A stretch of DNA of 64,000 nt, from contig NZ_JWLD01000044.1 of assembly GCF_000813725.1 (NCBI RefSeq), forward strand, positions 150,540-214,539. Direction: 5' to 3'. This stretch comes from Leisingera sp. ANG-Vp. GTDB taxonomy: Bacteria; Pseudomonadota; Alphaproteobacteria; Rhodobacterales; Rhodobacteraceae. The notes beneath the pieces were generated by a model. The model saw only the letters and a program-made list of their open reading frames with translations, had not been told where the DNA came from and made no database searches. Below, one piece after another: positions 1 to 64,000 of the stretch (its first letter is position 1; every line of letters begins with the position of its first letter). The translations under genes were made by a program, and so were the position numbers.

Positions 1-36
1 AACGAAGAACTGCGCGCCGAATATCTGGCGATCTGA
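1..36 (+). CDS. C-terminal end of an unidentified protein (partial)
   Basis: The first 36 bases read in frame as an 11-residue tail (NEELRAEYLAI) ending in TGA. The rest lies outside the window, so no function can be given. A hairpin followed by a T run at 87-120 fits a transcript end for this gene. The open frame could be chance, but its position just ahead of a good terminator supports a real gene end. Confidence 0.5.
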   Translation, partial: NEELRAEYLAI

Positions 37-86
37 AGACTTCATCTCCGTCGTGCCGGCCACCTGCGTGCCGGCATTGGCAGACT

Positions 87-120
87 GAGGCCGGCTCTCC
101 CCCTGAGCCGGCCTCTTTTT
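87..120 (+). terminator. Rho-independent terminator
   Basis: An 11-bp perfect inverted repeat (GAGGCCGGCTC / GAGCCGGCCTC) with a 7-nt loop is followed directly by five T. It probably ends the transcript of the partial gene at the left edge. Confidence 0.85.
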
Positions 121-295
121 GCATCCCTGCAGGCAGCCCCCGTTTTCGCGGCATAAACCCGGGTTATACGCCGCGGTTTTCCACCCGGATCCTACCTGGC
201 GCCTATTCAGCCCTGACCTCTTTGACCCGATGTCACTGCCACGGACCGCGCTTCTCTGGTGCGGAACCATCGCAACCGCAGAAAGGACAAAGATC

Positions 296-559
296 ATGAA
301 CAATTCCCTGAAACTCCTGGCACTCGCCCTCACCCTGCCTGCCGCAGCCGCCTTTGCCTCTGGCGCCGCCCCCAGCCCGGAGACCGAAACCAAGATCCGC
401 GACCTGCTGACCGGCCAGGGCTATGAGGTGACCGAAATCGAAGCCGAAGACGGCATGTTCGAAGCCGAAGCCACCAAGGACGGGAAGGCCTTCGAGTTCT
501 ACCTGAACGAACAGCTTGAGGTGGTGAAGATCGAAGACGACAGCGAAGACGACGACTGA
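296..559 (+). CDS. Small exported PepSY-domain protein
   Basis: An 87-residue protein. The ATG at 296 is preferred over upstream starts because it begins a clean Sec signal peptide (residues 1-22, MNNSLKLLALALTLPAAAAF) and follows an AGAAAGGA ribosome site. The mature part has the short PepSY layout: a helix (ETKIRDLLTGQGYEVTEIEA) then strands (FEAEATKDGKAFEFYL), ending in an acidic EDDSEDDD tail. PepSY domains are usually periplasmic and bind proteins or are linked to redox or metal handling. It lies 58 bp ahead of a cytochrome b561 gene and probably shares its operon, so a role beside that cytochrome is likely but unproven. Confidence 0.8.
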   Translation: MNNSLKLLALALTLPAAAAFASGAAPSPETETKIRDLLTGQGYEVTEIEAEDGMFEAEATKDGKAFEFYLNEQLEVVKIEDDSEDDD

Positions 560-617
560 TCAGCCATTTGAACCGCCGCGGACGCTCCAGCAGCGTCCGC
601 GGCCGGAAGGATAGACC

Positions 618-1154
618 ATGCAAAATTCATATGTCTGGGATCCCATTGTGCGGCTGTTCCATTGGCTGCTTGCCGGCAGTTTCATTGCCAACGCGCTGTT
701 TACCGATCCGGACGGCACCCTTCACCACAACATCGGCTACTTCATTGCCGCTCTTGTCGGCTGCCGCCTTGTCTGGGGGCTCATCGGCAGCCGCCATGCC
801 CGGTTCTCCAGCTTTCCGCCCAGTTTCAAGGCCGCCGCACGGCAGCTCGAAGACATCGCCGTCTGGCGCAGAGGCAGCCACAAGGGCCACTCCCCTCTGG
901 GCGCGCTGATGATCTACAATCTGCTCCTCTCCCTGCTGGGCATTGCTTTGACCGGCTGGATGCTGACGACAGAGCCGTTTCTCCATTCCGCCGGAACAGA
1001 GGCTCTGCACGAGATCCTGGTCCATTGGGCAGAGGCATCGGTCCTTCTGCATGTTGCTGCGGTGCTGTTTGAAACCCGCCGCACCAAAGTCAGGCTGGCC
1101 CGGGCGATGATCACCGGCTACAAGAACCTGCCAGACAGCTCAGCGGAGACCTGA
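618..1154 (+). CDS. Cytochrome b561-family membrane protein
   Basis: A 178-residue integral membrane protein of the bacterial cytochrome b561 (Ni/Fe-hydrogenase b-type) family, which moves electrons across or along the inner membrane through two b hemes. The start motif WDPIVRLFHWLLAG with its conserved His, the HHNIGYF segment, and later His residues (HEILVHW, LLHVAAVLFETRR) are typical heme ligands in four predicted membrane helices. The ribosome site GGAAGG precedes ATG 618. The gene sits between the PepSY protein gene and a membrane LuxR gene that starts 2 bp after its stop, so the three are probably co-transcribed. Its electron donor and acceptor cannot be told from the sequence. Confidence 0.88.
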   Translation: MQNSYVWDPIVRLFHWLLAGSFIANALFTDPDGTLHHNIGYFIAALVGCRLVWGLIGSRHARFSSFPPSFKAAARQLEDIAVWRRGSHKGHSPLGALMIYNLLLSLLGIALTGWMLTTEPFLHSAGTEALHEILVHWAEASVLLHVAAVLFETRRTKVRLARAMITGYKNLPDSSAET

Positions 1155-1156
1155 AC

Positions 1157-1705
1157 ATGCCCTCAAACCGGCAGGGGCCGGCCAAGCCCTGGATCCTGAT
1201 TGCCGTCATCGCCGTGCAGGCCCTCTGCGCGGCGGTGTTTCTGGGAGACATGTTCGCTGATCTGTCCGGCATGGAGGCTGGCGAGGCGGCGCAAGGCGAA
1301 GGGCCGCATGCCTATGTCGAAGGGCTGGCTGCCGTTGCTCTGCTGGCCGCCATCGTGATCGAGGTCCGCATCCTGATGTGGCTGCTGCGGCGCAAGGCGC
1401 ATCTGGAGGACAGCCTGAGCTCGGCCCAAGCCGCGGTGCAGGATGTGATTGACGCCGAGTTCGCCAACTGGGGTCTGACTCCGGCCGAGCTGGACGTGGC
1501 AAACTTCCTGGTGAAGGGATTGCCGACCGCTGAAATCGCCGCCATGCGCGGCAGCGCCGAGGGCACCGTCAAGGCGCAGCTCAATGCCATCTACCGCAAG
1601 TCCGGCACCAGCAACCGGGCGGAACTGATGAGCCTGCTGATCGACACCATGATGGGGCAGCGGCAGACGGAACCAGCTGCAGACACTGCCGCCCGCTCCG
1701 CCTGA
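1157..1705 (+). CDS. Membrane-anchored LuxR-type transcriptional regulator
   Basis: A 182-residue protein. The first half has two hydrophobic segments (about residues 9-31 and 51-73, WILIAVIAVQALCAAVFLG and VEGLAAVALLAAIVIEVRIL). A short charged helix and a C-terminal LuxR/GerE helix-turn-helix (about 106-165, LTPAELDVANFLVKGLPTAE ... GTVKAQLNAIYRKSG) follow. It has no receiver or autoinducer-binding domain. This membrane-HTH layout suggests that DNA binding is gated by an event at the membrane, perhaps the redox state of the adjacent cytochrome b561; that is inference. Its stop lies 7 bp from the convergent acyl-CoA synthetase gene. Confidence 0.85.
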   Translation: MPSNRQGPAKPWILIAVIAVQALCAAVFLGDMFADLSGMEAGEAAQGEGPHAYVEGLAAVALLAAIVIEVRILMWLLRRKAHLEDSLSSAQAAVQDVIDAEFANWGLTPAELDVANFLVKGLPTAEIAAMRGSAEGTVKAQLNAIYRKSGTSNRAELMSLLIDTMMGQRQTEPAADTAARSA

Positions 1706-1712
1706 CCGGCTG

Positions 1713-3209
1713 CTACAGCATCTTGCGCAGTTCGGTTTTCAGCACCTTGCCATAGTTGTTCTTGGGCAGCTCCGCGATACGCAGATAGGCTTTGGGCCGT
1801 TTGAACCGGGCGATCTGGCTGTTGCACAGTGCATCCAGCTCAGCGTCCGTCGCGTCACCGACGACAAAGGCCACCACTTCCTCGCCCCAATCCGCATGGG
1901 GCCGGCCCACCACCGAAACTTCCTGAACCTGCGGGTGCATCAGCAGCACCTCCTCGACTTCGCGCGGGTAGACGTTGGAGCCGCCGGTAATGATCAGATC
2001 CTTGGAACGGTCCTGCAGCGTCAGATAGCCGTCCTCGTCCATCACCCCCATGTCGCCGGTCATCAGCCAGCCATTGACCAGCGTCTTGGCCGTGGCCTCC
2101 GGGTTCTGCCAGTAACCGGGCATCACCGCATCGCCGCGCACCATGATCTCGCCATGGCTGCCCGCGGGCAGGAATTCTCCCTCCGGCGTGCCGATCCGCA
2201 CCTCAACCACGCTCTGCGCTGTGCCGACGCTAGCCAGGCGATCTTTCCAGCGCGGATGGGTGCGGTCCTGCACATCGTGCCGGGACAAAGCGGTGATCGC
2301 CATCGGGCATTCGCCCTGCCCGTAGACCTGCACAAAGACGGGGCCGAAGTGCTCCACCGCCTCGATGATGTCGGCCACATACATCGGCCCGCCGGCATAG
2401 ACCACGGTGCGCAGGCCCTCGCCCTTGCGGCCCAGCTGCTTGGCCACCGCTGTCATCCGCGTGACCATGGTTGGTGCGGCAAACATGTGGACCCGGCCGA
2501 AATGGGCAGCCAGATCGAAAATCTCCGCCTCGTCAAAGCCGCCCGACACCGGACAGACATGCGCGGCACCTGCCAAAACATGCTGGATCGCATAGATCCC
2601 GGCGCCGTGGCTCATCGGCGCCGCATAAAGCGCGTGATCTTCGCGGCTCACCTGGTCCACGTCCGAAAAATAGGCAAGAGCCATGTTCATCAGCATCCGG
2701 TGGGTGATCATCACTCCTTTGGGCCGCCCGGTGGTGCCGGAAGTGTAAAACAGCCAGGCCAGATCGTCCGGCGCACGGGACACCGGGGCCGCCACCGGTT
2801 CCGCCTGCATCGCCTGTTCATAATCCGAACCAGCAATGTCCACGCAACGGACCCCGGCCTCGGTTGCGGCAACGGCTTCCGTCAGCCCGGGCGAGGTAAA
2901 CACCAGCCGCGCGCCTGAGTTCTGCAGGATGAACTCGGCCTCCTTGCCATGCAGCTTGGCATTGATCGGCACCGCCGCGGCCCCAGCGCACCAGATGCCG
3001 TAAAGCGCAACCAGATAGTCCGGGCAGTTCTTCATGAAAATGCCAACCCGGTCCCCTGGCTGAACCCCTTGCGCCTGCAGCCATCCCGCCACAGATGCCG
3101 CCCGCGCATGGAAACCTGCATAGTCCGCAACCATCACCTGCCCGTGATACAGTGCTGGCCGTGCTCCCTCTGCTGCTGCCATTCGCTGCAGCCATACTGC
3201 CAAGTTCAT
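1713..3209 (-). CDS. Class I adenylate-forming acyl-CoA synthetase
   Basis: About 498 residues of the AMP-binding family, which activates a carboxylic acid to acyl-AMP and then acyl-CoA. The P-loop-like motif FYTSGTTGRPKGVMITH and the C-terminal DRSKDLIITGGSNVYPREVE hinge are intact, as is the late catalytic-lysine region (PKNNYGKVLKTELRKML). Start 3209 is chosen because a GGAGAGGA ribosome site precedes it and the product then begins MNLAVWLQRMAA, normal for the family. Substrate is unknown; medium-chain or aromatic acids are possible. The gene diverges from a PAS-LuxR regulator, and the shared 95-bp gap holds a TACCCGGGTA palindrome. Confidence 0.88.
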   Translation of the reverse strand: MNLAVWLQRMAAAEGARPALYHGQVMVADYAGFHARAASVAGWLQAQGVQPGDRVGIFMKNCPDYLVALYGIWCAGAAAVPINAKLHGKEAEFILQNSGARLVFTSPGLTEAVAATEAGVRCVDIAGSDYEQAMQAEPVAAPVSRAPDDLAWLFYTSGTTGRPKGVMITHRMLMNMALAYFSDVDQVSREDHALYAAPMSHGAGIYAIQHVLAGAAHVCPVSGGFDEAEIFDLAAHFGRVHMFAAPTMVTRMTAVAKQLGRKGEGLRTVVYAGGPMYVADIIEAVEHFGPVFVQVYGQGECPMAITALSRHDVQDRTHPRWKDRLASVGTAQSVVEVRIGTPEGEFLPAGSHGEIMVRGDAVMPGYWQNPEATAKTLVNGWLMTGDMGVMDEDGYLTLQDRSKDLIITGGSNVYPREVEEVLLMHPQVQEVSVVGRPHADWGEEVVAFVVGDATDAELDALCNSQIARFKRPKAYLRIAELPKNNYGKVLKTELRKML

Positions 3210-3284
3210 TTGCCCATCCTCTCCGGCTTGCCCCGCGGCGCGCAACGTGGCACGCAAGGGCAAGCCCCTTCAATTCCGAAGAAA

Positions 3285-3294
3285 TACCCGGGTA
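3285..3294. promoter_or_regulatory. Putative LuxR-type operator (TACCCGGGTA)
   Basis: A perfect 10-bp palindrome made of TACCC and GGGTA half sites lies 10 bp ahead of the PAS-LuxR start. It sits within a direct repeat of AGAAATACC at 3280-3288 and 3294-3302. NarL/FixJ-type GerE domains often bind TAC-containing half sites, so autoregulation and control of the divergent synthetase gene are plausible. Confidence 0.45.
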
Positions 3295-3304
3295 GAAATA
3301 CCAT

Positions 3305-3841
3305 ATGAGCGATCTTGCCTTTGACCACGCCCCTGTGGGCCTTGCCGTGCTGGAACGCCGCGTCATCACGCGGTGCAACCTGCAATTCGCCGCCACCTTC
3401 GGCGGTGCCCCAGGGGACTACACCGGGATGCCGGTGGCTGAGCTCTACCCCAGCCGCGAAGACTACCAGCGCATCGGCGCCGTGCTGCAGCAGCCCGAGG
3501 CGCAAAGCGGCAGCTATAATGACGAGCGTATCATGCGCCGCCGCGCTGGTGAATTGTTCTGGTGCCGGGTGCGCGGCCGCTCGGTCACGCCCGAGGCGCC
3601 GTTTCAAACCGGCGTCTGGTCCTTTGCCGACATCTCCGAGGACCGCCCGGTGGTCTCGCTCACTCCGCGCGAGCGCGAAGTGGCGATCCTGACCTGCAAG
3701 GGGCTGTCGGCCAAGGAAATCGGCAAGCAGCTTGATCTGTCCTACCGCACCGTGGAAAGCCACCGCGCGCATCTGCTGCAGAAGTTCGGCGCCCGCAAGC
3801 TGCCGGAACTTGTGGCCAAGCTGACCGGCATGCCGCTGTAG
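3305..3841 (+). CDS. PAS-domain LuxR-family transcriptional regulator
   Basis: A 178-residue protein with an N-terminal PAS fold (about 1-115, including RRRAGELFWCRVRGRSV) and a C-terminal LuxR/GerE DNA-binding domain (about 118-178, LTPREREVAILTCKGLSAKE ... YRTVESHRAHLLQKFG). No signal peptide or membrane segment is visible, so it is a cytoplasmic sensor; the PAS ligand is unknown. It diverges from the acyl-CoA synthetase gene and probably controls it. No clear Shine-Dalgarno sequence precedes ATG 3305, where the upstream bases are an AT-rich AAATACCAT. Confidence 0.85.
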   Translation: MSDLAFDHAPVGLAVLERRVITRCNLQFAATFGGAPGDYTGMPVAELYPSREDYQRIGAVLQQPEAQSGSYNDERIMRRRAGELFWCRVRGRSVTPEAPFQTGVWSFADISEDRPVVSLTPREREVAILTCKGLSAKEIGKQLDLSYRTVESHRAHLLQKFGARKLPELVAKLTGMPL

Positions 3842-4008
3842 CAAGAAAAAGCGGCGGGCGATTGCAAATCCGTCAATCTGTCTCCATGTTACGCCAAGCA
3901 TCGACAGCGCTTCACTTGCAGGAATGCTTGCCGTATAAGCGCGCTAATTTCCTGCCTGCCGGATCATTGTGACCCCGGAAGGCATGTCGGAACCGGCTTG
4001 AGGACAAA

Positions 4009-4512
4009 ATGACGAACAAAACTCACGAAGCGGATGTGGCCTTCATCAAGGCGCTGGCGGAACTGCTGCGCGAAAACGATCTGACCGAGCTGCAGGTCAA
4101 ACGGGAATACGGCGAGGACGACAGCCTGAATGTCTGTGTCTCCCGCCAGACCGCAGTGGCCGCCGCTCCGGTTCAGGTTGCCGTGCCTGCCGCCGCGGCC
4201 CCGGCCCCGGTTGCTGCCGCCGCCGCTCCTGCCGCTCCGGCCCCCGCAGCAGCCGCTGCCGAAGATCCGGCCAGCCACCCGGGCGCCGTGCCCTCGCCGA
4301 TGGTCGGCACCGTTTACCTGCAGCCCGAGCCGGGCGCGGCCGCCTTTATTTCTGTTGGCCAGCAGGTCAGCGAAGGCGACACCCTGCTGATCATCGAGGC
4401 GATGAAGACCATGAACCACATCCCGGCGCCGAAATCCGGCACCGTGAAGCGCATCCTGGTCGAAGACGGCGCCGCCGTGGAATTCGGAACCCCCCTGGCC
4501 ATCATCGAGTAA
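4009..4512 (+). CDS. accB: Biotin carboxyl carrier protein of acetyl-CoA carboxylase
   Basis: A 167-residue protein carrying the biotin used by acetyl-CoA carboxylase in the first step of fatty-acid synthesis. The order is an N-terminal helix region, an Ala/Pro-rich linker (about 45-90) and the C-terminal biotinyl domain. The biotin-accepting Lys lies in [11 protein letters not shown], where Thr replaces the more common Met or Leu after the Lys. GAGGA precedes ATG 4009. accC follows 9 bp later in the usual accBC operon. A possible promoter lies in the 167-bp gap upstream, where TATAAG at about 3933 could be the -10. Confidence 0.97.
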
Positions 4513-4521
4513 GGGTCTGCC

Positions 4522-5871
4522 ATGTTTGACAAGATCCTGATTGCCAACCGGGGCGAGATCGCCCTGCGCGTGATCCGCGCCTGCCGGGAAATGGGCATCA
4601 AATCGGTTGCGGTGCACTCCACCGCCGACGCCGATGCAATGCACGTCCGCATGGCCGATGAATCGGTCTGCATCGGCCCGCCGTCCGGCACCCAAAGCTA
4701 CCTGTCGATCCCGGCCATCATCTCGGCCTGCGAGATCACCGGCGCCCAGGCGATCCACCCGGGCTATGGCTTCCTGTCGGAAAACGCCAATTTCGTGCAG
4801 ATCATCGAGGACCACGGGCTGACCTTCATCGGCCCCTCGGCCGAGCATATCCGCATCATGGGTGACAAGATCACCGCCAAGGAAACCGCCAAGAACCTCG
4901 GGATCCCCGTTGTTCCGGGCTCCGACGGCGGCGTGCCCGACGTGACCACCGCCAAGAAGGTGGCCGCGGACATGGGCTACCCGGTGATCATCAAGGCCAC
5001 CGCCGGCGGCGGCGGCCGCGGCATGAAAGTGGCGCTGAACGAGGCCGAACTGGAAATCGCCTTCTCCACCGCCCGTTCCGAGGCCAAGGCTGCTTTCGGC
5101 AATGACGAAGTATATATGGAGAAATACCTCCAGAAGCCGCGTCATATCGAGGTTCAGGTCTTTGGCGACGGCAAAGAGACCGGCATCCACCTGGCCGAGC
5201 GCGACTGCTCGCTGCAGCGCCGCCACCAGAAAGTGTTCGAAGAGGCCCCCGGCCCCTGCATCACCCCGGAAGAACGCGCCAAGATTGGCAAAATCTGTGC
5301 CGATGCGATCGGCAAGATGGGCTATGCCGGCGCCGGCACCGTCGAGTTCCTGTACGAGGACGGCGAGTTCTATTTCATCGAGATGAACACCCGTCTGCAG
5401 GTGGAGCATCCGGTGACCGAGGCCATCTTTGGCGTCGACCTGGTGCGCGAGCAGATCCGGGTGGCCGAAGGGCTGCCGATGTCGTTCACCCAGGACGACC
5501 TGGAGATCAACGGCCACGCCATCGAAGTGCGGATCAACGCCGAGAAACTGCCGAACTTTGCCCCCTGCCCGGGCAAGATCACCGCATTCCACGCCCCTGG
5601 CGGCCTGGGCGTGCGGATGGATTCGGCGCTTTATGACGGCTACTCGATCCCGCCCTATTACGACTCGCTGATCGGCAAGCTGATCGTGCACGGCCGCGAC
5701 CGGACCGAGGCGCTGGCGCGTCTGAACCGCGCGTTGGGCGAGCTGATCATCGACGGCATCGACACCACCGTGCCGCTGTTCCACGCACTGCTGCAGGAGC
5801 AGGACATCCACACCGGCGACTACGGCATCCACTGGCTGGAGCGCTGGCTGGAAGAAAACACACCCGGCTGA
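4522..5871 (+). CDS. accC: Biotin carboxylase subunit of acetyl-CoA carboxylase
   Basis: A 449-residue protein, the same length as the Escherichia coli enzyme. It carboxylates the biotin on AccB using ATP and bicarbonate. Typical motifs are [20 protein letters not shown] at the N-terminus, the Gly-rich ATP-grasp loop [25 protein letters not shown], and the catalytic region [16 protein letters not shown]. It is the second gene of accBC and is followed by a strong terminator at 5884-5916. Confidence 0.98.
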
Positions 5872-5883
5872 GCCTGGTATCTC

Positions 5884-5916
5884 AAACGGGGCGCGCCGCT
5901 GGCAGCGCCCCGTTTT
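5884..5916 (+). terminator. Rho-independent terminator of accBC
   Basis: Arms AAACGGGGCGC and GCGCCCCGTTT pair over 11 bp around a 10-nt loop, with the T run included in the right arm. The hairpin starts 12 bp after the accC stop. Confidence 0.85.
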
Positions 5917-5954
5917 ACATTTCCCTGTCTTTTGCCTTTATACTGCCCGGCACC

Positions 5955-6587
5955 ATGAGCTTGACTGCGGATCTCTTGCTGCACGCCTATTCCGCCGGTG
6001 TTTTCCCGATGGCCGAACACCGCGACGACCCCGAAGTATTCTGGGTCGACCCCAAGCGGCGGGGTATTCTGCCATTAGACGGGTTCCGCATGTCCCGTTC
6101 GCTGGCAAAACGCATCCGCAACGGCGGCTTTGAGATCACCGTGAACCGCGATTTTGCAGGCGTGGTGGACGGCTGCGCCGACCGCGCCGAAACTTGGATC
6201 AACAGCGAAATCCGCGACCGCTATCTGGATCTGCACTTGATGGGTAATGCCCATTCTCTGGAGGTCTGGCATCAGGGCGTGCTGGCAGGCGGCACCTATG
6301 GCGTCTCGCTGGGCGGGGCCTTCTTTGGCGAAAGCATGTTTTCGCGCCAGCGCGATGCTTCAAAGGTTGCATTGGCCTATCTGACCGACCGGCTGGTTCA
6401 GGCGGGCTATGTGCTTTGCGACACCCAGTTCCTGACCCCGCATCTGGCCTCGCTGGGCGGCATCGAAATCACCCGCGCCCGCTACCGCAGCCTGCTGCGC
6501 GAAGCCCTGTCAAAAAATGCGGATTTTGCGAGGCCTGCGGTGCCTGCGCCTCAGCTGCTGCTGCAGCGCATGACCCAGACGTCGTAA
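5955..6587 (+). CDS. aat: Leucyl/phenylalanyl-tRNA--protein transferase
   Basis: A 210-residue enzyme that adds Leu or Phe from aminoacyl-tRNA to proteins with N-terminal Arg or Lys, marking them for ClpAP degradation (N-degron pathway). Family motifs are [23 protein letters not shown] at the start (quoted in part: [17 protein letters not shown]), [20 protein letters not shown] and [20 protein letters not shown]. It is adjacent to accBC, a common alphaproteobacterial order. Its last 37 bases overlap the convergent DUF2155 gene. Confidence 0.96.
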
Positions 6588-6913
6588 CGGCTGTGATCCA
6601 GCGCGTTCAGCGCCGGGCTGGAGGCGATCATCCAGCCCTGGAAATGAGTTGCCCCATTGCCGGGATCCCGCACGGAAAGATAGGCAAACGCGTCGCCGGT
6701 CGGGTTTTCCGCCGGATAGCGGCAGTCGGCCACGGTCACCAGCAGGCCGAACATCTCGGCGCTGGCTCCAATGGCCACCTCAGCGTCCATCGTGTGGCCG
6801 TTGACTTTGTCCAGCGCCCGCAGAACCGCAGCGTTGCCCTGCGCCGCCTGTTCCTGCCCCCAGGCAGGCACAGCCAGCAAGGCAGCCGTCAGTGCAGCGG
6901 CAAGACGCCTCAA
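6551..6913 (-). CDS. DUF2155 family exported protein
   Basis: A 120-residue protein with a Sec signal peptide ([19 protein letters not shown]) and a DUF2155 domain: [18 protein letters not shown], then [10 protein letters not shown], the [21 protein letters not shown] motif and the closing YDVWVMRC. Function is unknown. In alphaproteobacteria the family is conserved beside mlaD and the NDUFA12 homologue, as here. It overlaps the mlaD-like gene by 4 bp and converges on aat with a 37-bp overlap. Confidence 0.85.
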
Positions 6914-7362
6914 GACTCGTCCCCGCTGCCGGCCACAAACTTCACCAGCAGCGAGATCAGGCTGACAGCGCCCTGGGTGTCCTCGATCTCATCGCCGGCC
7001 TCAAAGGCAAAGGGCGAACCGCCCGGCATGATCTCAACAAAATTGCCTCCCAACAGGCCTTCGGAAGAGATGACAACGGCGCTGTCGTCGGGGATCTCGA
7101 TGCCATCCTGCACCGCAAACCGGGTGTCGGCGCGGAAGGTCTCGGGGTTCAAATCGACGCCGGTGACGGTGCCGATCTTGACACCGGCCAGCCGCACATC
7201 GGTGCCTACGCTGACCCCTTCCAGAGAGCGGAAAGAGGCACTCAGGTCATAGGTCGCGCCTGCGCGCGACAAACCGGCGGCCTGGCCTGCGTAAACGGCA
7301 AAGCCAATGGCTGCAGCCAGCACGACACCGCCGGCAAAAACTTCAGTAGGATTGTGGGACAT
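6910..7362 (-). CDS. mlaD: Outer-membrane lipid asymmetry protein MlaD (MCE domain)
   Basis: A 150-residue protein with one N-terminal membrane anchor (EVFAGGVVLAAAIGFAVYAG) and a single MCE domain (about 38-118, YDLSASFRSLEGVSVGTDVR ... GLLGGNFVEIMPGGS). MlaD is the periplasmic lipid-binding subunit of the inner-membrane Mla transporter, which returns misplaced phospholipid from the outer membrane. The other mla genes are not in this window. It is translationally coupled (ATGA overlap) to the DUF2155 gene downstream. Confidence 0.9.
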   Translation of the reverse strand: MSHNPTEVFAGGVVLAAAIGFAVYAGQAAGLSRAGATYDLSASFRSLEGVSVGTDVRLAGVKIGTVTGVDLNPETFRADTRFAVQDGIEIPDDSAVVISSEGLLGGNFVEIMPGGSPFAFEAGDEIEDTQGAVSLISLLVKFVAGSGDES

Positions 7363-7386
7363 GTAACCAGCCTTCTGGCAGATGTT

Positions 7387-7773
7387 TTATTCGGGCACCC
7401 AGGCTTCGTAGTCGCTGCGCTCTTTCGGCGCGCCGCCCGCCCGGATCGAGCCCGCCGGCGCATAAGCCATCATGGTGCCGGTCAGGTTTTCCTGATGCGG
7501 CTTTTCCCAGGCCTTGTGCTTCAGCGGCTTCTCACTCGGCACCTCGTCAAAGGTCCGGTGCAGCCAGCCGTGCCAGTCCGGGCTCACCCGCGAGGCTTCG
7601 GCTTCGCCGTTGAACATCACCCAGCGCTTGCTGTCGTCCGCGTTGCGGTAGAACACGTTGCCCTGATCATCTTCGCCGACTTTGACACCCTTGCGGCGGG
7701 TATAAAGCGCAGTGTTCAGGGTGGAACCGTTCCACCAGGTCACAGCGCGCAGAAGAGAGTTCAGGATTCCCAT
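7387..7773 (-). CDS. NDUFA12-family complex I accessory subunit
   Basis: A 128-residue homologue of the mitochondrial B17.2/NDUFA12 subunit of NADH:ubiquinone oxidoreductase, found in alphaproteobacteria. Conserved pieces are [31 protein letters not shown] (short form [18 protein letters not shown]), [20 protein letters not shown] and [10 protein letters not shown]. The gene lies outside any nuo operon, which is usual. CGGAGG precedes the ATG. It is followed on the same strand by mlaD and the DUF2155 gene. Confidence 0.92.
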
Positions 7774-7907
7774 GGGTGCCTCCGGATTTTTCCAGCTCTG
7801 ATATGGCTCAATTTCCTGCCGGGGTCCAGTGGCTTGCGTCCTCTGGGACTGTCCCCGGCGGGATTCGGCAATTTTGCCTCAGCCTTGTTTCCAAGGCCCT
7901 AACAGCT

Positions 7908-8273
7908 TTAGCCCTCTGCCGGGGCCAGAGCCGTGACTTCGATCTCAATGCGGAATTTCGGATCGATCAGATTGCACTCGATCATTGTCGCCGCCGGCGG
8001 GTTGGCGCCAAAGGCCTCTGCCAGAACCGGCCAGCAGGGTTCGAACTCGGCCGCATCCGGCAGGTAGTAGTTGACCCGCACCACATCGGCAAAACCGGCA
8101 CCCGCCTTCTCCAGCGCGGCGCCAATGGTTTCCAGCGCCGATTTGCACTGGGCCACAACATCGTCGCCCTGCCCCACGGTGCCCGCCACATGCACAAAAC
8201 CGCCGGCCACAACAGCCCGGCAATAACCAATCTTGGCCTCGAATTCTCCGCCGGAAGAAATCCGCTTGATCAT
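7908..8273 (-). CDS. RidA family protein
   Basis: A 121-residue member of the RidA/YjgF/UK114 family, trimers that hydrolyse reactive enamine/imine intermediates from pyridoxal-phosphate enzymes. Visible marks are GYCRAVVAGGFVHVAGTVGQ at the N-terminus, ADVVRVNYYLPDAAEF, and the C-terminal PPAATMIECNLIDPKFRIEIEVTA. The third region lacks the canonical RidA Arg (Arg105 in the archetype, usually R-x-V/A), so it may belong to an Rid subgroup with a different activity. It lies downstream of clpX, separated by a hairpin at 8292-8321; GAGAGAGA precedes the ATG. Confidence 0.85.
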   Translation of the reverse strand: MIKRISSGGEFEAKIGYCRAVVAGGFVHVAGTVGQGDDVVAQCKSALETIGAALEKAGAGFADVVRVNYYLPDAAEFEPCWPVLAEAFGANPPAATMIECNLIDPKFRIEIEVTALAPAEG

Positions 8274-8291
8274 GTCTCTCTCCTCAACATG

Positions 8292-8321
8292 AAAGCGGCG
8301 CGGAAATAACCGCGCCGCTTT
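8292..8321 (-). terminator. Terminator-like hairpin after clpX
   Basis: A perfect 12-bp stem (AAAGCGGCGCGG / CCGCGCCGCTTT) with a 6-nt loop lies 18 bp after the clpX stop. Only three T follow on the minus strand, so termination may be partial and allow read-through to the RidA gene. Confidence 0.7.
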
Positions 8322-8339
8322 GATAAAACGTTCTGCCTG

Positions 8340-9608
<1,269 letters not shown>

Positions 9609-9721
9609 GGTCTACCTTTCAGTCCGCTCAGTCTTCTGCGCCTGTGCTTCTGCGCCCGCGCTTTGGAGCAATCCAACTTTCGGCCAGCTTAAGCCACTGC
9701 TTAGGCCGCCACAATGTGAAA

Positions 9722-9751
9722 GTGTGCCCCAATTAAACTGCCGGGGCACAC
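9722..9751 (-). terminator. Hairpin between clpP and clpX
   Basis: A perfect 9-bp stem (GTGTGCCCC / GGGGCACAC) with a 12-nt loop lies 22 bp after the clpP stop. The following minus-strand bases (TTTCACATTG) give only a weak T run, so it could be a partial terminator or an mRNA end-stabilising structure. The clpX promoter probably lies between it and 9609. Confidence 0.55.
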
Positions 9752-9772
9752 GGGTGTTCACAAGGTCAAGCG

Positions 9773-10405
9773 TTACGCTTCCTCGCCGTCGCCCTTGGCG
9801 CGGTTTTCGACGATCTCGTCGATCAGGCCGAATTCCTTGGCCTCTTCCGGCGACATGAAATTGTCGCGCTCCAGCGCGTCCACGATGGTGTCGTAGTCCT
9901 GGCCGGTGTGCTTGACGTAGATCTCGTTCAGGCGCTTTTTCAGCTTCAGGGTTTCCTCGGCGTGGATCATGATATCGGTCGCCTGTCCCTGGAACCCGCC
10001 CGAGGGCTGGTGCACCATCACGCGCGAATTCGGCAGCGAAAAGCGCATGCCCGCCTCGCCGGCGGTCAGCAGCAGCGAGCCCATCGACGCCGCCTGGCCG
10101 ATCACCAGGGTCGAGACCTTGGGCTTGATGTACTGCATGGTGTCATAGATCGACAGGCCGGAGGTCACCACGCCGCCGGGGCTGTTGATGTACATCGAGA
10201 TTTCCTTGGACGGGTTTTCCGCCTCAAGATGCAGCAGCTGCGCCACGATCAGCGAGCTCATCCCGTCGTGCACCGGGCCATTCAGGAAAATGATCCGCTC
10301 CTTCAGCAGGCGGGAAAAAATGTCATAGGCGCGCTCGCCCCGGCTGGTCTGCTCAACCACCATCGGGACCAGGGTATTCATGTATGTTTCTCTGGGATCA
10401 ATCAT
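9773..10405 (-). CDS. clpP: ATP-dependent Clp protease proteolytic subunit ClpP
   Basis: A 210-residue serine peptidase forming the tetradecameric Clp chamber. Catalytic Ser lies in [15 protein letters not shown], His in [10 protein letters not shown], and Asp in the [19 protein letters not shown] segment. The N-terminus ([20 protein letters not shown]) leaves two possible starts: 10405, or the internal Met at 10381, which many homologues use. I kept the longer form. clpX follows on the same strand. Confidence 0.98.
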
Positions 10406-10633
10406 CTCGACCTGCCTGCGTTGTTTATGTCCGGCACCATACCCGACAGAGTGTTACCTGAGTCTTAGTATCGCCACTTTTGACCTGCAAGAGGCGGCAG
10501 CCATTTTCACGGTGGCGCAAACCTGCATAGGGTGTCGCAATCCGCTGGAACGCTGTCGCTATTCTCTGGCTGCAGCCTGCAACAGCGCCTTAGGAAACAC
10601 AACCAAGTCCGAATTCCGTGCCGGGGTCCCGCC

Positions 10634-11641
10634 ATGACCGATGACAGTTTCGTTCAGAAAGGCGCCGCAGCCAATCTCGCCGTTCCGTTCGAAGGCGAGC
10701 CGCAGGATTTTTATTTCCTGCTTTTGCCCAAGGCGACCATGCTGCCGGTGGCCGCCGCCATCGAGCCTTTGCGCATTGCCAACCAGGTGACCGGCACCCG
10801 GCTGTACCGCTGGTTCATCATGACCGAGGACGGCGCCCCGGTGCATTGCTCCAACGGCATGGTGATCACACCGGATCAGCCGCTGCAGCCGCTGCCCTCA
10901 GATTCGCTGGGCTTTGTCTGTGCCGGGGTTGAGCCGCATAACGCGGCCAGTGAAGTCACATTGAACTGGCTGCGCCGCGAAAGCCGCTTTGGCCGCTCCA
11001 TCGGCGGCGTCTGCACCGGCGCCTTTGCGCTGGCACAGGCCGGGCTGATCAAGAACCACAAGTTCACCCTGCACTGGGAAAACCAGCCCGGTTTCCTGGA
11101 AAGCTACCCCAGCCTGACCCCCTCACCCAACATCTTCGAGATCTCCGGTCCGCTGATGACCTGCGGCGGCGGCAATGCGGCCACCGACATGATGCTGCAC
11201 CTGATCGAGGAGCGCCACGGCAAGCAGCTGGCGATCATCGTCGCCGACATGTGCCTGCATGTGCGTTCGGGCGGCCAGGCCGCACCGCAGAAATCGAACT
11301 ATGCGGTCGCCATCGGCAGCCGCAACCAGCGCCTGCTGAACGCCCTGCAGCTGATGCAGGAATCAATTGAGGAGCCGCTGTCGATCGGCGAGCTCTGCGA
11401 CAAGCTGGACATCTCCCGCCGCCAGCTGGAGCGGCTGTTCTCGCGCTACTTGAACCAAAGCCCGATGCATGTCTATTTCGACATGCGCCTCAGCCATGCC
11501 TTTGCATTGATGAACGAAACCTCGATGAGCGTCACCGAAATCGCGCTGGCCTCGGGCTTCAACTCAGCCACCCATTTCTCGCGCCAGTTCAAGCGCAAGT
11601 TCGGCGCCTCCCCGCATTTCTTCCGAAAGGGCTGGAGCTGA
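10634..11641 (+). CDS. GlxA-type AraC family transcriptional regulator
   Basis: 335 residues from ATG 10634. It has an N-terminal DJ-1/PfpI-like domain (about 22-200, with the nucleophile-elbow Cys in GGVCTGAFALAQAGL) and two C-terminal AraC helix-turn-helix motifs (about 235-335, LSIGELCDKLDISRRQLERL and VTEIALASGFNSATHFSRQF). Relatives control catabolism of choline, carnitine, arginine or similar amines, but no target is visible next to it. The gene diverges from clpP across a 228-bp gap. An upstream in-frame ATG exists at 10532, but the product then begins with atypical sequence. Confidence 0.88.
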   Translation: MTDDSFVQKGAAANLAVPFEGEPQDFYFLLLPKATMLPVAAAIEPLRIANQVTGTRLYRWFIMTEDGAPVHCSNGMVITPDQPLQPLPSDSLGFVCAGVEPHNAASEVTLNWLRRESRFGRSIGGVCTGAFALAQAGLIKNHKFTLHWENQPGFLESYPSLTPSPNIFEISGPLMTCGGGNAATDMMLHLIEERHGKQLAIIVADMCLHVRSGGQAAPQKSNYAVAIGSRNQRLLNALQLMQESIEEPLSIGELCDKLDISRRQLERLFSRYLNQSPMHVYFDMRLSHAFALMNETSMSVTEIALASGFNSATHFSRQFKRKFGASPHFFRKGWS

Positions 11642-11683
11642 CGGTGCCGGTTTGATCCAGCGCAAATCGCATTCGGATCAGCC

Positions 11684-11718
11684 GGCGTAAAGGAGCACCT
11701 CAAACACTCCTTTACGCC
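11684..11718 (+). promoter_or_regulatory. Perfect 12-bp hairpin ahead of the U32 peptidase gene
   Basis: Arms GGCGTAAAGGAG and CTCCTTTACGCC pair perfectly around an 11-nt loop. The right arm ends 11 bp before ATG 11730, and the left arm contains an AAAGGAG Shine-Dalgarno-like string. There is no T run, so this is a poor terminator for the regulator upstream. It may shape translation or protect the mRNA. Confidence 0.6.
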
Positions 11719-11729
11719 AGGCCCGACCG

Positions 11730-13391
11730 ATGACCTCCAAGCGCTCCGAACTGCTGATGCCCGCGGGCAATCTGCGCAAACTGAAGATGGCCATTCTCTA
11801 CGGGGCTGATGCCGTCTACCTCGGCACCCCCGATATGTCCTTGCGCACCAAATCCGAGTTCTCGCTGGAAGAGGTGATCGAAGGAGTTGAGTTCTGCCAC
11901 CAGCACGGGCGGCGCGCCTATCTGACGCTGAATCTGTTCTCCCACAACAAGGACATCCCCAAGCTGGACGAGTACATCGAGACCGTCCGCAAGGTGCAGC
12001 CCGACGGGCTGATCATCGCCGACCCGGGCGTCTTCCAATATGTGAAGGAGCGCGCGCCCGAGATCCCGCTGCATGTTTCCACCCAGGCCAATATCTGTTC
12101 CTGGCTGTCGGTGAAATTCTGGCAGGACCAGGGTGCCGATCTGGTGGTTCTGGCGCGCGAAGTCTCCTATCCGGAACTGGTGGAGATCCGCGGAAAATGT
12201 CCGGATATCAAGCTCGAAGCCTTTGTGCATGGCGCCATGTGCATGACCTATTCGGGGCGCTGCCTGCTGTCCAATTTCATGGCCGAGCGCGGTGCCAACC
12301 AGGGCAACTGCGCCAATTCCTGCCGCTGGAACTACGGCGTCCGGATGCGGCTGAAGGACGGCACTGTGCAGGAGCTCGACATCAACGAGAGCAACGCCGG
12401 CATGTTCGAATTCCTGCTTGAGGAAGGCTGCCGCCCCGGCGAGCTGATGCCTATCGAAGAGGACGGGCGCGGCTCCTACATCCTCAATTCCCGCGACCTT
12501 TGCATCATGCCGAAACTGGACGACTACCTGAAAATCGGCGTCGACAGCCTCAAGGTCGAAGGGCGCGGCAAGTCGGAATATTACGCCGCCATCGTGGCCC
12601 GCGCTTACCGCATGGCGATTGACGACTACTACGCCGATCCCGAGGGCTGGGACCCCAAGCCCTACATGCGGGAGCTGGAGGCCGTTGGAAACCGCGGCTA
12701 CACGCTGGCCTTCCACGACGGGCGGCTGAACAACCTGGCGCATGATTACGAACACACGGCATCACTGGCGCAGTGGGAGTATGCCGGTGTTGTGACTGAA
12801 GTGGCCGAGGATGCCTTCCACGTTCTGGTCAAGGCCAAGCTGACCGCAGGCGAGGTGCTGGAGTTTGTCTCCCCCATCGCCCGCGAAACCGTGCTGCTGC
12901 GGGTCTATGATTTTGAGGTTGCCAAAGACGGCACCCGCACGGAGGCGGTGCACGGCAGCACTCAGACCGTGATCCGCCTGCCATTCTCCCTGTTCGATCA
13001 CGAGGACATCGAGGCGCTTAAGACCCGCTTCCCGGCCTTTACCGTCCTGCGCAAGGAACGCGCCCTGACCGAAGAGAAATGGAACCGCATCCGCTTTGAC
13101 AAGCTAACGCAAGCCATTGAAGTATCAGGCAAAGATAACCCAAAGGCCTACGCCCGCCGCCGTGACGCGCTGGCAGACAGCATCGCGCAGGACAGTAACG
13201 AAAAGCGCTTCAAGACCAACCGCATCGGCACCGAGGGCTGCTGCGGCAAGGGCTGCAACGGCTGCCTGATCTTCTGGCAGGATCCGCAGTACGAACTGGC
13301 CCGCAAAGCGCTGCAGAAACGCAAGCAGGGCGAAATGCTCAGCCGGGCCGAAGCCTCAGAGCTGAAGCTGGCAGCAGGTGAAACCATGTGA
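11730..13391 (+). CDS. Peptidase U32 family protein (tRNA/rRNA hydroxylation type)
   Basis: A 553-residue protein of the U32 family. The signature EAFVHGAMCMTYSGRCLLSN with its Cys residues is present, preceded by PDGLIIADPGVFQYVKE and HVSTQANICSW. The C-terminus has a Cys-rich CCGKGCNGCLIFWQD motif. Characterised relatives (TrhP, RlhA) hydroxylate tRNA or 23S rRNA with an iron-sulfur cluster rather than acting as proteases; this protein is longer than those core forms. Exact substrate is uncertain. It converges on soxF with a weak bidirectional hairpin between. Confidence 0.85.
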   Translation: MTSKRSELLMPAGNLRKLKMAILYGADAVYLGTPDMSLRTKSEFSLEEVIEGVEFCHQHGRRAYLTLNLFSHNKDIPKLDEYIETVRKVQPDGLIIADPGVFQYVKERAPEIPLHVSTQANICSWLSVKFWQDQGADLVVLAREVSYPELVEIRGKCPDIKLEAFVHGAMCMTYSGRCLLSNFMAERGANQGNCANSCRWNYGVRMRLKDGTVQELDINESNAGMFEFLLEEGCRPGELMPIEEDGRGSYILNSRDLCIMPKLDDYLKIGVDSLKVEGRGKSEYYAAIVARAYRMAIDDYYADPEGWDPKPYMRELEAVGNRGYTLAFHDGRLNNLAHDYEHTASLAQWEYAGVVTEVAEDAFHVLVKAKLTAGEVLEFVSPIARETVLLRVYDFEVAKDGTRTEAVHGSTQTVIRLPFSLFDHEDIEALKTRFPAFTVLRKERALTEEKWNRIRFDKLTQAIEVSGKDNPKAYARRRDALADSIAQDSNEKRFKTNRIGTEGCCGKGCNGCLIFWQDPQYELARKALQKRKQGEMLSRAEASELKLAAGETM

Positions 13392-13393
13392 CG

Positions 13394-13414
13394 GGGGCGC
13401 CGGCAGCACCCCCT
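13394..13414. terminator. Weak hairpin between convergent genes
   Basis: GGGGG and CCCCC arms (extendable to 8 bp with one mismatch) surround an 11-nt loop in the gap between the U32 gene and soxF. A short TTT follows on the plus strand. It may end transcription from one or both sides. Confidence 0.4.
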
Positions 13415-13426
13415 TTCAATCCATGA

Positions 13427-14689
13427 TCAGCCGAACATGTCGGAGGTTATCCCGGCATACCAGCCGATGCTTTCCTCATAGGTCGCCTGGCGCAGCTCGG
13501 CATCTTCGCCGGTCTGACTGATGAAGCCGTCCACCTTGGCAATCTTCTCGTCCGTCGCCTGATAGGTCGCCCCCACCTTCACACCGTCATTGGTGCCGAT
13601 CAGCGACCAGCAGGTGTTGGAGAATTTCGCCGGGAACACTTTGCTGTCCGTCAGTGCTCCGCGCACCGCCATCGCCGCCACCTTGGCCTGGGAATTGGCC
13701 GAGAAGCCGGATTTCGGCATGTCGCCCTGCGCGCAGGCATCGCCCAGCACATGGATGTTTTCATCCAGCCGGCTCTGCATCGTGTGGCCGCTGACCGGCG
13801 CCCAGTTGCCCTCGGTGATGCCGGCCATCTCGCAAATCCGCCCCGCCTTCATCGCCGGGATCACGTTGCAGGCGTCGACCTTGGTCACTTCGCCGTCAAT
13901 GGTCACCGTCATCGCATCCGGATCGACCGAGACATTGCCGCCGCCGAACTCCTCGCCGATCCAGTCGATCATGCCGTCGTAATGGCTGCCCCAGCCCTCC
14001 TGGAACAGCGCCATCTTGGAGAATTTCGGTTTGGGGTCGGCAACAATGATCTTGGCGGTCGGGTTCCGCTGCTTCAGCACATGCGCCACCATCGACACCC
14101 GCTCATAAGGGCCTGGCGGGCAGCGGTAGGGGTTGGGCGGAGCGACCATCGCAAAGGTGCCGCCTTCCGGCATCGCCTCGATCTGCGCTTTCAAGAGTTC
14201 CGACTGCGAGCCTGCCTTATAGGCATGCGGCATCTTGTTCTGGGAAGTGATGTCCCAGCCCTCCACCGCGCCGTCGACAAAATCTATGCCCGGCGACAGG
14301 ATCAGCCGGTCATAGGGCAGCATCCCGCCGCCCGCAAGGCTGACGGTCCTTGCATCCCGGTCAATCCCCACCGCCCAGTCATGCACCACGTTGACGCCGT
14401 ACTGGCTGGCCAAAGTGCCATAGCTGTGGGCAATGCCCGCCAGCTCCTGAAAACCGCCGATATAGAGGTTGGAGAAGAAACAGGTGTAGTAGGTCCGGGT
14501 AGGCTCCACCAGGGTGACATCAATCGCACCCTTGCTGTCCTTGGCAATATAACGTGCCGCAGTTGCACCGCCTGCACCGCCGCCGACAACAACCACCCGG
14601 GGTTTGCCAGCACCCAGAACCGCCGGCGCCTGCAAGGCCGCCGCTGCGGCCGCTCCGGTGCCAAGAAACTTACGTCTGTCTACAGCCAT
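13427..14689 (-). CDS. soxF: SoxF, FCSD-type sulfide dehydrogenase flavoprotein
   Basis: 420 residues from ATG 14689 (GGGAGGG ribosome site), beginning with a Tat signal (MAVDRRKFLGTGAAAAAALQ). An FAD-binding fold follows (PRVVVVGGGAGGATAARYIA), with redox Cys candidates near TYYTCFFSN and at NPYRCPPGPYERVS. The C-terminal domain (SGHTMQSRLDENIHVLGDAC, FSNTCWSLIG) matches the flavocytochrome c sulfide dehydrogenase flavin subunit. In Paracoccus-type sox loci SoxF has sulfide dehydrogenase activity and pairs with cytochrome SoxE, encoded just upstream. It is the last gene of the minus-strand sox run. Confidence 0.93.
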   Translation of the reverse strand: MAVDRRKFLGTGAAAAAALQAPAVLGAGKPRVVVVGGGAGGATAARYIAKDSKGAIDVTLVEPTRTYYTCFFSNLYIGGFQELAGIAHSYGTLASQYGVNVVHDWAVGIDRDARTVSLAGGGMLPYDRLILSPGIDFVDGAVEGWDITSQNKMPHAYKAGSQSELLKAQIEAMPEGGTFAMVAPPNPYRCPPGPYERVSMVAHVLKQRNPTAKIIVADPKPKFSKMALFQEGWGSHYDGMIDWIGEEFGGGNVSVDPDAMTVTIDGEVTKVDACNVIPAMKAGRICEMAGITEGNWAPVSGHTMQSRLDENIHVLGDACAQGDMPKSGFSANSQAKVAAMAVRGALTDSKVFPAKFSNTCWSLIGTNDGVKVGATYQATDEKIAKVDGFISQTGEDAELRQATYEESIGWYAGITSDMFG

Positions 14690-14729
14690 TTTATTACCCT
14701 CCCTTTCAAAACAACAAAGCGCCGGAGCA

Positions 14730-15443
14730 TCACTCCAGCGCGCCAAAATACGCGGCCAGGGCTGCGATCTCCTCGTCCGACAGCCGCCCCGCCATCATCT
14801 GCATCACCGGATGCGGCCGGATCTTGCGTTTGTAGGCGTGCATGGCGATGACAAAATCCTCCTTCGGCCAGCCGATGACCGAGGGGATGCCGTCGTAATC
14901 CCCATCGGTCTGGTGGCAGGTGGTGCACTCGCTCGAGAGATACTCGCCGTAGTCCCTGTCCCCCACAATGGCGAGCGTCTCAGGCGGCAATGCCACTTCA
15001 ACCTTGCGCACAGTCGGCTCGGCCTCCGGTATATCCTGCGGGCTGTCCGAGAACTGGCGCAAGTAAGCCAGCACATCCCGGCGGTCCTGCGGTTCCTTGA
15101 GACCCCGGAAGGCCATCCGCGTGCCGCTCACCAGCGCCTTTGGATTTTCCAGATAGGCGTCCAGATGCTCCAAGTCCCAGACCATCCCGTCCTTGCGGGC
15201 ACGCACGATGCTATTGGAATACTTGAAGTCCTCGAACTGCGCCACCTTGCGGCCGAAAATCCCGTTCAGCAGCGGCCCGTTCTTGTGGCGGGCTCCTGGC
15301 CCGACCTCATGGCAGGACGCGCATTGCTCAAACACGTTTTCGCCCCGCTCGGGATCGCCGATCGGCACGGCGCCCTCGCTGGCCTGGGCCGCGCCGGCCA
15401 GCGCAGCCCAGACCGGTATTATCAACGCCAGACGGCGCTGCAT
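14730..15443 (-). CDS. soxE: SoxE, diheme c-type cytochrome
   Basis: 237 residues from ATG 15443, one base after the soxD stop. A Sec signal peptide (MQRRLALIIPVWAALAGAAQ) leads to two c-type heme sites: CASCH at residues 41-45 and CTTCH at 173-177. The first domain resembles the SoxD C-terminal cytochrome (PLLNGIFGRKVAQFEDFKYS). In Paracoccus SoxE partners the SoxF flavoprotein, encoded 40 bp downstream. It is periplasmic and accepts electrons. Confidence 0.92.
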   Translation of the reverse strand: MQRRLALIIPVWAALAGAAQASEGAVPIGDPERGENVFEQCASCHEVGPGARHKNGPLLNGIFGRKVAQFEDFKYSNSIVRARKDGMVWDLEHLDAYLENPKALVSGTRMAFRGLKEPQDRRDVLAYLRQFSDSPQDIPEAEPTVRKVEVALPPETLAIVGDRDYGEYLSSECTTCHQTDGDYDGIPSVIGWPKEDFVIAMHAYKRKIRPHPVMQMMAGRLSDEEIAALAAYFGALE

Positions 15444-15444
15444 G

Positions 15445-16584
15445 TTACTGGGAATAGGACTTGAGATAGGCAATCACCGCCTCGATGTCCCCTTCCTTTT
15501 TCAGTCCTGCAAAGGACATCTTGGTCCCCTTCATGTATTTCTTCGGCTTGGCCAGAAAGGCCGCCAGTTCGGCTTCATCCCAGACCAGCCCGCCTTCGGC
15601 CGCCGCCTTCATCGCCTTGGAGTAGCGGAACCCCTCCACGTAGCCGGCAGGCGCACCGATAATGCCGTTCAGGATGGGCCCCGTCTTGGACTTGGCCCCG
15701 TCGCCGACCTGGTGGCAGGCCTTGCACTTCTTGAAGGTCTTTGCGCCCTTCGCCACCAGTTCCGGGTCCAGAACAGCTGCCGCTTGGACAGGCTCCTCCG
15801 CCTCTGCCTCCTCAACCGGCGCGGCATCACCCGAGGCCGCGGCGCTTTCTTCCTCCGGCGTCACGTCCAGCACCATGGCGCGCATGGTGATCTCAACGCT
15901 GTCCTTGCAGTTCTCCATGCACGGCTCCGGGTTCCAGAAGTGCTTCTCCGCCTCCAGCCGGTCATCCAGGATGAAGCCTTCCGCATTCGGCAGCTCCACA
16001 TCAGCAAAAGTCCCGTCCGACAACACGAACTCGTCATCCACCAGATCGTTGGAATAGAGGATATAGGCCACAATAGCATAAACCTCGTCCGCGGTCAGAG
16101 ACTGCGCGTCGCCAAACGGCATCGAGCGGTTCACATAGTCCCAGGTGGTCGACAGATACGGCCAGTAAGAGCCCACAGTTTTCAGCGGGTCATCATGGTC
16201 CAGCGTATCCTGCCCGCCTGCCAGCTTGGGCCAGTTGCCGACGCCTTCGGCAAAGTCGCCGTGGCAGACGGCGCATTTCTCGGCAAAGACCTCCTCGCCG
16301 GTGAACACATCGCCCGAGCCTGCGGGCAAGCCGGTGCCATCGGGGGCAACGTCCAGATCCCAGGCGGCGATTTCCTCCGGCAAGGCGGGGCGGCCAAGGC
16401 CGATTTTCTCAGCAACCGCCGGTGAAACAACTGCCAAAGAAAACACTGCCGCAGCAACAATGTTTCGCCCGGCGGCGACGCCGGGCAGCGCCCGTCCGCC
16501 CCCTCGGGCGGGCGCTACGCTTTCCGCCCGCGGACGGGAGCCGCCCTCAGTGGGCCTCATCAACCCGTTAAGAAACTTCGACAT
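15445..16584 (-). CDS. soxD: SoxD, diheme c-type cytochrome of sulfane dehydrogenase
   Basis: A 379-residue cytochrome partner of SoxC in the SoxCD sulfane dehydrogenase, which removes six electrons from the SoxYZ-bound sulfane. Heme sites are CAVCH (104-108) and CKACH (287-291), joined by an acidic, Ala-rich linker (about 240-275). ATG 16584 overlaps the soxC end by 17 bp. The N-terminus is unusual: about 40 residues of Arg/Gly/Pro-rich sequence precede the hydrophobic core of the signal peptide (NIVAAAVFSLAVVSPAVA), and this stretch is encoded by a cluster of palindromes (16467-16545). A later start cannot be excluded, but no better ribosome site was seen. Confidence 0.93.
   Translation of the reverse strand: MSKFLNGLMRPTEGGSRPRAESVAPARGGGRALPGVAAGRNIVAAAVFSLAVVSPAVAEKIGLGRPALPEEIAAWDLDVAPDGTGLPAGSGDVFTGEEVFAEKCAVCHGDFAEGVGNWPKLAGGQDTLDHDDPLKTVGSYWPYLSTTWDYVNRSMPFGDAQSLTADEVYAIVAYILYSNDLVDDEFVLSDGTFADVELPNAEGFILDDRLEAEKHFWNPEPCMENCKDSVEITMRAMVLDVTPEEESAAASGDAAPVEEAEAEEPVQAAAVLDPELVAKGAKTFKKCKACHQVGDGAKSKTGPILNGIIGAPAGYVEGFRYSKAMKAAAEGGLVWDEAELAAFLAKPKKYMKGTKMSFAGLKKEGDIEAVIAYLKSYSQ
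16467..16545. repeat. Palindrome cluster inside the soxD signal-peptide region
   Basis: Three GC-rich inverted repeats are packed in 79 bp. They are GCCCGGCG-GCGA-CGCCGGGC (16467-16486), AGCGCCCGTCCG-CCCCCT-CGGGCGGGCGCT (16487-16516, one mismatch, given as arm-loop-arm), and overlapping small palindromes around TCCGCCCGCGGA. The cluster is read in frame as SoxD residues about 14-40. It looks like a REP-type palindromic unit tolerated in a non-conserved n-region. Confidence 0.6.
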
Positions 16585-17839
16585 TTTCCGCCTCCCCGTT
16601 TGCCTTGACCCACCAGGTCTGGATGGCGTTGTTGTGATAGATCGAATTCAAGCCCCGCACCTCGCGCAGCTGCGCCTTGGTTGGCTGCACATATCCGGAA
16701 GAATCCTTGGCGCGTGCTTGCAGCAGCATTTCGGAACCGTCCCAATTGATATCCAGGTAGAACCGCGTCAGCGCCTTGTCTGTGCCTGGAGCCGCCAGCC
16801 GCGCCTCCTGCCAGCTCTTGCCGCCGTCCAGCGACACATCCACGCCGGTGATAGAACCGCGCCCCGACCAGGCCAGCCCGGTGATCACCAGCGGCCCCTT
16901 GCCATGCTTGATCGGCGCCTGCGGGCTGGGGCTGGTGACAACGGATTTCGCGTCCATCTCCCAGGTCCACTTGCGGCTGACGCCATTGGCCAGCGTGTCG
17001 GTGTATTTCGAGGTCTCCTCGCGGCTTTCCACCGGCTGGTCCATGACCTCAACCCGGCGCAGCCATTTGACCCACATATTGCCTTCCCAGCCCGGCACCA
17101 CCAGCCGCACCGGATAGCCATGCTCCTTGCGCAGCGCCTCGCCGTTGGCCTTGAAGGCGACCAGCACGTCGTCCATCGCTTTCTCCAGCGGGATCGAGCG
17201 CCCGTTCGAAGACGCATCCGCGCCTTCCACGTAGACCCACTTGCCCTCGGGGCTGACGCCGGCTTCTTCCAGCAGCGTCCGCAGCGACACGCCGGAATAC
17301 TCCATGTTATGGATCATGCCGTGGGTGAACTGCGCGCCGTTCAGCTGCGCACCGGCCCATTCCATGCCTGAGTTCGCGGCGCATTCGCAGAAATAAACGC
17401 GGTTTTCGCGCGGAAAGCGCTCCAGGTCTTCATAGGTGAACACCAGCGGCGTCTCGACCAGCCCGTTGATCATCAGCCGGTAGTCTTCCTTGCGCAGCTC
17501 GATGGCGCCCGAATGGTGGCGCTCAAAGGCACATCCCTGCGGCGTGATTGTGCCGTCCAGCGCGTGGATCGGGGTGAAGTTGATCGAGCTGATGGTGTCC
17601 GCCGTCAGCCACTCCACGTTGCGGCGCACCACGTCGCTCTCGAACTGGATCGGCATGCCGTAAGGCGTGGCATCCACACCCTCGCCGAGGCCTGAGGCCC
17701 ATTCCTGCACTTCGGTAATCAGCGGATCGGGCGTGGCCGCCCTGGCGGCACCGGCGGCAACAGCCCCTGCCCCGGCAGCCGCCGCTCCTGTCAGGAACTG
17801 GCGGCGCGAAGGCGCCAGGCTCTTGGCGTCATCACTCAT
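16568..17839 (-). CDS. soxC: SoxC, molybdopterin sulfane dehydrogenase subunit
   Basis: A 423-residue enzyme of the sulfite oxidase family, the catalytic half of SoxCD. A Tat signal ([20 protein letters not shown]) exports the folded cofactor-bound protein. The molybdenum-ligand Cys lies in VYFCECAANSG (Cys151 or Cys153). The molybdopterin-binding PVRLVVPGWEGNMWVKWLRR motif and the C-terminal dimerisation domain (about 300-410) are present. AGGAGG precedes ATG 17839. A SoxR-type operator lies 26-43 bp upstream, so soxC probably starts its own transcript with soxD, soxE and soxF. Confidence 0.95.
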   Translation of the reverse strand: MSDDAKSLAPSRRQFLTGAAAAGAGAVAAGAARAATPDPLITEVQEWASGLGEGVDATPYGMPIQFESDVVRRNVEWLTADTISSINFTPIHALDGTITPQGCAFERHHSGAIELRKEDYRLMINGLVETPLVFTYEDLERFPRENRVYFCECAANSGMEWAGAQLNGAQFTHGMIHNMEYSGVSLRTLLEEAGVSPEGKWVYVEGADASSNGRSIPLEKAMDDVLVAFKANGEALRKEHGYPVRLVVPGWEGNMWVKWLRRVEVMDQPVESREETSKYTDTLANGVSRKWTWEMDAKSVVTSPSPQAPIKHGKGPLVITGLAWSGRGSITGVDVSLDGGKSWQEARLAAPGTDKALTRFYLDINWDGSEMLLQARAKDSSGYVQPTKAQLREVRGLNSIYHNNAIQTWWVKANGEAENVEVS

Positions 17840-17864
17840 CTGTCTTTGCCTCCTTATATCGATA

Positions 17865-17882
17865 AATTCACTTTCGTGAATT
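17865..17882. promoter_or_regulatory. Putative SoxR operator, soxB/soxC gap
   Basis: A perfect 18-bp inverted repeat, AATTCAC-TTTC-GTGAATT, contains the 16-bp core ATTC-N8-GAAT (17866-17881). It lies 26 bp ahead of soxC and is the most symmetrical of four such sites in the sox locus. Confidence 0.75.
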
Positions 17883-17905
17883 CAACTGAGCAAAATTTTT
17901 TACGG

Positions 17906-17943
17906 TTCCCCGTCAGGGGAAGATTGACCTGCCCCGCCGGGGC
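17906..17943 (-). terminator. Hairpins after soxB
   Basis: Two stems follow the soxB stop on the minus strand: GCCCC-GCC-GGGGC (17931-17943) and TTCCCC-GTCA-GGGGAA (17906-17921). An A/T-rich stretch (TAAAAAATTTT) comes next. Without a clean T run they may act as a partial terminator or 3'-end stabiliser ahead of the soxC promoter. Confidence 0.5.
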
Positions 17944-17952
17944 GGGCGCCGC

Positions 17953-19650
17953 TTAAGCGCCTGCCACCTGCACGGAGGTGTTCGGGTTCAGGGTCACGGT
18001 GCCAAGCTTGCGGATATGGTCCTCGACCACATCCCAGATCATCGGCCCTTCGGTGCCCTCGTTCACGCTGGCCCAGCCGGCCACGACGTAGGATTTCGCC
18101 GGATCAATCGCCTCGCCTGTCTTCAGCAGCGTCATATCGGTGATCCGCTCGCCTTGCGGCTTGGTGATGTCGATCCGGTAGCCCATGCCGCCGATCCGCA
18201 CCATGTCGCCGCCCTGCTGGTAATAGGGGTCCGGGTTGAAGATGTTGTCAGCCACATCCTCCAGGATCACCTTGATGAATTCCCCGGTCATCTCGGACCG
18301 GTAGGCCTGCCCGTAAGACATCGATGTCACGTTCCAGATATCCTCGCGGGTGATATTGTCTCCCGGCACCAGCGACGGTCCCCAGCGCACGCCCGGAGAC
18401 ATGGCAATATCCGCCTCCCGCTCGCTCAGCAGCGCATCGCAGATCAGGTCGTCCCAGGTGCCATTGAAATTGCCGCGGCGGTACAGCAGCGTATCGGTCT
18501 GGCCGATCACTTCCTCCAGCTGCGCCTTAAAGGGCGCGCGCTCGGCATCAATCAGCTGCGCCACCGCCGGGTCCGGCGCGATCACGTCCGAGAACACAGG
18601 GATCAGCTTGTGCCGCAGGCCCATCAGCTGGCCGTCGCGCACGTCCAGATCAATGCGCGAGACAAATTTTCCGTTCGATCCGGAAGCAATGATATGGGTC
18701 TTGTCCACCAGCACCGGTTCGGGCAGCGCGTCGTGGGTGTGGCCCGACAGGATCACGTCAATGCCCTGCACCTTGCCCGCCATCTTCTTGTCGACGTCAA
18801 AGCCGTTGTGGCTCAGCACCACAACCAGATCAGCGCCCGCGGCGCGGACCTCATCCACCATCGCCTGCATGTTCTCGTCACGGATGCCGAAGGAATACTC
18901 CGGGAACATCCAGCCAGGGTTGGCGATCGGCATATAAGGGAAGGCCTGGCCGATCACCGCCACCTTTGCGCCGCCGCGCTCAAAGAACTTGTAGGGTTTG
19001 AACAGCTCAGCCGGTTCATCCCATTCAGCATCAAAGATGTTCTGGCCAAGCGCCGCAAAAGGCAGGCCCTCGACGATCTCGTTCACCCGCTCGGACCCCA
19101 GCGTGAATTCCCAGTGAAAGGTCATCGCATCGGGCTTCAGCGCGTTCATTACATTGACCATGTCCTGGCCCGCCGTGTGATGGCAGGTGTAGGAGCCATG
19201 CCAGGTGTCGCCGCCGTCAAACAGCAGCGCATCGGGACGGTCGGCGCGGATGGCGTTGATGATCGTTGCCATCCGGTCCAGCCCGCCAACCCGGCCGTAT
19301 CCTTTGGCGAGCGACGAGAAATCATCATAGGTCAGCGCATAGGCCGAGGGGCTGCCATCATTGATGCCATAGGCCTTGCGGAAGTCGGCGCCGGTGATAT
19401 GCGGCACATGGCCCTTGTTGCCGCCGACGCCCAGATTGATCGATGGCTCGCGGAAATAGATCGGCTTCAATTGCCCATGAATATCAGTCACATGGATCAG
19501 GCTGATGTTGCCGAAGGTGTCAAACTCCAAGAGCTGGTCCTGGGTCAGCGACTGCTGGGCAGCCAGCCGCGCCCAATTGCCAAAGCCTGACGCCCCCACC
19601 ATGGCCGATGCCGCCATGGAAACCTGCAGAAAATCGCGGCGCGAGATCAT
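17953..19650 (-). CDS. soxB: SoxB, thiosulfohydrolase
   Basis: A 565-residue dimanganese hydrolase that releases sulfate from SoxYZ-bound S-sulfonate. Start 19650 gives the Tat signal MISRRDFLQVSMAASAMVG. The metallophosphatase domain shows ISLIHVTDIHGQLKPIYFRE, LLFDGGDTWHGSYTCHHTAG, and VVLSHNGFDVDKKMA ... VILSGHTHDALPEP; the C-terminal half is the 5'-nucleotidase-type substrate domain. AGGA precedes the ATG at an 11-nt spacing. A SoxR-type operator sits 33 bp upstream and a terminator-like hairpin separates it from soxA, so it is probably transcribed on its own. Confidence 0.97.
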   Translation of the reverse strand: MISRRDFLQVSMAASAMVGASGFGNWARLAAQQSLTQDQLLEFDTFGNISLIHVTDIHGQLKPIYFREPSINLGVGGNKGHVPHITGADFRKAYGINDGSPSAYALTYDDFSSLAKGYGRVGGLDRMATIINAIRADRPDALLFDGGDTWHGSYTCHHTAGQDMVNVMNALKPDAMTFHWEFTLGSERVNEIVEGLPFAALGQNIFDAEWDEPAELFKPYKFFERGGAKVAVIGQAFPYMPIANPGWMFPEYSFGIRDENMQAMVDEVRAAGADLVVVLSHNGFDVDKKMAGKVQGIDVILSGHTHDALPEPVLVDKTHIIASGSNGKFVSRIDLDVRDGQLMGLRHKLIPVFSDVIAPDPAVAQLIDAERAPFKAQLEEVIGQTDTLLYRRGNFNGTWDDLICDALLSEREADIAMSPGVRWGPSLVPGDNITREDIWNVTSMSYGQAYRSEMTGEFIKVILEDVADNIFNPDPYYQQGGDMVRIGGMGYRIDITKPQGERITDMTLLKTGEAIDPAKSYVVAGWASVNEGTEGPMIWDVVEDHIRKLGTVTLNPNTSVQVAGA

Positions 19651-19682
19651 GTGTACCGGTATCCTGTGTGCTTGCGCGACAT

Positions 19683-19698
19683 ATTCGCACAAATGAAT
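19683..19698. promoter_or_regulatory. Putative SoxR operator, soxA/soxB gap
   Basis: ATTCGCACAAATGAAT has the ATTC-N8-GAAT layout of the other three sox sites. It lies 33 bp ahead of soxB, just beyond the terminator-like hairpin of soxA. Confidence 0.65.
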
Positions 19699-19702
19699 GT
19701 TT

Positions 19703-19742
19703 AAAAAGAGACACGCCCCGCGCCTGTCAACAGGCGCGGGGC
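19703..19742 (-). terminator. Terminator-like hairpin after soxA
   Basis: A perfect 12-bp stem (GCCCCGCGCCTG / CAGGCGCGGGGC) with a TCAA loop starts 8 bp after the soxA stop. On the minus strand it is followed by GTGTCTCTTTTT, a T run displaced by seven bases. It should end or attenuate the soxXYZA transcript. Confidence 0.75.
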
Positions 19743-19749
19743 GCAAAGA

Positions 19750-20601
19750 TCAGTTGCGGACAGAGGGGGCTTCGACCGACAGCCCGTTGCCGCGCGAGGC
19801 AACATACAGCTCCAGCGCCACAAAGTCCGCCGAACCCGGCTTGTAGGTCTCGGCGCGGGTATCGCGCACGCATCCCTTGAAGCGCGCATGGGCGGTGTTC
19901 AGCTTGGTGTTTTTCAAGCGGTAGACCGGGAAGCCGTTGATCTGGCCCTGGCTCAGATGGTCGGCGCGGATCATGTTGCCATAGTTGTCTTCATGGCAGT
20001 TCGCGCAGGACAGCTCCAGCTGGCCGGTGCGGGTGTAGTACATCTCCTTGCCCTTCTCCCAGGCGGACTGGGCCGGGCCGTCGATGGCCACATTCACCGG
20101 AAGCCCGCGCGACTGGACCGAGATCAGCGCTTCCATCGCCGACATCTTGCCGCCGGTGTACTTCCACTTTTCGGCACCCATGTGGTTTTCGCGGCAGTCG
20201 TTGATCTGCATGTTCAGGGTGCGGACTTCACCGGCGGCCTCGCTCCATTTGGGATAGACCGCGCGCACGCCTTTCATGCTTTCCTCGACATCATCGTGGC
20301 AGGAAGCGCAGGACTTGCCTTCGGTTCCCTCGACGGTGTTCCAGGCATCAAGCGCCTGATCGACAAAGATCATCGCCGGGTTTTCAAAGTCGTCCATCTG
20401 CAGGGCCTGGGTTTCATCCTTGCGGAAGTGCCAGCCCGACATAATCTCATCAACCGCATCCGCAATATGTGCAGGTGCGGCGGCCTTGGTGACCATCTCG
20501 ATTTCCTCGTTGACCACCAGCGTGTCGTCATCGGGGCCTGCACCTGCCGCCATCGGCAGCGCCAACACGGCGGCAATTGCTGTGATTGCCTTCTTATTCA
20601 T
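19750..20601 (-). CDS. soxA: SoxA, diheme cytochrome c subunit of SoxXA
   Basis: 283 residues from ATG 20601 (AGGACAGGGA ribosome site), with signal peptide MNKKAITAIAAVLALPMAAGA. Heme sites are CASCH (98-102) and CANCH (199-203); Cys244 in FKGCVRDTRAE is the persulfide-type active-site Cys. SoxXA couples thiosulfate to SoxY while passing two electrons to cytochrome c. Both heme sites are kept, whereas some SoxA proteins have lost the first. Confidence 0.96.
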   Translation of the reverse strand: MNKKAITAIAAVLALPMAAGAGPDDDTLVVNEEIEMVTKAAAPAHIADAVDEIMSGWHFRKDETQALQMDDFENPAMIFVDQALDAWNTVEGTEGKSCASCHDDVEESMKGVRAVYPKWSEAAGEVRTLNMQINDCRENHMGAEKWKYTGGKMSAMEALISVQSRGLPVNVAIDGPAQSAWEKGKEMYYTRTGQLELSCANCHEDNYGNMIRADHLSQGQINGFPVYRLKNTKLNTAHARFKGCVRDTRAETYKPGSADFVALELYVASRGNGLSVEAPSVRN

Positions 20602-20675
20602 TCCCTGTCCTCCCTTGGGTGCCTGTCCTGCCCGGCGCAAACCGGACAGAACGCGTGCCTGAGATCCGGAACGGA

Positions 20676-21005
20676 TCAGCCGATGGCGATTTTTTTCTTG
20701 GTGTCGTAGACCGAGCCGTCGTCGTCATACCAGGTGAAGACAAATTCACCGGCTTCCGGCACGACGGCGTCGAACTCGAAATAGGGGTTGGTGGAGATCG
20801 CGGGCTCCATTGCCACGTCCAGCACCGTCTCGCCGTTGAAGGCGCAAGTGAAGCGGTTGATGATCGAGCGCGGAATCAGGTTGCCCTCTTTATCCTTGCG
20901 CTGGCCGCTTTCCATCTTGTGGCTGATCAGGGTCTTGATGGTGACCGTATCGCCGGCAGCAGCGGTTTTCGGGACCTTGACGCGGGGTTTAACACCGGAT
21001 GCCAT
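20676..21005 (-). CDS. soxZ: SoxZ, carrier-complex subunit
   Basis: A 109-residue all-beta protein, the partner of SoxY in the SoxYZ carrier. Family marks are KPRVKVPKTAAAGDTVTIKT, LISHKMESGQRKDKEGNLIP, and the C-terminal FVFTWYDDDGSVYDTKKKI. It has no signal peptide and is exported as a passenger of Tat-borne SoxY. AAGGAG precedes ATG 21005. A small GATCCG-GAA-CGGATC hairpin overlaps its stop (20663-20677). Confidence 0.96.
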   Translation of the reverse strand: MASGVKPRVKVPKTAAAGDTVTIKTLISHKMESGQRKDKEGNLIPRSIINRFTCAFNGETVLDVAMEPAISTNPYFEFDAVVPEAGEFVFTWYDDDGSVYDTKKKIAIG

Positions 21006-21049
21006 GTCTTTAATTCTCCTTAAGAATTCCGTTCAGAGAGCGGGCAGCC

Positions 21050-21466
21050 TCAGCCGCCGCAGCCGCCGATGGTCACTTTGACGGTGGCGCTTGCCTTGGC
21101 GAAGGAGCCATCGGCCAGCTTGGCCACCGCAACAACGTCCTGGGTGCCTGCCAGGCGGATCCGGGTCGAGGCCGACTGCTGTGCCGCACCGGGGCCGAAG
21201 TTGAAAGTTGCCACACCCGGTTCCGGGTTTCCGGTGGCCAGCACCAGGATCGCGGTGGCGCCGGGCGCCTCGACCGAGATCGGAACAGTGTTGCCGTTCT
21301 CGGCAATCTCGGGCGCGTTCAGGGTGACGCCGCCCTCGGCCATATCGGCACCGCCGGTAAAGGCGGCGATCCGGTCGTCTGCTGCGGCGTTCACCTGGAA
21401 CGGCAGCACGGTTACCACGGCAGCGCCCAGGCCCAGGGCCAGGGTCTCACGGCGTGAGAACTCCAT
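21050..21466 (-). CDS. soxY: SoxY, sulfur-carrier subunit
   Basis: 138 residues. Three in-frame Met codons compete; 21466 is chosen because AGGAG lies 7 nt upstream and the protein starts at the Tat signal MEFSRRETLALGLGAAVVTV. The C-terminus is the swinging-arm GGCGG motif (TIGGCGG), whose Cys136 carries the thiosulfate-derived sulfur through the whole Sox cycle. SoxZ is encoded 44 bp downstream. Confidence 0.96.
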   Translation of the reverse strand: MEFSRRETLALGLGAAVVTVLPFQVNAAADDRIAAFTGGADMAEGGVTLNAPEIAENGNTVPISVEAPGATAILVLATGNPEPGVATFNFGPGAAQQSASTRIRLAGTQDVVAVAKLADGSFAKASATVKVTIGGCGG

Positions 21467-21526
21467 CATATCTCTCCTATTCATTCACACAGGCTGCAGC
21501 ACCGGACGCGAGGCCCGGCCCGCGCC

Positions 21527-22003
21527 TCACTCTTCTTTCAGCGTCGCGAGGAACGCGACCACATCCTCAATCTCCTGCGCCGTCAGGATCGGCGGCAGCG
21601 GCTCGGCCCCGGCATCGCCGGTATAAGCGTCGCCCGGGCGGATGAAGCCATCGACCTTGTAGAAGGCCGGCATCATGGTGCCCTCGAATGTCATCTTGGC
21701 ATTGGCCACCAGCCCGCGCAGTTCTTCCTCGCTCCAGCGGTCGCCTGCGCCGTCCAGCGACGGGCCGATCTCGCCATGGAAGGGAACATCCGCCAGCGCG
21801 CTTACTTGATGGCAGGCCACGCAGTTGCCCTTGGACTTGGTGCCTGCAATCACCGCACCGCTGGCAGCGTCGCCCGCAACCCCGGTCAGCGAGGCGGAAA
21901 CTTCGCCGTATTCGCCGTACTGCACCGCTTTCGGAGCAACCTCTCCGGCCATCGCCGCGGCACCCGCCAGGCTCAGCGCCAGTGTCAGAGATGTAAGCTT
22001 CAT
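21527..22003 (-). CDS. soxX: SoxX, monoheme cytochrome c subunit of SoxXA
   Basis: 158 residues from ATG 22003 (GGGAGGA ribosome site), signal peptide MKLTSLTLALSLAGAAAMA. The single heme site is CVACH (61-65), and the C-terminus (LTAQEIEDVVAFLATLKEE) is typical of SoxX. It partners SoxA. A 127-bp gap upstream separates it from soxW and holds a SoxR-type operator, marking soxX as the first gene of the main soxXYZA transcript. Confidence 0.95.
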   Translation of the reverse strand: MKLTSLTLALSLAGAAAMAGEVAPKAVQYGEYGEVSASLTGVAGDAASGAVIAGTKSKGNCVACHQVSALADVPFHGEIGPSLDGAGDRWSEEELRGLVANAKMTFEGTMMPAFYKVDGFIRPGDAYTGDAGAEPLPPILTAQEIEDVVAFLATLKEE

Positions 22004-22088
22004 GTATCCTCCCAATGGCTGCCGCATCTTTGTGCGGTTGCTTCGTTTCTGCATACCGTAGGCCACAGCCGGACCATTACGCAACAAC

Positions 22089-22108
22089 AAATTCATTATT
22101 GTGAATTT
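22089..22108. promoter_or_regulatory. Putative SoxR operator, soxW/soxX gap
   Basis: A 20-bp inverted repeat, AAATTCA-TTATTG-TGAATTT, contains the ATTC-N8-GAAT core at 22091-22106. It lies 86 bp ahead of soxX in an A/T-rich island where a promoter is expected. Confidence 0.72.
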
Positions 22109-22130
22109 TTGCAATTTGTGCGCCGGACCC

Positions 22131-22724
22131 CTAGTCTGCGGATCCATTATTGCGCTCTTGGATCATCCGCGCGTGGTAGCGCTGGAAATCTTCCCCGTTA
22201 TCAAGCGCATACCGCTTTTCATTGACCCATGTAAACATGTCCAGCGTGGTTCCCGCGCCAAAGGCGCCCGGCATCATCGCCACCGCAGCTTCGGGGGCTG
22301 TAGCTTCTTCAGCCACCTCCTCCGGCAGGAACAGAATCGTCGGTGTGAACAGCACGCCCCATTTGCGCGCCATCTCTTTCTCCGGCAGCGCTTGGCCGTC
22401 GAAGTCGGTGACCTCCACATCGCCATAAAGGTTCAGCTGCACGACAAAGAAATTCTCTTCGATGTACTGGCTGATTTCCGGCCGGGGAAAGGTCTCCTCA
22501 TGCATCTTGGTGCAATAGATGCAGCCGCGCTGCTCAAAGATCAGCGCCAGCCGTTTGCCCTCGCCATTGGCTTCGTCCAGATCCTCGCGCAGGTCCTTGA
22601 AGGTCTCCCGCATCCAGGAGGTCTTGTGCAGACCGTCATCCCCAAGCTCTGCCGCAGACAGGGGAACGGCCATGGGCACCGCCAGCACCGCCGCCATTAA
22701 CACTTTCGCAAGACTTCTCAGCAT
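22131..22724 (-). CDS. soxW: SoxW, periplasmic thioredoxin
   Basis: A 197-residue thioredoxin-like protein with a Sec signal peptide (MLRSLAKVLMAAVLAVPMAV) and redox motif CIYC (Cys68, Cys71). The cis-Pro region is WGVLFTPTILFLP. SoxW receives electrons from SoxV and is thought to keep the Sox system reduced or active. It lies 19 bp after soxV and forms a two-gene unit with it. Confidence 0.92.
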   Translation of the reverse strand: MLRSLAKVLMAAVLAVPMAVPLSAAELGDDGLHKTSWMRETFKDLREDLDEANGEGKRLALIFEQRGCIYCTKMHEETFPRPEISQYIEENFFVVQLNLYGDVEVTDFDGQALPEKEMARKWGVLFTPTILFLPEEVAEEATAPEAAVAMMPGAFGAGTTLDMFTWVNEKRYALDNGEDFQRYHARMIQERNNGSAD

Positions 22725-22743
22725 GTTGACCTCCGCACTTCAC

Positions 22744-23481
22744 TTATCCAATTGAGCTGAATCCCGGCATCCAGCGGATCATTGTCTCGGCAATCAGCCG
22801 CACCCCGCCAGTGGCGATCAGCACCGCAAACAGCACCAGCATGGCGCCCATTCCCCTTTCCACCCAGCCAAAGGCTGCGCGGTGCCGCGCCACCCACCCC
22901 AGAAACGGCTTGGCAAACAGCGCCGCCACGACAAAGGGCGCCGTCATTCCCAGCCCGTAGACCAGCAGCAGCACGCCGCCGCGCCAGATGTCGCCCATGC
23001 CCGACGCGATCATCAGGATCGAGGCCAGCGCCGGCCCCACGCAGGGTGTCCAGCCAAAGCCGAAGGCCAGCCCCATCAGATAGGCGCCCAGCACTGTTGA
23101 AGGTTCCGCCGCACTCTCCATCCGCGCCTCGCGGTACAGCAGCGGGATGTTCACAACACCCAGGAAATGCAGCCCGAACAGCAGCAAAAGCGCGGCCGCG
23201 AAATAAGACAGAACCTCCAGGTACTGCCCGAACAGCTGCCCCAGCGCCGTTGCCCCCATGCCCATCAGCATGAACACTGTGGTCACTCCGGCAGCAAAAC
23301 ACACCGCCGATACCAGCAGCCGCCGCTGTGCTCCGGCGTTAATTGCACCGTCTCCGCGCAGTTCCGCCATCGACAAACCGCCCATGTAAGAGAGGTAAAA
23401 CGGCACCATCGGCAGAATGCAGGGGGTGAAAAAGCTCAGCAAACCTGCGATCAAAGCGCCAAACAGGGTAATCTCGAGCAT
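22744..23481 (-). CDS. soxV: SoxV, CcdA-type membrane thiol-electron transporter
   Basis: A 245-residue, six-helix membrane protein of the CcdA/DsbD-beta family that carries electrons from cytoplasmic thioredoxin to the periplasm. Conserved Cys lie in FTPCILPMVPF and GWTPCVGPALAS. Start 23481 is preferred to 23499 because GGGGGAGG sits immediately upstream. It probably reduces SoxW (next gene) and perhaps SoxS. It diverges from soxS across 106 bp that hold a SoxR-type operator. Confidence 0.93.
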   Translation of the reverse strand: MLEITLFGALIAGLLSFFTPCILPMVPFYLSYMGGLSMAELRGDGAINAGAQRRLLVSAVCFAAGVTTVFMLMGMGATALGQLFGQYLEVLSYFAAALLLLFGLHFLGVVNIPLLYREARMESAAEPSTVLGAYLMGLAFGFGWTPCVGPALASILMIASGMGDIWRGGVLLLVYGLGMTAPFVVAALFAKPFLGWVARHRAAFGWVERGMGAMLVLFAVLIATGGVRLIAETMIRWMPGFSSIG

Positions 23482-23528
23482 TGCCTCCCCCTGGCCCACG
23501 CGAACGTTATCGGGCCCCGGCTTGTGTC

Positions 23529-23544
23529 ATTCACATATTCGAAT
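23529..23544. promoter_or_regulatory. Putative SoxR operator, soxS/soxV divergent promoter
   Basis: ATTCACATATTCGAAT fits ATTC-N8-GAAT. It overlaps a candidate plus-strand promoter for soxS (TTCACA at 23530, 16-bp spacer, TATTAT at 23552), so bound repressor would block it, and it is placed to control soxVW as well. Confidence 0.68.
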
Positions 23545-23587
23545 TACGTTGTATTATACAGACCCGTCAACATGTGGAATGACATAG

Positions 23588-23971
23588 ATGCGCATGATCC
23601 GGCAACTGGCTGCAGCCGCTGCCATGACCCTCACGGCCCTGCCCGCCTGGGCGGCCGAGCTGGTAATGGTCGAGCAAGCGGGATGCGAATGGTGTGCCCG
23701 CTGGGACGAGGAAATCGCCCCGATCTACCCCAAGACGGCCGAAGGCAAGCACGCCCCGCTCCGCCGGGTCGACCTGCGCGATTTGCCGGGTGACCTGCAG
23801 GTGAGCCGCCGGGTCATGTTCACACCAACCTTTCTGGTGGTTGAGGACGGCAAGGAACAGGCCCGGCTCGAAGGCTACCCGGGTGAAGATTTCTTTTGGC
23901 CTTTGCTGGCAGATTTGCTAACCGCCCATACAGGGTTTGTTGATAATACGCACACTCAGGGCGGCAGCTGA
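23588..23971 (+). CDS. soxS: SoxS, periplasmic thioredoxin-like protein
   Basis: A 127-residue protein with a Sec signal peptide (MIRQLAAAAAMTLTALPAWA) and a CEWC redox pair (Cys33, Cys36), then the cis-Pro segment VMFTPTFLVVEDG. In Paracoccus, SoxS reactivates SoxYZ by reduction. Start may be 23588 or the second Met at 23594; neither has a strong ribosome site. It is the first gene of soxSRT. Confidence 0.9.
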   Translation: MRMIRQLAAAAAMTLTALPAWAAELVMVEQAGCEWCARWDEEIAPIYPKTAEGKHAPLRRVDLRDLPGDLQVSRRVMFTPTFLVVEDGKEQARLEGYPGEDFFWPLLADLLTAHTGFVDNTHTQGGS

Positions 23972-24030
23972 CGGCCCGAACGGGGCAAAAAGAGGAGTGC
24001 GGCGCCTGCGCGCCGCTCAGGAGACGACAG

Positions 24031-24369
24031 ATGGCACTACCGCAGTTTTCCGCGGACATGGATCCGGCAGAAATGGACAAGATGGTCGACAACGCGACCA
24101 AGGCCTCCAATTTTCTCAAGGCGATCAGCCATGAGGGCCGCCTGATGATCCTGTGCCACCTGGTATCAGGCGAGAAATCGGTGACCGAGCTGGAGGAGCT
24201 CCTGTCGGCCCGCCAGGCCGCCGTCTCCCAGCAGCTCTCCCGTCTGCGCCTGGAAGGGCTGGTCATTCCCCGGCGCGAGGGCAAGGCAATCTACTACCGC
24301 CTGGCAGACGATAAACCCCGCCGGATGCTGGAAACGGTTTACGACCTCTTCTGCAACGACGGCAGCTGA
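24031..24369 (+). CDS. soxR: SoxR, ArsR-family repressor of sox genes
   Basis: A 112-residue winged-helix repressor (LKAISHEGRLMILCHLVSGE, then recognition helix ARQAAVSQQLSRLRLEGLV). It keeps two Cys, 42 and 108, at the same positions as the persulfide-forming pair of SqrR and BigR. That makes it a likely sensor of sulfane sulfur or thiosulfate products: reduced protein would bind DNA and the modified form would release. AGGAG precedes the ATG. A 7-bp stem (23999-24016) lies in the leader. Four ATTC-N8-GAAT repeats in the locus are its probable targets. Confidence 0.93.
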   Translation: MALPQFSADMDPAEMDKMVDNATKASNFLKAISHEGRLMILCHLVSGEKSVTELEELLSARQAAVSQQLSRLRLEGLVIPRREGKAIYYRLADDKPRRMLETVYDLFCNDGS

Positions 24370-24386
24370 CCCGCCGGCTTCCATAA

Positions 24387-25445
24387 ATGTTTGACCTCCT
24401 CTCAGAACACCAGCTGGCCGCCTGCTTCGGGTTGCTGGGCGGTGTGCTGCTTGGGCTTGCCGCGCGGCTGGGGCGCTTCTGCACCCTCGGCGCGATCGAA
24501 GACCTGCTATACGGCGGCTCGTCCCTGCGGATGCGCATGTGGGGCGTGGCCATCGGTGTCGCCGTCACCGCCAGCTTTGCCCTGATGGGCATTGGGCTGG
24601 TCGATGCCACCCAGTCCTTCTATCTCACGATCCGCTGGATGCCTGCCGCTTCGATCCTCGGCGGTTTGATGTTCGGCTACGGCATGGCGCTCAGCGGGAA
24701 CTGCGGCTACGGCGCCATTGCCCGGCTTGGCGGCGGCGACCTGCGCAGCTTTGTAATTGTGCTGGTAATGGGCGTCTCGACCTATGTGGTGCTTGCAGGC
24801 CCCCTCGCCCCGCTGCGAAACTTCTTCTTTGAACAGCAGGACGTCACCACTGACATCCCGCCGGGCCTGGCCCACTACGCTGCCGCCTGGAGCGGCCTGC
24901 CTCTGGCCACAATAGGCGTCGCCGCAGGCGTTCTGATCCTGCTGGCCTCCCTCGCCAGCGCAGAAATCCGCAAGGACAAACAGGCGCTGCTCTGGTCCGC
25001 CATCGTGGGACTGGCCGTCACCTCCGGCTGGGCGGGAACCACATACGTCAACACCGAAGGGTTTGAAGCACTGCCGGTGGCCTCCCACTCTTTCTCAGCC
25101 CCCTTGGGCGAGACCATCCTCTGGACCATGACCGGCAGCTTGCGCCCCCTCTCCTTTGCCGTCGGCTCCATCGCCGGGGTCTGGACCGGCGCCTTCATCG
25201 GCTCGCTGATCAAGGGTCACTTCCGCTGGGAAGCCTGCGAAGACCCGCGCGAGCTGCGCCGCCAGATCATTGGCGCTGCCATCATGGGAGCCGGGGCGGT
25301 CATTGCCATGGGCTGCACCGTTGGCCAGGGCCTTAGCGCCTTTTCCCTGCTGGCCGTTTCTGCACCAGTCACCATGCTGGCAATCTTTGCCGGCGCTGCC
25401 ATCGGCTTGCGTCAGCTGATCGAAGGCTTCCGCCCGGCAGAGTAA
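24387..25445 (+). CDS. soxT: SoxT-type YeeE/YedE membrane transporter
   Basis: A 352-residue membrane protein with two copies of the YeeE/YedE (sulf_transp) motif. The first holds LAARLGRFCTLGAIEDL and GMALSGNCGYGAIARLGGGD; the second holds GAVIAMGCTVGQGLSAFSLL. The conserved Cys in these motifs pass thiosulfate in TsuA/YeeE. Here it follows soxR by 17 bp and so should move a sulfur compound or act in sulfur signalling, as proposed for SoxT. The direction of transport is not shown by the sequence. Confidence 0.9.
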   Translation: MFDLLSEHQLAACFGLLGGVLLGLAARLGRFCTLGAIEDLLYGGSSLRMRMWGVAIGVAVTASFALMGIGLVDATQSFYLTIRWMPAASILGGLMFGYGMALSGNCGYGAIARLGGGDLRSFVIVLVMGVSTYVVLAGPLAPLRNFFFEQQDVTTDIPPGLAHYAAAWSGLPLATIGVAAGVLILLASLASAEIRKDKQALLWSAIVGLAVTSGWAGTTYVNTEGFEALPVASHSFSAPLGETILWTMTGSLRPLSFAVGSIAGVWTGAFIGSLIKGHFRWEACEDPRELRRQIIGAAIMGAGAVIAMGCTVGQGLSAFSLLAVSAPVTMLAIFAGAAIGLRQLIEGFRPAE

Positions 25446-25619
25446 TGTTCCGCCCCGGCGGCAGCCGGCCAGGATTTGCAGTTCTGCTCGCCGGATGTGA
25501 TAGTTTGGTTATTGTGCATTAACCTTTAATCCCCTGTTACAAGCTTGCCCATGATGATCCCGGTCCGCGTATGGCCCATGGGCCAGCCGGTAGTGATTGA
25601 CGAGATTTTGGAGCCCGCA

Positions 25620-27653
25620 ATGGACCGCAAGCAGATCATCGAAGACCCGCAAACCGGCAACAAGGCAGAAGCCTATGAGGCCTTTGACGATATTCCCGCC
25701 AACCCGAACCTCAGCCGCACCATCGGCGACGTGATCACCGCCCGCTATGGCCGCCGCAAAATGCTGAAAGGCATGCTTGGCGTTTCTGCCACCGCCGCAT
25801 TGTTCGGCGCCTCCGCCCTGACCGCTCCGCGCCAGGCAGGCGCCGTCGGCTCCCCGGCGGGCAGCCGGTATGCCTTTAACGAACTGGCCTGGGGCAACGA
25901 TGAAACCCACCACGTGGCCGAAGGCTATGACGCAGAGATCCTCCTGCGCTGGGGCGACCCCATCACCGCAGAGGCGCCTGAGTTCGACGTGATGAACCAA
26001 AGCGCAGAAGCGCAGCTGCAGCAGTTCGGCTACAACAACGACTACATCGGCTTTCTGCCGCTGAATGATGACGGCACCCGCGGCCTGTTGTGCGTGAACC
26101 ACGAATACACCAACGAAGAAGTCATGTTCCCGGGCCTCGGCCGCCAGGACAAGGCGGATTTCGCCGGCATGACCAAGGAACTGGTGGACATCGAAATGGC
26201 CGCCCATGGCGGTTCGGTTGTGGAGATCATCCGCAGCAATGACGGGAGATGGTCAGTAGTTCGGGACGGGGCATACAACCGCCGAATTTCGCCCCTGAAC
26301 ACTGCAATGACACTCGACGGTCCTGCTGCAGGCCATCCCCGTATGCAGACCAGCGCGGACCCGTCCGGCGCCGCAGTCACCGGCACGCTCAACAATTGCG
26401 CAGGCGGCATGACACCCTGGGGCACCTGGCTGATGGCCGAGGAAAACTTCCACGGCTATTTCTGGACGGATAAGCTGGATGAAGACGGCAAGCCGGATCT
26501 GTCGGGCCAGCCTGAAGCGGCGCAGATGAAGCGCTACGGCGCGCCGGGCGGCTGGTACGCCTGGGGCAAATACTACGACCGTTTCAACATCGACAAGGAA
26601 CCCAACGAAGTGAATCGCTTCGGCTGGGTGGTTGAGGTCGATCCGCGCAACCCGGACGCCAAGCCGGTAAAACACACCGCGCTGGGGCGTTTCCGCCATG
26701 AAGGGGCTGAAACCACCACCTCAAAAGACGGCCATCTGGTGGTTTATATGGGTGACGATGCGCGCTTTGACTACCAGTACAAATACGTCTCCCGCGGCAC
26801 TGTTTCAGATGATCCGGCCGCAAACGCCACACTGCTGAGCGAGGGCACGCTTTACGTCGGGCGCTTTGACGCGGACGGCTCCGTTCATTGGCTGCCGCTG
26901 GTGCACGGGCATGGGCCGCTGACAGCGGAAAACGGTTTTGCCAGCCAGGCAGATGTGCTGATCGACGCGCGCCTGGCCGCCGATGCGCTGGGGGCCACTC
27001 CGATGGACCGTCCCGAAGACGCCCAGCCCCGCGGCGACGGCACCGCATACATCATGCTGACCAACAACTCGAAACGCACAGCCGGCCAGACCGATGCCGC
27101 CAACCCGCGCGCGGACTCGAACTTCGGCCATATCATCGAGATCAAGGAAGACGGCGGCGACCACGCAGCGACCAAAGGATCCTGGACGATCCTGGTGAAA
27201 TGCGGCGATCCGCAGATTGCCGAAGTGGGTGCGGAATGGAACCCGGAGACCTCGGAACACGGCTGGTTCGGCTCGCCGGACAACTGCGCCTTTGATGCAG
27301 ACGGGCGCCTGTGGGTATCCACCGACCAGGGCAGCAAATGGGGCATGACCGGCAAATCGGACGGGCTTTACGGGGTTGAAACCGAAGGGGCGCTCCGCGG
27401 CCATTCCAAATTGTTCTTCCGCTGCCCGGTGGGCGGCGAGCTGTGCGGACCGTATTTTGCCCCGGACGGCGAAACCCTGTTCCTGGCGGTTCAGCATCCT
27501 GGCACCGACGGCACCAGGGATCTGAAAGGCTTCGAACGCGCCTCGACCTTTGAGGATCCGGCCACCCGTTGGCCCGATTTCGACCCAAAGATGCCGCCGC
27601 GCCCCTCGCTTGTTGCGGTGACCCGCAAAGGCGGCGGCAAGATAGCGGTCTGA
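25620..27653 (+). CDS. PhoX-type (DUF839) phosphatase
   Basis: 677 residues from ATG 25620 (GGAG ribosome site), with a long-n-region Tat signal (YGRRKMLKGMLGVSATAALF, about 46-65). PhoX enzymes are calcium/iron alkaline phosphatases in the periplasm. Marks include LPLNDDGTRGLLCVNHEYTN, GGMTPWGTWLMAEENFHGYF, RFRHEGAETTTSKDGHLVVY, and the C-terminal SPDNCAFDADGRLWVSTDQG. Substrate range is unknown; phosphate esters are expected. I saw no convincing Pho box in the 174-bp gap upstream. It follows soxT without a clear terminator but looks like an independent gene. Confidence 0.9.
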   Translation: MDRKQIIEDPQTGNKAEAYEAFDDIPANPNLSRTIGDVITARYGRRKMLKGMLGVSATAALFGASALTAPRQAGAVGSPAGSRYAFNELAWGNDETHHVAEGYDAEILLRWGDPITAEAPEFDVMNQSAEAQLQQFGYNNDYIGFLPLNDDGTRGLLCVNHEYTNEEVMFPGLGRQDKADFAGMTKELVDIEMAAHGGSVVEIIRSNDGRWSVVRDGAYNRRISPLNTAMTLDGPAAGHPRMQTSADPSGAAVTGTLNNCAGGMTPWGTWLMAEENFHGYFWTDKLDEDGKPDLSGQPEAAQMKRYGAPGGWYAWGKYYDRFNIDKEPNEVNRFGWVVEVDPRNPDAKPVKHTALGRFRHEGAETTTSKDGHLVVYMGDDARFDYQYKYVSRGTVSDDPAANATLLSEGTLYVGRFDADGSVHWLPLVHGHGPLTAENGFASQADVLIDARLAADALGATPMDRPEDAQPRGDGTAYIMLTNNSKRTAGQTDAANPRADSNFGHIIEIKEDGGDHAATKGSWTILVKCGDPQIAEVGAEWNPETSEHGWFGSPDNCAFDADGRLWVSTDQGSKWGMTGKSDGLYGVETEGALRGHSKLFFRCPVGGELCGPYFAPDGETLFLAVQHPGTDGTRDLKGFERASTFEDPATRWPDFDPKMPPRPSLVAVTRKGGGKIAV

Positions 27654-27657
27654 TCCC

Positions 27658-27693
27658 GCAATCCGCAGGCTTGAGCCCTGGCGGGCGGATTGC
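27658..27693. terminator. Hairpin after the PhoX-type gene
   Basis: Perfect 9-bp arms GCAATCCGC and GCGGATTGC enclose an 18-nt loop, starting 5 bp after the stop. There is no T run, so the terminator role is weakly supported. Confidence 0.4.
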
Positions 27694-27770
27694 CGCCTGC
27701 CGCACGCAATTGTGAGAAGACACCGGCCCTTCTTGGCTTAGAGATGGCGTAAAATGTTGGGAGGCTTTCC

Positions 27771-28241
27771 ATGTATTTCAAACGTCTGGCTGCCGCACTG
27801 TTCCTTGCAGCCTCCGCCGCCGCGGCAGGCGGCATCGGTCCGCGCGACGGCTGGGCGGTGCATGCAACACCCAAGACTTACGAACAGCTGATCGCAGACA
27901 TCAAAGCCGCGGCCAAGGCTGAAGGCTTGGGCGTCGTGACCCAGGCCGGGCCGACCAAGGCCGCCGCCGCCCGCGGCATCACCATTCCGGGCAACCGGGT
28001 CATTGGCCTGTTCAACAACGACTTTGCGGTCAAAATCCTGGCGCTCTCCACCGCCGCGATGATCGAAGCACCGGTGCGCATGTATGTCACCGAAACGAAA
28101 GACGGAAGTGCAACACTTGCCTACAAACTGCCCTCGCACGTCTTTGCCCCCTACGCAGACGAGGGCGGAGAAGCGCTGGCTGCCCTGGCAGAGCAGCTGG
28201 ACCGCCGCTTTGCACTGATCGCGCAACGGGCACTCAAATAG
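27771..28241 (+). CDS. Exported DUF302 family protein
   Basis: A 156-residue protein with a Sec signal peptide (MYFKRLAAALFLAASAAAAG) and a DUF302 domain (about 35-150): the pattern YEQLIADIKAAAKAEGLGVV, NRVIGLFNNDFAVKILALS and APVRMYVTETKDGSATLAYK is typical. Function is unknown; such proteins are small periplasmic folds sometimes linked to sulfur or metal genes. GGGAGG precedes ATG 27771. It stands alone between the PhoX-type gene and a ThDP-enzyme gene. Confidence 0.82.
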   Translation: MYFKRLAAALFLAASAAAAGGIGPRDGWAVHATPKTYEQLIADIKAAAKAEGLGVVTQAGPTKAAAARGITIPGNRVIGLFNNDFAVKILALSTAAMIEAPVRMYVTETKDGSATLAYKLPSHVFAPYADEGGEALAALAEQLDRRFALIAQRALK

Positions 28242-28265
28242 CCCTTCCGGCTTCTTTCTGGACTG

Positions 28266-28305
28266 AAATACCCCCGCCGGAGGCCTGGCGCATGAAATGC
28301 GCCAG
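28266..28305. repeat. Palindromic intergenic element, partner of the one at 47.5 kb
   Basis: AAATACCCCCGCCGGAGGC (28266-28284) is followed by a perfect 9-bp hairpin CTGGCGCAT-GAA-ATGCGCCAG (28285-28305). Nearly the same 19-20 nt string, also followed by a GC-rich palindrome, occurs at 47579-47598. Confidence 0.65.
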
Positions 28306-28401
28306 TTTCCGCCGCAGCAATTCTCACACTGGCGTGAGAGGGCTTGCGCATATCTGAAGCCTCGGCAATCTGGCGGCAAATCAACGGATTGGACGGACAA
28401 G

Positions 28402-30015
28402 ATGACAGAACCCTTGCGTGCGGCCGATGTGCTGGCCCGGCGGCTTTACGAGGCAGGCTGCCGCCATGCCTTTGGCATGCCCGGCGGCGAGGTGCTGACC
28501 CTGGTTGATGCACTCACCAAGGCGGGCATCGCCTTTCATCTCGCCAAGCATGAGAATTGTGCGGGTTTCATCGGTGAAGGCGTGCACCACACCGATGGCG
28601 CGCCGGTCATCCTGGTTGCAACCCTCGGCCCCGGCGCCCTCAATGGCATCAACGTGGTGGCCAACGCCCATCAGGACCGGGTGCCGATGCTCGTGCTCAC
28701 GGGCTGCGTCGATGCGGCTGAGGAGCAGAGCTACACTCATCAGGTGCTCGACCACCGCGCCGTGTTCACTCCGGTCACCAAGGCCACTTTCCGGCTGGAT
28801 GCCGGAGCCGCGGACCTGATTGCCGACAAGGCGGTCGCCATCGCAACCGAGCCCCGCAACGGACCGGTGCATATCGACGTGCCGATCTCAACCGCAGATG
28901 CGCCGGCCAGGGACCGCGGCATCCGCCGTGCGCCTGCAAGCCCAGCCGCGCCAAGCGGAGAAGCACTGGCACAGGCGCGTTCCTGGCTGGCGGCCTCTGC
29001 GCGCCCAGTGGCGGTGATTGGCCTTGATGCGCTGCAGGAAAATGCCGGCCTCGCAATTCGCACCTTCGTTGAAAAACACCAGGTCCCCTTTGTCACCAGC
29101 TACAAGGCCAAAGGGATCATCCCCGAGGACCACCCCCTGTGCCTGGGCGGCGCCGGCCTGTCGCCGCTGGCTGACAAACATCTTCTGCCCCTGGTGCAGG
29201 AGGCCGACCTGGTGCTCTCCATCGGGTACGACCCGATCGAGATGCGCCCCGGCTGGCGCAATGTCTGGGACGTGAAAACCCAGAACGTCATCGACATCGC
29301 GCCGGAGGCCAACACGCATTATATGCATCAGGCAGGCTTGAACTTCCTCACCGCAATTGCTCCCACGCTTGAAGCCCTGTCGGATGGCTCCGCGCCGCAC
29401 AGCACTTGGAACAGCAACCGCCCCGCTCAGGTAAAAACTGCGCTGGCAGAGGCTTTCCCGCAGGACGACGATTGGGGCCCGGCAGGGGTCATCGCCGAAT
29501 GCCGCGCCACCCTGCCTCCCGAAACCCTCGCCACCGCGGACAGCGGCGCACACCGCATTCTGCTGAGCCAGATGTGGGACTGCCATGAGCCGCGCGGGCT
29601 GATCCAATCCTCAGCTCTCTGCACCATGGGCTGCGCCGTGCCAATGGCGATTGGGCGCAAGCTGGCGCAGCCGGACCGGCCCGTGGTCAGCTTCTCAGGC
29701 GATGCCGGCTTCCTGATGGTGGCGGGCGAGCTGTCCACTGCGGCCGAACTGGGTGCTGCCCCCATTTTCGTGGTCTTTGCCGATGCCAGCCTTGCACTGA
29801 TCGAGCTAAAACAGCGCCAGCGCCAGCTGGCCAATAGCGGCGTTGATTTTGCCGAGCATGACTTTGCCGCCATGGGCCGGGCCTTTGGCGGCAACGGGGT
29901 GACTGTCACCAGCCGCGCTGAACTGCGCGCTGCCCTGCAAGACGCGATGAAAGCACAAAAATTCACTGTCATCTCGGCAGTGATTGACCGCGGAGGCTAT
30001 GATGGCCGGATCTGA
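28402..30015 (+). CDS. Thiamine-diphosphate enzyme, acetolactate-synthase-like
   Basis: 537 residues from ATG 28402. The three domains of the ThDP decarboxylase/AHAS superfamily are complete: PYR domain with catalytic Glu51 (HLAKHENCAGF), central domain, and PP domain with GDAGFLMVAGEL (about 433). The usual GDG...NN cofactor motif reads GDA...AD: Ala replaces the second Gly and Asp461 replaces the metal-binding Asn. So it is not a housekeeping acetolactate synthase. It overlaps a CaiB-type CoA-transferase gene by 14 bp, which recalls oxalyl-CoA decarboxylase/formyl-CoA transferase pairs, but the substrate is unknown. Confidence 0.8.
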   Translation: MTEPLRAADVLARRLYEAGCRHAFGMPGGEVLTLVDALTKAGIAFHLAKHENCAGFIGEGVHHTDGAPVILVATLGPGALNGINVVANAHQDRVPMLVLTGCVDAAEEQSYTHQVLDHRAVFTPVTKATFRLDAGAADLIADKAVAIATEPRNGPVHIDVPISTADAPARDRGIRRAPASPAAPSGEALAQARSWLAASARPVAVIGLDALQENAGLAIRTFVEKHQVPFVTSYKAKGIIPEDHPLCLGGAGLSPLADKHLLPLVQEADLVLSIGYDPIEMRPGWRNVWDVKTQNVIDIAPEANTHYMHQAGLNFLTAIAPTLEALSDGSAPHSTWNSNRPAQVKTALAEAFPQDDDWGPAGVIAECRATLPPETLATADSGAHRILLSQMWDCHEPRGLIQSSALCTMGCAVPMAIGRKLAQPDRPVVSFSGDAGFLMVAGELSTAAELGAAPIFVVFADASLALIELKQRQRQLANSGVDFAEHDFAAMGRAFGGNGVTVTSRAELRAALQDAMKAQKFTVISAVIDRGGYDGRI

Positions 30016-31201
30016 CCTTCTCCCCCATGGCGCGCTGAAGGGCGTCAAGGTTCTGGACCTCTCCCGCATTCTGGCAGGCCCGACCTGCACCCAGCTCCTG
30101 GGCGACCTGGGTGCCACGGTTATCAAGGTGGAAAACCCCAAAACCGGCGGCGATGACACCCGGCAATGGGGTCCTCCTTATGTGGTGGATGCGGAAGGGG
30201 AGCAATCCGACCTTTCGGCCTATTTCATGTCCGCCAACCGCAACAAGCGTTCGGTGGCCATCGACATCGCAACAGAGGAAGGCCAGCAAGCCATCCGCCG
30301 CCTGGCGGCTGAGGCCGATATCCTGATCGAGAACTTCAAACCCGGCGGGCTGGCCAAATACGGGCTGGACTACAACAGCCTCAAGGATGATCTGCCCGGT
30401 CTGATCTACTGCTCGATCTCGGGCTACGGCCAGACCGGCCCTAACAGCCACAAGCCCGGCTATGACATCATGGCGCAAGGGTTCGGCGGAATCATGTCGC
30501 TGACCGGCGAGCCTGAGGGCCAGCCGATGAAGGCAGGCGTCGGCATCGCCGACGTGATGTGCGGCATGTACGCCTGCATCGGCATCCTCTCTGCCCTGCA
30601 TCACCGCGAAAAAACCGGCGAAGGGCAGCAAATCGACCTCGCTCTGGTCGACGCCCAGATCGCCTGGCTGATCAACGAAGGCGTTGCCTATCTGAACACT
30701 GGCAGCATCCCAAAACGCCGCGGCAATGAGCACCCGAGCATCATGCCCTATGGCGTTTACGAAACATCCGACGGCCATGTGATCCTGGCAGTGGGAAATG
30801 ACAGCCAGTTCCAGCGCTTCATGAAATTCCTGAAGCTCGAAGGCCTGGCCGGGGATCCGCGTTTTGCCACCAACCCCGCCCGGCTGCAAAACCGTGATGC
30901 GCTGAATGCCGTCCTCATCCCCACCGTGCAGCGCTACACAACAGATGAGGTGCTGGCAGCGATGGAGGCCCGCAAGGTGCCCGCAGGCCCGGTGCAGAAC
31001 CTGGAAACGCTCTTTGCCACCGATCAGGTCGCAGCCCGCGAGATGTCCATTCCGATGGAAACCGCGGCAGGCCCGGTGAAACTCCTGGGCAACCCGCTGA
31101 ATTTCTCCCGCACGCCTGTAACATACCGGCACGCGCCGCCCCGCTGCGGCGAGGCGACGGACGAGATTCTGAGCTCTGACACCCCGTTCGGAAACGGCTA
31201 A
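30002..31201 (+). CDS. CaiB/BaiF-type (class III) CoA-transferase
   Basis: 399 residues from the second of two adjacent ATGs, 5 nt after GGAGG. It moves CoA between carboxylic acids through an aspartyl-CoA thioester. Marks are KGVKVLDLSRILAGPTCTQL, GDLGATVIKVENP, and GIADVMCGMYACIG, where Asp184 aligns with the catalytic Asp of formyl-CoA transferase, then GQQIDLALVDAQIAWL. It overlaps the ThDP-enzyme gene by 14 bp and should act on the same compound or its CoA ester. A terminator-like hairpin follows at 31252. Confidence 0.87.
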   Translation: MAGSDLLPHGALKGVKVLDLSRILAGPTCTQLLGDLGATVIKVENPKTGGDDTRQWGPPYVVDAEGEQSDLSAYFMSANRNKRSVAIDIATEEGQQAIRRLAAEADILIENFKPGGLAKYGLDYNSLKDDLPGLIYCSISGYGQTGPNSHKPGYDIMAQGFGGIMSLTGEPEGQPMKAGVGIADVMCGMYACIGILSALHHREKTGEGQQIDLALVDAQIAWLINEGVAYLNTGSIPKRRGNEHPSIMPYGVYETSDGHVILAVGNDSQFQRFMKFLKLEGLAGDPRFATNPARLQNRDALNAVLIPTVQRYTTDEVLAAMEARKVPAGPVQNLETLFATDQVAAREMSIPMETAAGPVKLLGNPLNFSRTPVTYRHAPPRCGEATDEILSSDTPFGNG

Positions 31202-31251
31202 GCCCCCAAAACACGGCAGCTTTCCGCCAAGTGTTACAGTTTCCGGCAAAT

Positions 31252-31270
31252 CACCGCCAAACCGGCGGTG
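31252..31270 (+). terminator. Terminator-like hairpin after the CoA-transferase gene
   Basis: Perfect arms CACCGCC and GGCGGTG surround AAACC; pairing can extend two more bases. Only GTTTC follows, so efficiency is uncertain. The 262-bp gap to the next gene holds no further gene that I can see. Confidence 0.55.
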
Positions 31271-31463
31271 GTTTCGCCGCCCGTTAACCATTCCTGTTGC
31301 AGGAATTTCGACGGAAATCTTACACATCCGGCGAAATTTACAGCCAAACACACACAGGCAATCACCAAAGCGCGAGCGGGGTTCGCCCGGACCAATCTGA
31401 TGATCTAATCTTCAGCAGGACACGGAAACCGCTTTTCAATTCGAAAACAAAGATTGGACTCCC

Positions 31464-32825
31464 ATGACGCATGATATCTTCGGCCAAGACAGCAGCCTGA
31501 CCGATGCCGCAGCCTTGCAGGACTGGAATGCCGTGCAGCTGGGAGTTCTGGCCCACGCCGCCGTGACGGCTGACCACCTTGGCGCGGTGCTGAAGGCGGC
31601 TCCGGAGTTTGCCCTGGCGCATGCGATCAAAGGACTGTCGCTGCTGATGCTGGGCCGCCGCGAGCTGCTGCCGACCGCACAGGAAGCCCTGCGCGATGCC
31701 AAGTCCTTTTATGAAGGCGCCCTGCCGCGCGAGCGCAAATATGTCGACGCGCTGGAAAACTGGCTGTCCGGCCGCCCCAGCCTGGCAATCCGCCGGATGG
31801 AGGAAGTGCTGGACGTGTTCCCGCAGGACACTCTGGCGATGAAACTCAGCCACGGTATCCGCTTCATCCTGGGTGACCCTGAAGGCATGCGTGCCTCGAT
31901 CGAACGGGTGATGCCGGCCTATGCTCCGGACCACGCAGGCCGCGGCTACCTCCTGGGCTGCCACTCCTTTGCGCTGGAGGAAACCGGCGATTACGAACGC
32001 GCTGCCAACGCGGGCCGCCAGGCCCTGTGGATGGCGCCGGACGATGCCTGGGGCCTGCACGCCGTGGCACATGTGCATGACATGACCGGCAACGCCAAGT
32101 CCGGCCTCGAATGGCTGCACGGCCGCGAAGAGGCCTGGGCCCATTGCAACAACTTCCGCTACCACGTCTGGTGGCACAAGGCGCTGATGCATCTGGACCT
32201 GGGCCAGATGGATGAGGCCATTGCGCTTTATGATACCGAAGTGCGCAAAGACAAAACCGACGACTACCGAGACATCTCCAACGCCACCTCGCTGCTGGTC
32301 CGGCTGGAGCTGGAAGGCGTCGATGTGGGCGCCCGCTGGGAGGAGTTGTCTGAACTTTGCGCCAACCGCACCGAGGACGGCAGCCTGATCTTTGCCGACC
32401 TGCATTACCTGCTGGCGCTGACCGGCCACCGCAAGGAAGACGCCCACAAGATGGTGCAGCGCATCCATGCCGACGCCGAAAAGGGCGGCTCGGAAGCTTG
32501 CGAGCGCATGGGCAACCCCGGCTGTGCTGCTGCCGACGGGCTGGAGGCCTTTGGCGAGGGCAACTACAAATCCGCCTTCCGCCACCTGTCGTCTGCCCGC
32601 GGCACCCTGCAGCTGGCCGGCGGCAGCCACGCGCAGCGCGATGTTTTTGAACGGATTACCATTGATGCCGGCCTGCGCGCAGGACAGCTTGACGCGGTCG
32701 AGGCAATCCTGGATGACCGCCGCAGCAAACGCGGCGGCGCCGAGGACAATTACGCACTGGCCCGCCGCACCCTGATCGCCCAGGGCCGGGACAATTCCGG
32801 TGCTGCCAGCGTTCCCGCCGAATAA
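31464..32825 (+). CDS. Tetratricopeptide protein (TTC38-like)
   Basis: A 453-residue, soluble, mostly helical protein with TPR-like pairs through its length (LAHAIKGLSLLMLGRRELLP; NAGRQALWMAPDDAWGLHAV; WHKALMHLDLGQMDEAIALY). The conserved block AWGLHAVAHVHDMTGNAKSG and WHKALMHLD marks the TTC38 subfamily, which has no established bacterial function. No signal peptide. It lies 22 bp ahead of opgC and may be co-transcribed with opgCGH, but a role in glucan synthesis is not shown. Confidence 0.8.
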   Translation: MTHDIFGQDSSLTDAAALQDWNAVQLGVLAHAAVTADHLGAVLKAAPEFALAHAIKGLSLLMLGRRELLPTAQEALRDAKSFYEGALPRERKYVDALENWLSGRPSLAIRRMEEVLDVFPQDTLAMKLSHGIRFILGDPEGMRASIERVMPAYAPDHAGRGYLLGCHSFALEETGDYERAANAGRQALWMAPDDAWGLHAVAHVHDMTGNAKSGLEWLHGREEAWAHCNNFRYHVWWHKALMHLDLGQMDEAIALYDTEVRKDKTDDYRDISNATSLLVRLELEGVDVGARWEELSELCANRTEDGSLIFADLHYLLALTGHRKEDAHKMVQRIHADAEKGGSEACERMGNPGCAAADGLEAFGEGNYKSAFRHLSSARGTLQLAGGSHAQRDVFERITIDAGLRAGQLDAVEAILDDRRSKRGGAEDNYALARRTLIAQGRDNSGAASVPAE

Positions 32826-32847
32826 GACCTCAAGGACGACACCACTC

Positions 32848-34110
32848 ATGTCCAGCGTTGCGCCCTTCCCCGGGCAACAGACAGACCAAGGCGCCGCCAA
32901 CCGGGCCGCGCCGCCGCCGCAATCGGCACAGCCGCGCGTGCGCGACCCGCGGCTCGACTTCTACCGCGGCATTGCCATGTTCATCATTCTGATTGCCCAT
33001 ATCCCGGGCAACCGCTGGACCGGCTGGATCCCCGCGCGGTTCGGGTTCTCGGATGCAACCGAGATATTTGTGTTCTGCTCCGGCATGGCCTCAGCCATAG
33101 CCTTCGGCGGCTCATTCGCGCGCCGCGGCTGGTTTCTGGGCACTGCCCGGGTGCTGTTCCGCTGCTGGCAGGTGTTCTGGGCCCATATCGGCCTGTTTGT
33201 CTTTATCGCTGTCTCGATGGCGGCCATCGACCTCTATGGCGGGTTTGAGAAGAGCTACGTGAACTCGCTGAACCTTGGCCATTTCTTCAAGGATCCGATG
33301 ACCCAGCTGGTGGGGCTGTTCACCCTCACCTATGTGCCCAACTATTTTGACATCCTGCCGATGTACCTGGTGGTGCTGCTGATGATGCCGCTGATCATGG
33401 GGCTGGAAAAGGCGGGCCTCTGGGCCGTGGGCATGGCCTCGGTGCTGATCTGGCTCACTGCCAATCCCTATATCATCGGGCTGGGACCTGACGGGCTGTC
33501 ACTGCCGGCTGAGCCCTGGTCGGAGCGCGAATGGTTCTTCAACCCCTTCGGCTGGCAACTGCTGTTTTTCACCGGCTTTGCCTTCATGAAGGGCTGGCTG
33601 CCGAAACCGCCGGTCTCAAAGCTTCTGATCGTGCTGTGCGCTGCCTTCCTGATCCTGTCGGCGCCTTACGGCTCGTGGAAGGTCTTCACCTGGGTCAAGG
33701 CCGCAAGCCCCGAGCTGGCTGACCTGATCAAGCCCGGCCGCGACGCCATCGGCGAATGGCGCGAAAAGACCGATTTCGGCCTGCTGCGCTACACCCACTT
33801 CCTGGCGCTGGCCTATCTGGGCTGGGTGGCCGCGGGCGAAGGCGGCAAGCGGCTGATCGCCTCGGGCTCCTCCGCTGCGGCGCGGGTCTGGGAAGTGCTG
33901 TTGAAAATCATCACCAAGGTCGGCCAGCAGTCGCTTGCGGTGTTCGTTTTTTCGATGGCGCTGGCACGTTTTATCGGCTTTGCGCTTGACCAGACCGACC
34001 GCGCGGTTATGACCACCGCATTCGCCAATCTGGTTGGCTTTTCTTTAATCATTGGGTGCGCTTATGGCGCCGCCTGGTTCAAGTCTCAGCCTTGGAGAGC
34101 CAAGAAATGA
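32848..34110 (+). CDS. opgC: OpgC, glucan-modifying acyltransferase-like membrane protein
   Basis: 420 residues from ATG 32848. OpgC decorates osmoregulated periplasmic glucans, with succinyl groups where studied. About ten membrane helices and the family motifs RDPRLDFYRGIAMFIILIAH, FGFSDATEIFVFCSGMASAI and FDILPMYLVVLLMMPLIMG are present, with the closing VGQQSLAVFVFSMALARFIG. It overlaps opgG by ATGA. In this operon opgC comes first, unlike the opgG-opgH-first order common elsewhere. Confidence 0.93.
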   Translation: MSSVAPFPGQQTDQGAANRAAPPPQSAQPRVRDPRLDFYRGIAMFIILIAHIPGNRWTGWIPARFGFSDATEIFVFCSGMASAIAFGGSFARRGWFLGTARVLFRCWQVFWAHIGLFVFIAVSMAAIDLYGGFEKSYVNSLNLGHFFKDPMTQLVGLFTLTYVPNYFDILPMYLVVLLMMPLIMGLEKAGLWAVGMASVLIWLTANPYIIGLGPDGLSLPAEPWSEREWFFNPFGWQLLFFTGFAFMKGWLPKPPVSKLLIVLCAAFLILSAPYGSWKVFTWVKAASPELADLIKPGRDAIGEWREKTDFGLLRYTHFLALAYLGWVAAGEGGKRLIASGSSAAARVWEVLLKIITKVGQQSLAVFVFSMALARFIGFALDQTDRAVMTTAFANLVGFSLIIGCAYGAAWFKSQPWRAKK

Positions 34111-35615
34111 GCTCTTTTTCCCGACGTTCCTTCCTGGCTGCCGCGCTTGGCAGCACTGCTCTGGCCGCGCTGCCCGGCTATGCCAGTGAAGCAATGCCGT
34201 TCACCCATGACTTTGTGGTGGCCAAGGCCCGCGCCTTGGCGGCCAAGGCTTACGCCGAGCGCCCCACCGTGCCGCAGGACTGGCTGAACCAGTCTTATGA
34301 CGACTACAAGGCGCGCTGGTTCCGCACCTCGGACGCGCTGTGGGCGGGGACCGACCGCAGCTACAACGTCGATTTCTTCCTGCCCGGCCTCTACTTCCCG
34401 CGTGCGGTGCAGGTGCATGCGGTCACCGATGGCATGGCCGAGCATGTGCCCTTCGACATCGATCTCTTCGACAAGAACAAGAAGGCGCCGGACCTTACTA
34501 CCGAGGGCCACCTCGGCTATTCCGGCCTGCGCCTGCGCACCGACCTGGGCCACCCGACCAAGAAAACCGAGTTCGCGGTTTTCCAGGGCGCCAGCTATTT
34601 CCGCGCCATCGGCATCGGCAACAACTACGGCCTGTCCGCCCGCGGCCTGGCTCTGAAAACCGCCGATCCCGAAGGGGAGGAATTCCCCGAGTTCACCGAC
34701 TTCTGGCTTGAGGCCCCCGCGCCCGGCCAGCGTTCTATGGTGGTGCATGCGCTGATGGATTCGCCCTCGGTCACCGGCGCCTACCGCTTCACCATCACCC
34801 CCGGCTCCAGCGCGGTAATGGATGTGGAGGCCACTCTGTTCGCGCGTGAGGAACTGACCCACGCAGGCCTCGCGCCGCTGACCTCGATGTTCCTGTTCGA
34901 CTCCACAAACCCGGGCCGTTTCGACGATTTCCGCCCGGCGGTGCACGACAGCGAAGGTCTTCTGGTCCTCAATGGCAACGGCGAAACTCTGTGGCGTCCC
35001 TTGGCCAACCCCAACCGCTTGCAAGTCTCTTCCTTTGTAGACACCAATCCGCGCGGCTTCGGCCTGATGCAGCGGGCGCGGAAACTCTCGGACTTCAACG
35101 ATCTGGAAGCCTTTTATCACAAACGTCCCTCGCTCTGGGTCGAACCCAAGGAAGACTGGGGCAAAGGCGCCGTCACTCTGGTTGAGATCCCGGCAGACAA
35201 GGAAATCTACGACAATATCGTCGCCTATTGGCGCCCGCGCGAGCCCTATGCGGCTGGCTCCGAGATCAAGCTGAGCTACCGCCTCACCTGGGGCGAGGAG
35301 CCGGTTCTGTCGATGCCGCGGGTGATCAACACCGCCACCGGCGAGCGGATCTTTGGCGGCGATGGCCGGATCGTGACCATCGACTTTGAAGCGCATCCGC
35401 TGTTTGACGGCGGCCCGGACAGCCTGGACATCCATATCTCCTCGCCGCAGGCCGAAACCAGCGAGGGCGTGCTGCAGCGCAACCCGGAAACCGGCGGCAT
35501 GCGGCTGGCCTTCTACTTCGACCCGGGCGAACGCACCCACGCCGAGCTGCGCGCGCAGCTGCTGAAAGACGGCAAAGCCGCCTCCGAGGTCTGGCTTTAC
35601 AGGTGGACGTCATGA
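34107..35615 (+). CDS. opgG: OpgG, periplasmic glucan biosynthesis protein
   Basis: 502 residues from the ATGA-coupled start at 34107. A Tat signal (SRRSFLAAALGSTALAALPG) leads to the MdoG beta-sandwich domain, with FEHxx-type family blocks such as YNVDFFLPGLYFPRAVQVHA, FAVFQGASYFRAIGIGNNYG and GLMQRARKLSDFNDLEAFYH. OpgG shapes or branches the beta-glucan backbone in the periplasm. It overlaps opgC upstream and opgH downstream by 4 bp each. Confidence 0.95.
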   Translation: MSSFSRRSFLAAALGSTALAALPGYASEAMPFTHDFVVAKARALAAKAYAERPTVPQDWLNQSYDDYKARWFRTSDALWAGTDRSYNVDFFLPGLYFPRAVQVHAVTDGMAEHVPFDIDLFDKNKKAPDLTTEGHLGYSGLRLRTDLGHPTKKTEFAVFQGASYFRAIGIGNNYGLSARGLALKTADPEGEEFPEFTDFWLEAPAPGQRSMVVHALMDSPSVTGAYRFTITPGSSAVMDVEATLFAREELTHAGLAPLTSMFLFDSTNPGRFDDFRPAVHDSEGLLVLNGNGETLWRPLANPNRLQVSSFVDTNPRGFGLMQRARKLSDFNDLEAFYHKRPSLWVEPKEDWGKGAVTLVEIPADKEIYDNIVAYWRPREPYAAGSEIKLSYRLTWGEEPVLSMPRVINTATGERIFGGDGRIVTIDFEAHPLFDGGPDSLDIHISSPQAETSEGVLQRNPETGGMRLAFYFDPGERTHAELRAQLLKDGKAASEVWLYRWTS

Positions 35616-37489
35616 GCAATCTGGAGCTGATGCCCCCGGAACAGCCGCTGGAGATGCCTGCACAGGACTTCTCCGCGGATTTCCGGGATGCCGCCGCACC
35701 CGGCGGCCAGGCCCCGCGCCAGGTGGCCCTGTGGCGCATCCTTGCGTTCTCACCTGCCATGGTGGCCACGGCGGCGCTCACCTGGGTGATGCAGGGCTGG
35801 TTCATGGATGGCGGGTTCTCCGCTCTGGAACTGGTGCTGCTGGCACTGATTGCCTTCAACTTCTTCTGGATCGCTTTCACGGTTTCCACCGTGCTGTTGG
35901 GGCTTTACGGCCTCTCCCGCCGGGAAAAGACCACCGGCCGCGGCCCCGCCCGCCCGATGAAAGTGGCGCTTTTGATGCCGGTCTACAACGAGGTGCCCTG
36001 GTATGTGCTGGGCAACGCCCAGACCATGCTGCAGGAGCTGCACGGGCGCGGCGGGTTGCATGACTATGCCATGTTCATCCTCTCGGACACCCGCGACGAC
36101 GCGATTGCCGAGCAAGAGCGCGCCAGCGTCGAGGCGCTGCGCAGCATGCTGCCTCCAGGGACTGAGCTTTACTACCGCCGCCGACCGGATAATGAAGGCC
36201 GCAAGGTCGGCAACATCTCCGACTGGGTGCGCCGCTGGGGCGCGGATTACGAAGCGATGCTGGTGCTGGACGCCGACAGCCTGATGACCGGCCGCGCCAT
36301 TGCCCGGCTGGCCGACGCACTGGCCCGCGATCCTGGAGCCGGCCTGATCCAGAGCTACCCGCAGCTGATCGGGGCGCAATCGGTCTTTGGCCGCATGCAG
36401 CAGTTTGCCAATGGCGTCTATGGCCTGTCGCTCGCCGAGGGTCTTGCCCGCTGGGCCGGGCATGAGGGCAACTACTGGGGCCATAACGCCATCATCCGCA
36501 CCCGCGCTTTTGCCGCCTGCGCCGGCCTGCCGCTGCTGCGCTCGCGCTTTGGCGGCGGCGAGAAGCTGATCATGAGCCATGATTTTGTCGAAGCGGGCCT
36601 GCTGCGGCGCGCGGGATGGTCTGTGCGCTTCCTGCCCCGCATCCGCGGCTCCTATGAGGAAACGCCCGCCACCCTGATTGACCACATCCTGCGCGACAGG
36701 CGCTGGTGCCAGGGCAACCTGCAGCACCTGAACCTGCTGGGCGCTAAAGGCTTTAGGGCAGTCTCGCGCTTTCATCTGTTCCATGGCGCCATCGGCTATC
36801 TGATGGCCCCGGTTTGGTTTGCGCTGCTGGTGCTGTGGGCGGTGATCGGCCTGGGCGAAGAGGCCTCCGTCATCAGCTATTTCAGCGAAGCCAACCCGCT
36901 GCGCCCCAGCTGGCCGGATATGACTGAGCCCAAGCATGTGCTGGTGATCCTCTTGATCTACGCCATGCTGCTGGCGCCCAAGATGCTGGCCGCCGCGGCC
37001 CTGCCAATGACCGGCAGCCGGTTCTCGGAATACGGCGGTCCGGTGCATTTTGCGCTGTCCTTCCTGTCGGAAGTTGTGCTGGCGGTCCTCTATGCGCCGA
37101 TCCTGATGGTGCAGCAGATGATCGCGGTGTTCCGCACCGCGCTTGGCCTGCAGCGCGGCTGGGCGCCCCAGGCGCGCGACGGCGGCAGCTATTCCCTGCG
37201 CACGCTGATCACCTGCCACGCGCTGGAGACCGTGAGCGGCGTCGCACTCTGGGCCGGTATCCTGACCGGCACTGTGTCGCTGTGGCTGGCACCGATTGCC
37301 TTGTCCCTGGTGCTGGCGGTGCCCTTGTCGGCGCTCTCCGGCGTCAAGACGGTGAACCGCATCCGCCACTGGATGGCCACCCGGGAAGAGTTCACCGAAC
37401 CGCAAATCACCCGGGCCGCCCGTGCTGCCCGTGCCGATCTAAAAGCGCTTCTGGAAGGAACCGGCGCCCGCGGCACCCCGGCCGAGTAA
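35612..37489 (+). CDS. opgH: OpgH, glucans biosynthesis glucosyltransferase
   Basis: A 625-residue inner-membrane GT2 glycosyltransferase that polymerises glucose from UDP-glucose for periplasmic glucan. Start 35612 is coupled to opgG by ATGA. N-terminal helices (about 45-100) precede the catalytic domain with ALLMPVYNEVPWYVLGNAQT, LSDTRDD, LVLDADSLMTGRAI and the RRWCQGNLQHL acceptor motif. Further membrane helices follow (about 395-600). It is shorter at the N-terminus than the E. coli protein, as in other alphaproteobacteria. Confidence 0.96.
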   Translation: MSNLELMPPEQPLEMPAQDFSADFRDAAAPGGQAPRQVALWRILAFSPAMVATAALTWVMQGWFMDGGFSALELVLLALIAFNFFWIAFTVSTVLLGLYGLSRREKTTGRGPARPMKVALLMPVYNEVPWYVLGNAQTMLQELHGRGGLHDYAMFILSDTRDDAIAEQERASVEALRSMLPPGTELYYRRRPDNEGRKVGNISDWVRRWGADYEAMLVLDADSLMTGRAIARLADALARDPGAGLIQSYPQLIGAQSVFGRMQQFANGVYGLSLAEGLARWAGHEGNYWGHNAIIRTRAFAACAGLPLLRSRFGGGEKLIMSHDFVEAGLLRRAGWSVRFLPRIRGSYEETPATLIDHILRDRRWCQGNLQHLNLLGAKGFRAVSRFHLFHGAIGYLMAPVWFALLVLWAVIGLGEEASVISYFSEANPLRPSWPDMTEPKHVLVILLIYAMLLAPKMLAAAALPMTGSRFSEYGGPVHFALSFLSEVVLAVLYAPILMVQQMIAVFRTALGLQRGWAPQARDGGSYSLRTLITCHALETVSGVALWAGILTGTVSLWLAPIALSLVLAVPLSALSGVKTVNRIRHWMATREEFTEPQITRAARAARADLKALLEGTGARGTPAE

Positions 37490-37569
37490 GCCCCCAGCCG
37501 CAACGGAAAACTCCCGCGCCCGCAGGCTGCCCCGGCTGCGCCGGGCCTGCCTTGGCGGCCTTGGGCCCG

Positions 37570-37591
37570 GCGCCGCGCTGACGCGCGGCGC
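37570..37591. repeat. GC-rich palindromes after opgH
   Basis: A perfect 9-bp stem GCGCCGCGC-TGAC-GCGCGGCGC lies in a palindrome-rich stretch at 37500-37610 between convergent opgH and the PHB-depolymerase-like gene. It could end opgH transcription or be a REP-type unit. The 262-bp gap holds no gene that I can support. Confidence 0.5.
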
Positions 37592-37635
37592 GGGTGCACC
37601 CTCCCCTAGCCTCAGTTCCTTATACGAGAGCGAGG

Positions 37636-37670
37636 AAAAAAACGCCGCAGCGCGCCCGCGGGGCGCGCTG
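37636..37670 (-). terminator. Rho-independent terminator
   Basis: A perfect 10-bp stem (CAGCGCGCCC / GGGCGCGCTG) with a 3-nt loop is followed on the minus strand by CGGCG and seven T. It ends the rhodanese / PHB-depolymerase-like transcript. Confidence 0.78.
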
Positions 37671-37751
37671 CCTGGCCCAACGCTTTGCCGGAAATCTTTG
37701 ATTTACGGGCAAAGGGGCGGGAGAGCTGCCTTTGCCGCAGAGGTCCGCTTT

Positions 37752-38591
37752 TCAGCGCACCGCCGGCTCATCCTCAAACCAATCCGCCATCAGACCGGCC
37801 CAGCCTTTTGGCACCGAGTGGCCGCCGTCAAACAGCACCAGTTCGATCTCAGCTCCCGGCCCGCAATCCCAGCGGCGGCGGAGCTGGCCATCCTCACTCC
37901 AAGCCCTGCCCGGTGCATGGGACGCACAGCCATTGGCCTCACGCCAGGTCTCAAGCGCCGCAAAGACGTCGCCCTGCTCCCAGCGGCCGCCGCCGAGAAT
38001 ACGGCCCTCCAAGGGAACAACTTCGTCGCGCCAGCCATGCACCTGCAAAAGCCGCACCGGCCCTTCGCAAGCTTCCGGCTGCGGCCGCCAGAACGCACCC
38101 GAAACCGGCGCATAAGCCGCAAAGGCCGCAGGATCGCGGCACGCCAGGTAATGCACCATGAAAGCACCCGCCGAAAATCCTGCCAGCACGGTCCGAGACG
38201 AAGACGTGCCGAACCGCTGCGATGCATCCGCCAGAACCGAGGCAAAGAACGCACCCTCATCCCGCCCTTCATTGAAGGGGCCGAAGCCCCAGCTCTGCGG
38301 TCCGGTGCCATCGCGCTTGCGCCCTTCCGGCGCAACTACAGCATAGCCGCGGCCGGTCAGCCCTTCGATCAGCGCCTGGTTCCGCAGAACCTGGCCGCCG
38401 CTGCCGCCATAACCGTGCAAGAACATCACGACCGGTGCAGGCTCCAGTGCGGTTTCCGGCAGCACGATGTGATAGCTGCCGTCTGCAACCTCGCAAGCGC
38501 CGGCATCCGCACCGCATCCGGCAGAGGCCGCAGTGCCCCACAGGGCCATCAGCACAGCGGCGGCGGCGCCTGCTTGAACTCTCTTCATCAT
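37752..38591 (-). CDS. Exported PHB-depolymerase-like (LpqC) esterase
   Basis: About 279 residues of the alpha/beta-hydrolase family. Signal peptide KRVQAGAAAAVLMALWGTAA, oxyanion region PAPVVMFLHGYGGSG, nucleophile elbow TVLAGFSAGAFMVHYLACRD (GFSAG), and acid/His regions VRLLQVHGWRDEVVPLEG and VLFDGGHSVPKGW. Such enzymes cleave short hydroxyalkanoate or feruloyl-type esters; substrate is unknown. The start is ambiguous among 38600, 38591 and 38588; 38591 is taken because it overlaps the upstream stop as ATGA. Confidence 0.82.
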   Translation of the reverse strand: MMKRVQAGAAAAVLMALWGTAASAGCGADAGACEVADGSYHIVLPETALEPAPVVMFLHGYGGSGGQVLRNQALIEGLTGRGYAVVAPEGRKRDGTGPQSWGFGPFNEGRDEGAFFASVLADASQRFGTSSSRTVLAGFSAGAFMVHYLACRDPAAFAAYAPVSGAFWRPQPEACEGPVRLLQVHGWRDEVVPLEGRILGGGRWEQGDVFAALETWREANGCASHAPGRAWSEDGQLRRRWDCGPGAEIELVLFDGGHSVPKGWAGLMADWFEDEPAVR

Positions 38592-39061
38592 CCCTCCCAT
38601 CGGGCCACCGGCAGGTTGCCGGCAATCCAGCCCGGCCCCGCGCCGGATCCCAGCATGCCTTCCGGCACATCAATCACATTCACGAACCCTGCTTCCGCCA
38701 AAGCCAGCGTCAGCCGCGCGGAACGCACTCCGCGGGCGCAAATCAGGGCAACCGGCGCAGAGGGATCCGGTCCTGCCACCGCCTGCAGCGCGTCAATGAA
38801 ATCCTCGCGGCGCATATCGATCTGATGGCTGCCCACCGGCACACCCGAACTGCGCCATTCCTGCGGCGTGCGGATGTCCACCAGAACAAGCTCCCCGTCC
38901 CGCGCCGCAGCAAAGGCTTCCGCGGCGGTCAGACGCGGATGGTTGTGATCAGGAGGCTGCCTGCGCTGCCACCAGATCCCCGCAGCGGCAGCCGCCGCAC
39001 CGCCGCCCAGCAGCACAAAACGCCGCGTGCGCCCGGGATGATCCGAAAATGACCCAGCCAT
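38588..39061 (-). CDS. Membrane-anchored rhodanese-domain protein
   Basis: 157 residues from ATG 39061 (GGAGGAG ribosome site). A single N-terminal membrane anchor or uncleaved signal (RRFVLLGGGAAAAAAGIWW) leads to one rhodanese domain (about 45-150, ELVLVDIRTPQEWRSSGVPV) with active-site Cys in ALICARGVRSARLTLA. It should face the periplasm and handle sulfane sulfur, although it lies 13 kb from the sox genes. It overlaps the downstream esterase gene by 4 bp. Confidence 0.85.
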   Translation of the reverse strand: MAGSFSDHPGRTRRFVLLGGGAAAAAAGIWWQRRQPPDHNHPRLTAAEAFAAARDGELVLVDIRTPQEWRSSGVPVGSHQIDMRREDFIDALQAVAGPDPSAPVALICARGVRSARLTLALAEAGFVNVIDVPEGMLGSGAGPGWIAGNLPVARWEG

Positions 39062-39338
39062 TTCTCCTCCGCAGCAGCTTCGCGGGCCGGCCCCGGCCCG
39101 CACTTTCACTCAGCTCTAACAGGATGCGCAAATTCAATCACCCGAAACACGCCGAATCCGCCGGTCAAGTTCTTGTTATTGCGCGGCAGCTGCCCAATTA
39201 TGCCCGTGAAAAGCGTATTCAATCCGCTCCAGCCTGCGGCAATATTACCCCATCCCGGGCTGCGGGGGTGGCTCTGCGCACAAAAATTGCTTAGCACTGG
39301 TTCAAAAACGACGCGCCAACCCGACAGGAGACCTGCAC

Positions 39339-42203
39339 GTGTCCCTATTCCTGATTGCGGCCCTGCCTTTTCTTGGAGCCGTTTTCCCCGCGCTTCTGAT
39401 CCGCGCGGGGCGTAATGCTGCGGCCTCAGCTGCCGGGCTGACAACCTTTCTCGCCTTCACCGGCCTGATGCTGCACATCCCTGCCATTTTCAGGGGTGAA
39501 ACCGTCTTTGCCGCCGTCGACTGGCTGCCCGCCCTTGGGCTTAATGCCCATTTCTTTCTCGACGGGCTGGGCTTCCTGTTTGCGGCAATGATCCTGGGCA
39601 TCGGCCTGCTGATCATCCTCTATGCGCGCTTCTACCTGTCGCGCGAGGATCCGATGGGGCAGTTCTACAGCTATCTCCTGCTGTTCCAAGGCGCCATGGT
39701 TGGCATCGTTCTGTCCGACAACATCCTGCTTTTGCTGGTGTTCTGGGAGCTTACCTCGCTCAGCTCTTTCCTCTTGATCGGGTATTGGAAGCACCTGCCC
39801 GAAGGCCGCCAGGGCGCGCGCATGGCGCTGACCATCACCGGCTCGGGCGGGCTGGCAATGATCGCGGGCATGCTGATTCTGGGCCATATCGCGGGGTCAT
39901 ACGACCTGAGCGTCATTCTGCAGAACAAGGAGGCGATCCAATCCTCGGACCTCTACCTGCCGGCGCTGATCCTGATCCTCTTAGGCGCTTTCACCAAATC
40001 GGCACAGTTTCCGTTCCACTTCTGGCTGCCGCACGCGATGGCGGCGCCAACACCGGTCTCGGCCTATCTGCACTCGGCCACCATGGTAAAGGCCGGCCTG
40101 TTCCTGATGGCGCGCCTGTGGCCGGTGCTGGCTGGCACGCCGGAGTGGTTCTACATCGTCGCCACCACCGGCCTGGTCACCATGCTGGTCGGCGCGGTGA
40201 TTGCGCTGTTCAAGGATGACCTCAAGGCGCTGCTGGCGTTTTCCACCGTCAGCCACCTGGGCCTGATCACCATGCTGCTGGGCTTTGGCACCAAGATCGC
40301 AGCGGTGGCCGCCGTCTTCCACATCATCAACCACGCCACCTTCAAGGCGGCCCTGTTTATGACCGCAGGGATTGTCGATCATGAGGCCGGCACCCGCGAC
40401 ATCAAACGGCTGGGCGGCCTCCGGCATCTGATGCCGGTCACCTTCACCATCGGCATGGTTGCGGCTCTGTCGATGGCCGGCATCCCGCCGCTGAACGGCT
40501 TCCTCTCCAAGGAGATGATGCTGGAGGAAGCAGCCCACACCGTCTGGAACGGCTCGCATCTGATCGTGCCGGTGCTGGCTGGTATCGCGGCGCTGTTCTC
40601 GGCGGCCTATTCCTTCCGCTTCATCGCCCATGTGTTCCTGGGCCCCAAACGCAGCGACTATCCCGGCCACCCGCATGACCCGACACCCGGCATGTGGATC
40701 GGGCCTGCCTTCCTGGTGGTGCTTGTGGTGCTGATCGGCCTTGCCTCGGCCAAGATCGCCGGGCCTATGGTGGCCACCGCAGCCGGCGCCGTGATCGGCG
40801 GCGAGAAGCTGCCCTATTACTCGCTGAAACTGTGGCATGGTCTGACCCCGGCGCTCTATATCTCGATCTTCGCTGTTGTCGGCGGCGCCGTGCTGCTGGC
40901 CCTGCACAAGCATCTGGAGAAAATCTGGAACGCCCTGCCCCGCCCCGAGGCCAAGACCATTTTCGAGGCAGCAATCCGCGGTTTCACCCTGCTCAGCCGC
41001 GGGCTGACCGAGGGGCTGCACAACGGCATGCTGACCCGCCACGCGACAGTGATGGTCACCTTCACCGTGGCAATCTCCTACCTCGCATACCAAAGCGGCA
41101 TTCTGAGCGCCGCCACCCGCGCGGTGCAGGACCCCGGCATCCTGCCGGTGGTGGGCTGGTTCGTGCTGGTGGTTGCCACGCTGTTCATCGTCGCCAAGCA
41201 CCGCAACCGCCTGCTTGCGCTGGTTCTGATCGGCGCTGTTGGCCTTGTGGTGTCGCTGTCGTTCAACTACCTCTCCGCCCCGGACCTGGCCCTGACCCAG
41301 ATCTCGGTTGAGGTGGTCACCATCATCCTGATGCTGCTGGCCCTGAACTTCATGCCCAAGGAAACCCCGGTCGAGACACCTGCCTTCATCCGCATGCGGG
41401 ACGGTGCCCTGTCGATCATTGCGGGCCTGGGCACCGGCGGGCTGATCTATGCCCTGATGATGCGCGATTTCGCCTTCCCGACGATCTCGGACTTCCACCT
41501 CGCCAATTCCTACAAGGGCGGCGGCGGCACCAATGTGGTGAACGTGATCCTGGTCGACTTCCGCGGCTATGACACCTTTGGCGAGATCATCGTGCTGGGT
41601 ATTGCTGCCGTGGTGATCTTTGCCCTGACCGAAGCGGTGCTGGGCTCCAAGGTCCGCGCCTATCTCTTGAACCGCGAACCGGACCTGCCGCAGGCGGGCG
41701 ACGCCCATCCGCTGATGATGGTGGTGGTGACCCGCGTGCTGATGCCGCTGGTGCTGATGGTTGCCGCCTATATCTTCTTCCGCGGCCACAACCTGCCCGG
41801 CGGCGGCTTTATCGCGGGCCTGATCGCTGCAATTGCCATAATCATGCAGTACATGGCCTCCGGCTTCAGCTGGGCGGCGGAACGCCAGCGGTTCTTCTAC
41901 CACGGCATCATCGGCTCCGGCGTACTGATCGCCGCCGCCACCGGCATCGGCGCCTGGTTCAACCGCAAGCCTTTCCTCACCAGCGACTTCGGCTATCTGC
42001 ACTGGCCGCCGCTGGAGGAATTCGAGTGGGCCACCGCGGCACTCTTTGACCTGGGCGTCTTCCTGGCCGTGGTCGGCGCGGTGCTCTTGGCGCTGGAGAG
42101 CCTTTCGCGCTTTGCCTGGCAGCCGGGCATAGGCACCGAGCACGCGATGGACATCAACCCGGCCCGCGATGACGCGGCTGATAAGACCGGGACGGAGGGA
42201 TAA
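39339..42203 (+). CDS. mrpA: Mrp antiporter subunit A fused to subunit B (MrpAB/PhaAB)
   Basis: A 954-residue membrane protein, the large NuoL-like subunit of the Mrp Na+(K+)/H+ antiporter. The N-terminal 500 residues hold the antiporter core (FWELTSLSSFLLIGYW, LLGAFTKSAQFPFHFWLPHA, ALLAFSTVSHLGLITMLLG). The region after about 790 (TRVLMPLVLMVAAYIFFRGH, NLPGGGFIAGLIAAIAIIMQ) is the MrpB domain, so no separate mrpB is needed. It starts with GTG, supported by AGGAG 9 nt upstream. First gene of mrpACDEFG. Confidence 0.96.
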   Translation: MSLFLIAALPFLGAVFPALLIRAGRNAAASAAGLTTFLAFTGLMLHIPAIFRGETVFAAVDWLPALGLNAHFFLDGLGFLFAAMILGIGLLIILYARFYLSREDPMGQFYSYLLLFQGAMVGIVLSDNILLLLVFWELTSLSSFLLIGYWKHLPEGRQGARMALTITGSGGLAMIAGMLILGHIAGSYDLSVILQNKEAIQSSDLYLPALILILLGAFTKSAQFPFHFWLPHAMAAPTPVSAYLHSATMVKAGLFLMARLWPVLAGTPEWFYIVATTGLVTMLVGAVIALFKDDLKALLAFSTVSHLGLITMLLGFGTKIAAVAAVFHIINHATFKAALFMTAGIVDHEAGTRDIKRLGGLRHLMPVTFTIGMVAALSMAGIPPLNGFLSKEMMLEEAAHTVWNGSHLIVPVLAGIAALFSAAYSFRFIAHVFLGPKRSDYPGHPHDPTPGMWIGPAFLVVLVVLIGLASAKIAGPMVATAAGAVIGGEKLPYYSLKLWHGLTPALYISIFAVVGGAVLLALHKHLEKIWNALPRPEAKTIFEAAIRGFTLLSRGLTEGLHNGMLTRHATVMVTFTVAISYLAYQSGILSAATRAVQDPGILPVVGWFVLVVATLFIVAKHRNRLLALVLIGAVGLVVSLSFNYLSAPDLALTQISVEVVTIILMLLALNFMPKETPVETPAFIRMRDGALSIIAGLGTGGLIYALMMRDFAFPTISDFHLANSYKGGGGTNVVNVILVDFRGYDTFGEIIVLGIAAVVIFALTEAVLGSKVRAYLLNREPDLPQAGDAHPLMMVVVTRVLMPLVLMVAAYIFFRGHNLPGGGFIAGLIAAIAIIMQYMASGFSWAAERQRFFYHGIIGSGVLIAAATGIGAWFNRKPFLTSDFGYLHWPPLEEFEWATAALFDLGVFLAVVGAVLLALESLSRFAWQPGIGTEHAMDINPARDDAADKTGTEG

Positions 42204-42205
42204 GC

Positions 42206-42559
42206 ATGGAACTTCTCGTCGCCTCTGCCGTCGGCATTCTGACGGCTGCCGGCATCTACCTGATCCTGCGCCGCCGCAGCTTCCCGGTGATCCTGGGGCT
42301 GTCGCTGCTGACCTACGCGGTGAACGTCTTTCTGTTCGCCACAGGGCGGCTGGTCTCGGGCGCGCCGCCGATCCTCAACAAGTATGAGGAGGTCGTCTAT
42401 ACCGATCCGCTGCCGCAGGCGCTGGTGCTGACCGCCATCGTGATCTCCTTCGGCATGACAGCCGTGGTGGTGATGGTGGCGCTTGGCGCCTACCTGTCCT
42501 CGCAGAATGACCGCACCAACATGCCGGCCGAGCCCGAAGGCGCAGGAGACGACGAATGA
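42206..42559 (+). CDS. mrpC: Mrp antiporter subunit C
   Basis: A 117-residue NuoK-like subunit with three membrane helices (LLVASAVGILTAAGIYLILR, FPVILGLSLLTYAVNVFLFA, PLPQALVLTAIVISFGMTAV). The conserved DPLPQALVLTAIVI motif is present. It starts 2 bp after mrpA and overlaps mrpD by 4 bp. Confidence 0.96.
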   Translation: MELLVASAVGILTAAGIYLILRRRSFPVILGLSLLTYAVNVFLFATGRLVSGAPPILNKYEEVVYTDPLPQALVLTAIVISFGMTAVVVMVALGAYLSSQNDRTNMPAEPEGAGDDE

Positions 42560-44091
42560 ACCATCTCCTGATTGCCCCGGTGCTGCTGCCCGCGATTGTG
42601 GCGCCCTTCATCATCATGGTGGTGCGCCACCACATGGATCTCACACGCATCTTCTCGGTCGCCAGCACCGTGCTGCTGGCTGCTGTGACACTGGCGCTCT
42701 GGGCCATGGCTGCAGACGGCACCGTGCATGTCTACGAGCTGGGAGATTGGCCCGCACCCTTTGGCATCGTGCTGGTGCTGGACCGGCTGTCGGCGATGAT
42801 GATCGTGCTGACATCCATTCTGGCGCTGCCGATCCTGCTCTATGCCATCGGCTCCGGCTGGGATGAGCGCGGCGCCAACTTCCATGCGCTGTTCCAGTTC
42901 CAGCTGATGGGCATCATGGGCGCCTTCCTGACCGGCGATGCCTTCAATCTGTTCGTCTTCTTCGAAGTGCTGCTTATCGCTTCCTACGGGCTGATGATCC
43001 ACTCCGGCGGCGGCCGCCGCTTTCAGGCAGGCGTTCAGTATGTGGTCTATAACCTCCTGGGCTCGACCCTGTTCCTGTTTGCCCTTGGCACGCTTTATTC
43101 CGTCACCGGCACGCTGAACATGGCAGACCTGGCGGTGAAAGCGGCTGAAATGCCCGCCGATGACACCGCACTGCTGCGGGTCGGTGCGGTCATGCTCTTG
43201 CTGGTCTTTGCCATCAAGGCAGCCCTGCTGCCGCTGCATTTCTGGCTGCCCTCGGCCTATGCCAACGCGCCTGCTCCGGTGGCAGCGCTCTTTGCGATCA
43301 TGACCAAGGTCGGCGCCTATGCGATCCTGCGCATGTTCACCCTGGTCTTCGGGCCTGATGTTGCGGCCACCACCGGCCTCAGCGAGGCCTGGCTGCTGCC
43401 TGCCGCCCTCCTGACCCTGATTGCCGGCGCCATCGGCGTGCTGGGATCCAAGAAGATCGGCCGGGTCGCCGCCTTTGGCGCCATCGCCTCGATGGGCACG
43501 CTGCTGATTGCCATCTCGCTGTTCACCGAGACCGCCGCAGCTGCTGCACTCTACTACCTGGTGCACTCGACCCTCGCCGCAGCGCTGTTGTTCCTGGTTG
43601 CCGACCTGGTGGTCGAGCGCCAGGGCCCCTGGATCTTCGTCAACAAGCCGATGGCCCAGACCGGGCTGATCTCCGCCCTGTTCTTTGCAGCCGCCATTGC
43701 GCTCACCGGCATGCCGCCGCTGTCGGGCTTCCTGGGCAAGCTGCTGGTGCTGGACGCCACCCGCGGCGCGGATCTGGCCGCCTGGATCTGGGGCGTGATC
43801 CTGGTCGGCTCGCTGATCACCATCATCGGCATGGCCCGGGCGGGCTCCATCCTATTCTGGAAAGGCCACGGCCTGCCGCAGGACGAGGAAGAGCCCGACG
43901 AAACAGACGGCACCGAAACTGGGGCAAAGCCCGCCCATCTGCCCTTTGTCGCCTGCTTTGCCCTGCTCGGCGGGCTGGTGGCGCTGACGGTCTTTGCCGG
44001 CCCTGCCACCAATTATGCTGAACAAACCGCGGCCCAGCTTTATGCCCCGGCGGATTACATCCAGGCCGTGCTTGGGAAGGAGGCACAATGA
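42556..44091 (+). CDS. mrpD: Mrp antiporter subunit D
   Basis: A 511-residue NuoM/N-like antiporter subunit. Motifs include FFEVLLIASYGLMIHSGG, FAIKAALLPLHFWLPSAYAN and ITMIGMARAGSILFWKG-type C-terminal sequence (read here as TIIGMARAGSILFWKG). About 14 membrane helices. With MrpA it forms the ion-moving core of the hetero-oligomer. It overlaps mrpC and mrpE by 4 bp each. Confidence 0.96.
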   Translation: MNHLLIAPVLLPAIVAPFIIMVVRHHMDLTRIFSVASTVLLAAVTLALWAMAADGTVHVYELGDWPAPFGIVLVLDRLSAMMIVLTSILALPILLYAIGSGWDERGANFHALFQFQLMGIMGAFLTGDAFNLFVFFEVLLIASYGLMIHSGGGRRFQAGVQYVVYNLLGSTLFLFALGTLYSVTGTLNMADLAVKAAEMPADDTALLRVGAVMLLLVFAIKAALLPLHFWLPSAYANAPAPVAALFAIMTKVGAYAILRMFTLVFGPDVAATTGLSEAWLLPAALLTLIAGAIGVLGSKKIGRVAAFGAIASMGTLLIAISLFTETAAAAALYYLVHSTLAAALLFLVADLVVERQGPWIFVNKPMAQTGLISALFFAAAIALTGMPPLSGFLGKLLVLDATRGADLAAWIWGVILVGSLITIIGMARAGSILFWKGHGLPQDEEEPDETDGTETGAKPAHLPFVACFALLGGLVALTVFAGPATNYAEQTAAQLYAPADYIQAVLGKEAQ

Positions 44092-44585
44092 AACTGCTCA
44101 GGCGGCTAGTCCCGCACCCCCTTCTGACCCTGCTCTTGACCGGCACCTGGCTCCTGCTGGTCAATGGCTGGTCGCTGAATTCGCTGGTGTTCGGCTTCAT
44201 GCTGGGGATCCTGATCCCCTTTGTCACCCAGCCCTACTGGCCCGACCGCCCGCGCATCAGCCGCCCGTTCAAGGCCATCGAATACGTTCTTGTGGTGCTG
44301 TGGGATATCGTTCAGGCCAATATCGTCGTGGCCCGCATCGTGCTGTTCAAACCCAATTCCGAACGGCGCCCCAACTGGATCACCATCCCGCTGGACCTGA
44401 AAACGCCCGAGGCGATCACCACCCTGGCAGGCACCATCACCATGACCCCCGGCACCCTGTCGGCAGATGTCTCGGACGAGGGTCACTGCCTGCTGGTCCA
44501 CTGCCTCGACGCCCCGGACCCCGAGGCGGTGCGCGACGAAATCAAACAGCGCTACGAGCGCCGGCTGATGGAGATTTTCGAATGA
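44088..44585 (+). CDS. mrpE: Mrp antiporter subunit E
   Basis: A 165-residue membrane protein with two N-terminal helix segments, followed by the conserved IEYVLVVLWDIVQANIVVAR and LDLKTPEAITTLAGTITMTP blocks that define MrpE. It is needed for complex assembly. It is coupled by ATGA overlaps on both sides. Confidence 0.95.
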   Translation: MKLLRRLVPHPLLTLLLTGTWLLLVNGWSLNSLVFGFMLGILIPFVTQPYWPDRPRISRPFKAIEYVLVVLWDIVQANIVVARIVLFKPNSERRPNWITIPLDLKTPEAITTLAGTITMTPGTLSADVSDEGHCLLVHCLDAPDPEAVRDEIKQRYERRLMEIFE

Positions 44586-44851
44586 TTGAGACCGCGTCCC
44601 AATTTGCCTTTGGCTGCTTTGCCCTGGCGGTTCTGCTGAACCTCTGGAAAGTCGTCACCGCGCCGGAAATCGCCGACCGCATTCTGGCGCTCGACACCAT
44701 GTTCATCAACGCCATCGCGCTGATGGTGCTGTACGGCATGGCGCTTGGCACCTCGATCTTTTTCGAAGGCGCAATGATCATCGCCATGCTCGGCTTTGTC
44801 TCCACCGTGGCCTACGCGCGCTTCATCCTGCGCGGCAACATCATCGAGTGA
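44582..44851 (+). CDS. mrpF: Mrp antiporter subunit F
   Basis: An 89-residue subunit with three membrane helices; VTAPEIADRILALDTMFIN is the family motif. ATG 44582 overlaps the mrpE stop as ATGA. Although a longer open frame extends upstream, this start gives the normal length. Confidence 0.94.
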   Translation: MIETASQFAFGCFALAVLLNLWKVVTAPEIADRILALDTMFINAIALMVLYGMALGTSIFFEGAMIIAMLGFVSTVAYARFILRGNIIE

Positions 44852-44860
44852 GGGACCCGA

Positions 44861-45229
44861 ATGGAAAGCCTGTTTGAATTCCTTGTTGCCGCCTTCCTGG
44901 TCATCGCCGGGATCTTCGGCATTGTCGGCTCCTACGGGCTGATCAAGCTCAACGATCCGATGTCGCGCCTGCACGCGCCGACCAAGGCAACCACGCTGGG
45001 CGTCGGCGGGGTGCTGCTGGCCTCGCTGCTGAACGCGGCGGCCTTCGGCAAATACTTCTCGGTGCATGAACTGATGATCACCCTGTTCCTGTTCCTCACC
45101 GCCCCCATCACGGCGAATTTCATTGCCAAGGTGCACATCCACCGGCAAGAAACCCGCGAAAGCATGCCCTCGGCCGGGGAGGACCATCACTGGGCCACCC
45201 ATGACACGCCTGAGGACGAAGAACAGTAA
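44861..45229 (+). CDS. mrpG: Mrp antiporter subunit G
   Basis: A 122-residue subunit with three helices: FLVIAGIFGIVGSYGLIKLN, the LHAPTKATTLGVGGVLLAS motif, then ELMITLFLFLTAPITANFIA. It has an acidic, His-rich cytoplasmic tail (about 95-122). Last gene of mrpACDEFG; GAGGG precedes the ATG 9 bp after mrpF. Confidence 0.95.
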   Translation: MESLFEFLVAAFLVIAGIFGIVGSYGLIKLNDPMSRLHAPTKATTLGVGGVLLASLLNAAAFGKYFSVHELMITLFLFLTAPITANFIAKVHIHRQETRESMPSAGEDHHWATHDTPEDEEQ

Positions 45230-45307
45230 AGCGGCAGCCGCACCGGCGCGGCCCTGCAAAGGGCCCCGCCAGACCGGCACAGGCCCGCTGCAGAGGCAGA
45301 TAGAGAT

Positions 45308-47470
45308 ATGGACTCCTCCCGCTTGCCGCTGACCCGAGACCTGGTGCTGGTGGGCGGCGGCCACACTCATGCGCTGGTGCTGCGCAAATGGGGCATGAGG
45401 CCTTTGCCCGGCGCCCGGCTCACCGTCATCAACCCCGGTCCCACCGCCCCCTACTCCGGCATGCTGCCCGGCTTTGTGGCCGGCCATTACGGCCGGGATG
45501 AGCTGGACATCGACCTTGTGCGCCTGGCCCGTTTTGCCGGGGCCCGGGTGGTTCTGGGCGGTGCGGAGCGTATCGACACTGCGGCGCAGCTGGTGCATGT
45601 GCCCGGCCGCCCGCCGATTGCCTATGACGCGGCCTCGGTCGATGTCGGCATCACCTCGGCGATGCCGGACCTGCCGGGCTTTGCAGATCACGGCATTCCG
45701 GCCAAGCCGCTCGGCCGATTCGCTGCCCAATGGGCTGCCTTCCGCGAGGGCGATGGCCCGGCCTATGTGGCGGTGATCGGCGGCGGCGTTGCCGGGGCAG
45801 AGCTGATCCTCGCCATGGCCTTTGCGCTGAAACAGCGCGGCCGCCTAGCCCAGGCAACCCTGATCGACAGCGATGAGGCCTTGCGCGCAATTGGGTCCCA
45901 AGCCCGCGCCAAACTCCGCCGGGCCCTGGTAGAGCATGGCGTCAGGCTGGAGGAAAACGCCCGGATAGACCGCATCGAGCGCGGTTATATCCTGCTGCAG
46001 GACGGGCGGGAGGTTCTATCGGATTTCACCACCGGCGCTGCCGGCGCCCGCCCCTACGGCTGGCTGGGAAGCAGCGGGCTGGACTTGCAGGACGGCTTCA
46101 TCCGCATCCGCGAAACCCTGCAAAGCTCAGTCCCCAATGTCTTTGCCACCGGCGACTGCGCCCATATGGATTTCGCCCCGCGCCCCAAGGCCGGCGTTTA
46201 TGCGGTGCGCCAGGCGCCGGTGCTGTACCACAACCTGCGCGCCCTGCTGACCGGCGACCCGCTGCGCAGGTACAAGCCGCAAAAGGACTACCTGAAACTG
46301 ATCTCCATGGGTTCCAGGGAAGCGCTTGGCGAGCGTTTCGGCACCACTCTGGCAGGCCCCCTGATGTGGCGCTGGAAAAACCGCATCGACCAAGCCTTCA
46401 TGGAAAAATTCCGCGATCTGCCCGCGATGGACACCCCGCCGCTGCCGCCCGAACACACGCTCGGCATGGAAGAGGCACTGGGAGACAAACCCATGTGCGG
46501 CGGCTGCGGCGCCAAGGTGGGGCGCGACGCTTTGCTTTCCACCCTCTCCGGAATGAAGGGCTCAAACCGCAAGGACATCACCCCGCTGCCTGGCGATGAC
46601 GCCGCGCTGCTGACCACCGGCGGCGCCAGCCAAGTCGTCAGCACCGACCACCTGCGCAGCTTTTGCCAGGATCCGGTGATGATGGCCCGCATTGCCGCCG
46701 TGCACGCGCTTGGCGACATCTGGGCCATGGGTGCAGAGCCGCAGGCCGCCACCGCAAACCTGATCCTGCCGCGCATGGCGCCTGAGCTTCAGACCCGCAC
46801 GCTGCAGGAAATCATGGGTGCTGCATCGGACGTGATGGAAGACGCCGGAGCCGTCATCATCGGCGGCCACACCTCGCTGGGGGATGAGCTGACCGTGGGC
46901 TTCACTGTCACCGGCCTCTGCTCCCGTCCTGCCATTACCCTGGCCGGCGCATTGCCCGGCGACGCGCTGATCCTGACCAAGCCGCTTGGGTCCGGCGTGC
47001 TGATGGCGGCTGAGATGGCAGGCGAGGCCAAGGGCGAATGGGTTGCCGCCGCGCTGAAACTGATGAGCCAGCCGCAAGCCGCTGCCGCCCGCATCCTGCA
47101 AAACGCCCGCGCCATGACCGATGTGACCGGTTTTGGCCTCATCGGCCATCTGCTCGGCATCTGCGAGGCCTCCGGCACTGGCGCTGAGCTGTCCGCCAGC
47201 CGCATCCCGCTGATGCCGGGCGCTGCTGCCCTGGCCGACCTTGGCATCCGCTCCTCGCTGTTCCCCGCCAATCAGGCCGCTGCCCCGGAGCTGAAAACCC
47301 GGGGCTGGCAGGACCTTCTGTTTGACCCGCAAACCGCAGGCGGCCTGCTGGCCGCGGTTTCTTTCGAGGATGCCGAAGCGCTGAGGGAACAGGTGCAAGC
47401 AGCGGGCTATCCTGCCGCCATCATTGGCCGGGTGACAGCATCCTCCGGCGCGATCACCCTCAGCCCTTAG
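45308..47470 (+). CDS. selD: Pyridine-nucleotide oxidoreductase fused to selenide, water dikinase
   Basis: A 720-residue two-domain protein. Residues about 1-375 are an FAD/NADH-dehydrogenase-like domain (DLVLVGGGHTHALVLRKWGM, YVAVIGGGVAGAELILAM, VFATGDCAHM). Residues about 390-720 are SelD, which makes selenophosphate from selenide and ATP. The catalytic loop reads CGGCGAKVGRD: Cys400 and Lys403 match E. coli Cys17 and Lys20, while the intervening second Cys is Ala402. Downstream DHLRSFCQDPVMMARIAAVH and TDVTGFGLIGHLLGICEASG complete the family. mnmH lies convergent to it, so selenouridine tRNA is a likely use. Confidence 0.93.
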   Translation: MDSSRLPLTRDLVLVGGGHTHALVLRKWGMRPLPGARLTVINPGPTAPYSGMLPGFVAGHYGRDELDIDLVRLARFAGARVVLGGAERIDTAAQLVHVPGRPPIAYDAASVDVGITSAMPDLPGFADHGIPAKPLGRFAAQWAAFREGDGPAYVAVIGGGVAGAELILAMAFALKQRGRLAQATLIDSDEALRAIGSQARAKLRRALVEHGVRLEENARIDRIERGYILLQDGREVLSDFTTGAAGARPYGWLGSSGLDLQDGFIRIRETLQSSVPNVFATGDCAHMDFAPRPKAGVYAVRQAPVLYHNLRALLTGDPLRRYKPQKDYLKLISMGSREALGERFGTTLAGPLMWRWKNRIDQAFMEKFRDLPAMDTPPLPPEHTLGMEEALGDKPMCGGCGAKVGRDALLSTLSGMKGSNRKDITPLPGDDAALLTTGGASQVVSTDHLRSFCQDPVMMARIAAVHALGDIWAMGAEPQAATANLILPRMAPELQTRTLQEIMGAASDVMEDAGAVIIGGHTSLGDELTVGFTVTGLCSRPAITLAGALPGDALILTKPLGSGVLMAAEMAGEAKGEWVAAALKLMSQPQAAAARILQNARAMTDVTGFGLIGHLLGICEASGTGAELSASRIPLMPGAAALADLGIRSSLFPANQAAAPELKTRGWQDLLFDPQTAGGLLAAVSFEDAEALREQVQAAGYPAAIIGRVTASSGAITLSP

Positions 47471-47486
47471 TCGTCGAAGCCGGATT

Positions 47487-47517
47487 GGGGCCGGCCCCTC
47501 TTGGCCCTTCGGGCCAA
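47487..47517. repeat. Palindromes after selD
   Basis: A perfect 12-bp palindrome GGGGCCGGCCCC (47487-47498) adjoins a perfect 7-bp hairpin TTGGCCC-TTC-GGGCCAA (47501-47517), 16 bp after the selD stop. They may act as a factor-independent transcript end without a T run. Confidence 0.5.
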
Positions 47518-47525
47518 TTCACCCC

Positions 47526-47589
47526 GGGGTATTTGCAACCAGAAAGAAGCTCATGCGGTACCGCTTCTTTCTGGTGTTAAATACTCCCC
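47526..47589. repeat. Long inverted repeat between selD and mnmH
   Basis: Perfect 13-bp inner arms ACCAGAAAGAAGC (47538-47550) and GCTTCTTTCTGGT (47563-47575) flank a 12-nt loop. Outer arms GGGGTATTT and AAATACTCCCC pair with one bulge after a 3-nt internal loop. The right end continues as CGCCGGAGGC and shares a 19-20 nt string with the element at 28266. Further palindromes fill the gap to 47676, including GGTGCATC-CCG-GATGCACC. Confidence 0.75.
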
Positions 47590-47676
47590 GCCGGAGGCGC
47601 GCTGCGCGCCAGCGCAGCGCCAGGCCCAACGGGAGCGGTGCATCCCGGATGCACCAGCGACGGGCGGGAGTTCCGT

Positions 47677-48729
47677 TTACAATTCCGCCATGACCGCTGC
47701 CAGCCGGGCTGCAGCCTCGTCCAGCCCGGCCTCATCCAGTGCTGAGGCCTCCACCGTGGCCACCACCTCGGCTCCGATCGCCGCGCGTGACTTGCGGTAG
47801 GCCGGATCGTAGTGTTCGGCCATCAGCAAGGCGGTCAGCCCGGCTTTGTCACCTGCGGCAATCTTTTCAAACCAGCCATCCACCACCGCACCGGAGCGAT
47901 GGGCCCGCAGAGGCCCCAGCTTCTCGCGCAGCTTTGCGGTATCCGACAGGATGTCGTCGTAGGCTTCAACCAGATAGCGGCAGCGTGCCTCTGCCGGCAC
48001 CTGCAGCTCAATCCGCGGCGCGGGCTTCATGGCATCCCAGACCGCAGGCGGGATAATGCGCTGGCCGATCTTGTTTGATTCCGCCTCCACCAGCACCGGA
48101 CGCGCGGGATCCAGCTGCATCAGCGCCCCTGCCACCGCCGATTCAAACCCCTTCTGCGAGGGCTGCGGCGTCGGCATATCCCCCAAAAGCGAGCCCCGGT
48201 GATTGGCCAGCCCCTCAAGATCCAGCACCTGCACGCCCAGAGCGCCGGCCCGCTTCAGAACCTCGGTCTTGGCTGAACCGGTATAGCCATCCAGTGCCAC
48301 CAGCCTATGCGGCAGCCTGGTTTCATACATCGCCTTGTGCACCAGGCGGCGGTAGCTCTGATAGCCGCCCTCCACCACCTCGGCGCGCCAGCCGATCTGC
48401 TGCAGCATCCAGGTGAACGACCCCGACCGCTGGCCGCCGCGCCAGCAATAGACCAGCGGCTTCCAACCGCCCTCGTGATGGCTCAGATGCTGCTCGATGT
48501 GATTGGCGGCATTGCGGAACACCAGCGCCGCGCCCAGCTTGCGCGCCTTGAACGGGCTGTCCTGGACATAGATGGTGCCCACCTCGGCGCGCTCGTTATT
48601 GTCCAGCACCGGCAGGCTGATTGCGCCGGGCACATGGTCCTCGGCAAACTCCGCCGGGCTGCGCACGTCGATCACGGCGTCAAATCCGTGGGCATAGAAC
48701 TCTTGCAGGGATGTGAACTTCAGCGCCAT
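47677..48729 (-). CDS. mnmH: tRNA 2-selenouridine synthase
   Basis: A 350-residue enzyme (SelU/MnmH) that replaces the sulfur of 2-thiouridine at tRNA wobble position 34 with selenium, through a geranylated intermediate. The N-terminal rhodanese domain holds FDAVIDVRSPAEFAEDHVPG and catalytic Cys in VYCWRGGQRSGSFTWML; the C-terminal P-loop domain holds LDGYTGSAKTEVLKRAG. Start 48729 gives MALKFTSLQEF. It is convergent with the SelD fusion gene, its selenophosphate source. No selA, selB or selC was seen in the window. Confidence 0.95.
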   Translation of the reverse strand: MALKFTSLQEFYAHGFDAVIDVRSPAEFAEDHVPGAISLPVLDNNERAEVGTIYVQDSPFKARKLGAALVFRNAANHIEQHLSHHEGGWKPLVYCWRGGQRSGSFTWMLQQIGWRAEVVEGGYQSYRRLVHKAMYETRLPHRLVALDGYTGSAKTEVLKRAGALGVQVLDLEGLANHRGSLLGDMPTPQPSQKGFESAVAGALMQLDPARPVLVEAESNKIGQRIIPPAVWDAMKPAPRIELQVPAEARCRYLVEAYDDILSDTAKLREKLGPLRAHRSGAVVDGWFEKIAAGDKAGLTALLMAEHYDPAYRKSRAAIGAEVVATVEASALDEAGLDEAAARLAAVMAEL

Positions 48730-48892
48730 GCCCCTGCTGTAGCGCGCTGCATGAGCAAGGAAAAGCCGCAAATGATGCCGCCGCGGCAATAAGGCTTGCG
48801 CGCAATGCGCACGGGGCATTAATCAATCCCGGACAGACTGACCAGCCGGGGCAGAAGCCCCGCAGCGCCGCAACGGCAAGGACCCGGATGCC

Positions 48893-49408
48893 ATGGACAT
48901 CGACCCTTTGGACATACATGCGCTGCCCGGACACCTGATCCGGCGGCTGCACCAGATTTCCGTGGCCCAGTTCATGGAATGCATGGCAGCGCACGGCGTT
49001 GACCTGACCCCGGTTCAGTTCTCGGCCCTGGCCGCTATCCACCGCCATCCGGGGATCGATCAGGCCTCGGTCGCCGGGCTCATCGCCTATGACCGCGCCA
49101 CGCTGGGCAAGGTGGTGGACCGGCTGGTCGAGAAGGATCTGGTGGCACGCAAAGTGTCTAGTGCCGACCGGCGCGCACGCGAGGTCAGCCTGACCCGCGC
49201 CGGCTCTGGCTTGCTGAAACGGATTTTGCCGCATGTCCGCGCCGCCCAGCCGGGCATTCTGACCGGGCTGAGCGAGGCGGAACAGGAGACCTTTGTTGCC
49301 CTGCTGCAAAAAGCCACCCTGGCCGCCAATGAGCTGAGCCGGGCGCCGCAGCGCGACCTGCCCGGCGGCCGGAGCGCCGGAAAACCCGCCCCCCAGGCCG
49401 CAGAATAA
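48893..49408 (+). CDS. MarR family transcriptional regulator
   Basis: A 171-residue winged-helix regulator: VDLTPVQFSALAAIHRHPG, IDQASVAGLIAYDRATLGKV (recognition helix), then the wing DLVARKVSSADRRAREVSLT. AAGGA precedes ATG 48893. MarR proteins usually repress nearby genes and respond to aromatic acids or oxidants. No obvious target adjoins it; the upstream gene is divergent mnmH and the downstream gene is convergent. Confidence 0.88.
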   Translation: MDIDPLDIHALPGHLIRRLHQISVAQFMECMAAHGVDLTPVQFSALAAIHRHPGIDQASVAGLIAYDRATLGKVVDRLVEKDLVARKVSSADRRAREVSLTRAGSGLLKRILPHVRAAQPGILTGLSEAEQETFVALLQKATLAANELSRAPQRDLPGGRSAGKPAPQAAE

Positions 49409-49410
49409 CC

Positions 49411-50100
49411 TCAGATCAGCTGGCCGCGCGGGATATCCCCCTCCTCAAAAGGTTCGATCAGTTCAGGCCCCTCGGCGCGGTTGGAGTTCACCGCCGGATC
49501 CACCCGGTGATAGGCCAGCACACCCTCTGCCCCCGGCTGCATCAGCGCGGCGGCGCCGTGACCTTCTTCGCCCAGCCATTTGCCCCAGTCCTGCGGCTCC
49601 AGGATCAAGGGCATCCGGTGATGGATCGAGGAAAGCCCCTCGTTGGCGGCAGTTGTGACGATGGCGCAGGTTTTGACCGGGTCCGCTGCCCCCCAGTTCT
49701 GCCAGACAGCGGCAAACGCCAGAGGGGCGCCATCGCTGCGGTGGATGTACCAGGGCAGCCGGGCGCCCTCTTCCGTCTTGGTCCACTCGTAAAAGCCGGT
49801 AGCTGGTATCAGGCAGCGGCGGTTGCGGCAGGCATCTGAAAAGGCGGGTTTTTTCGCAATCGTTTCAGCGCGTGCATTGATCAGAAGCGGCCCGGCTGTT
49901 TCGCTCGCATACCAATGCGGCAGAAACCCCCAGCGCATCTGCACAAGCTGCCGCCCGGCCTCTCCTGCCTGCACCGCATGCACCGCGCTGGTCGGGCAGA
50001 CATTGTAGTCGGGCACCTGCGGCAGGTCGTTTGCAGGCTGCGCCGCAAACAGCTGCGCCATAGCATCGTTTGGCAGGGTTATTGCAAATCGTCCGCACAT
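49411..50100 (-). CDS. SRAP family abasic-site crosslinking protein (YedK/HMCES)
   Basis: A 229-residue SOS-response-associated peptidase-fold protein. Cys2, exposed after Met removal, forms a thiazolidine crosslink with abasic sites in single-stranded DNA. Marks are the N-terminal MCGRFAITLPND, TINARAETIAKKPAF-like LINARAETIAKKPAFSDACR, LIPATGFYEW and IHHRMPLIL. It ends 2 bp from the convergent MarR gene. Confidence 0.95.
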   Translation of the reverse strand: MCGRFAITLPNDAMAQLFAAQPANDLPQVPDYNVCPTSAVHAVQAGEAGRQLVQMRWGFLPHWYASETAGPLLINARAETIAKKPAFSDACRNRRCLIPATGFYEWTKTEEGARLPWYIHRSDGAPLAFAAVWQNWGAADPVKTCAIVTTAANEGLSSIHHRMPLILEPQDWGKWLGEEGHGAAALMQPGAEGVLAYHRVDPAVNSNRAEGPELIEPFEEGDIPRGQLI

Positions 50101-50164
50101 TCCGCACTACTGGCCCGCAAATTCACATGGACGCCCCGCGGGCGCCCGCAAAAGGCTATACCGG

Positions 50165-51898
50165 ATGCAGAAAAGCGAACAGGACCTTCTGGCAAAAATC
50201 TCTGCTCAGCTGAACGCGGGCCAGTTCGCCTCTGCGGCCAAGACAGCGCGCAGCGGAACCCAGAAATTCCCCCGCAATCCGGCTTTTGCCAATTTTGCCG
50301 GCCTCGCCCAGGCCCAGGCGGGCAAGCACCGTGACGCTGCGGTGTTTTTTGCCAAGGCCATGAAGCTGGCGCCGCGCCATGAGGAAATTGAGACCAACCT
50401 GATCCAGGCTCTGGTTTTTTCGGACCAGCAAGACAAGGCGCAAGAGCTGATCGCCCGCTGCCCCCCGCGCCCCCGCAACCCCGCCGGTCTGCACTATCTG
50501 AACGCCCAGTCCCTGAGCCGCGCCGGAGACCAAGAGGCTGCACTGGCAGCCGCAAGCGCGGCCAAGGAGGCCGGACCGGACAATCCGCGAGCCTATTACC
50601 TGCGCGCCTCGATCCTCACCGCCCTGGGCCGGCCGGGTGATGCGCTGGTAGAGTATCGGGCCCTTGCGATGCTCACTCCCCAGGACCCGCAGCCGCTTTT
50701 GGAAAGTGCCAATGCGCTGATCCGGCTGTCCCGGCTGGAAGAGGCGCGCGAGGTCTTGACCGCCGCCTTGAAGCTGGCTCCGGATGCAGTCCAGGCCCAT
50801 GCGCAGCTTGGAATGCTGTCCGCCATGCTTGGAGAAAATGAAGCTGCGTCAGGTCATTACAGGGATGTTCTGAAGCGTGCCCCGGCCCATGGCAGCGCCT
50901 ATTTGCAACTGGCCAAACTGCAGGAGCCAGAGGCCAATCAGGCAATGTTGCCTCAGCTTGAGGCCGCCAAGGCGCAAGCAGGCAGCAAGAGCCACGACTA
51001 CGCGCTGATGTGCTTTGCCCAGGCAGCGATCTGCAAACAGGCAGGCAAAGCGGAGGACGAGGCAAGCCTGCTGAAAGCCGCGAACAGGATCGAAGCGGAG
51101 CGCCGCCCCTATGATGCGGCAGCCGCCACCCGGCAATTCCAGACGCTGACCGGCGCCATCGCGCCGGCCGCCGCAGAAGCCGAGGCCCCAGAACCCATCT
51201 TTATCCTGGGCCTGCCGCGCTCGGGCACCTCGCTGCTGGAGCATGTACTGTCGGCCTCGGGCGCGGTCTTCGGCTGCGGGGAACTGCCCGGCGGCGATGC
51301 CATCGCGGCGGCAGCCGCCGCAGATGGCGATGCAGCAGACACGGCCAAACTGGCCCGCGGCTACCGCGCCGCCCTGCCTGAGTTCCCTTCGGGCACCAGC
51401 CATTTCATCGACAAGCTGCCCGCGAATTACAAGATCATCGGCCCGCTGAAGGCTGTCTTCCCGAACGCCCGCTTCCTGCACCTGCAACGCGACCCGCGCG
51501 ACGTGGCACTGTCCATGTGGCGCGCCTATTTTGCCCAGGGCGGGTTGAATTTCACCTTTGATCAGAAGGCGATGGCGCATGAGGTTAACCTGTACCGCCA
51601 GTACATGGACCACTGGCGCGGGGCCTATGCCGAAAGCATTCTGGATGTGCCCTACACCGCTCTGACCAGCGATCTTGAAACGACTGGCAAACAGGTGGCA
51701 GAATTCTGCGGCCTTTCCTGGCAGCCCGCCATGGCGCACCCGGAGAAGAACGCCGCCTCGGTCCGCACAGCCAGCGCCCAGCAGGTGCGCGAAAAGGTTC
51801 ACAGCCGCTCAGTCGGCGGCTGGAAACAGCAGGAGGCCGCGCTGAAGGTCTTCCTGCGCGGCCTCAAGCCCGCCCTGTGGCCGGAACTGGATCTCTAG
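50165..51898 (+). CDS. TPR-sulfotransferase, copy 1
   Basis: A 577-residue protein. About 1-320 are tetratricopeptide repeats (NPAFANFAGLAQAQAGKHRD, AQAHAQLGMLSAM-type helices); about 335-577 form a PAPS-dependent sulfotransferase domain. The 5'-phosphosulfate loop is FILGLPRSGTSLLEHVL and the 3'-phosphate site is LHLQRDPRDVALSMWRAYF. No signal peptide is seen, so it acts on a cytoplasmic acceptor, perhaps a protein, lipid or sugar; the TPRs may bind it. A related gene follows 101 bp later. Confidence 0.87.
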   Translation: MQKSEQDLLAKISAQLNAGQFASAAKTARSGTQKFPRNPAFANFAGLAQAQAGKHRDAAVFFAKAMKLAPRHEEIETNLIQALVFSDQQDKAQELIARCPPRPRNPAGLHYLNAQSLSRAGDQEAALAAASAAKEAGPDNPRAYYLRASILTALGRPGDALVEYRALAMLTPQDPQPLLESANALIRLSRLEEAREVLTAALKLAPDAVQAHAQLGMLSAMLGENEAASGHYRDVLKRAPAHGSAYLQLAKLQEPEANQAMLPQLEAAKAQAGSKSHDYALMCFAQAAICKQAGKAEDEASLLKAANRIEAERRPYDAAAATRQFQTLTGAIAPAAAEAEAPEPIFILGLPRSGTSLLEHVLSASGAVFGCGELPGGDAIAAAAAADGDAADTAKLARGYRAALPEFPSGTSHFIDKLPANYKIIGPLKAVFPNARFLHLQRDPRDVALSMWRAYFAQGGLNFTFDQKAMAHEVNLYRQYMDHWRGAYAESILDVPYTALTSDLETTGKQVAEFCGLSWQPAMAHPEKNAASVRTASAQQVREKVHSRSVGGWKQQEAALKVFLRGLKPALWPELDL

Positions 51899-51999
51899 CA
51901 CTCCTGCCTGCCATTGCATCCCCATGGCGGGATATGGCACATCCCTTACATATGCCGGACAGCTCCGCGCCGGTGCGGGTTTGCAGACAGATAGGTCTC

Positions 52000-53748
52000 A
52001 TGACACTGAACAACGATCTCCAGGCCGCTCACGGCTTTCTGAACCAAGGCAAATTCAAACTGGCGCTGAAGCAGTCCAAGGGCGGCATGAAGCGCCACAA
52101 GAGCCACCCGGATTTCCCCAATATCGCCGGCATCTGCCTGTCAGGCCTTGGCAAGCACCGCGACGCCGTCCCCTATTTCAAAAAGGCGCTGGCCCTGGCG
52201 CCGGGCTTTCACGACGCCCGCAAGAACCTGGCACAGACGCTGCTGTTCCTGCAGCAGGGCGAAAGCGCGATGAAGCTGCTGGACCGGGTGCTGGGCGATC
52301 TGCCCGGTGATCAGGCAGCGCTCTATCTGAAAGCGCAGGCGCAGCTGGTGCTGAATGACCCCGAAGCTGCCATTGAAACCGCCAGCGGCGCTTTGGCCAA
52401 GGATGCGCGCCAGCCGCGGATGCTGCGTCTGCGGGCGATGGCCTGGAAGACGCTGGGAGACGAAAAGGCAGCGCTGGAGGATTATCAGGCCACGCTGCGG
52501 CTCAACCCCAATGACGTGGACGCGTTGGTCAACATCAGCCTGCCGCTGGCCCGCATCATGCGCCAGGACGACGCCACCGCTGCCGCGCAAAAGGCCGTGG
52601 CCCTGGACCCCGGCAACCTGGAGGCCCGCCGCCGCCTGGCAAGCCAGCTGATCTCCAACGGCGAATCCGAGGCCGCGCGCGAGCAATGCCTCGCCATCAT
52701 GAAACTGGATCCCAAGGACACCCAGGTGCTGGAGATGCTGGCCCGCCTCAACAGTCGCGAACAGAATGCCGAGCTGATGCCTGTTGCCCAAAAGGCGCTG
52801 AAAGCCGCCCCGGCACGCTCGCAGGACCGCGCCAATGCGGCCTTTGCCCTGGCCCGGATCACCGATCAGGCTGGCGACAAAGACGCCTTTGCCGCCCATA
52901 ACGACGAGGCCAACGCCTGTATGGCCGCGCAAAGCCCCTATGATTACGAGGGCAGCGAGCGCCAGTTCAGCCGCATCATGGCCGCCTTCCCGGACGTGAT
53001 TGCCCCGGCTGAGACCGCACAGGACGGCCCCCGCCCGATCTATGTTGTGGGGATGCCGCGCTCGGGCACAACGCTGACCGAAACCGTGATCGGCTCGCAC
53101 CCGCAGGTGTTTCCGCTGGGGGAGCGTGGCGTGCCCAGCTTCCTGCTGCACCCGTTTGTGGACAATGAGCAGGCGTTCACGCCCGAGGCGGCCCAGACCT
53201 TTGTCTCTGAAGACATCAGCCGCCTGCCAGACATGCCCGGCGGCACCACGGCCTATGTCGACAAAATGCCGGACAACTACCGCCTGCTGGGCCATCTGCT
53301 GACCGCCTACCCGGAGGCACGCTTTGTCCATCTTTGCCGTGATCCGCGGGACGTGGCGATGTCGATCTGGCGCGGCTATTTCTCCGGCAGCTCGCTCACC
53401 TATGCCTATGACCTCAAGGCTATGGCGCACCGGTTCAACCTCTACGGCCGGCTGATGCAGCACTGGCGCCAGGTGATGCCGGGGCGGCTCTATGATCTGC
53501 GCTACGAGGATTTGGTCGGCGATATCGAAAGCGAAAGCCGCAAGCTGGCCGAATTCTGCGGGCTGGACTGGGTCGAGGATATGGCCCACCCAGAACGCCA
53601 CGAGGGCCAGGTGCTGACGCTGTCAAACACCCAGCTGCGCCAGACGGTGCACACCCGTTCGGTTGGCAAGTGGGAGAAATACGCCGATGTGCTGGCCCCC
53701 TTCATCGACGGGCTGGATCCGGAAATCTGGCCGGAAATCAAGGCCTAG
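52000..53748 (+). CDS. TPR-sulfotransferase, copy 2
   Basis: A 582-residue paralogue of the gene just upstream with the same TPR-then-sulfotransferase order. Cofactor motifs are YVVGMPRSGTTLTETVIGSH and VHLCRDPRDVAMSIWRGYF; the shared C-terminal block WRQVMPGRLYDLRYEDLVGD and TRSVGKWEKY confirms the relationship. Start 52000 is chosen because it begins MTLNNDLQAAHGFLNQGKFK, like copy 1, after an AGG ribosome site. The pair looks like an old tandem duplication. Confidence 0.87.
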   Translation: MTLNNDLQAAHGFLNQGKFKLALKQSKGGMKRHKSHPDFPNIAGICLSGLGKHRDAVPYFKKALALAPGFHDARKNLAQTLLFLQQGESAMKLLDRVLGDLPGDQAALYLKAQAQLVLNDPEAAIETASGALAKDARQPRMLRLRAMAWKTLGDEKAALEDYQATLRLNPNDVDALVNISLPLARIMRQDDATAAAQKAVALDPGNLEARRRLASQLISNGESEAAREQCLAIMKLDPKDTQVLEMLARLNSREQNAELMPVAQKALKAAPARSQDRANAAFALARITDQAGDKDAFAAHNDEANACMAAQSPYDYEGSERQFSRIMAAFPDVIAPAETAQDGPRPIYVVGMPRSGTTLTETVIGSHPQVFPLGERGVPSFLLHPFVDNEQAFTPEAAQTFVSEDISRLPDMPGGTTAYVDKMPDNYRLLGHLLTAYPEARFVHLCRDPRDVAMSIWRGYFSGSSLTYAYDLKAMAHRFNLYGRLMQHWRQVMPGRLYDLRYEDLVGDIESESRKLAEFCGLDWVEDMAHPERHEGQVLTLSNTQLRQTVHTRSVGKWEKYADVLAPFIDGLDPEIWPEIKA

Positions 53749-53754
53749 GCCGGG

Positions 53755-54072
53755 CTACTTGGAGTAAGCCTTGCGCGCCAGCTCGATGCGGGCATCCATC
53801 ATCGACATTTCTTTCAGGATCTCCTGCCGGCGGCTGCGGTCGCCGGTCTCGCGCAGCTCGGCCCGCAGCCGCTGCAATTCGCGCGAAAGGTTCACGAATT
53901 CAGGCACTCCGCCGCTTTCACGCACCAGGCGGTTGACCAGTTCGTTCTCCGGGTCATCGCATTTCGGCAGCGGCTTGCCTGCGCCTTCGAGGTTGTCAAA
54001 GGCGCCGTCCTTCTCGGCGGCTTCGATACGGGCGTTGATGAGGTCGATCAGCGGATGGTCCATGGCCGGCAT
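53755..54072 (-). CDS. DUF1992 (DnaJC28-like) protein
   Basis: About 105 residues of the DUF1992 family found in DnaJ homologue subfamily C member 28, without a J domain. Marks are HPLIDLINARIEAAEKDGAF, NLEGAGKPLPKCDDPENELV and the Arg-rich helix LSRELQRLRAELRETGDRSR. Function is unknown. Either of two Met codons (54072 or 54063) could start it; ribosome sites are weak. It is convergent with the second sulfotransferase gene. Confidence 0.8.
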   Translation of the reverse strand: MPAMDHPLIDLINARIEAAEKDGAFDNLEGAGKPLPKCDDPENELVNRLVRESGGVPEFVNLSRELQRLRAELRETGDRSRRQEILKEMSMMDARIELARKAYSK

Positions 54073-54172
54073 TTTGCCACGGCTGCGCGGCAGGTAAAAC
54101 CCTCGGCTGCAACTGCTCCGCTGGCGCGCCAGCCCAGCGGGACGGAAACTGCAGGGTGGAACCTGCCCCCTC

Positions 54173-54781
54173 CTACTCAGCCGCCTGCGGGGCCGGGTTG
54201 GCAATCTGCCAGGCCTCCAGCGCCTCGATCTGTGCAATCCAGCGGTTGATATTGCTGTAGCCCTGAACCGGGTACTGGCAGGGCTCGCGGTAGCACAGGA
54301 TTGCCCCGACCGAGACATCGGCTGTGGTCATCTGATCTCCCACCAGCCAATCGCGCCCTTGCAAATGCCCGTCCAGCACTTTGGCGTATTTATGGAAGCC
54401 TTCAGCCGCGGCTTCCATGTCAATGTCCTCGCGGCCGAAGAAATGGCGCGAGATGAACTTGCTGCAGGCCGGGGTCCAGTGGCATCCCTCCCAGAACTGC
54501 CAGCGCATGATGTCGTAGCGCGCGTTCGAACGGGGCCACAATGGCGTATCATGGTCCGTGCACAGCCGGTTGATAATCGCATTGGATTCCCACAGCGAGC
54601 TGCCGTCGTCCTCCTCCAGCACCGGCACCTTGGCATTGGGGTTGAGGGTCAGAAGCTCCTCCTTGAACTGATCCCCGGCCTGCAGGTCAACGATGGTCTG
54701 GGGCAGATCCAGCCCCAGGAGACTATTGACCACCAGCAGTTTGCGGGAATTCGGAGAGGGTGGAAAAACATGCAGTTTCAT
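54173..54781 (-). CDS. Glutathione S-transferase family protein
   Basis: 202 residues from ATG 54781 (GGGAGG ribosome site). The thioredoxin-like N-terminal domain (MKLHVFPPSPNSRKLLVVNS; PNAKVPVLEEDDGSSLWESN with the glutathione-binding Pro and Ser region) precedes the helical C-terminal domain (about 90-200). Substrate is unknown. A perfect ATTTAACA-CAAT-TGTTAAAT repeat 23 bp upstream suggests repressor control. Confidence 0.88.
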   Translation of the reverse strand: MKLHVFPPSPNSRKLLVVNSLLGLDLPQTIVDLQAGDQFKEELLTLNPNAKVPVLEEDDGSSLWESNAIINRLCTDHDTPLWPRSNARYDIMRWQFWEGCHWTPACSKFISRHFFGREDIDMEAAAEGFHKYAKVLDGHLQGRDWLVGDQMTTADVSVGAILCYREPCQYPVQGYSNINRWIAQIEALEAWQIANPAPQAAE

Positions 54782-54803
54782 CAAAGGCCTCCCTGGCACC
54801 ATT

Positions 54804-54823
54804 ATTTAACACAATTGTTAAAT
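54804..54823. promoter_or_regulatory. Putative operator ahead of the GST gene
   Basis: ATTTAACACAATTGTTAAAT has two perfect 8-bp arms around CAAT. It lies 23-42 bp before the GST start, where a promoter is expected, in an otherwise GC-rich region. A/T-rich palindromes of this size are typical targets of MarR- or TetR-type repressors. Confidence 0.6.
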
Positions 54824-54945
54824 AGCAAGCCGGCCGCCTCCCGTCAACCGGTTGCCCGGACGCGTTCCAGCGATGGCTCCCCACTTTAAGAAACCCACAA
54901 CAAAGCTTTCTAAAATATAAACAAATTACGTCAGCCAATATGCCC

Positions 54946-54969
54946 CAATGTTTCGCGCGCGAAACATTG
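54946..54969. repeat. Perfect 24-bp palindrome
   Basis: Arms CAATGTTTCGCG and CGCGAAACATTG join without a loop base. It lies 16 bp after the end of the 5'-nucleotidase gene in the 205-bp gap shared with the GST promoter. As RNA it would form a strong hairpin; as DNA it could be a protein site. There is no T run on either side. Confidence 0.7.
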
Positions 54970-54985
54970 AGGCAGCAAGTGCGAC

Positions 54986-56566
54986 CTATTCAGACCGGCT
55001 GATCCGCCCGTCGGTGTATGGCGCATAAGCCCCTTGTTCAGCGAGGTATTCGGCCAGGACATCCGCCACATCCGGCCCGAAGTCATAGGCGTTTTTGTCA
55101 TCGCCTTCGAACATCGCATAGCCATCGCCGCCGTTGCGCACATAGTCGTTTGTAACCACCAGATAGGTCTTCTGCGGATCAATCGGAACAAAGCCCCCCC
55201 CGTCGGCCACCATCACCTCGCGCACCCGTCCGGCATTGGGTGCGACCGAGGCATCCCAAGTGAACTTCATCCCCGCAACCTGCGGAAAACGCCCCTTGAT
55301 ATCCTCCACTTGGCTGACGCCATTCTCCAGCGCTTCAACCAGCACCTCCCCGGTGATCTCAAAGGTCGAGAGCGTGTTCTGGAACGGCAGGATGGTCAGA
55401 ACCTCGCCCATGGTCACCTCGCCTGCATCCAGGCTGGCGCGGATACCGCCGGAATTGGCGATGGCAATGGTCACGCCCTGATCCTTCACCCGGTCCAGCA
55501 TCGCGTCCGCCACCAGGTTGCCCATCTCGCATTCCTGAACCCGGCAAACCGAACGGTCGCCTTCGATGGGAGCCGCGGTCTCGGCCACCACCTTGTTGCG
55601 GATCTGGTCCAGCGGCTGCGCCAGTTCGGCAATCCGGTCCAGGGTGCCCGCATCCTCGGAGACGGCTGCATCCATGATCAGCGGCTCGCCCGTGGCGCTG
55701 ATGACGTTGCCCGCGCCATCAAACATCACGTTCAGCTCGCCCAGGAACTTGCCATAGGCATAGGCCTGCACGATCTGCACCCCGTTCACCTCGGTGGGAT
55801 ACGGACCTGCAGCCTTGTCCGAGACATTGGACAGATAGGTATTGGTATGGCCGCCGACGATCACATCAACCCCGGTGGTTTCCGCTGCCACCTTCTGGTC
55901 CACGCCATAGCCCGAGTGGCTGAGCACGATGATCTTGTTAACCCCATCCGCCGTCAGCCGGTCGACTTCAGCCTGCACCGCTGCCACCGGATCGGAAAAG
56001 GTGACGTGCTCGCCCGGGCTGGCAAGCTCATGCGTGTCCTCGGGTGTCAGGCCAATGAGACCGATCCGCTCGCCGCCGCGGGTGATCACCGTGGATTTCT
56101 TCAGCACACCGGCCAAAGCAGGTTCCGCTGAAACATCCGCGTTGGACATCAGCACCGGAAAGCCCACCGCATCCATGAATCCGCGCAGCACTTCGGGGCC
56201 GTCATCAAACTCGTGGTTGCCCACGGTCATCCCGTCATAGCCCAGCTTGTTCATGAACTCGGCCGCCATCCGGCCCTTGTAATAGGTGTAAAACAGCGAG
56301 CCCTGGAACTGGTCGCCGCCATCCACCAGGATCGAATTTCCGGCCCGCGCCCGCGCCTCGGCAATGGCCGTCACCAGCCGTGCAGTGCCGCCAAAGCATT
56401 TGCCTTCGGCCTGATCTTCCGCATCGCAGGCGCTGTCGTATTTGTTGATCGGCTCGAACCGGGAATGAAAGTCGTTGGTGTGCAGGATAGTGAGTTTGTA
56501 CTCCGCCGCAGCCATGCCCGACGAAAGGGCCAGCACTGCAACCGATGAAAGAATCCGCGCGATCAT
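54986..56566 (-). CDS. Periplasmic 5'-nucleotidase / metallophosphatase
   Basis: 526 residues from ATG 56566 (GGGAG ribosome site) with a Sec signal peptide (MIARILSSVAVLALSSGMAA). The metallophosphatase domain shows LTILHTNDFHSRFEPI, SILVDGGDQFQGSLFYTYYK, MTVGNHEFDDG and VDVIVGGHTNTYL; the C-terminal nucleotide-binding domain shows IAIANSGGIRASLDAGEVTM and YLVVTNDYVRNGGDGYAMFE. It should release phosphate and nucleosides from nucleotides outside the cytoplasm, as UshA does. It is related in fold to SoxB but lacks the Sox features. Confidence 0.93.
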   Translation of the reverse strand: MIARILSSVAVLALSSGMAAAEYKLTILHTNDFHSRFEPINKYDSACDAEDQAEGKCFGGTARLVTAIAEARARAGNSILVDGGDQFQGSLFYTYYKGRMAAEFMNKLGYDGMTVGNHEFDDGPEVLRGFMDAVGFPVLMSNADVSAEPALAGVLKKSTVITRGGERIGLIGLTPEDTHELASPGEHVTFSDPVAAVQAEVDRLTADGVNKIIVLSHSGYGVDQKVAAETTGVDVIVGGHTNTYLSNVSDKAAGPYPTEVNGVQIVQAYAYGKFLGELNVMFDGAGNVISATGEPLIMDAAVSEDAGTLDRIAELAQPLDQIRNKVVAETAAPIEGDRSVCRVQECEMGNLVADAMLDRVKDQGVTIAIANSGGIRASLDAGEVTMGEVLTILPFQNTLSTFEITGEVLVEALENGVSQVEDIKGRFPQVAGMKFTWDASVAPNAGRVREVMVADGGGFVPIDPQKTYLVVTNDYVRNGGDGYAMFEGDDKNAYDFGPDVADVLAEYLAEQGAYAPYTDGRISRSE

Positions 56567-56744
56567 GAGATTTGCTCCCGTTGTTTTGGCCTGATGGTGC
56601 GCGCAATGGCCCTGCCCGTCAAAGGGGAAAAGCGGGTCTGCTGCCTCTCGCTGCGTCAACGGGCCTGCCCCGGTTCGCCTGCCAGATCCCCGGCACCGGC
56701 CAATCCCCCTTGATTCATCAGCAAACGCAGGGCATCAGGCCCTC

Positions 56745-57083
56745 ATGCTGATTTACAAGATTTTCCGGGCGGACGAATGGGCCGCTTTGCAAGCGGCGGG
56801 CGAAACCCAGGGCGCGCCGGTTGATGTCGCTGATGGCTTTGTCCATTTCTCCACTGCAACACAGGCGGCGGAAACCGCGGCCAAGCATTTTGCCGGTGCC
56901 GAGGGGCTCACCCTCCTGGCCTGCGATGCCGGGGCGATGGGGGAAGACCTGAAGTGGGAGGTCTCCCGCGGCGGTGCCGAGTTCCCGCATCTCTACCGCA
57001 ACATCCGTCTGTCGGATGTGGTCTGGTCCAAACCGCTGCCGCTGGTGGGCGGCGCACACCAGTTCCCGGAGGAGATGGTATGA
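56745..57083 (+). CDS. DUF952 family protein
   Basis: A 112-residue protein matching DUF952: [40 protein letters not shown], and [17 protein letters not shown]. Function is unknown; the fold resembles ADP-ribosyl-transferase-like or glutathione-transferase-linked small domains. It overlaps pyrD by 4 bp (ATGA), a common pairing in this group. Confidence 0.88.
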
Positions 57084-58138
57084 AACTGACCGAGAAGCTG
57101 GCGCTGGCCGCCCTGCACAAGGTGGACCCTGAGGCTGCGCACGGGCTGTCTGTCAAGGCGTTGACCATGGGGCTGACGCCAACGCCCGGCCCGGTGACCT
57201 CCGCGCGGCTGAAAACCTCGCTGGCAGGGATTGAGCTGCCGAATCCGGTGGGTTTGGCCGCAGGCTTTGACAAGAACGCCGAGGCGCTGGCGCCGCTGTC
57301 AAAATCCGGTTTCGGCTTCATCGAGGTCGGCGCTGCAACGCCCCGCGCCCAGCCCGGCAACCCCAAGCCGCGCCTGTTCCGGCTGACCGAGGACAAGGCG
57401 GCGATCAACCGCTTCGGCTTTAACAACGAGGGCATGGAAGCCATCGGCGCCCGGCTGGCACAGCGCCCGCGCGATGCGGTGATCGGCCTGAACCTTGGCG
57501 CCAACAAGGACAGCGAGGACCGCGCTGCGGATTTTGCCAAAGTGCTGGCGCACTGCGGCGCGCATCTGGATTTTGCCACTGTCAACGTGTCGTCGCCCAA
57601 CACCGAAAAACTGCGCGACCTGCAGGGCAAGGCGGCGCTGTCGGCGCTGCTGGCGGGCGTCATTGAGACCCGCGGGGGCCTCAGCCGCCGGGTGCCGGTG
57701 TTCCTGAAGATCGCCCCGGATCTGGACCGCGAGGGGATTGAGGACATTGCCGCTGTCGCCGTGGAAACCGGCATCGACGCGGTGATTGCCACCAACACCA
57801 CGCTTTCGCGCGACGGGTTGCGCAGCGCCCACAAGGGCGAGGCCGGCGGGCTGTCCGGCGCGCCGCTGTTTGAGAAATCCACCCGCGTTCTGGCGCAACT
57901 GTCGGAACTGCTGGACGGCAAGGTGCCGCTGGTCGGCGTCGGCGGCATCAGCACGGCGGAACAGGCCTATGCCAAGATCTGCGCCGGTGCCTCGGCCGTA
58001 CAGTTCTACACTGCCATGGTCTATGGCGGGCTGTCGCTGGCCGGAGACATCGCCCGCGGACTGGATGCGTTGCTGGCAAAGGACGGGTTTGACAACGTCG
58101 CGCAAGCGGTTGGAACAAAACGGAAGGATTGGCTGTGA
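57080..58138 (+). CDS. pyrD: Dihydroorotate dehydrogenase (quinone), class 2
   Basis: A 352-residue FMN enzyme that oxidises dihydroorotate to orotate with ubiquinone in pyrimidine synthesis. The N-terminal amphipathic helices (about 1-45) bind the membrane. Motifs are [55 protein letters not shown] with the class 2 catalytic Ser, and [20 protein letters not shown]. Coupled to the DUF952 gene upstream and to the ArsC-like gene downstream (GTGA). Confidence 0.98.
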
Positions 58139-58476
58139 TCACCTATTGGCACTACCCGAAATGCTCAAAATCCCGCGCGGGCCTGGCGCTGATCGAAGAA
58201 CGCGGCGCAGAGGTTCAGACCCGCGCTTATCTGGAAGACGCACCCTCGGTTGAAGAGCTGAAGGCGGTGCAGGCCGCGCTTGGTGTGTCCGCGGTGGAAA
58301 TGATGCGGACCGGCGAGAAGGTCTTCAAGGAGCTGGGGCTGAGCAAAGACAGCGCCGAGGAAGATCTGCTGGCGGCAATGGCCGCGCATCCGATCCTGAT
58401 CGAGCGCCCGATTGCGATCAAGGACGGCAAGGCGGTGATCGGCCGCCCGACCGAAGCGATTGAATCCCTGCTGTAA
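58135..58476 (+). CDS. ArsC-family (Spx/ArsC fold) reductase-like protein
   Basis: 113 residues from a GTG start at 58135 that overlaps the pyrD stop as GTGA, with GGAAGGA 6 nt upstream. The CSKSR active-site motif ([18 protein letters not shown]) and the later [20 protein letters not shown] match glutaredoxin-dependent arsenate reductases. Housekeeping YfgD-type relatives share these, so arsenic resistance is not assured; there is no ars operon here. The usual HNP before the Cys is replaced by HYPKC. Confidence 0.9.
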
Positions 58477-58484
58477 GATACGGC

Positions 58485-58504
58485 GGCGGGCCTATTGGCC
58501 CGCC
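58485..58504. terminator. Hairpin between convergent genes
   Basis: A perfect 8-bp stem GGCGGGCC-TATT-GGCCCGCC lies between the ArsC-like gene and the MATE gene. No T run is present, but the position suits a two-way transcript end. Confidence 0.55.
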
Positions 58505-58512
58505 CCGACAAC

Positions 58513-59832
58513 TCAGGCGCCGACCTGCGCCTCCAGCCGCGGGTAGCGCAGGCCCAGGGTCACACCGCGGGCCAGATTCAGCACCATCAGCGCAGCCCAG
58601 AGCCCGTGGTTGCCAAAGGCCGGGACCAGCACCAGCAGCGCAACCACATAGGCCGCCACGGACTGGATCATCGCCCACCGCATGTCGCGGGTCCAGGTGG
58701 CGCCGATGTAGATGCCGTCGAACATGTAGCTGGCCACGCTGAGCGCGGGCATCACAACCGCCCAGATCAGGAATACACGGCCCGCTTCGCGCACGTCAGG
58801 CGAAGTGGACATCAGGTCGATCAGCCAGGGGCCGCCAGCGGCAAAAGCAATCCCCAGCAGCACCGATCCGCCCACGCCCCATTGCGCGGTGATCACCGAC
58901 GCCCGGCGCACTTTTTCACGGGCCTTGGCACCAACCGCGCTGCCGACCAGCGCCTCGGCTGAGAAAGCAAACCCGTCCAACGCAAAGGCGGTGATCTCGA
59001 CAAACTGCAGCAGGATCTGGTTGGCGGCGAGGTTCACGTCCCCCACTCCGGAGCCGATGAAGAGGAAGGTGGTAAAGGAGCCGGTGAGCAAGACAGACCG
59101 CACCATGATGTCGCCATTCACCTGCATCATCCGCTTGAGCCGGGCGCGGTCGAACACCCGGCCCCAATCGCGCCATTGATCGCCTGCAAAGGCGTCCCTG
59201 CAAAGATACAGGCCAAAGGCCAGCCCGGTCCATTCGGCGATCAGAGTGGCAGTGGCAACACCCTCGACGCCCCAGCCGAGGCCCAGCACAAACCACAGGT
59301 CGAGGGCGATATTCAGCCCGTTCATCCAGATTTGCAGCAGAAACACACCGCGGGTGCGCTCGACCGCGATCAGCCAGCCGGTGACAGCATAAAGCCCGAT
59401 GGTGGCAGGCGCCCCCCAGATGCGGATCTCCAGGTAATCGCGGGCCAGCCCTTCGACTTCGGCACTGGCGGGCGCCAGCGCAAAGGCGCCCCAGAACACG
59501 GCCCCTTGGGCGATGATGAAGACCGCTCCGGCGGCAAAGGCCAGCAGCAGGCCGCGCATCAAAAGGGCGCCGGTTTCGGCCCAATCCCCTGCCCCGCGAG
59601 CCTGGGCCGCCAATCCGGTGGTGCCCATCCGCAGGAAGCCGAAGATCCAGTAGATCGTCGCCAGGATCACCGCGCCGATGCCAACGGCGCCGATCGGGGC
59701 GGCCTCGCCCATCTGGCCGACAACCCCGGTGTCGACGGCGCCCAGAATGGGCACCGTGGCATTCGACAGCACAATCGGCAAAGCAATCTTGAGCACCCGC
59801 TTGTGGGTGATATCCGTGTTCGCGCTGGTCAT
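58513..59832 (-). CDS. MATE family efflux transporter (DinF type)
   Basis: A 439-residue membrane protein with twelve predicted helices in two MatE repeats. Marks are KIALPIVLSNATVPILGAVD, GFLRMGTTGLAAQARGAGD and the second-repeat LAANQILLQFVEITAFALDG. The FAFSAEALVGSAVGAK segment places it near the DinF/NorM group. It exports organic cations or drugs using a Na+ or H+ gradient; substrate is unknown. The thioesterase gene lies 4 bp upstream, so they may be co-transcribed. Confidence 0.92.
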   Translation of the reverse strand: MTSANTDITHKRVLKIALPIVLSNATVPILGAVDTGVVGQMGEAAPIGAVGIGAVILATIYWIFGFLRMGTTGLAAQARGAGDWAETGALLMRGLLLAFAAGAVFIIAQGAVFWGAFALAPASAEVEGLARDYLEIRIWGAPATIGLYAVTGWLIAVERTRGVFLLQIWMNGLNIALDLWFVLGLGWGVEGVATATLIAEWTGLAFGLYLCRDAFAGDQWRDWGRVFDRARLKRMMQVNGDIMVRSVLLTGSFTTFLFIGSGVGDVNLAANQILLQFVEITAFALDGFAFSAEALVGSAVGAKAREKVRRASVITAQWGVGGSVLLGIAFAAGGPWLIDLMSTSPDVREAGRVFLIWAVVMPALSVASYMFDGIYIGATWTRDMRWAMIQSVAAYVVALLVLVPAFGNHGLWAALMVLNLARGVTLGLRYPRLEAQVGA

Positions 59833-59836
59833 GTTT

Positions 59837-60355
59837 TCAGCCTTCGCCGTTCTGGTCCTGCGGCATCAGGAAATGACCGGTGGCCTGGGCAAAGAGTTTG
59901 TCCTTGTGATCCTGCCAGGCCTCCACATGAACCGAGGCATAGCGCCGCCCTGAGCGGTTCACCCGCGCCCGCGCATAAGCGTCGCGCGGCAGGCCCGAGC
60001 GCAGGTAATCCACGGTGAAGTCGATGGTCTTGGGCTGGCGCGGCAGGTTGCCCTTGGCCATTTCCGCTGGATCAAGCTCGCCGGATTCGATGCGCGGCCA
60101 CAGATGCGACCAGTTGAGGGTGATCATCGCGGTGATTTCCAGGAAGGCGGCAGTCACCCCGCCGTGGATTGCAGGCAGGAAAGGATTGCCGATCAGCTTG
60201 TCGTCGAAGTTCAGCTGCGCCGTCAGCTCATCGCCGCGGCGGTCGAAGGTCACATTCAGGAAGCGGATATATGGCACCGAGTCGACCAGTGCCGACAGGG
60301 CGGCATCGCGGCGCTGCTTGACCACCTGAATGGGTTCGGGACGGGGGCGGCTCAA
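59837..60355 (-). CDS. PaaI-type hot-dog thioesterase, copy 1
   Basis: A 172-residue hot-dog fold protein: [20 protein letters not shown] (with the HGG turn and catalytic-acid region), then [20 protein letters not shown] and [12 protein letters not shown]. It should hydrolyse an acyl-CoA. Its ATG overlaps the stop of the second thioesterase gene by 4 bp. Confidence 0.87.
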
Positions 60356-60774
60356 AACTTGCTCTCCACGGTAAAGGCGCCGGCTGCTGTGGCGACGGGG
60401 CGGTCTTCGTCCTCGTCCATGGCCACGGCGCGGACAAAGGCAACGGTGCGGGTGATCTGGTGGCAGGTGGCGCGGGTGGTGATCGTCTGCCCCGGCGTTG
60501 CGGGGCGCATGTAGTCGATGCGCAGGTCGATGGTGGCAGTGCCGCCGGGCGCCGAAGGGTGCGCCATCACCGCGGCGCCGCAGCAGGTGTCCATCAGCGC
60601 CGAGACCGCGCCGCCGTGGATCACCCCGGTGGCCGGGTCGCCCACCAGCTTCTCGTCATAACCCATGCGGATCTCGGCCGTGCCGTCGCCCAGCGCGGTC
60701 AGCTTCATGCCCAATTGCTTGGCATGAGGGATGGCTTCGATGAACTGGCGCGCGAACTCTGTCTTGTCGGCCAT
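60352..60774 (-). CDS. PaaI-type hot-dog thioesterase, copy 2
   Basis: 141 residues from ATG 60774 (AAGGGA ribosome site). Hot-dog marks are [40 protein letters not shown] and [20 protein letters not shown]. It precedes the longer paralogue in a two-gene unit and probably acts on related acyl-CoAs. The unit diverges from a MerR gene, which may control it along with fatty-acid oxidation genes further right. Confidence 0.88.
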
Positions 60775-60899
60775 ATGGCTGTCCCTTCGGATTGTCTGCC
60801 TCATCTTTGGCCTTGGCATGGCCCAAGCGCAAGTGTGCCGCCGCGGGAGGTTGCCATGTTCGCTGCAAGTGCATAGGTTCCCGGCAAGGGAGAAGATGG

Positions 60900-61268
60900 A
60901 TGGCCGACAACAGATTGTCATTCAAGGAAATGTGCGCCGAGTTCGAGGTCACGCCGCGGACGCTGCGCTACTATGAATACATCGAATTGCTGCAGCCGGA
61001 CCGCGAAGGCCGGTCCCGGTTTTACGGCGCGCGCGAGCGTGCCCGGATGAAGCTGATCCTGCGCGGGCGCAAGTTCGGCTTTCAGCTGGAAGAGATCCGC
61101 CAGTGGCTGCTGATCTATGAGGAAGAGGGCAACGACGCCCAGAACCATGCCTTTATGGAAATGGCCGACCGGCAGCTGGTTGAGCTGGAAAAACAGCGCG
61201 AGCAGATTAACGAGGCCATCGAAGAGCTCAGCGCGCTGCGCGAAAGCACCCGGGCGCTGCTGAAGTAG
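60900..61268 (+). CDS. MerR family regulator, copy 1
   Basis: 122 residues from ATG 60900 (AGGGAG ribosome site). The MerR DNA-binding domain ([60 protein letters not shown]) is followed by a coiled-coil dimer helix (about 78-122). No metal-binding Cys are present, so an organic effector such as an acyl-CoA is likely. A strong terminator follows. Confidence 0.9.
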
Positions 61269-61295
61269 CCAGGCTCCGGATTTCGGCATTTGCAG

Positions 61296-61320
61296 CCCTG
61301 CCCTTGTGGCGGGGTTTTTT
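61296..61320 (+). terminator. Rho-independent terminator after MerR copy 1
   Basis: CCCTGCC and GGCGGGG pair over 7 bp (one T-G pair) around CTTGT, followed by six T. It separates the two MerR genes into different transcripts. Confidence 0.82.
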
Positions 61321-61471
61321 GTTGCGGAACAGGGGTGCCGGATTCGCCGGCAGACGGGCCGGGCACCCTGCGGGAACCGCCGGAATTGCAGCCTCAGATC
61401 CCGTTACGTTGCGTCACTTTTTGTGCGTTTTGCGAACCCCTCACGGTTTTGAAAGTGACGTGACGTATGAA

Positions 61472-61485
61472 TTACGTAAACGTAA
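61472..61485. promoter_or_regulatory. Putative MerR operator ahead of the fatty-acid oxidation genes
   Basis: TTACG-TAAA-CGTAA is a perfect inverted repeat 69 bp ahead of MerR copy 2. It belongs to a patch with four ACGT strings (61458, 61463, 61474, 61480). A longer pair, CGTCACTTT (61412-61420) and AAAGTGACG (61452-61460), lies just upstream. The pattern resembles sites of MerR-type regulators of acyl-CoA catabolism. Confidence 0.55.
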
Positions 61486-61553
61486 AGTCAGTCTTGCAAG
61501 CTGAGCCCGCTGCGCACAGCTTGTCTCTGCACCAAGCCGTAAGAGTAACGACG

Positions 61554-61955
61554 ATGACCGAAGAAACCATGACCATCCGGGAAATGTGCGAGGCCTTTGA
61601 CGTGACCCCGCGCACCCTCCGGTTCTACGAAGCCAAGGAACTGCTGTTCCCGATCCGCGAAGGCCAGAAGCGGCTGTTCACCAAGCGCGACCGCGCCCGG
61701 CTGAAGCTGATCCTGCGCGGCAAGCGGTTCGGCTTCAGCCTGGAGGAGATCCGCCAGCTGCTGGACCTCTATCATGTGGACGAGCAGCGGCTGACCCAGC
61801 TGACCAAGACCTATGAGATCGCCCAGGAGCGTCTCGCCGATATGGAACGCCAGCGCGAAGAGCTGACGGAAGCCATTGAAGACCTGAAGGAGCAGCTGGC
61901 CTGGGGCGAGAAGATGATCGCCTCGATGAAGGCCGGAGAGAAAGCCGCCGAATAG
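61554..61955 (+). CDS. MerR family regulator, copy 2
   Basis: 133 residues from ATG 61554; a start at 61569 is possible, and neither has a strong ribosome site. The N-terminal domain ([60 protein letters not shown]) closely resembles copy 1, and the C-terminus is a long coiled coil (about 75-125). It lies 52 bp ahead of an acyl-CoA dehydrogenase gene and probably regulates that operon and itself. Confidence 0.9.
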
Positions 61956-62007
61956 GCCGCCCTGCCCCTGCAGGAGACCTGAAACAAGAAACCCGACGAG
62001 GACCGAG

Positions 62008-63789
62008 ATGCCAGCCTACGCAGCCCCTGCCAAAGACGCCCAGTTCATCCTGCACGACGTGCTGAAGGTCTCCGAAAGCAGCACCCCCGGCTACAGCGAG
62101 CTGGAGCGGGACTTCACCGGTGCAGTGCTGGAGGAAGCCGGCAAGGTTGCCAGCGAAGTGCTGCACCCGCTGAATGTGGTGGGCGACACCGAAGGCTGCC
62201 GGCTGGAGAACGGTGTGGTCTACACGCCCGCGGGGTTCAAGGATGCCTTCGGGCAAATGAAGGAAGGCGGCTGGCCGGGTATCGACATGCCGGAGGCCTT
62301 CGGCGGCCAGAACATGCCCTATGTGGTCGGCACGGCCGTGGGGGAGTTCTTCTCTGCCGCCAACCAGGCCTTTACCATGTACCAGGGGCTGACCCATGGC
62401 GCGGCCTCGGCGATCCTGGCGCATGGCACGGAGGAGCAGAAGGCCACCTATCTGCCCAATATGGTCAGCTGCCAGTGGACCGGCACCATGAACCTGACCG
62501 AGCCGCATTGCGGCACCGACCTGGGGCTGATGCGCACCAAGGCGGAACCGCAGGCGGGCGGCAGCTACAAGGTCTCGGGCCAGAAGATCTTCATCTCCGC
62601 CGGCGAGCACGACATGGCGGAAAACATCGTGCATCTGGTCCTGGCCAAAATCCCCGGCGGACCGGAAGGCATCAAGGGTGTCTCCCTCTTCATTGTGCCG
62701 AAGTTCCTGGTGAACGCGGATGGGTCTCTGGGGGAACGCAACGGCGTTGCCGTCGGCAAGATCGAAGAAAAGATGGGCATCCACGGCAACTCGACCTGTG
62801 TGATGAACTATGACGACGCCACCGGCTATCTCCTGGGTGAAGAGCACAAGGGCATGCGTGCCATGTTCACCATGATGAACGAGGCGCGGCTGGGCGTAGG
62901 CATGCAAGGGCTGGCACAGGCCGAGGCCGCCTATCAGAACGCAGCCGAATACGCCAAGGACCGGCTGCAGGGCCGCGACGTGACCGGCGCCAAGAACCCG
63001 GACGGCCCGGCCGATCCGCTGATCGTGCATCCGGACATCCGCCGTTCGCTGATGGATCAGAAAAGCTTTACCGAAGGCGGGCGCGCGTTCCTCCTGTGGG
63101 GCGCCACCCTGATTGACCAGGCCCACCGCGCAGGCGACAAGGACGCCGACGGTCTGATCTCGCTGATGACACCGGTGATAAAGGGCTTCCTGACCGATCA
63201 GGGCTACGACATGACCGTGCAGGCACAGCAGGTCTATGGCGGCCACGGCTACATCGAGGAATGGGGCATGTCGCAATACACCCGCGACGCCCGCATCGCG
63301 ATGATCTACGAGGGCGCCAACGGCGTGCAGGCGCTGGATCTGGTCGGGCGCAAGCTGGGCCAGCATGGCGGCAAATACGTGCTGGCGTTCTTTGATCAGG
63401 TCAAAACCTTCTGCCAGGAAAACAAAGACATCTCAGAGGCTTTCACCAAGGACTTCGTTGATCCCCTGAAGGCGGCCTCCAAGGACCTGCAGGCGGCGGG
63501 CATGTTCTTCATGCAGAACGGCATGAAGGATCCCAACCACGCGCTGGCGGGCTCTTACGACTTCATGCATCTGTTCGGGCAGGTCTGCCTGGGCCTGATG
63601 TGGGCAAAGATGGGCAAGGCGGCGCAGGAAGCGCTTGACGCCGGGGCCGATGACGCGGCGTTCTATGAGACGAAACTCGCAACCGGCCGGTACTATATGG
63701 CACGGCGGCTGCCCGCGACCAAACTGCATCTCGCCCGTATCGAAAGCGGCGCAGATGCGGTGATGGCGCTGGACGCAGACGCCTTCTGA
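62008..63789 (+). CDS. Acyl-CoA dehydrogenase with C-terminal domain
   Basis: A 593-residue FAD enzyme of the long acyl-CoA dehydrogenase group, for the first step of beta-oxidation. Marks are [20 protein letters not shown] (FAD/substrate site), [40 protein letters not shown], and the catalytic Glu in [21 protein letters not shown]-terminal extension (about 470-593) is typical of this subgroup. It follows the second MerR gene and precedes a short gene at 63863. Confidence 0.93.
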
Positions 63790-63795
63790 CGCCAT

Positions 63796-63819
63796 CGGGC
63801 GCCCTCCCCCGGGCGCCCG
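63796..63819 (+). terminator. Hairpin after the acyl-CoA dehydrogenase gene
   Basis: A 9-bp stem CGGGCGCCC / GGGCGCCCG with a 6-nt loop lies 7 bp after the stop. It has no T run and may be an attenuator or mRNA stabiliser within the operon. Confidence 0.45.
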
Positions 63820-63862
63820 GTCCCAGCCCCGGCCGGTGCCTTTGACATTTTGAGGACCAGAT

Positions 63863-64000
63863 ATGCCGAAACGTTTCCGCCTGACCCGCCGCCTGCCGAT
63901 CGCCATGACCGAGGACGGCTACCGCAGGCTCAAGCGCTTTGCCCATGAGGCCGGGCTGGATGAGGGAGAGGCGCTGTCATTCCTGTTCGAGAACTTCGAC
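63863..64000 (+). CDS. Small protein in the fatty-acid oxidation operon (partial)
   Basis: The first 46 codons run off the window end. The product begins MPKRFRLTRRLPIAMTEDGY and continues RRLKRFAHEAGLDEGEALSF, basic and then helical. GAGGA precedes the ATG 6-7 nt upstream. Many roseobacters carry a short uncharacterised gene between this acyl-CoA dehydrogenase and the thiolase gene; this is probably that gene. Function is unknown. Confidence 0.72.
   Translation, partial: MPKRFRLTRRLPIAMTEDGYRRLKRFAHEAGLDEGEALSFLFENFD

Follow-up and report, generated by a model that had tools for sequence, protein, structure and literature searches.

Roseobacters are important marine thiosulfate oxidizers, and the gap between soxW and soxX is a SoxR-controlled gap in other sox loci. 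An earlier note on this DNA had mentioned two such gaps in other sox loci; that between soxS and soxV is stated in the accessible text of PMC5748708. The operator layout ATTC-N8-GAAT, which the note ascribed to both SqrR and BigR, is borne out for Rhodobacter capsulatus SqrR in the accessible part of PMC9774250 and is the layout observed here; PMC5823870 contains no match for BigR as a binder of this motif. Unlike the present case, R. capsulatus SqrR controls sulfide-dependent photosynthesis genes (PMC10451225, accessible text), and the SqrR relative YgaV binds a promoter devoid of ATTC-N8-GAAT (PMC9774250, accessible text). Hyphomicrobium denitrificans SoxR responds to sulfane sulfur and carries two conserved cysteines, Cys50 and Cys116, 66 residues apart, as does the protein described below (PMC10451225, accessible text), and its sites are described there solely as inverted and direct repeats. 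In contrast to this locus, that organism has a truncated Sox system without SoxCD, with soxYZB in one arrangement, and its SoxR also affects the shdr genes. SoxR of Pseudaminobacter salicylatoxidans KCT001 is alike, being described as a dimeric repressor of the ArsR type that acts on the sox operon.

Paracoccus pantotrophus and P. denitrificans share with the window the divergence of soxR-soxS from soxVW. The plasmid-borne loci of P. pantotrophus DSM 11072 and P. denitrificans HAMBI_2443 match the palindrome at best with one mismatch in the soxS/soxV gap and with two ahead of soxX, the latter being weak evidence in 140 bp, and the 140 bp ahead of soxB, soxC and soxH contain no match within two mismatches. 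In both Paracoccus loci, unlike here, soxH shares a stretch of DNA with the sox cluster. Among the titles and abstract openings listed, a set that lies outside RegPrecise and subscription papers, none describes an operator at soxB, soxC or soxH of a thiosulfate oxidizer.

The sox locus and its palindromes

In the window, the whole 64-kb stretch of DNA that was analysed, soxS (23588..23971), soxR (24031..24369) and soxT (24387..25445, a YeeE-like transporter gene) lie on the + strand, divergent from soxV (22744..23481) and soxW (22131..22724) on the - strand, on which soxX (21527..22003), soxY (21050..21469), soxZ (20676..21005), soxA (19750..20601), soxB (17953..19650) and soxC (16568..17839) are also encoded. 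SoxX, SoxB and SoxC score above the cut-offs of TIGR04485, TIGR04486 and TIGR04555, respectively, and soxY, soxZ and soxA match the annotated genes of Ruegeria locus L185. The remaining assignments follow synteny, soxV and soxW matching a CcdA-family and a thioredoxin-family gene of the same annotated locus, soxT matching TsuA models below cut-off and soxS having no NCBIfam match. The soxB start was taken as 19650 (MISRRDFLQ...) rather than the longer mechanical ORF start at 19746.

A scan of the whole window detects ATTC-N8-GAAT four times, each copy exact, 16 bp long and in a sox intergenic gap, as the earlier note had described. The candidate SoxR operators on the - strand are ATTCACTTTCGTGAAT (17866..17881), 26 bp before the ATG of soxC, ATTCGCACAAATGAAT (19683..19698), 32 bp before that of soxB, and ATTCATTATTGTGAAT (22091..22106), 87 bases from the soxX start. 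The fourth, ATTCACATATTCGAAT (23529..23544, assigned to neither strand), is a candidate shared operator, 47 bases from the start of soxV and 43 bases from that of soxS.

Genome-wide, the palindrome occurs at 33 places in 5,150,147 bases, four of them in the sox locus, while the reversed pattern used as a control occurs at 3. With the other 29 copies taken as a uniform background, in a model that leaves gap base composition outside, 0.032 palindromes are expected in the 5.68-kb stretch and the Poisson P(>=4) is 4e-8; the motif is thus enriched at the sox genes and not, as the note had allowed, equally frequent elsewhere. That the palindromes arose by chance in AT-richer gaps is scarcely credible, since, although 2 of 100 shuffled windows attain four matches (mean 0.57), the locus is enriched relative to the genome and the same gaps of relatives carry sites again when compared with gap-composition shuffles. 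As a general account chance is therefore refuted, the exactness of the soxS/soxV palindrome alone being possibly due to it.

A crude gene picker placed 21 of the 29 off-locus palindromes, 10 inside ORFs and 11 outside, and seven of the latter lie within 250 bp of an ORF start. One of the seven, C79:36023, precedes a soxH-like gene; the other six (C52:34521, C52:81109, C52:81167, C68:32695, C79:24471 and C129:17210) may include more regulon targets. C57:154989, which resembles the soxS/soxV site, was rejected because it is located inside an 818-aa ORF.

Recurrence of the sites in relatives

Conservation was assessed in the best 80 of 577 SoxB relatives, a choice of loci in which close kin are over-represented. 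After omission of gaps in which a gene was not found or was on the wrong strand, or which exceeded 600 bp, the 80 loci provided 70 soxV/W, 70 soxW/X, 74 soxB/C, 63 soxC/D and 79 soxS/V gaps. In this sample the soxW/X gap contains the exact palindrome in 68/70 loci, at a median of 86 bp from the soxX start (69 loci). The soxA/B gap has it exactly in 24/80 and within one mismatch in 62/80 (median 31.5 bp from soxB, 62 loci), the soxB/C gap in 21/74 and 27/74 (median 26 bp from soxC, 27 loci) and the soxS/V gap in 3/79 and 25/79, respectively. Five other gap types of the same loci contain no exact palindrome, and the reversed pattern matches in no gap type; those five are short (medians 16.5, 37, 25, 61 and 0 bp), so that only soxZ/A is a fair control. 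A PWM built from the soxW/X sites, with the 99% level of shuffled gaps as threshold, exceeded it in 56/80 soxA/B, 27/74 soxB/C and 26/79 soxS/V gaps vs 2/320 for the five other types together. Of 14 loci that are more distant, 1 has the exact palindrome at soxX and 8 match it there with at most one mismatch. That the same gaps carry sites again, at a near-constant distance to the start codon, is consistent with SoxR operators; the scarcity of exact soxS/V copies speaks against this reading.

In the soxS/soxV gap, TGAATATGTGAAT is present in 37/79 relatives, and the site, as read from these sequences, is one form of a putative asymmetric element overlapping two candidate divergent promoters. 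Conserved blocks in 38 relatives, read by eye, suggest a soxS(RT) promoter TTGTGT-N17-TACGTT (23522..23550, +), in which the operator would occupy 16 of the 17 spacer bases, and a soxV promoter TTGACG-N16-CGTAAT (23543..23570, -), of which the final two bases lie within the operator. Similar blocks in 67 relatives suggest a soxX promoter TTGCGT-N18-TACGGT (22055..22084, -), the operator ending 6 bp upstream of it. None of these three candidates was recovered by a consensus scan, which gave 1 match vs 1.6 expected.

Between soxA and the soxB operator lies a terminator-like hairpin (19712..19745, -) of 15 pairs followed by TCTCTTTTTA, with a folding energy of -33.2 kcal/mol and z -7.2. Relatives fold below -10 kcal/mol in 80/80 soxA/B gaps, as do 68% of soxZ/A and 97% of soxW/X gaps, and a terminator scan produced 8 matches vs 5.1 expected. 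This hairpin bears on whether the soxB and soxC copies mark separate promoters or are SoxR roadblocks to upstream read-through. Roadblocks, which we regard as unlikely although a serious competitor, would agree with the positions of the sites, a median of 31.5 and 26 bp from the soxB and soxC start codons, and with the failure of either gap in the window to match the sigma-70 consensus. Conversely, with a strong terminator-like structure ahead of the soxB site, a promoter downstream of it would be useful, and the soxH-like gene, which lies on another contig and so out of reach of sox read-through, is preceded at much the same distance by a site of this kind. Separate promoters are thus favoured. 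The note's proposal that SoxR acts at four promoters, with soxB and soxC controlled apart from soxXYZA, gains from the recurrence of the sites and from the hairpin preceding the soxB copy, and its promoters and SoxR binding stand as predictions.

Support for separate control of soxC is more restricted, as the site is present in the window but is lineage-specific. Among the 74 soxB/C gaps, it is found within one mismatch in 27/35 of those of at least 70 bp and in 0/39 shorter ones. On a tree made by a quick method, with six rows lacking a soxB/C label, its distribution requires 13 gains or losses, of which no fewer than 8 fall across well-supported branches. We considered and dropped a strong terminator between soxB and soxC in the window, as this gap folds no better than shuffles (z -0.38).

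SoxR, its paralogue and an unlinked soxH-like gene

SoxR belongs to the ArsR/SmtB family (NF033788, 81.3 bits, cut-off 55) and residues 14-109 match ArsR chains 13ct/6o8k-6o8o with E of about 3e-36; chains 6o8k-6o8o we take to be SqrR. Cys42 and Cys108, 66 residues apart, both align with cysteines of the best chain. The score against the BigR equivalog NF040642 (98.2 bits) is under the cut-off of 155, and the protein is classed as SoxR by synteny, rather than as BigR.

The same genome encodes a paralogue, C62:23783, 52% identical to SoxR, which retains both cysteines and the RQAAVSQ segment of SoxR and might have the same predicted DNA target. The sites could therefore serve mainly this second SqrR/BigR-like protein, or both proteins jointly. 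In H. denitrificans, for which joint action of SoxR and sHdrR has been suggested, sHdrR does bind in vitro to the fragments that SoxR binds (PMC12423496, accessible text), and the G255 and G288 genomes, with only 55-57% identical unlinked SoxR homologues, retain an exact soxX site. We nevertheless judge this improbable, given that L016 has four exact sites with one close SoxR (91%) and a next homologue of only 37%, that L082 has a 60% unlinked homologue as its only one and lacks the sites, and that the 3.3 kb around the window genome's paralogue contains no exact or one-mismatch site. Assignment of the sites to the cluster-encoded SoxR is also consistent with G128, in which a full soxS-to-soxD cluster is accompanied by no SoxR homologue at E<=0.001 and the X, B, C, V and S positions are all devoid of a site, even with one mismatch allowed. 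L160 has no soxR in its 19.9 kb and no site at the same five positions to the same limit. L156 has an exact soxX and a one-mismatch soxB site and L089 an exact soxC site, their missing soxR being uninformative because both loci begin inside the sox cluster.

The role of soxH is unsettled. The fifth exact palindrome, at C79:36023 on another contig, precedes a gene whose product resembles the exported MBL-fold protein of sox clusters, having a predicted export signal, judged by eye, and 58% identity to the MBL hydrolase ending the sox cluster of Ruegeria sp. SCSIO 43209. It matches MBL domain models below their cut-offs and also falls below those of the NCBIfam SoxH-related quinoprotein hydrolases (136.4 vs 280 and 121.8 vs 300). 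Separation of soxF and/or soxH from the sox cluster has been published (PMC11034169, accessible text). In 10 of 30 genomes fetched, the relative of this gene lies within 15 kb of soxB. An exact site occurs no more than 70 bases from the start in 15/20 unlinked but 1/10 linked relatives, and a site within one mismatch in 18/20 and 2/10, a comparison in which linkage and kinship are confounded because the sox-linked relatives have diverged further as well. The latter counts include a match 12 bases before the start in unlinked G039, over the likely ribosome-binding site, and one 60 bases before the start in linked G043, each with one mismatch. A search with the soxB-type site, two mismatches allowed, returned C79:36023, C57:141059 and the soxS/soxV site, while the PWM scores C83:64203, C72:8750 and C68:32695 above C79:36023. 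The predicted SoxR regulon probably extends beyond the locus to soxH.

Predicted regulation by SoxR

We consider it likely, reading from the DNA, that the four repeats are operators of the cluster-encoded SoxR, a predicted ArsR-type sulfane-sulfur-sensing repressor, and that the soxH copy is a fifth, a judgement tempered slightly by the shortness of the control gaps and by the confounding of soxH linkage with kinship. Without oxidizable sulfur, a SoxR dimer on the soxS/soxV gap would switch off both of the divergent promoters together, one of them being the promoter from which its own soxS-soxR-soxT transcript is made. A dimer would also block the soxX promoter, SoxR would govern an entry point at soxB just past the terminator-like hairpin that would end the soxXYZA unit, and a further such entry point would lie at soxC. 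Release would follow formation of a Cys42-Cys108 polysulfide bridge, a chemistry we infer by analogy with SqrR and with H. denitrificans SoxR as given in the accessible text of PMC10451225. Through a soxB-type fifth operator the unlinked soxH-like gene would join the regulon.

More tentatively, and with rather less than even expectation, the roseobacter sox operon may have been divided into soxVW/SRT, soxXYZA, soxB, soxCDEF and soxH, each a module under a SoxR operator of its own. If so, operators of different sequence quality would allow the hydrolase SoxB and the sulfane dehydrogenase SoxCD to respond to unequal amounts of sulfane sulfur, and the cell could adjust the balance between complete oxidation and partial oxidation or sulfur sharing. 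The switch of the soxC module would have been repeatedly gained and lost among close relatives, a series that offers a natural test. A SoxR link would tie soxH regulation to thiosulfate oxidation. With an operator sequence defined for SoxR and five targets predicted, two of which, soxB and soxC, lie within what is usually drawn as a single operon, the SoxR regulon of these bacteria can be put to a direct test.

Candidate operators and promoters of the sox cluster

Exactly four matches to ATTC-N8-GAAT are found by pattern search of the whole 64-kb window, at the positions claimed for them in the earlier note. Enrichment at sox genes, for which a genome-wide scan had been proposed, is evident: the genome (5,150,147 bases scanned) contains 33 occurrences, four of which lie within one 5.68-kb stretch vs 0.032 expected (Poisson P for at least four = 4e-8, the background being the 29 other palindromes, treated as uniform). 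soxS-R-T is encoded on the + strand, divergently from soxV-W-X-Y-Z-A-B-C-D-E-F on the - strand; SoxB, SoxC and SoxX pass NCBIfam cut-offs, and the remaining genes are named from their syntenic positions in relatives and in Ruegeria locus L185, which is annotated. These sites are predicted to form a conserved SoxR-type regulon, the core of what had been claimed, which stands with corrections at soxS/V, at soxC and outside the locus.

The candidate promoters at soxX, soxS and soxV represent our own reading of conserved blocks. In the soxX gaps of relatives, a highly conserved TTGTTGTTGCGt comes after the operator, with TAcGGT 18 bases further on, corresponding in the window to a candidate promoter TTGCGT-N18-TACGGT (22084-22055, - strand). 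For soxX, the more distant loci L157-L170 (14 in all) include one with an exact site and eight with a site within one mismatch; of these eight, L162 has it at a different distance.

The recurring element in the soxS/V gaps of relatives is AATNTGAATATGTGAAT, with TGAATATGTGAAT literally present in 37 of 79 gaps. In the 38 loci with GAATATGTGAAT, this is flanked by TTGACg-N16-CnTAAT on the soxV side and cTTGaa-N17-TAnGTT on the soxS side. In the window, the operator would occupy 16 of the 17 bases that space the hexamers of the candidate soxS promoter (23522-23550) and overlap the last two bases of the candidate second soxV hexamer (23548-23543). Sharing with promoter sequence would explain why the left half of the site departs from ATTC in most relatives. 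A consensus promoter scan of the region returned one promoter-like match, TTCACA-16-TATTAT at 23530, vs 1.6 expected, an alternative candidate for the soxS promoter.

A proposed separate entry at soxB and a patchy site at soxC

The soxA/soxB gap of the window contains a stem of 15 pairs followed by TCTCTTTTTA (-33.2 kcal/mol, z -7.2), and in all 80 loci compared this gap folds below -10 kcal/mol (median -24.9). The same threshold is passed by 97% of W/X and 68% of Z/A gaps and therefore cannot by itself identify transcript ends. The soxB site lies downstream of the hairpin, a median of 31.5 bases from soxB, an order suggesting that a terminator-like element closes soxXYZA and a predicted SoxR-type site opens soxB. 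A number of soxB sites in loci L016-L095 read ATTCACACATGCGCATGTGTG. Within this sequence lies another perfect palindrome of 18 bp, CACACATGC/GCATGTGTG, whose centre is shifted, and the GTGT extension recurs in some soxH sites; binding there may be double or extended.

At soxC, a site within one mismatch is present in 27 of 35 soxB/C gaps of at least 70 bp vs none of 39 shorter gaps. It occurs in the window's nearest kin, L016 and L019, is absent from Phaeobacter QD34_24 (L017), and is exact in two of the distant loci, L161 and L169. Mapped onto a tree of SoxB+SoxC (81 rows), the site requires 13 changes, at least eight across well-supported branches, vs 22.8 in shuffles, indicating that it was inherited in patches and often gained or lost.

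A soxH-like gene and other palindromes

Outside the locus, the palindrome at C79:36023 is ATTCACACATGCGAAT, identical to the commonest exact soxB form of relatives, and ranks seventh among the 33 on a matrix trained on soxX sites. It lies ∼30 bases upstream of a metallo-beta-lactamase-fold gene related to SoxH models but scoring under their cut-offs, which is matched in 39 of 90 family genomes (E<=1e-40), 35 at >=55% identity and four at 38-39%. The 30 best relatives were classed by contig position as unlinked (another contig or >50 kb from soxB, n=20) or linked (within 15 kb, n=10), classes in which draft contigs may conceal linkage. Of the 20 unlinked relatives, 15 carry an exact site no more than 70 bases from the gene start, and G005 and G031 carry one with a single mismatch; G039, G016 and G024 were scored as without a site. 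Among the 10 linked relatives an exact site is present in one, G007 (Fisher P = 0.001), a comparison confounded by kinship as the linked genes are also more diverged. Two further palindromes, C52:81109 and 81167 (locus L107), are 58 bases apart, 23 and 81 bases upstream of a 183-aa ORF; their inner sequence is unlike the sox type, and they may belong to another regulator.

The probable reader of the sites and the predicted layout

The best alignments of the window SoxR (24031-24369) are to the ArsR chains 13ct and 6o8k-6o8o, the latter set being SqrR. Its cysteines, 42 and 108, are separated by 66 residues, the spacing also seen in SoxR of H. denitrificans (PMC10451225), and ATTC-N8-GAAT is already published as the SqrR motif (PMC9774250).

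Genomes without a close SoxR provide a natural test. In G128, no SoxR homologue reaches E<=0.001, and X, B, C, V and S all lack a site even when one mismatch is allowed. Likewise, G029 and G164 lack a homologue and have no such site at B or C, soxX being not found or off the contig. The L082 genome carries an unlinked 60% homologue and no sites. Against SoxR as the reader, G255 and G288 have only unlinked 55-57% homologues, yet keep an exact soxX site. Their fetched sox cluster stretches (L154, L155) contain this operator-like palindrome and no soxR; takeover by an unlinked homologue is possible. A paralogue could conceivably also read the sites in the window's genome, where a second SqrR/BigR-like ArsR gene (C62:23783-24109, locus L117) encodes a 52% identical homologue that has the RQAAVSQ stretch of SoxR and retains the two sensing cysteines. 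This gene adjoins enolase-superfamily-like and fumarylacetoacetase-like genes, by our reading of translations, and the 3.3 kb fetched around it contains no exact or one-mismatch site. The L016 genome has a single close SoxR and four exact sites. By this pattern of homologues and sites, the reader is very likely a SoxR-type protein, with SoxR itself the best candidate.

Roseobacter-type sox loci also occur in records labelled Nocardioides marinus DP1N28-1 (L016), Enemella evansiae TN21-6 (L076) and a Flavobacteriia MAG (L048). The species label of L016 at least looks wrong, because its SoxR coordinates are identical to those of G238, a genome assigned to the genus from which the window comes.

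The closest matches to the palindrome in P. pantotrophus DSM 11072 and P. denitrificans HAMBI_2443 differ from it by one base at soxS/V, by two upstream of soxX and by at least three at soxB, soxC and soxH. PMC5748708 describes soxSR and soxVW as divergently transcribed, with SoxR-regulated promoters between soxS and soxV. To this extent, the soxB and soxC sites distinguish the roseobacter layout from both Paracoccus loci, and what is predicted here is a new layout of an already known kind of control.
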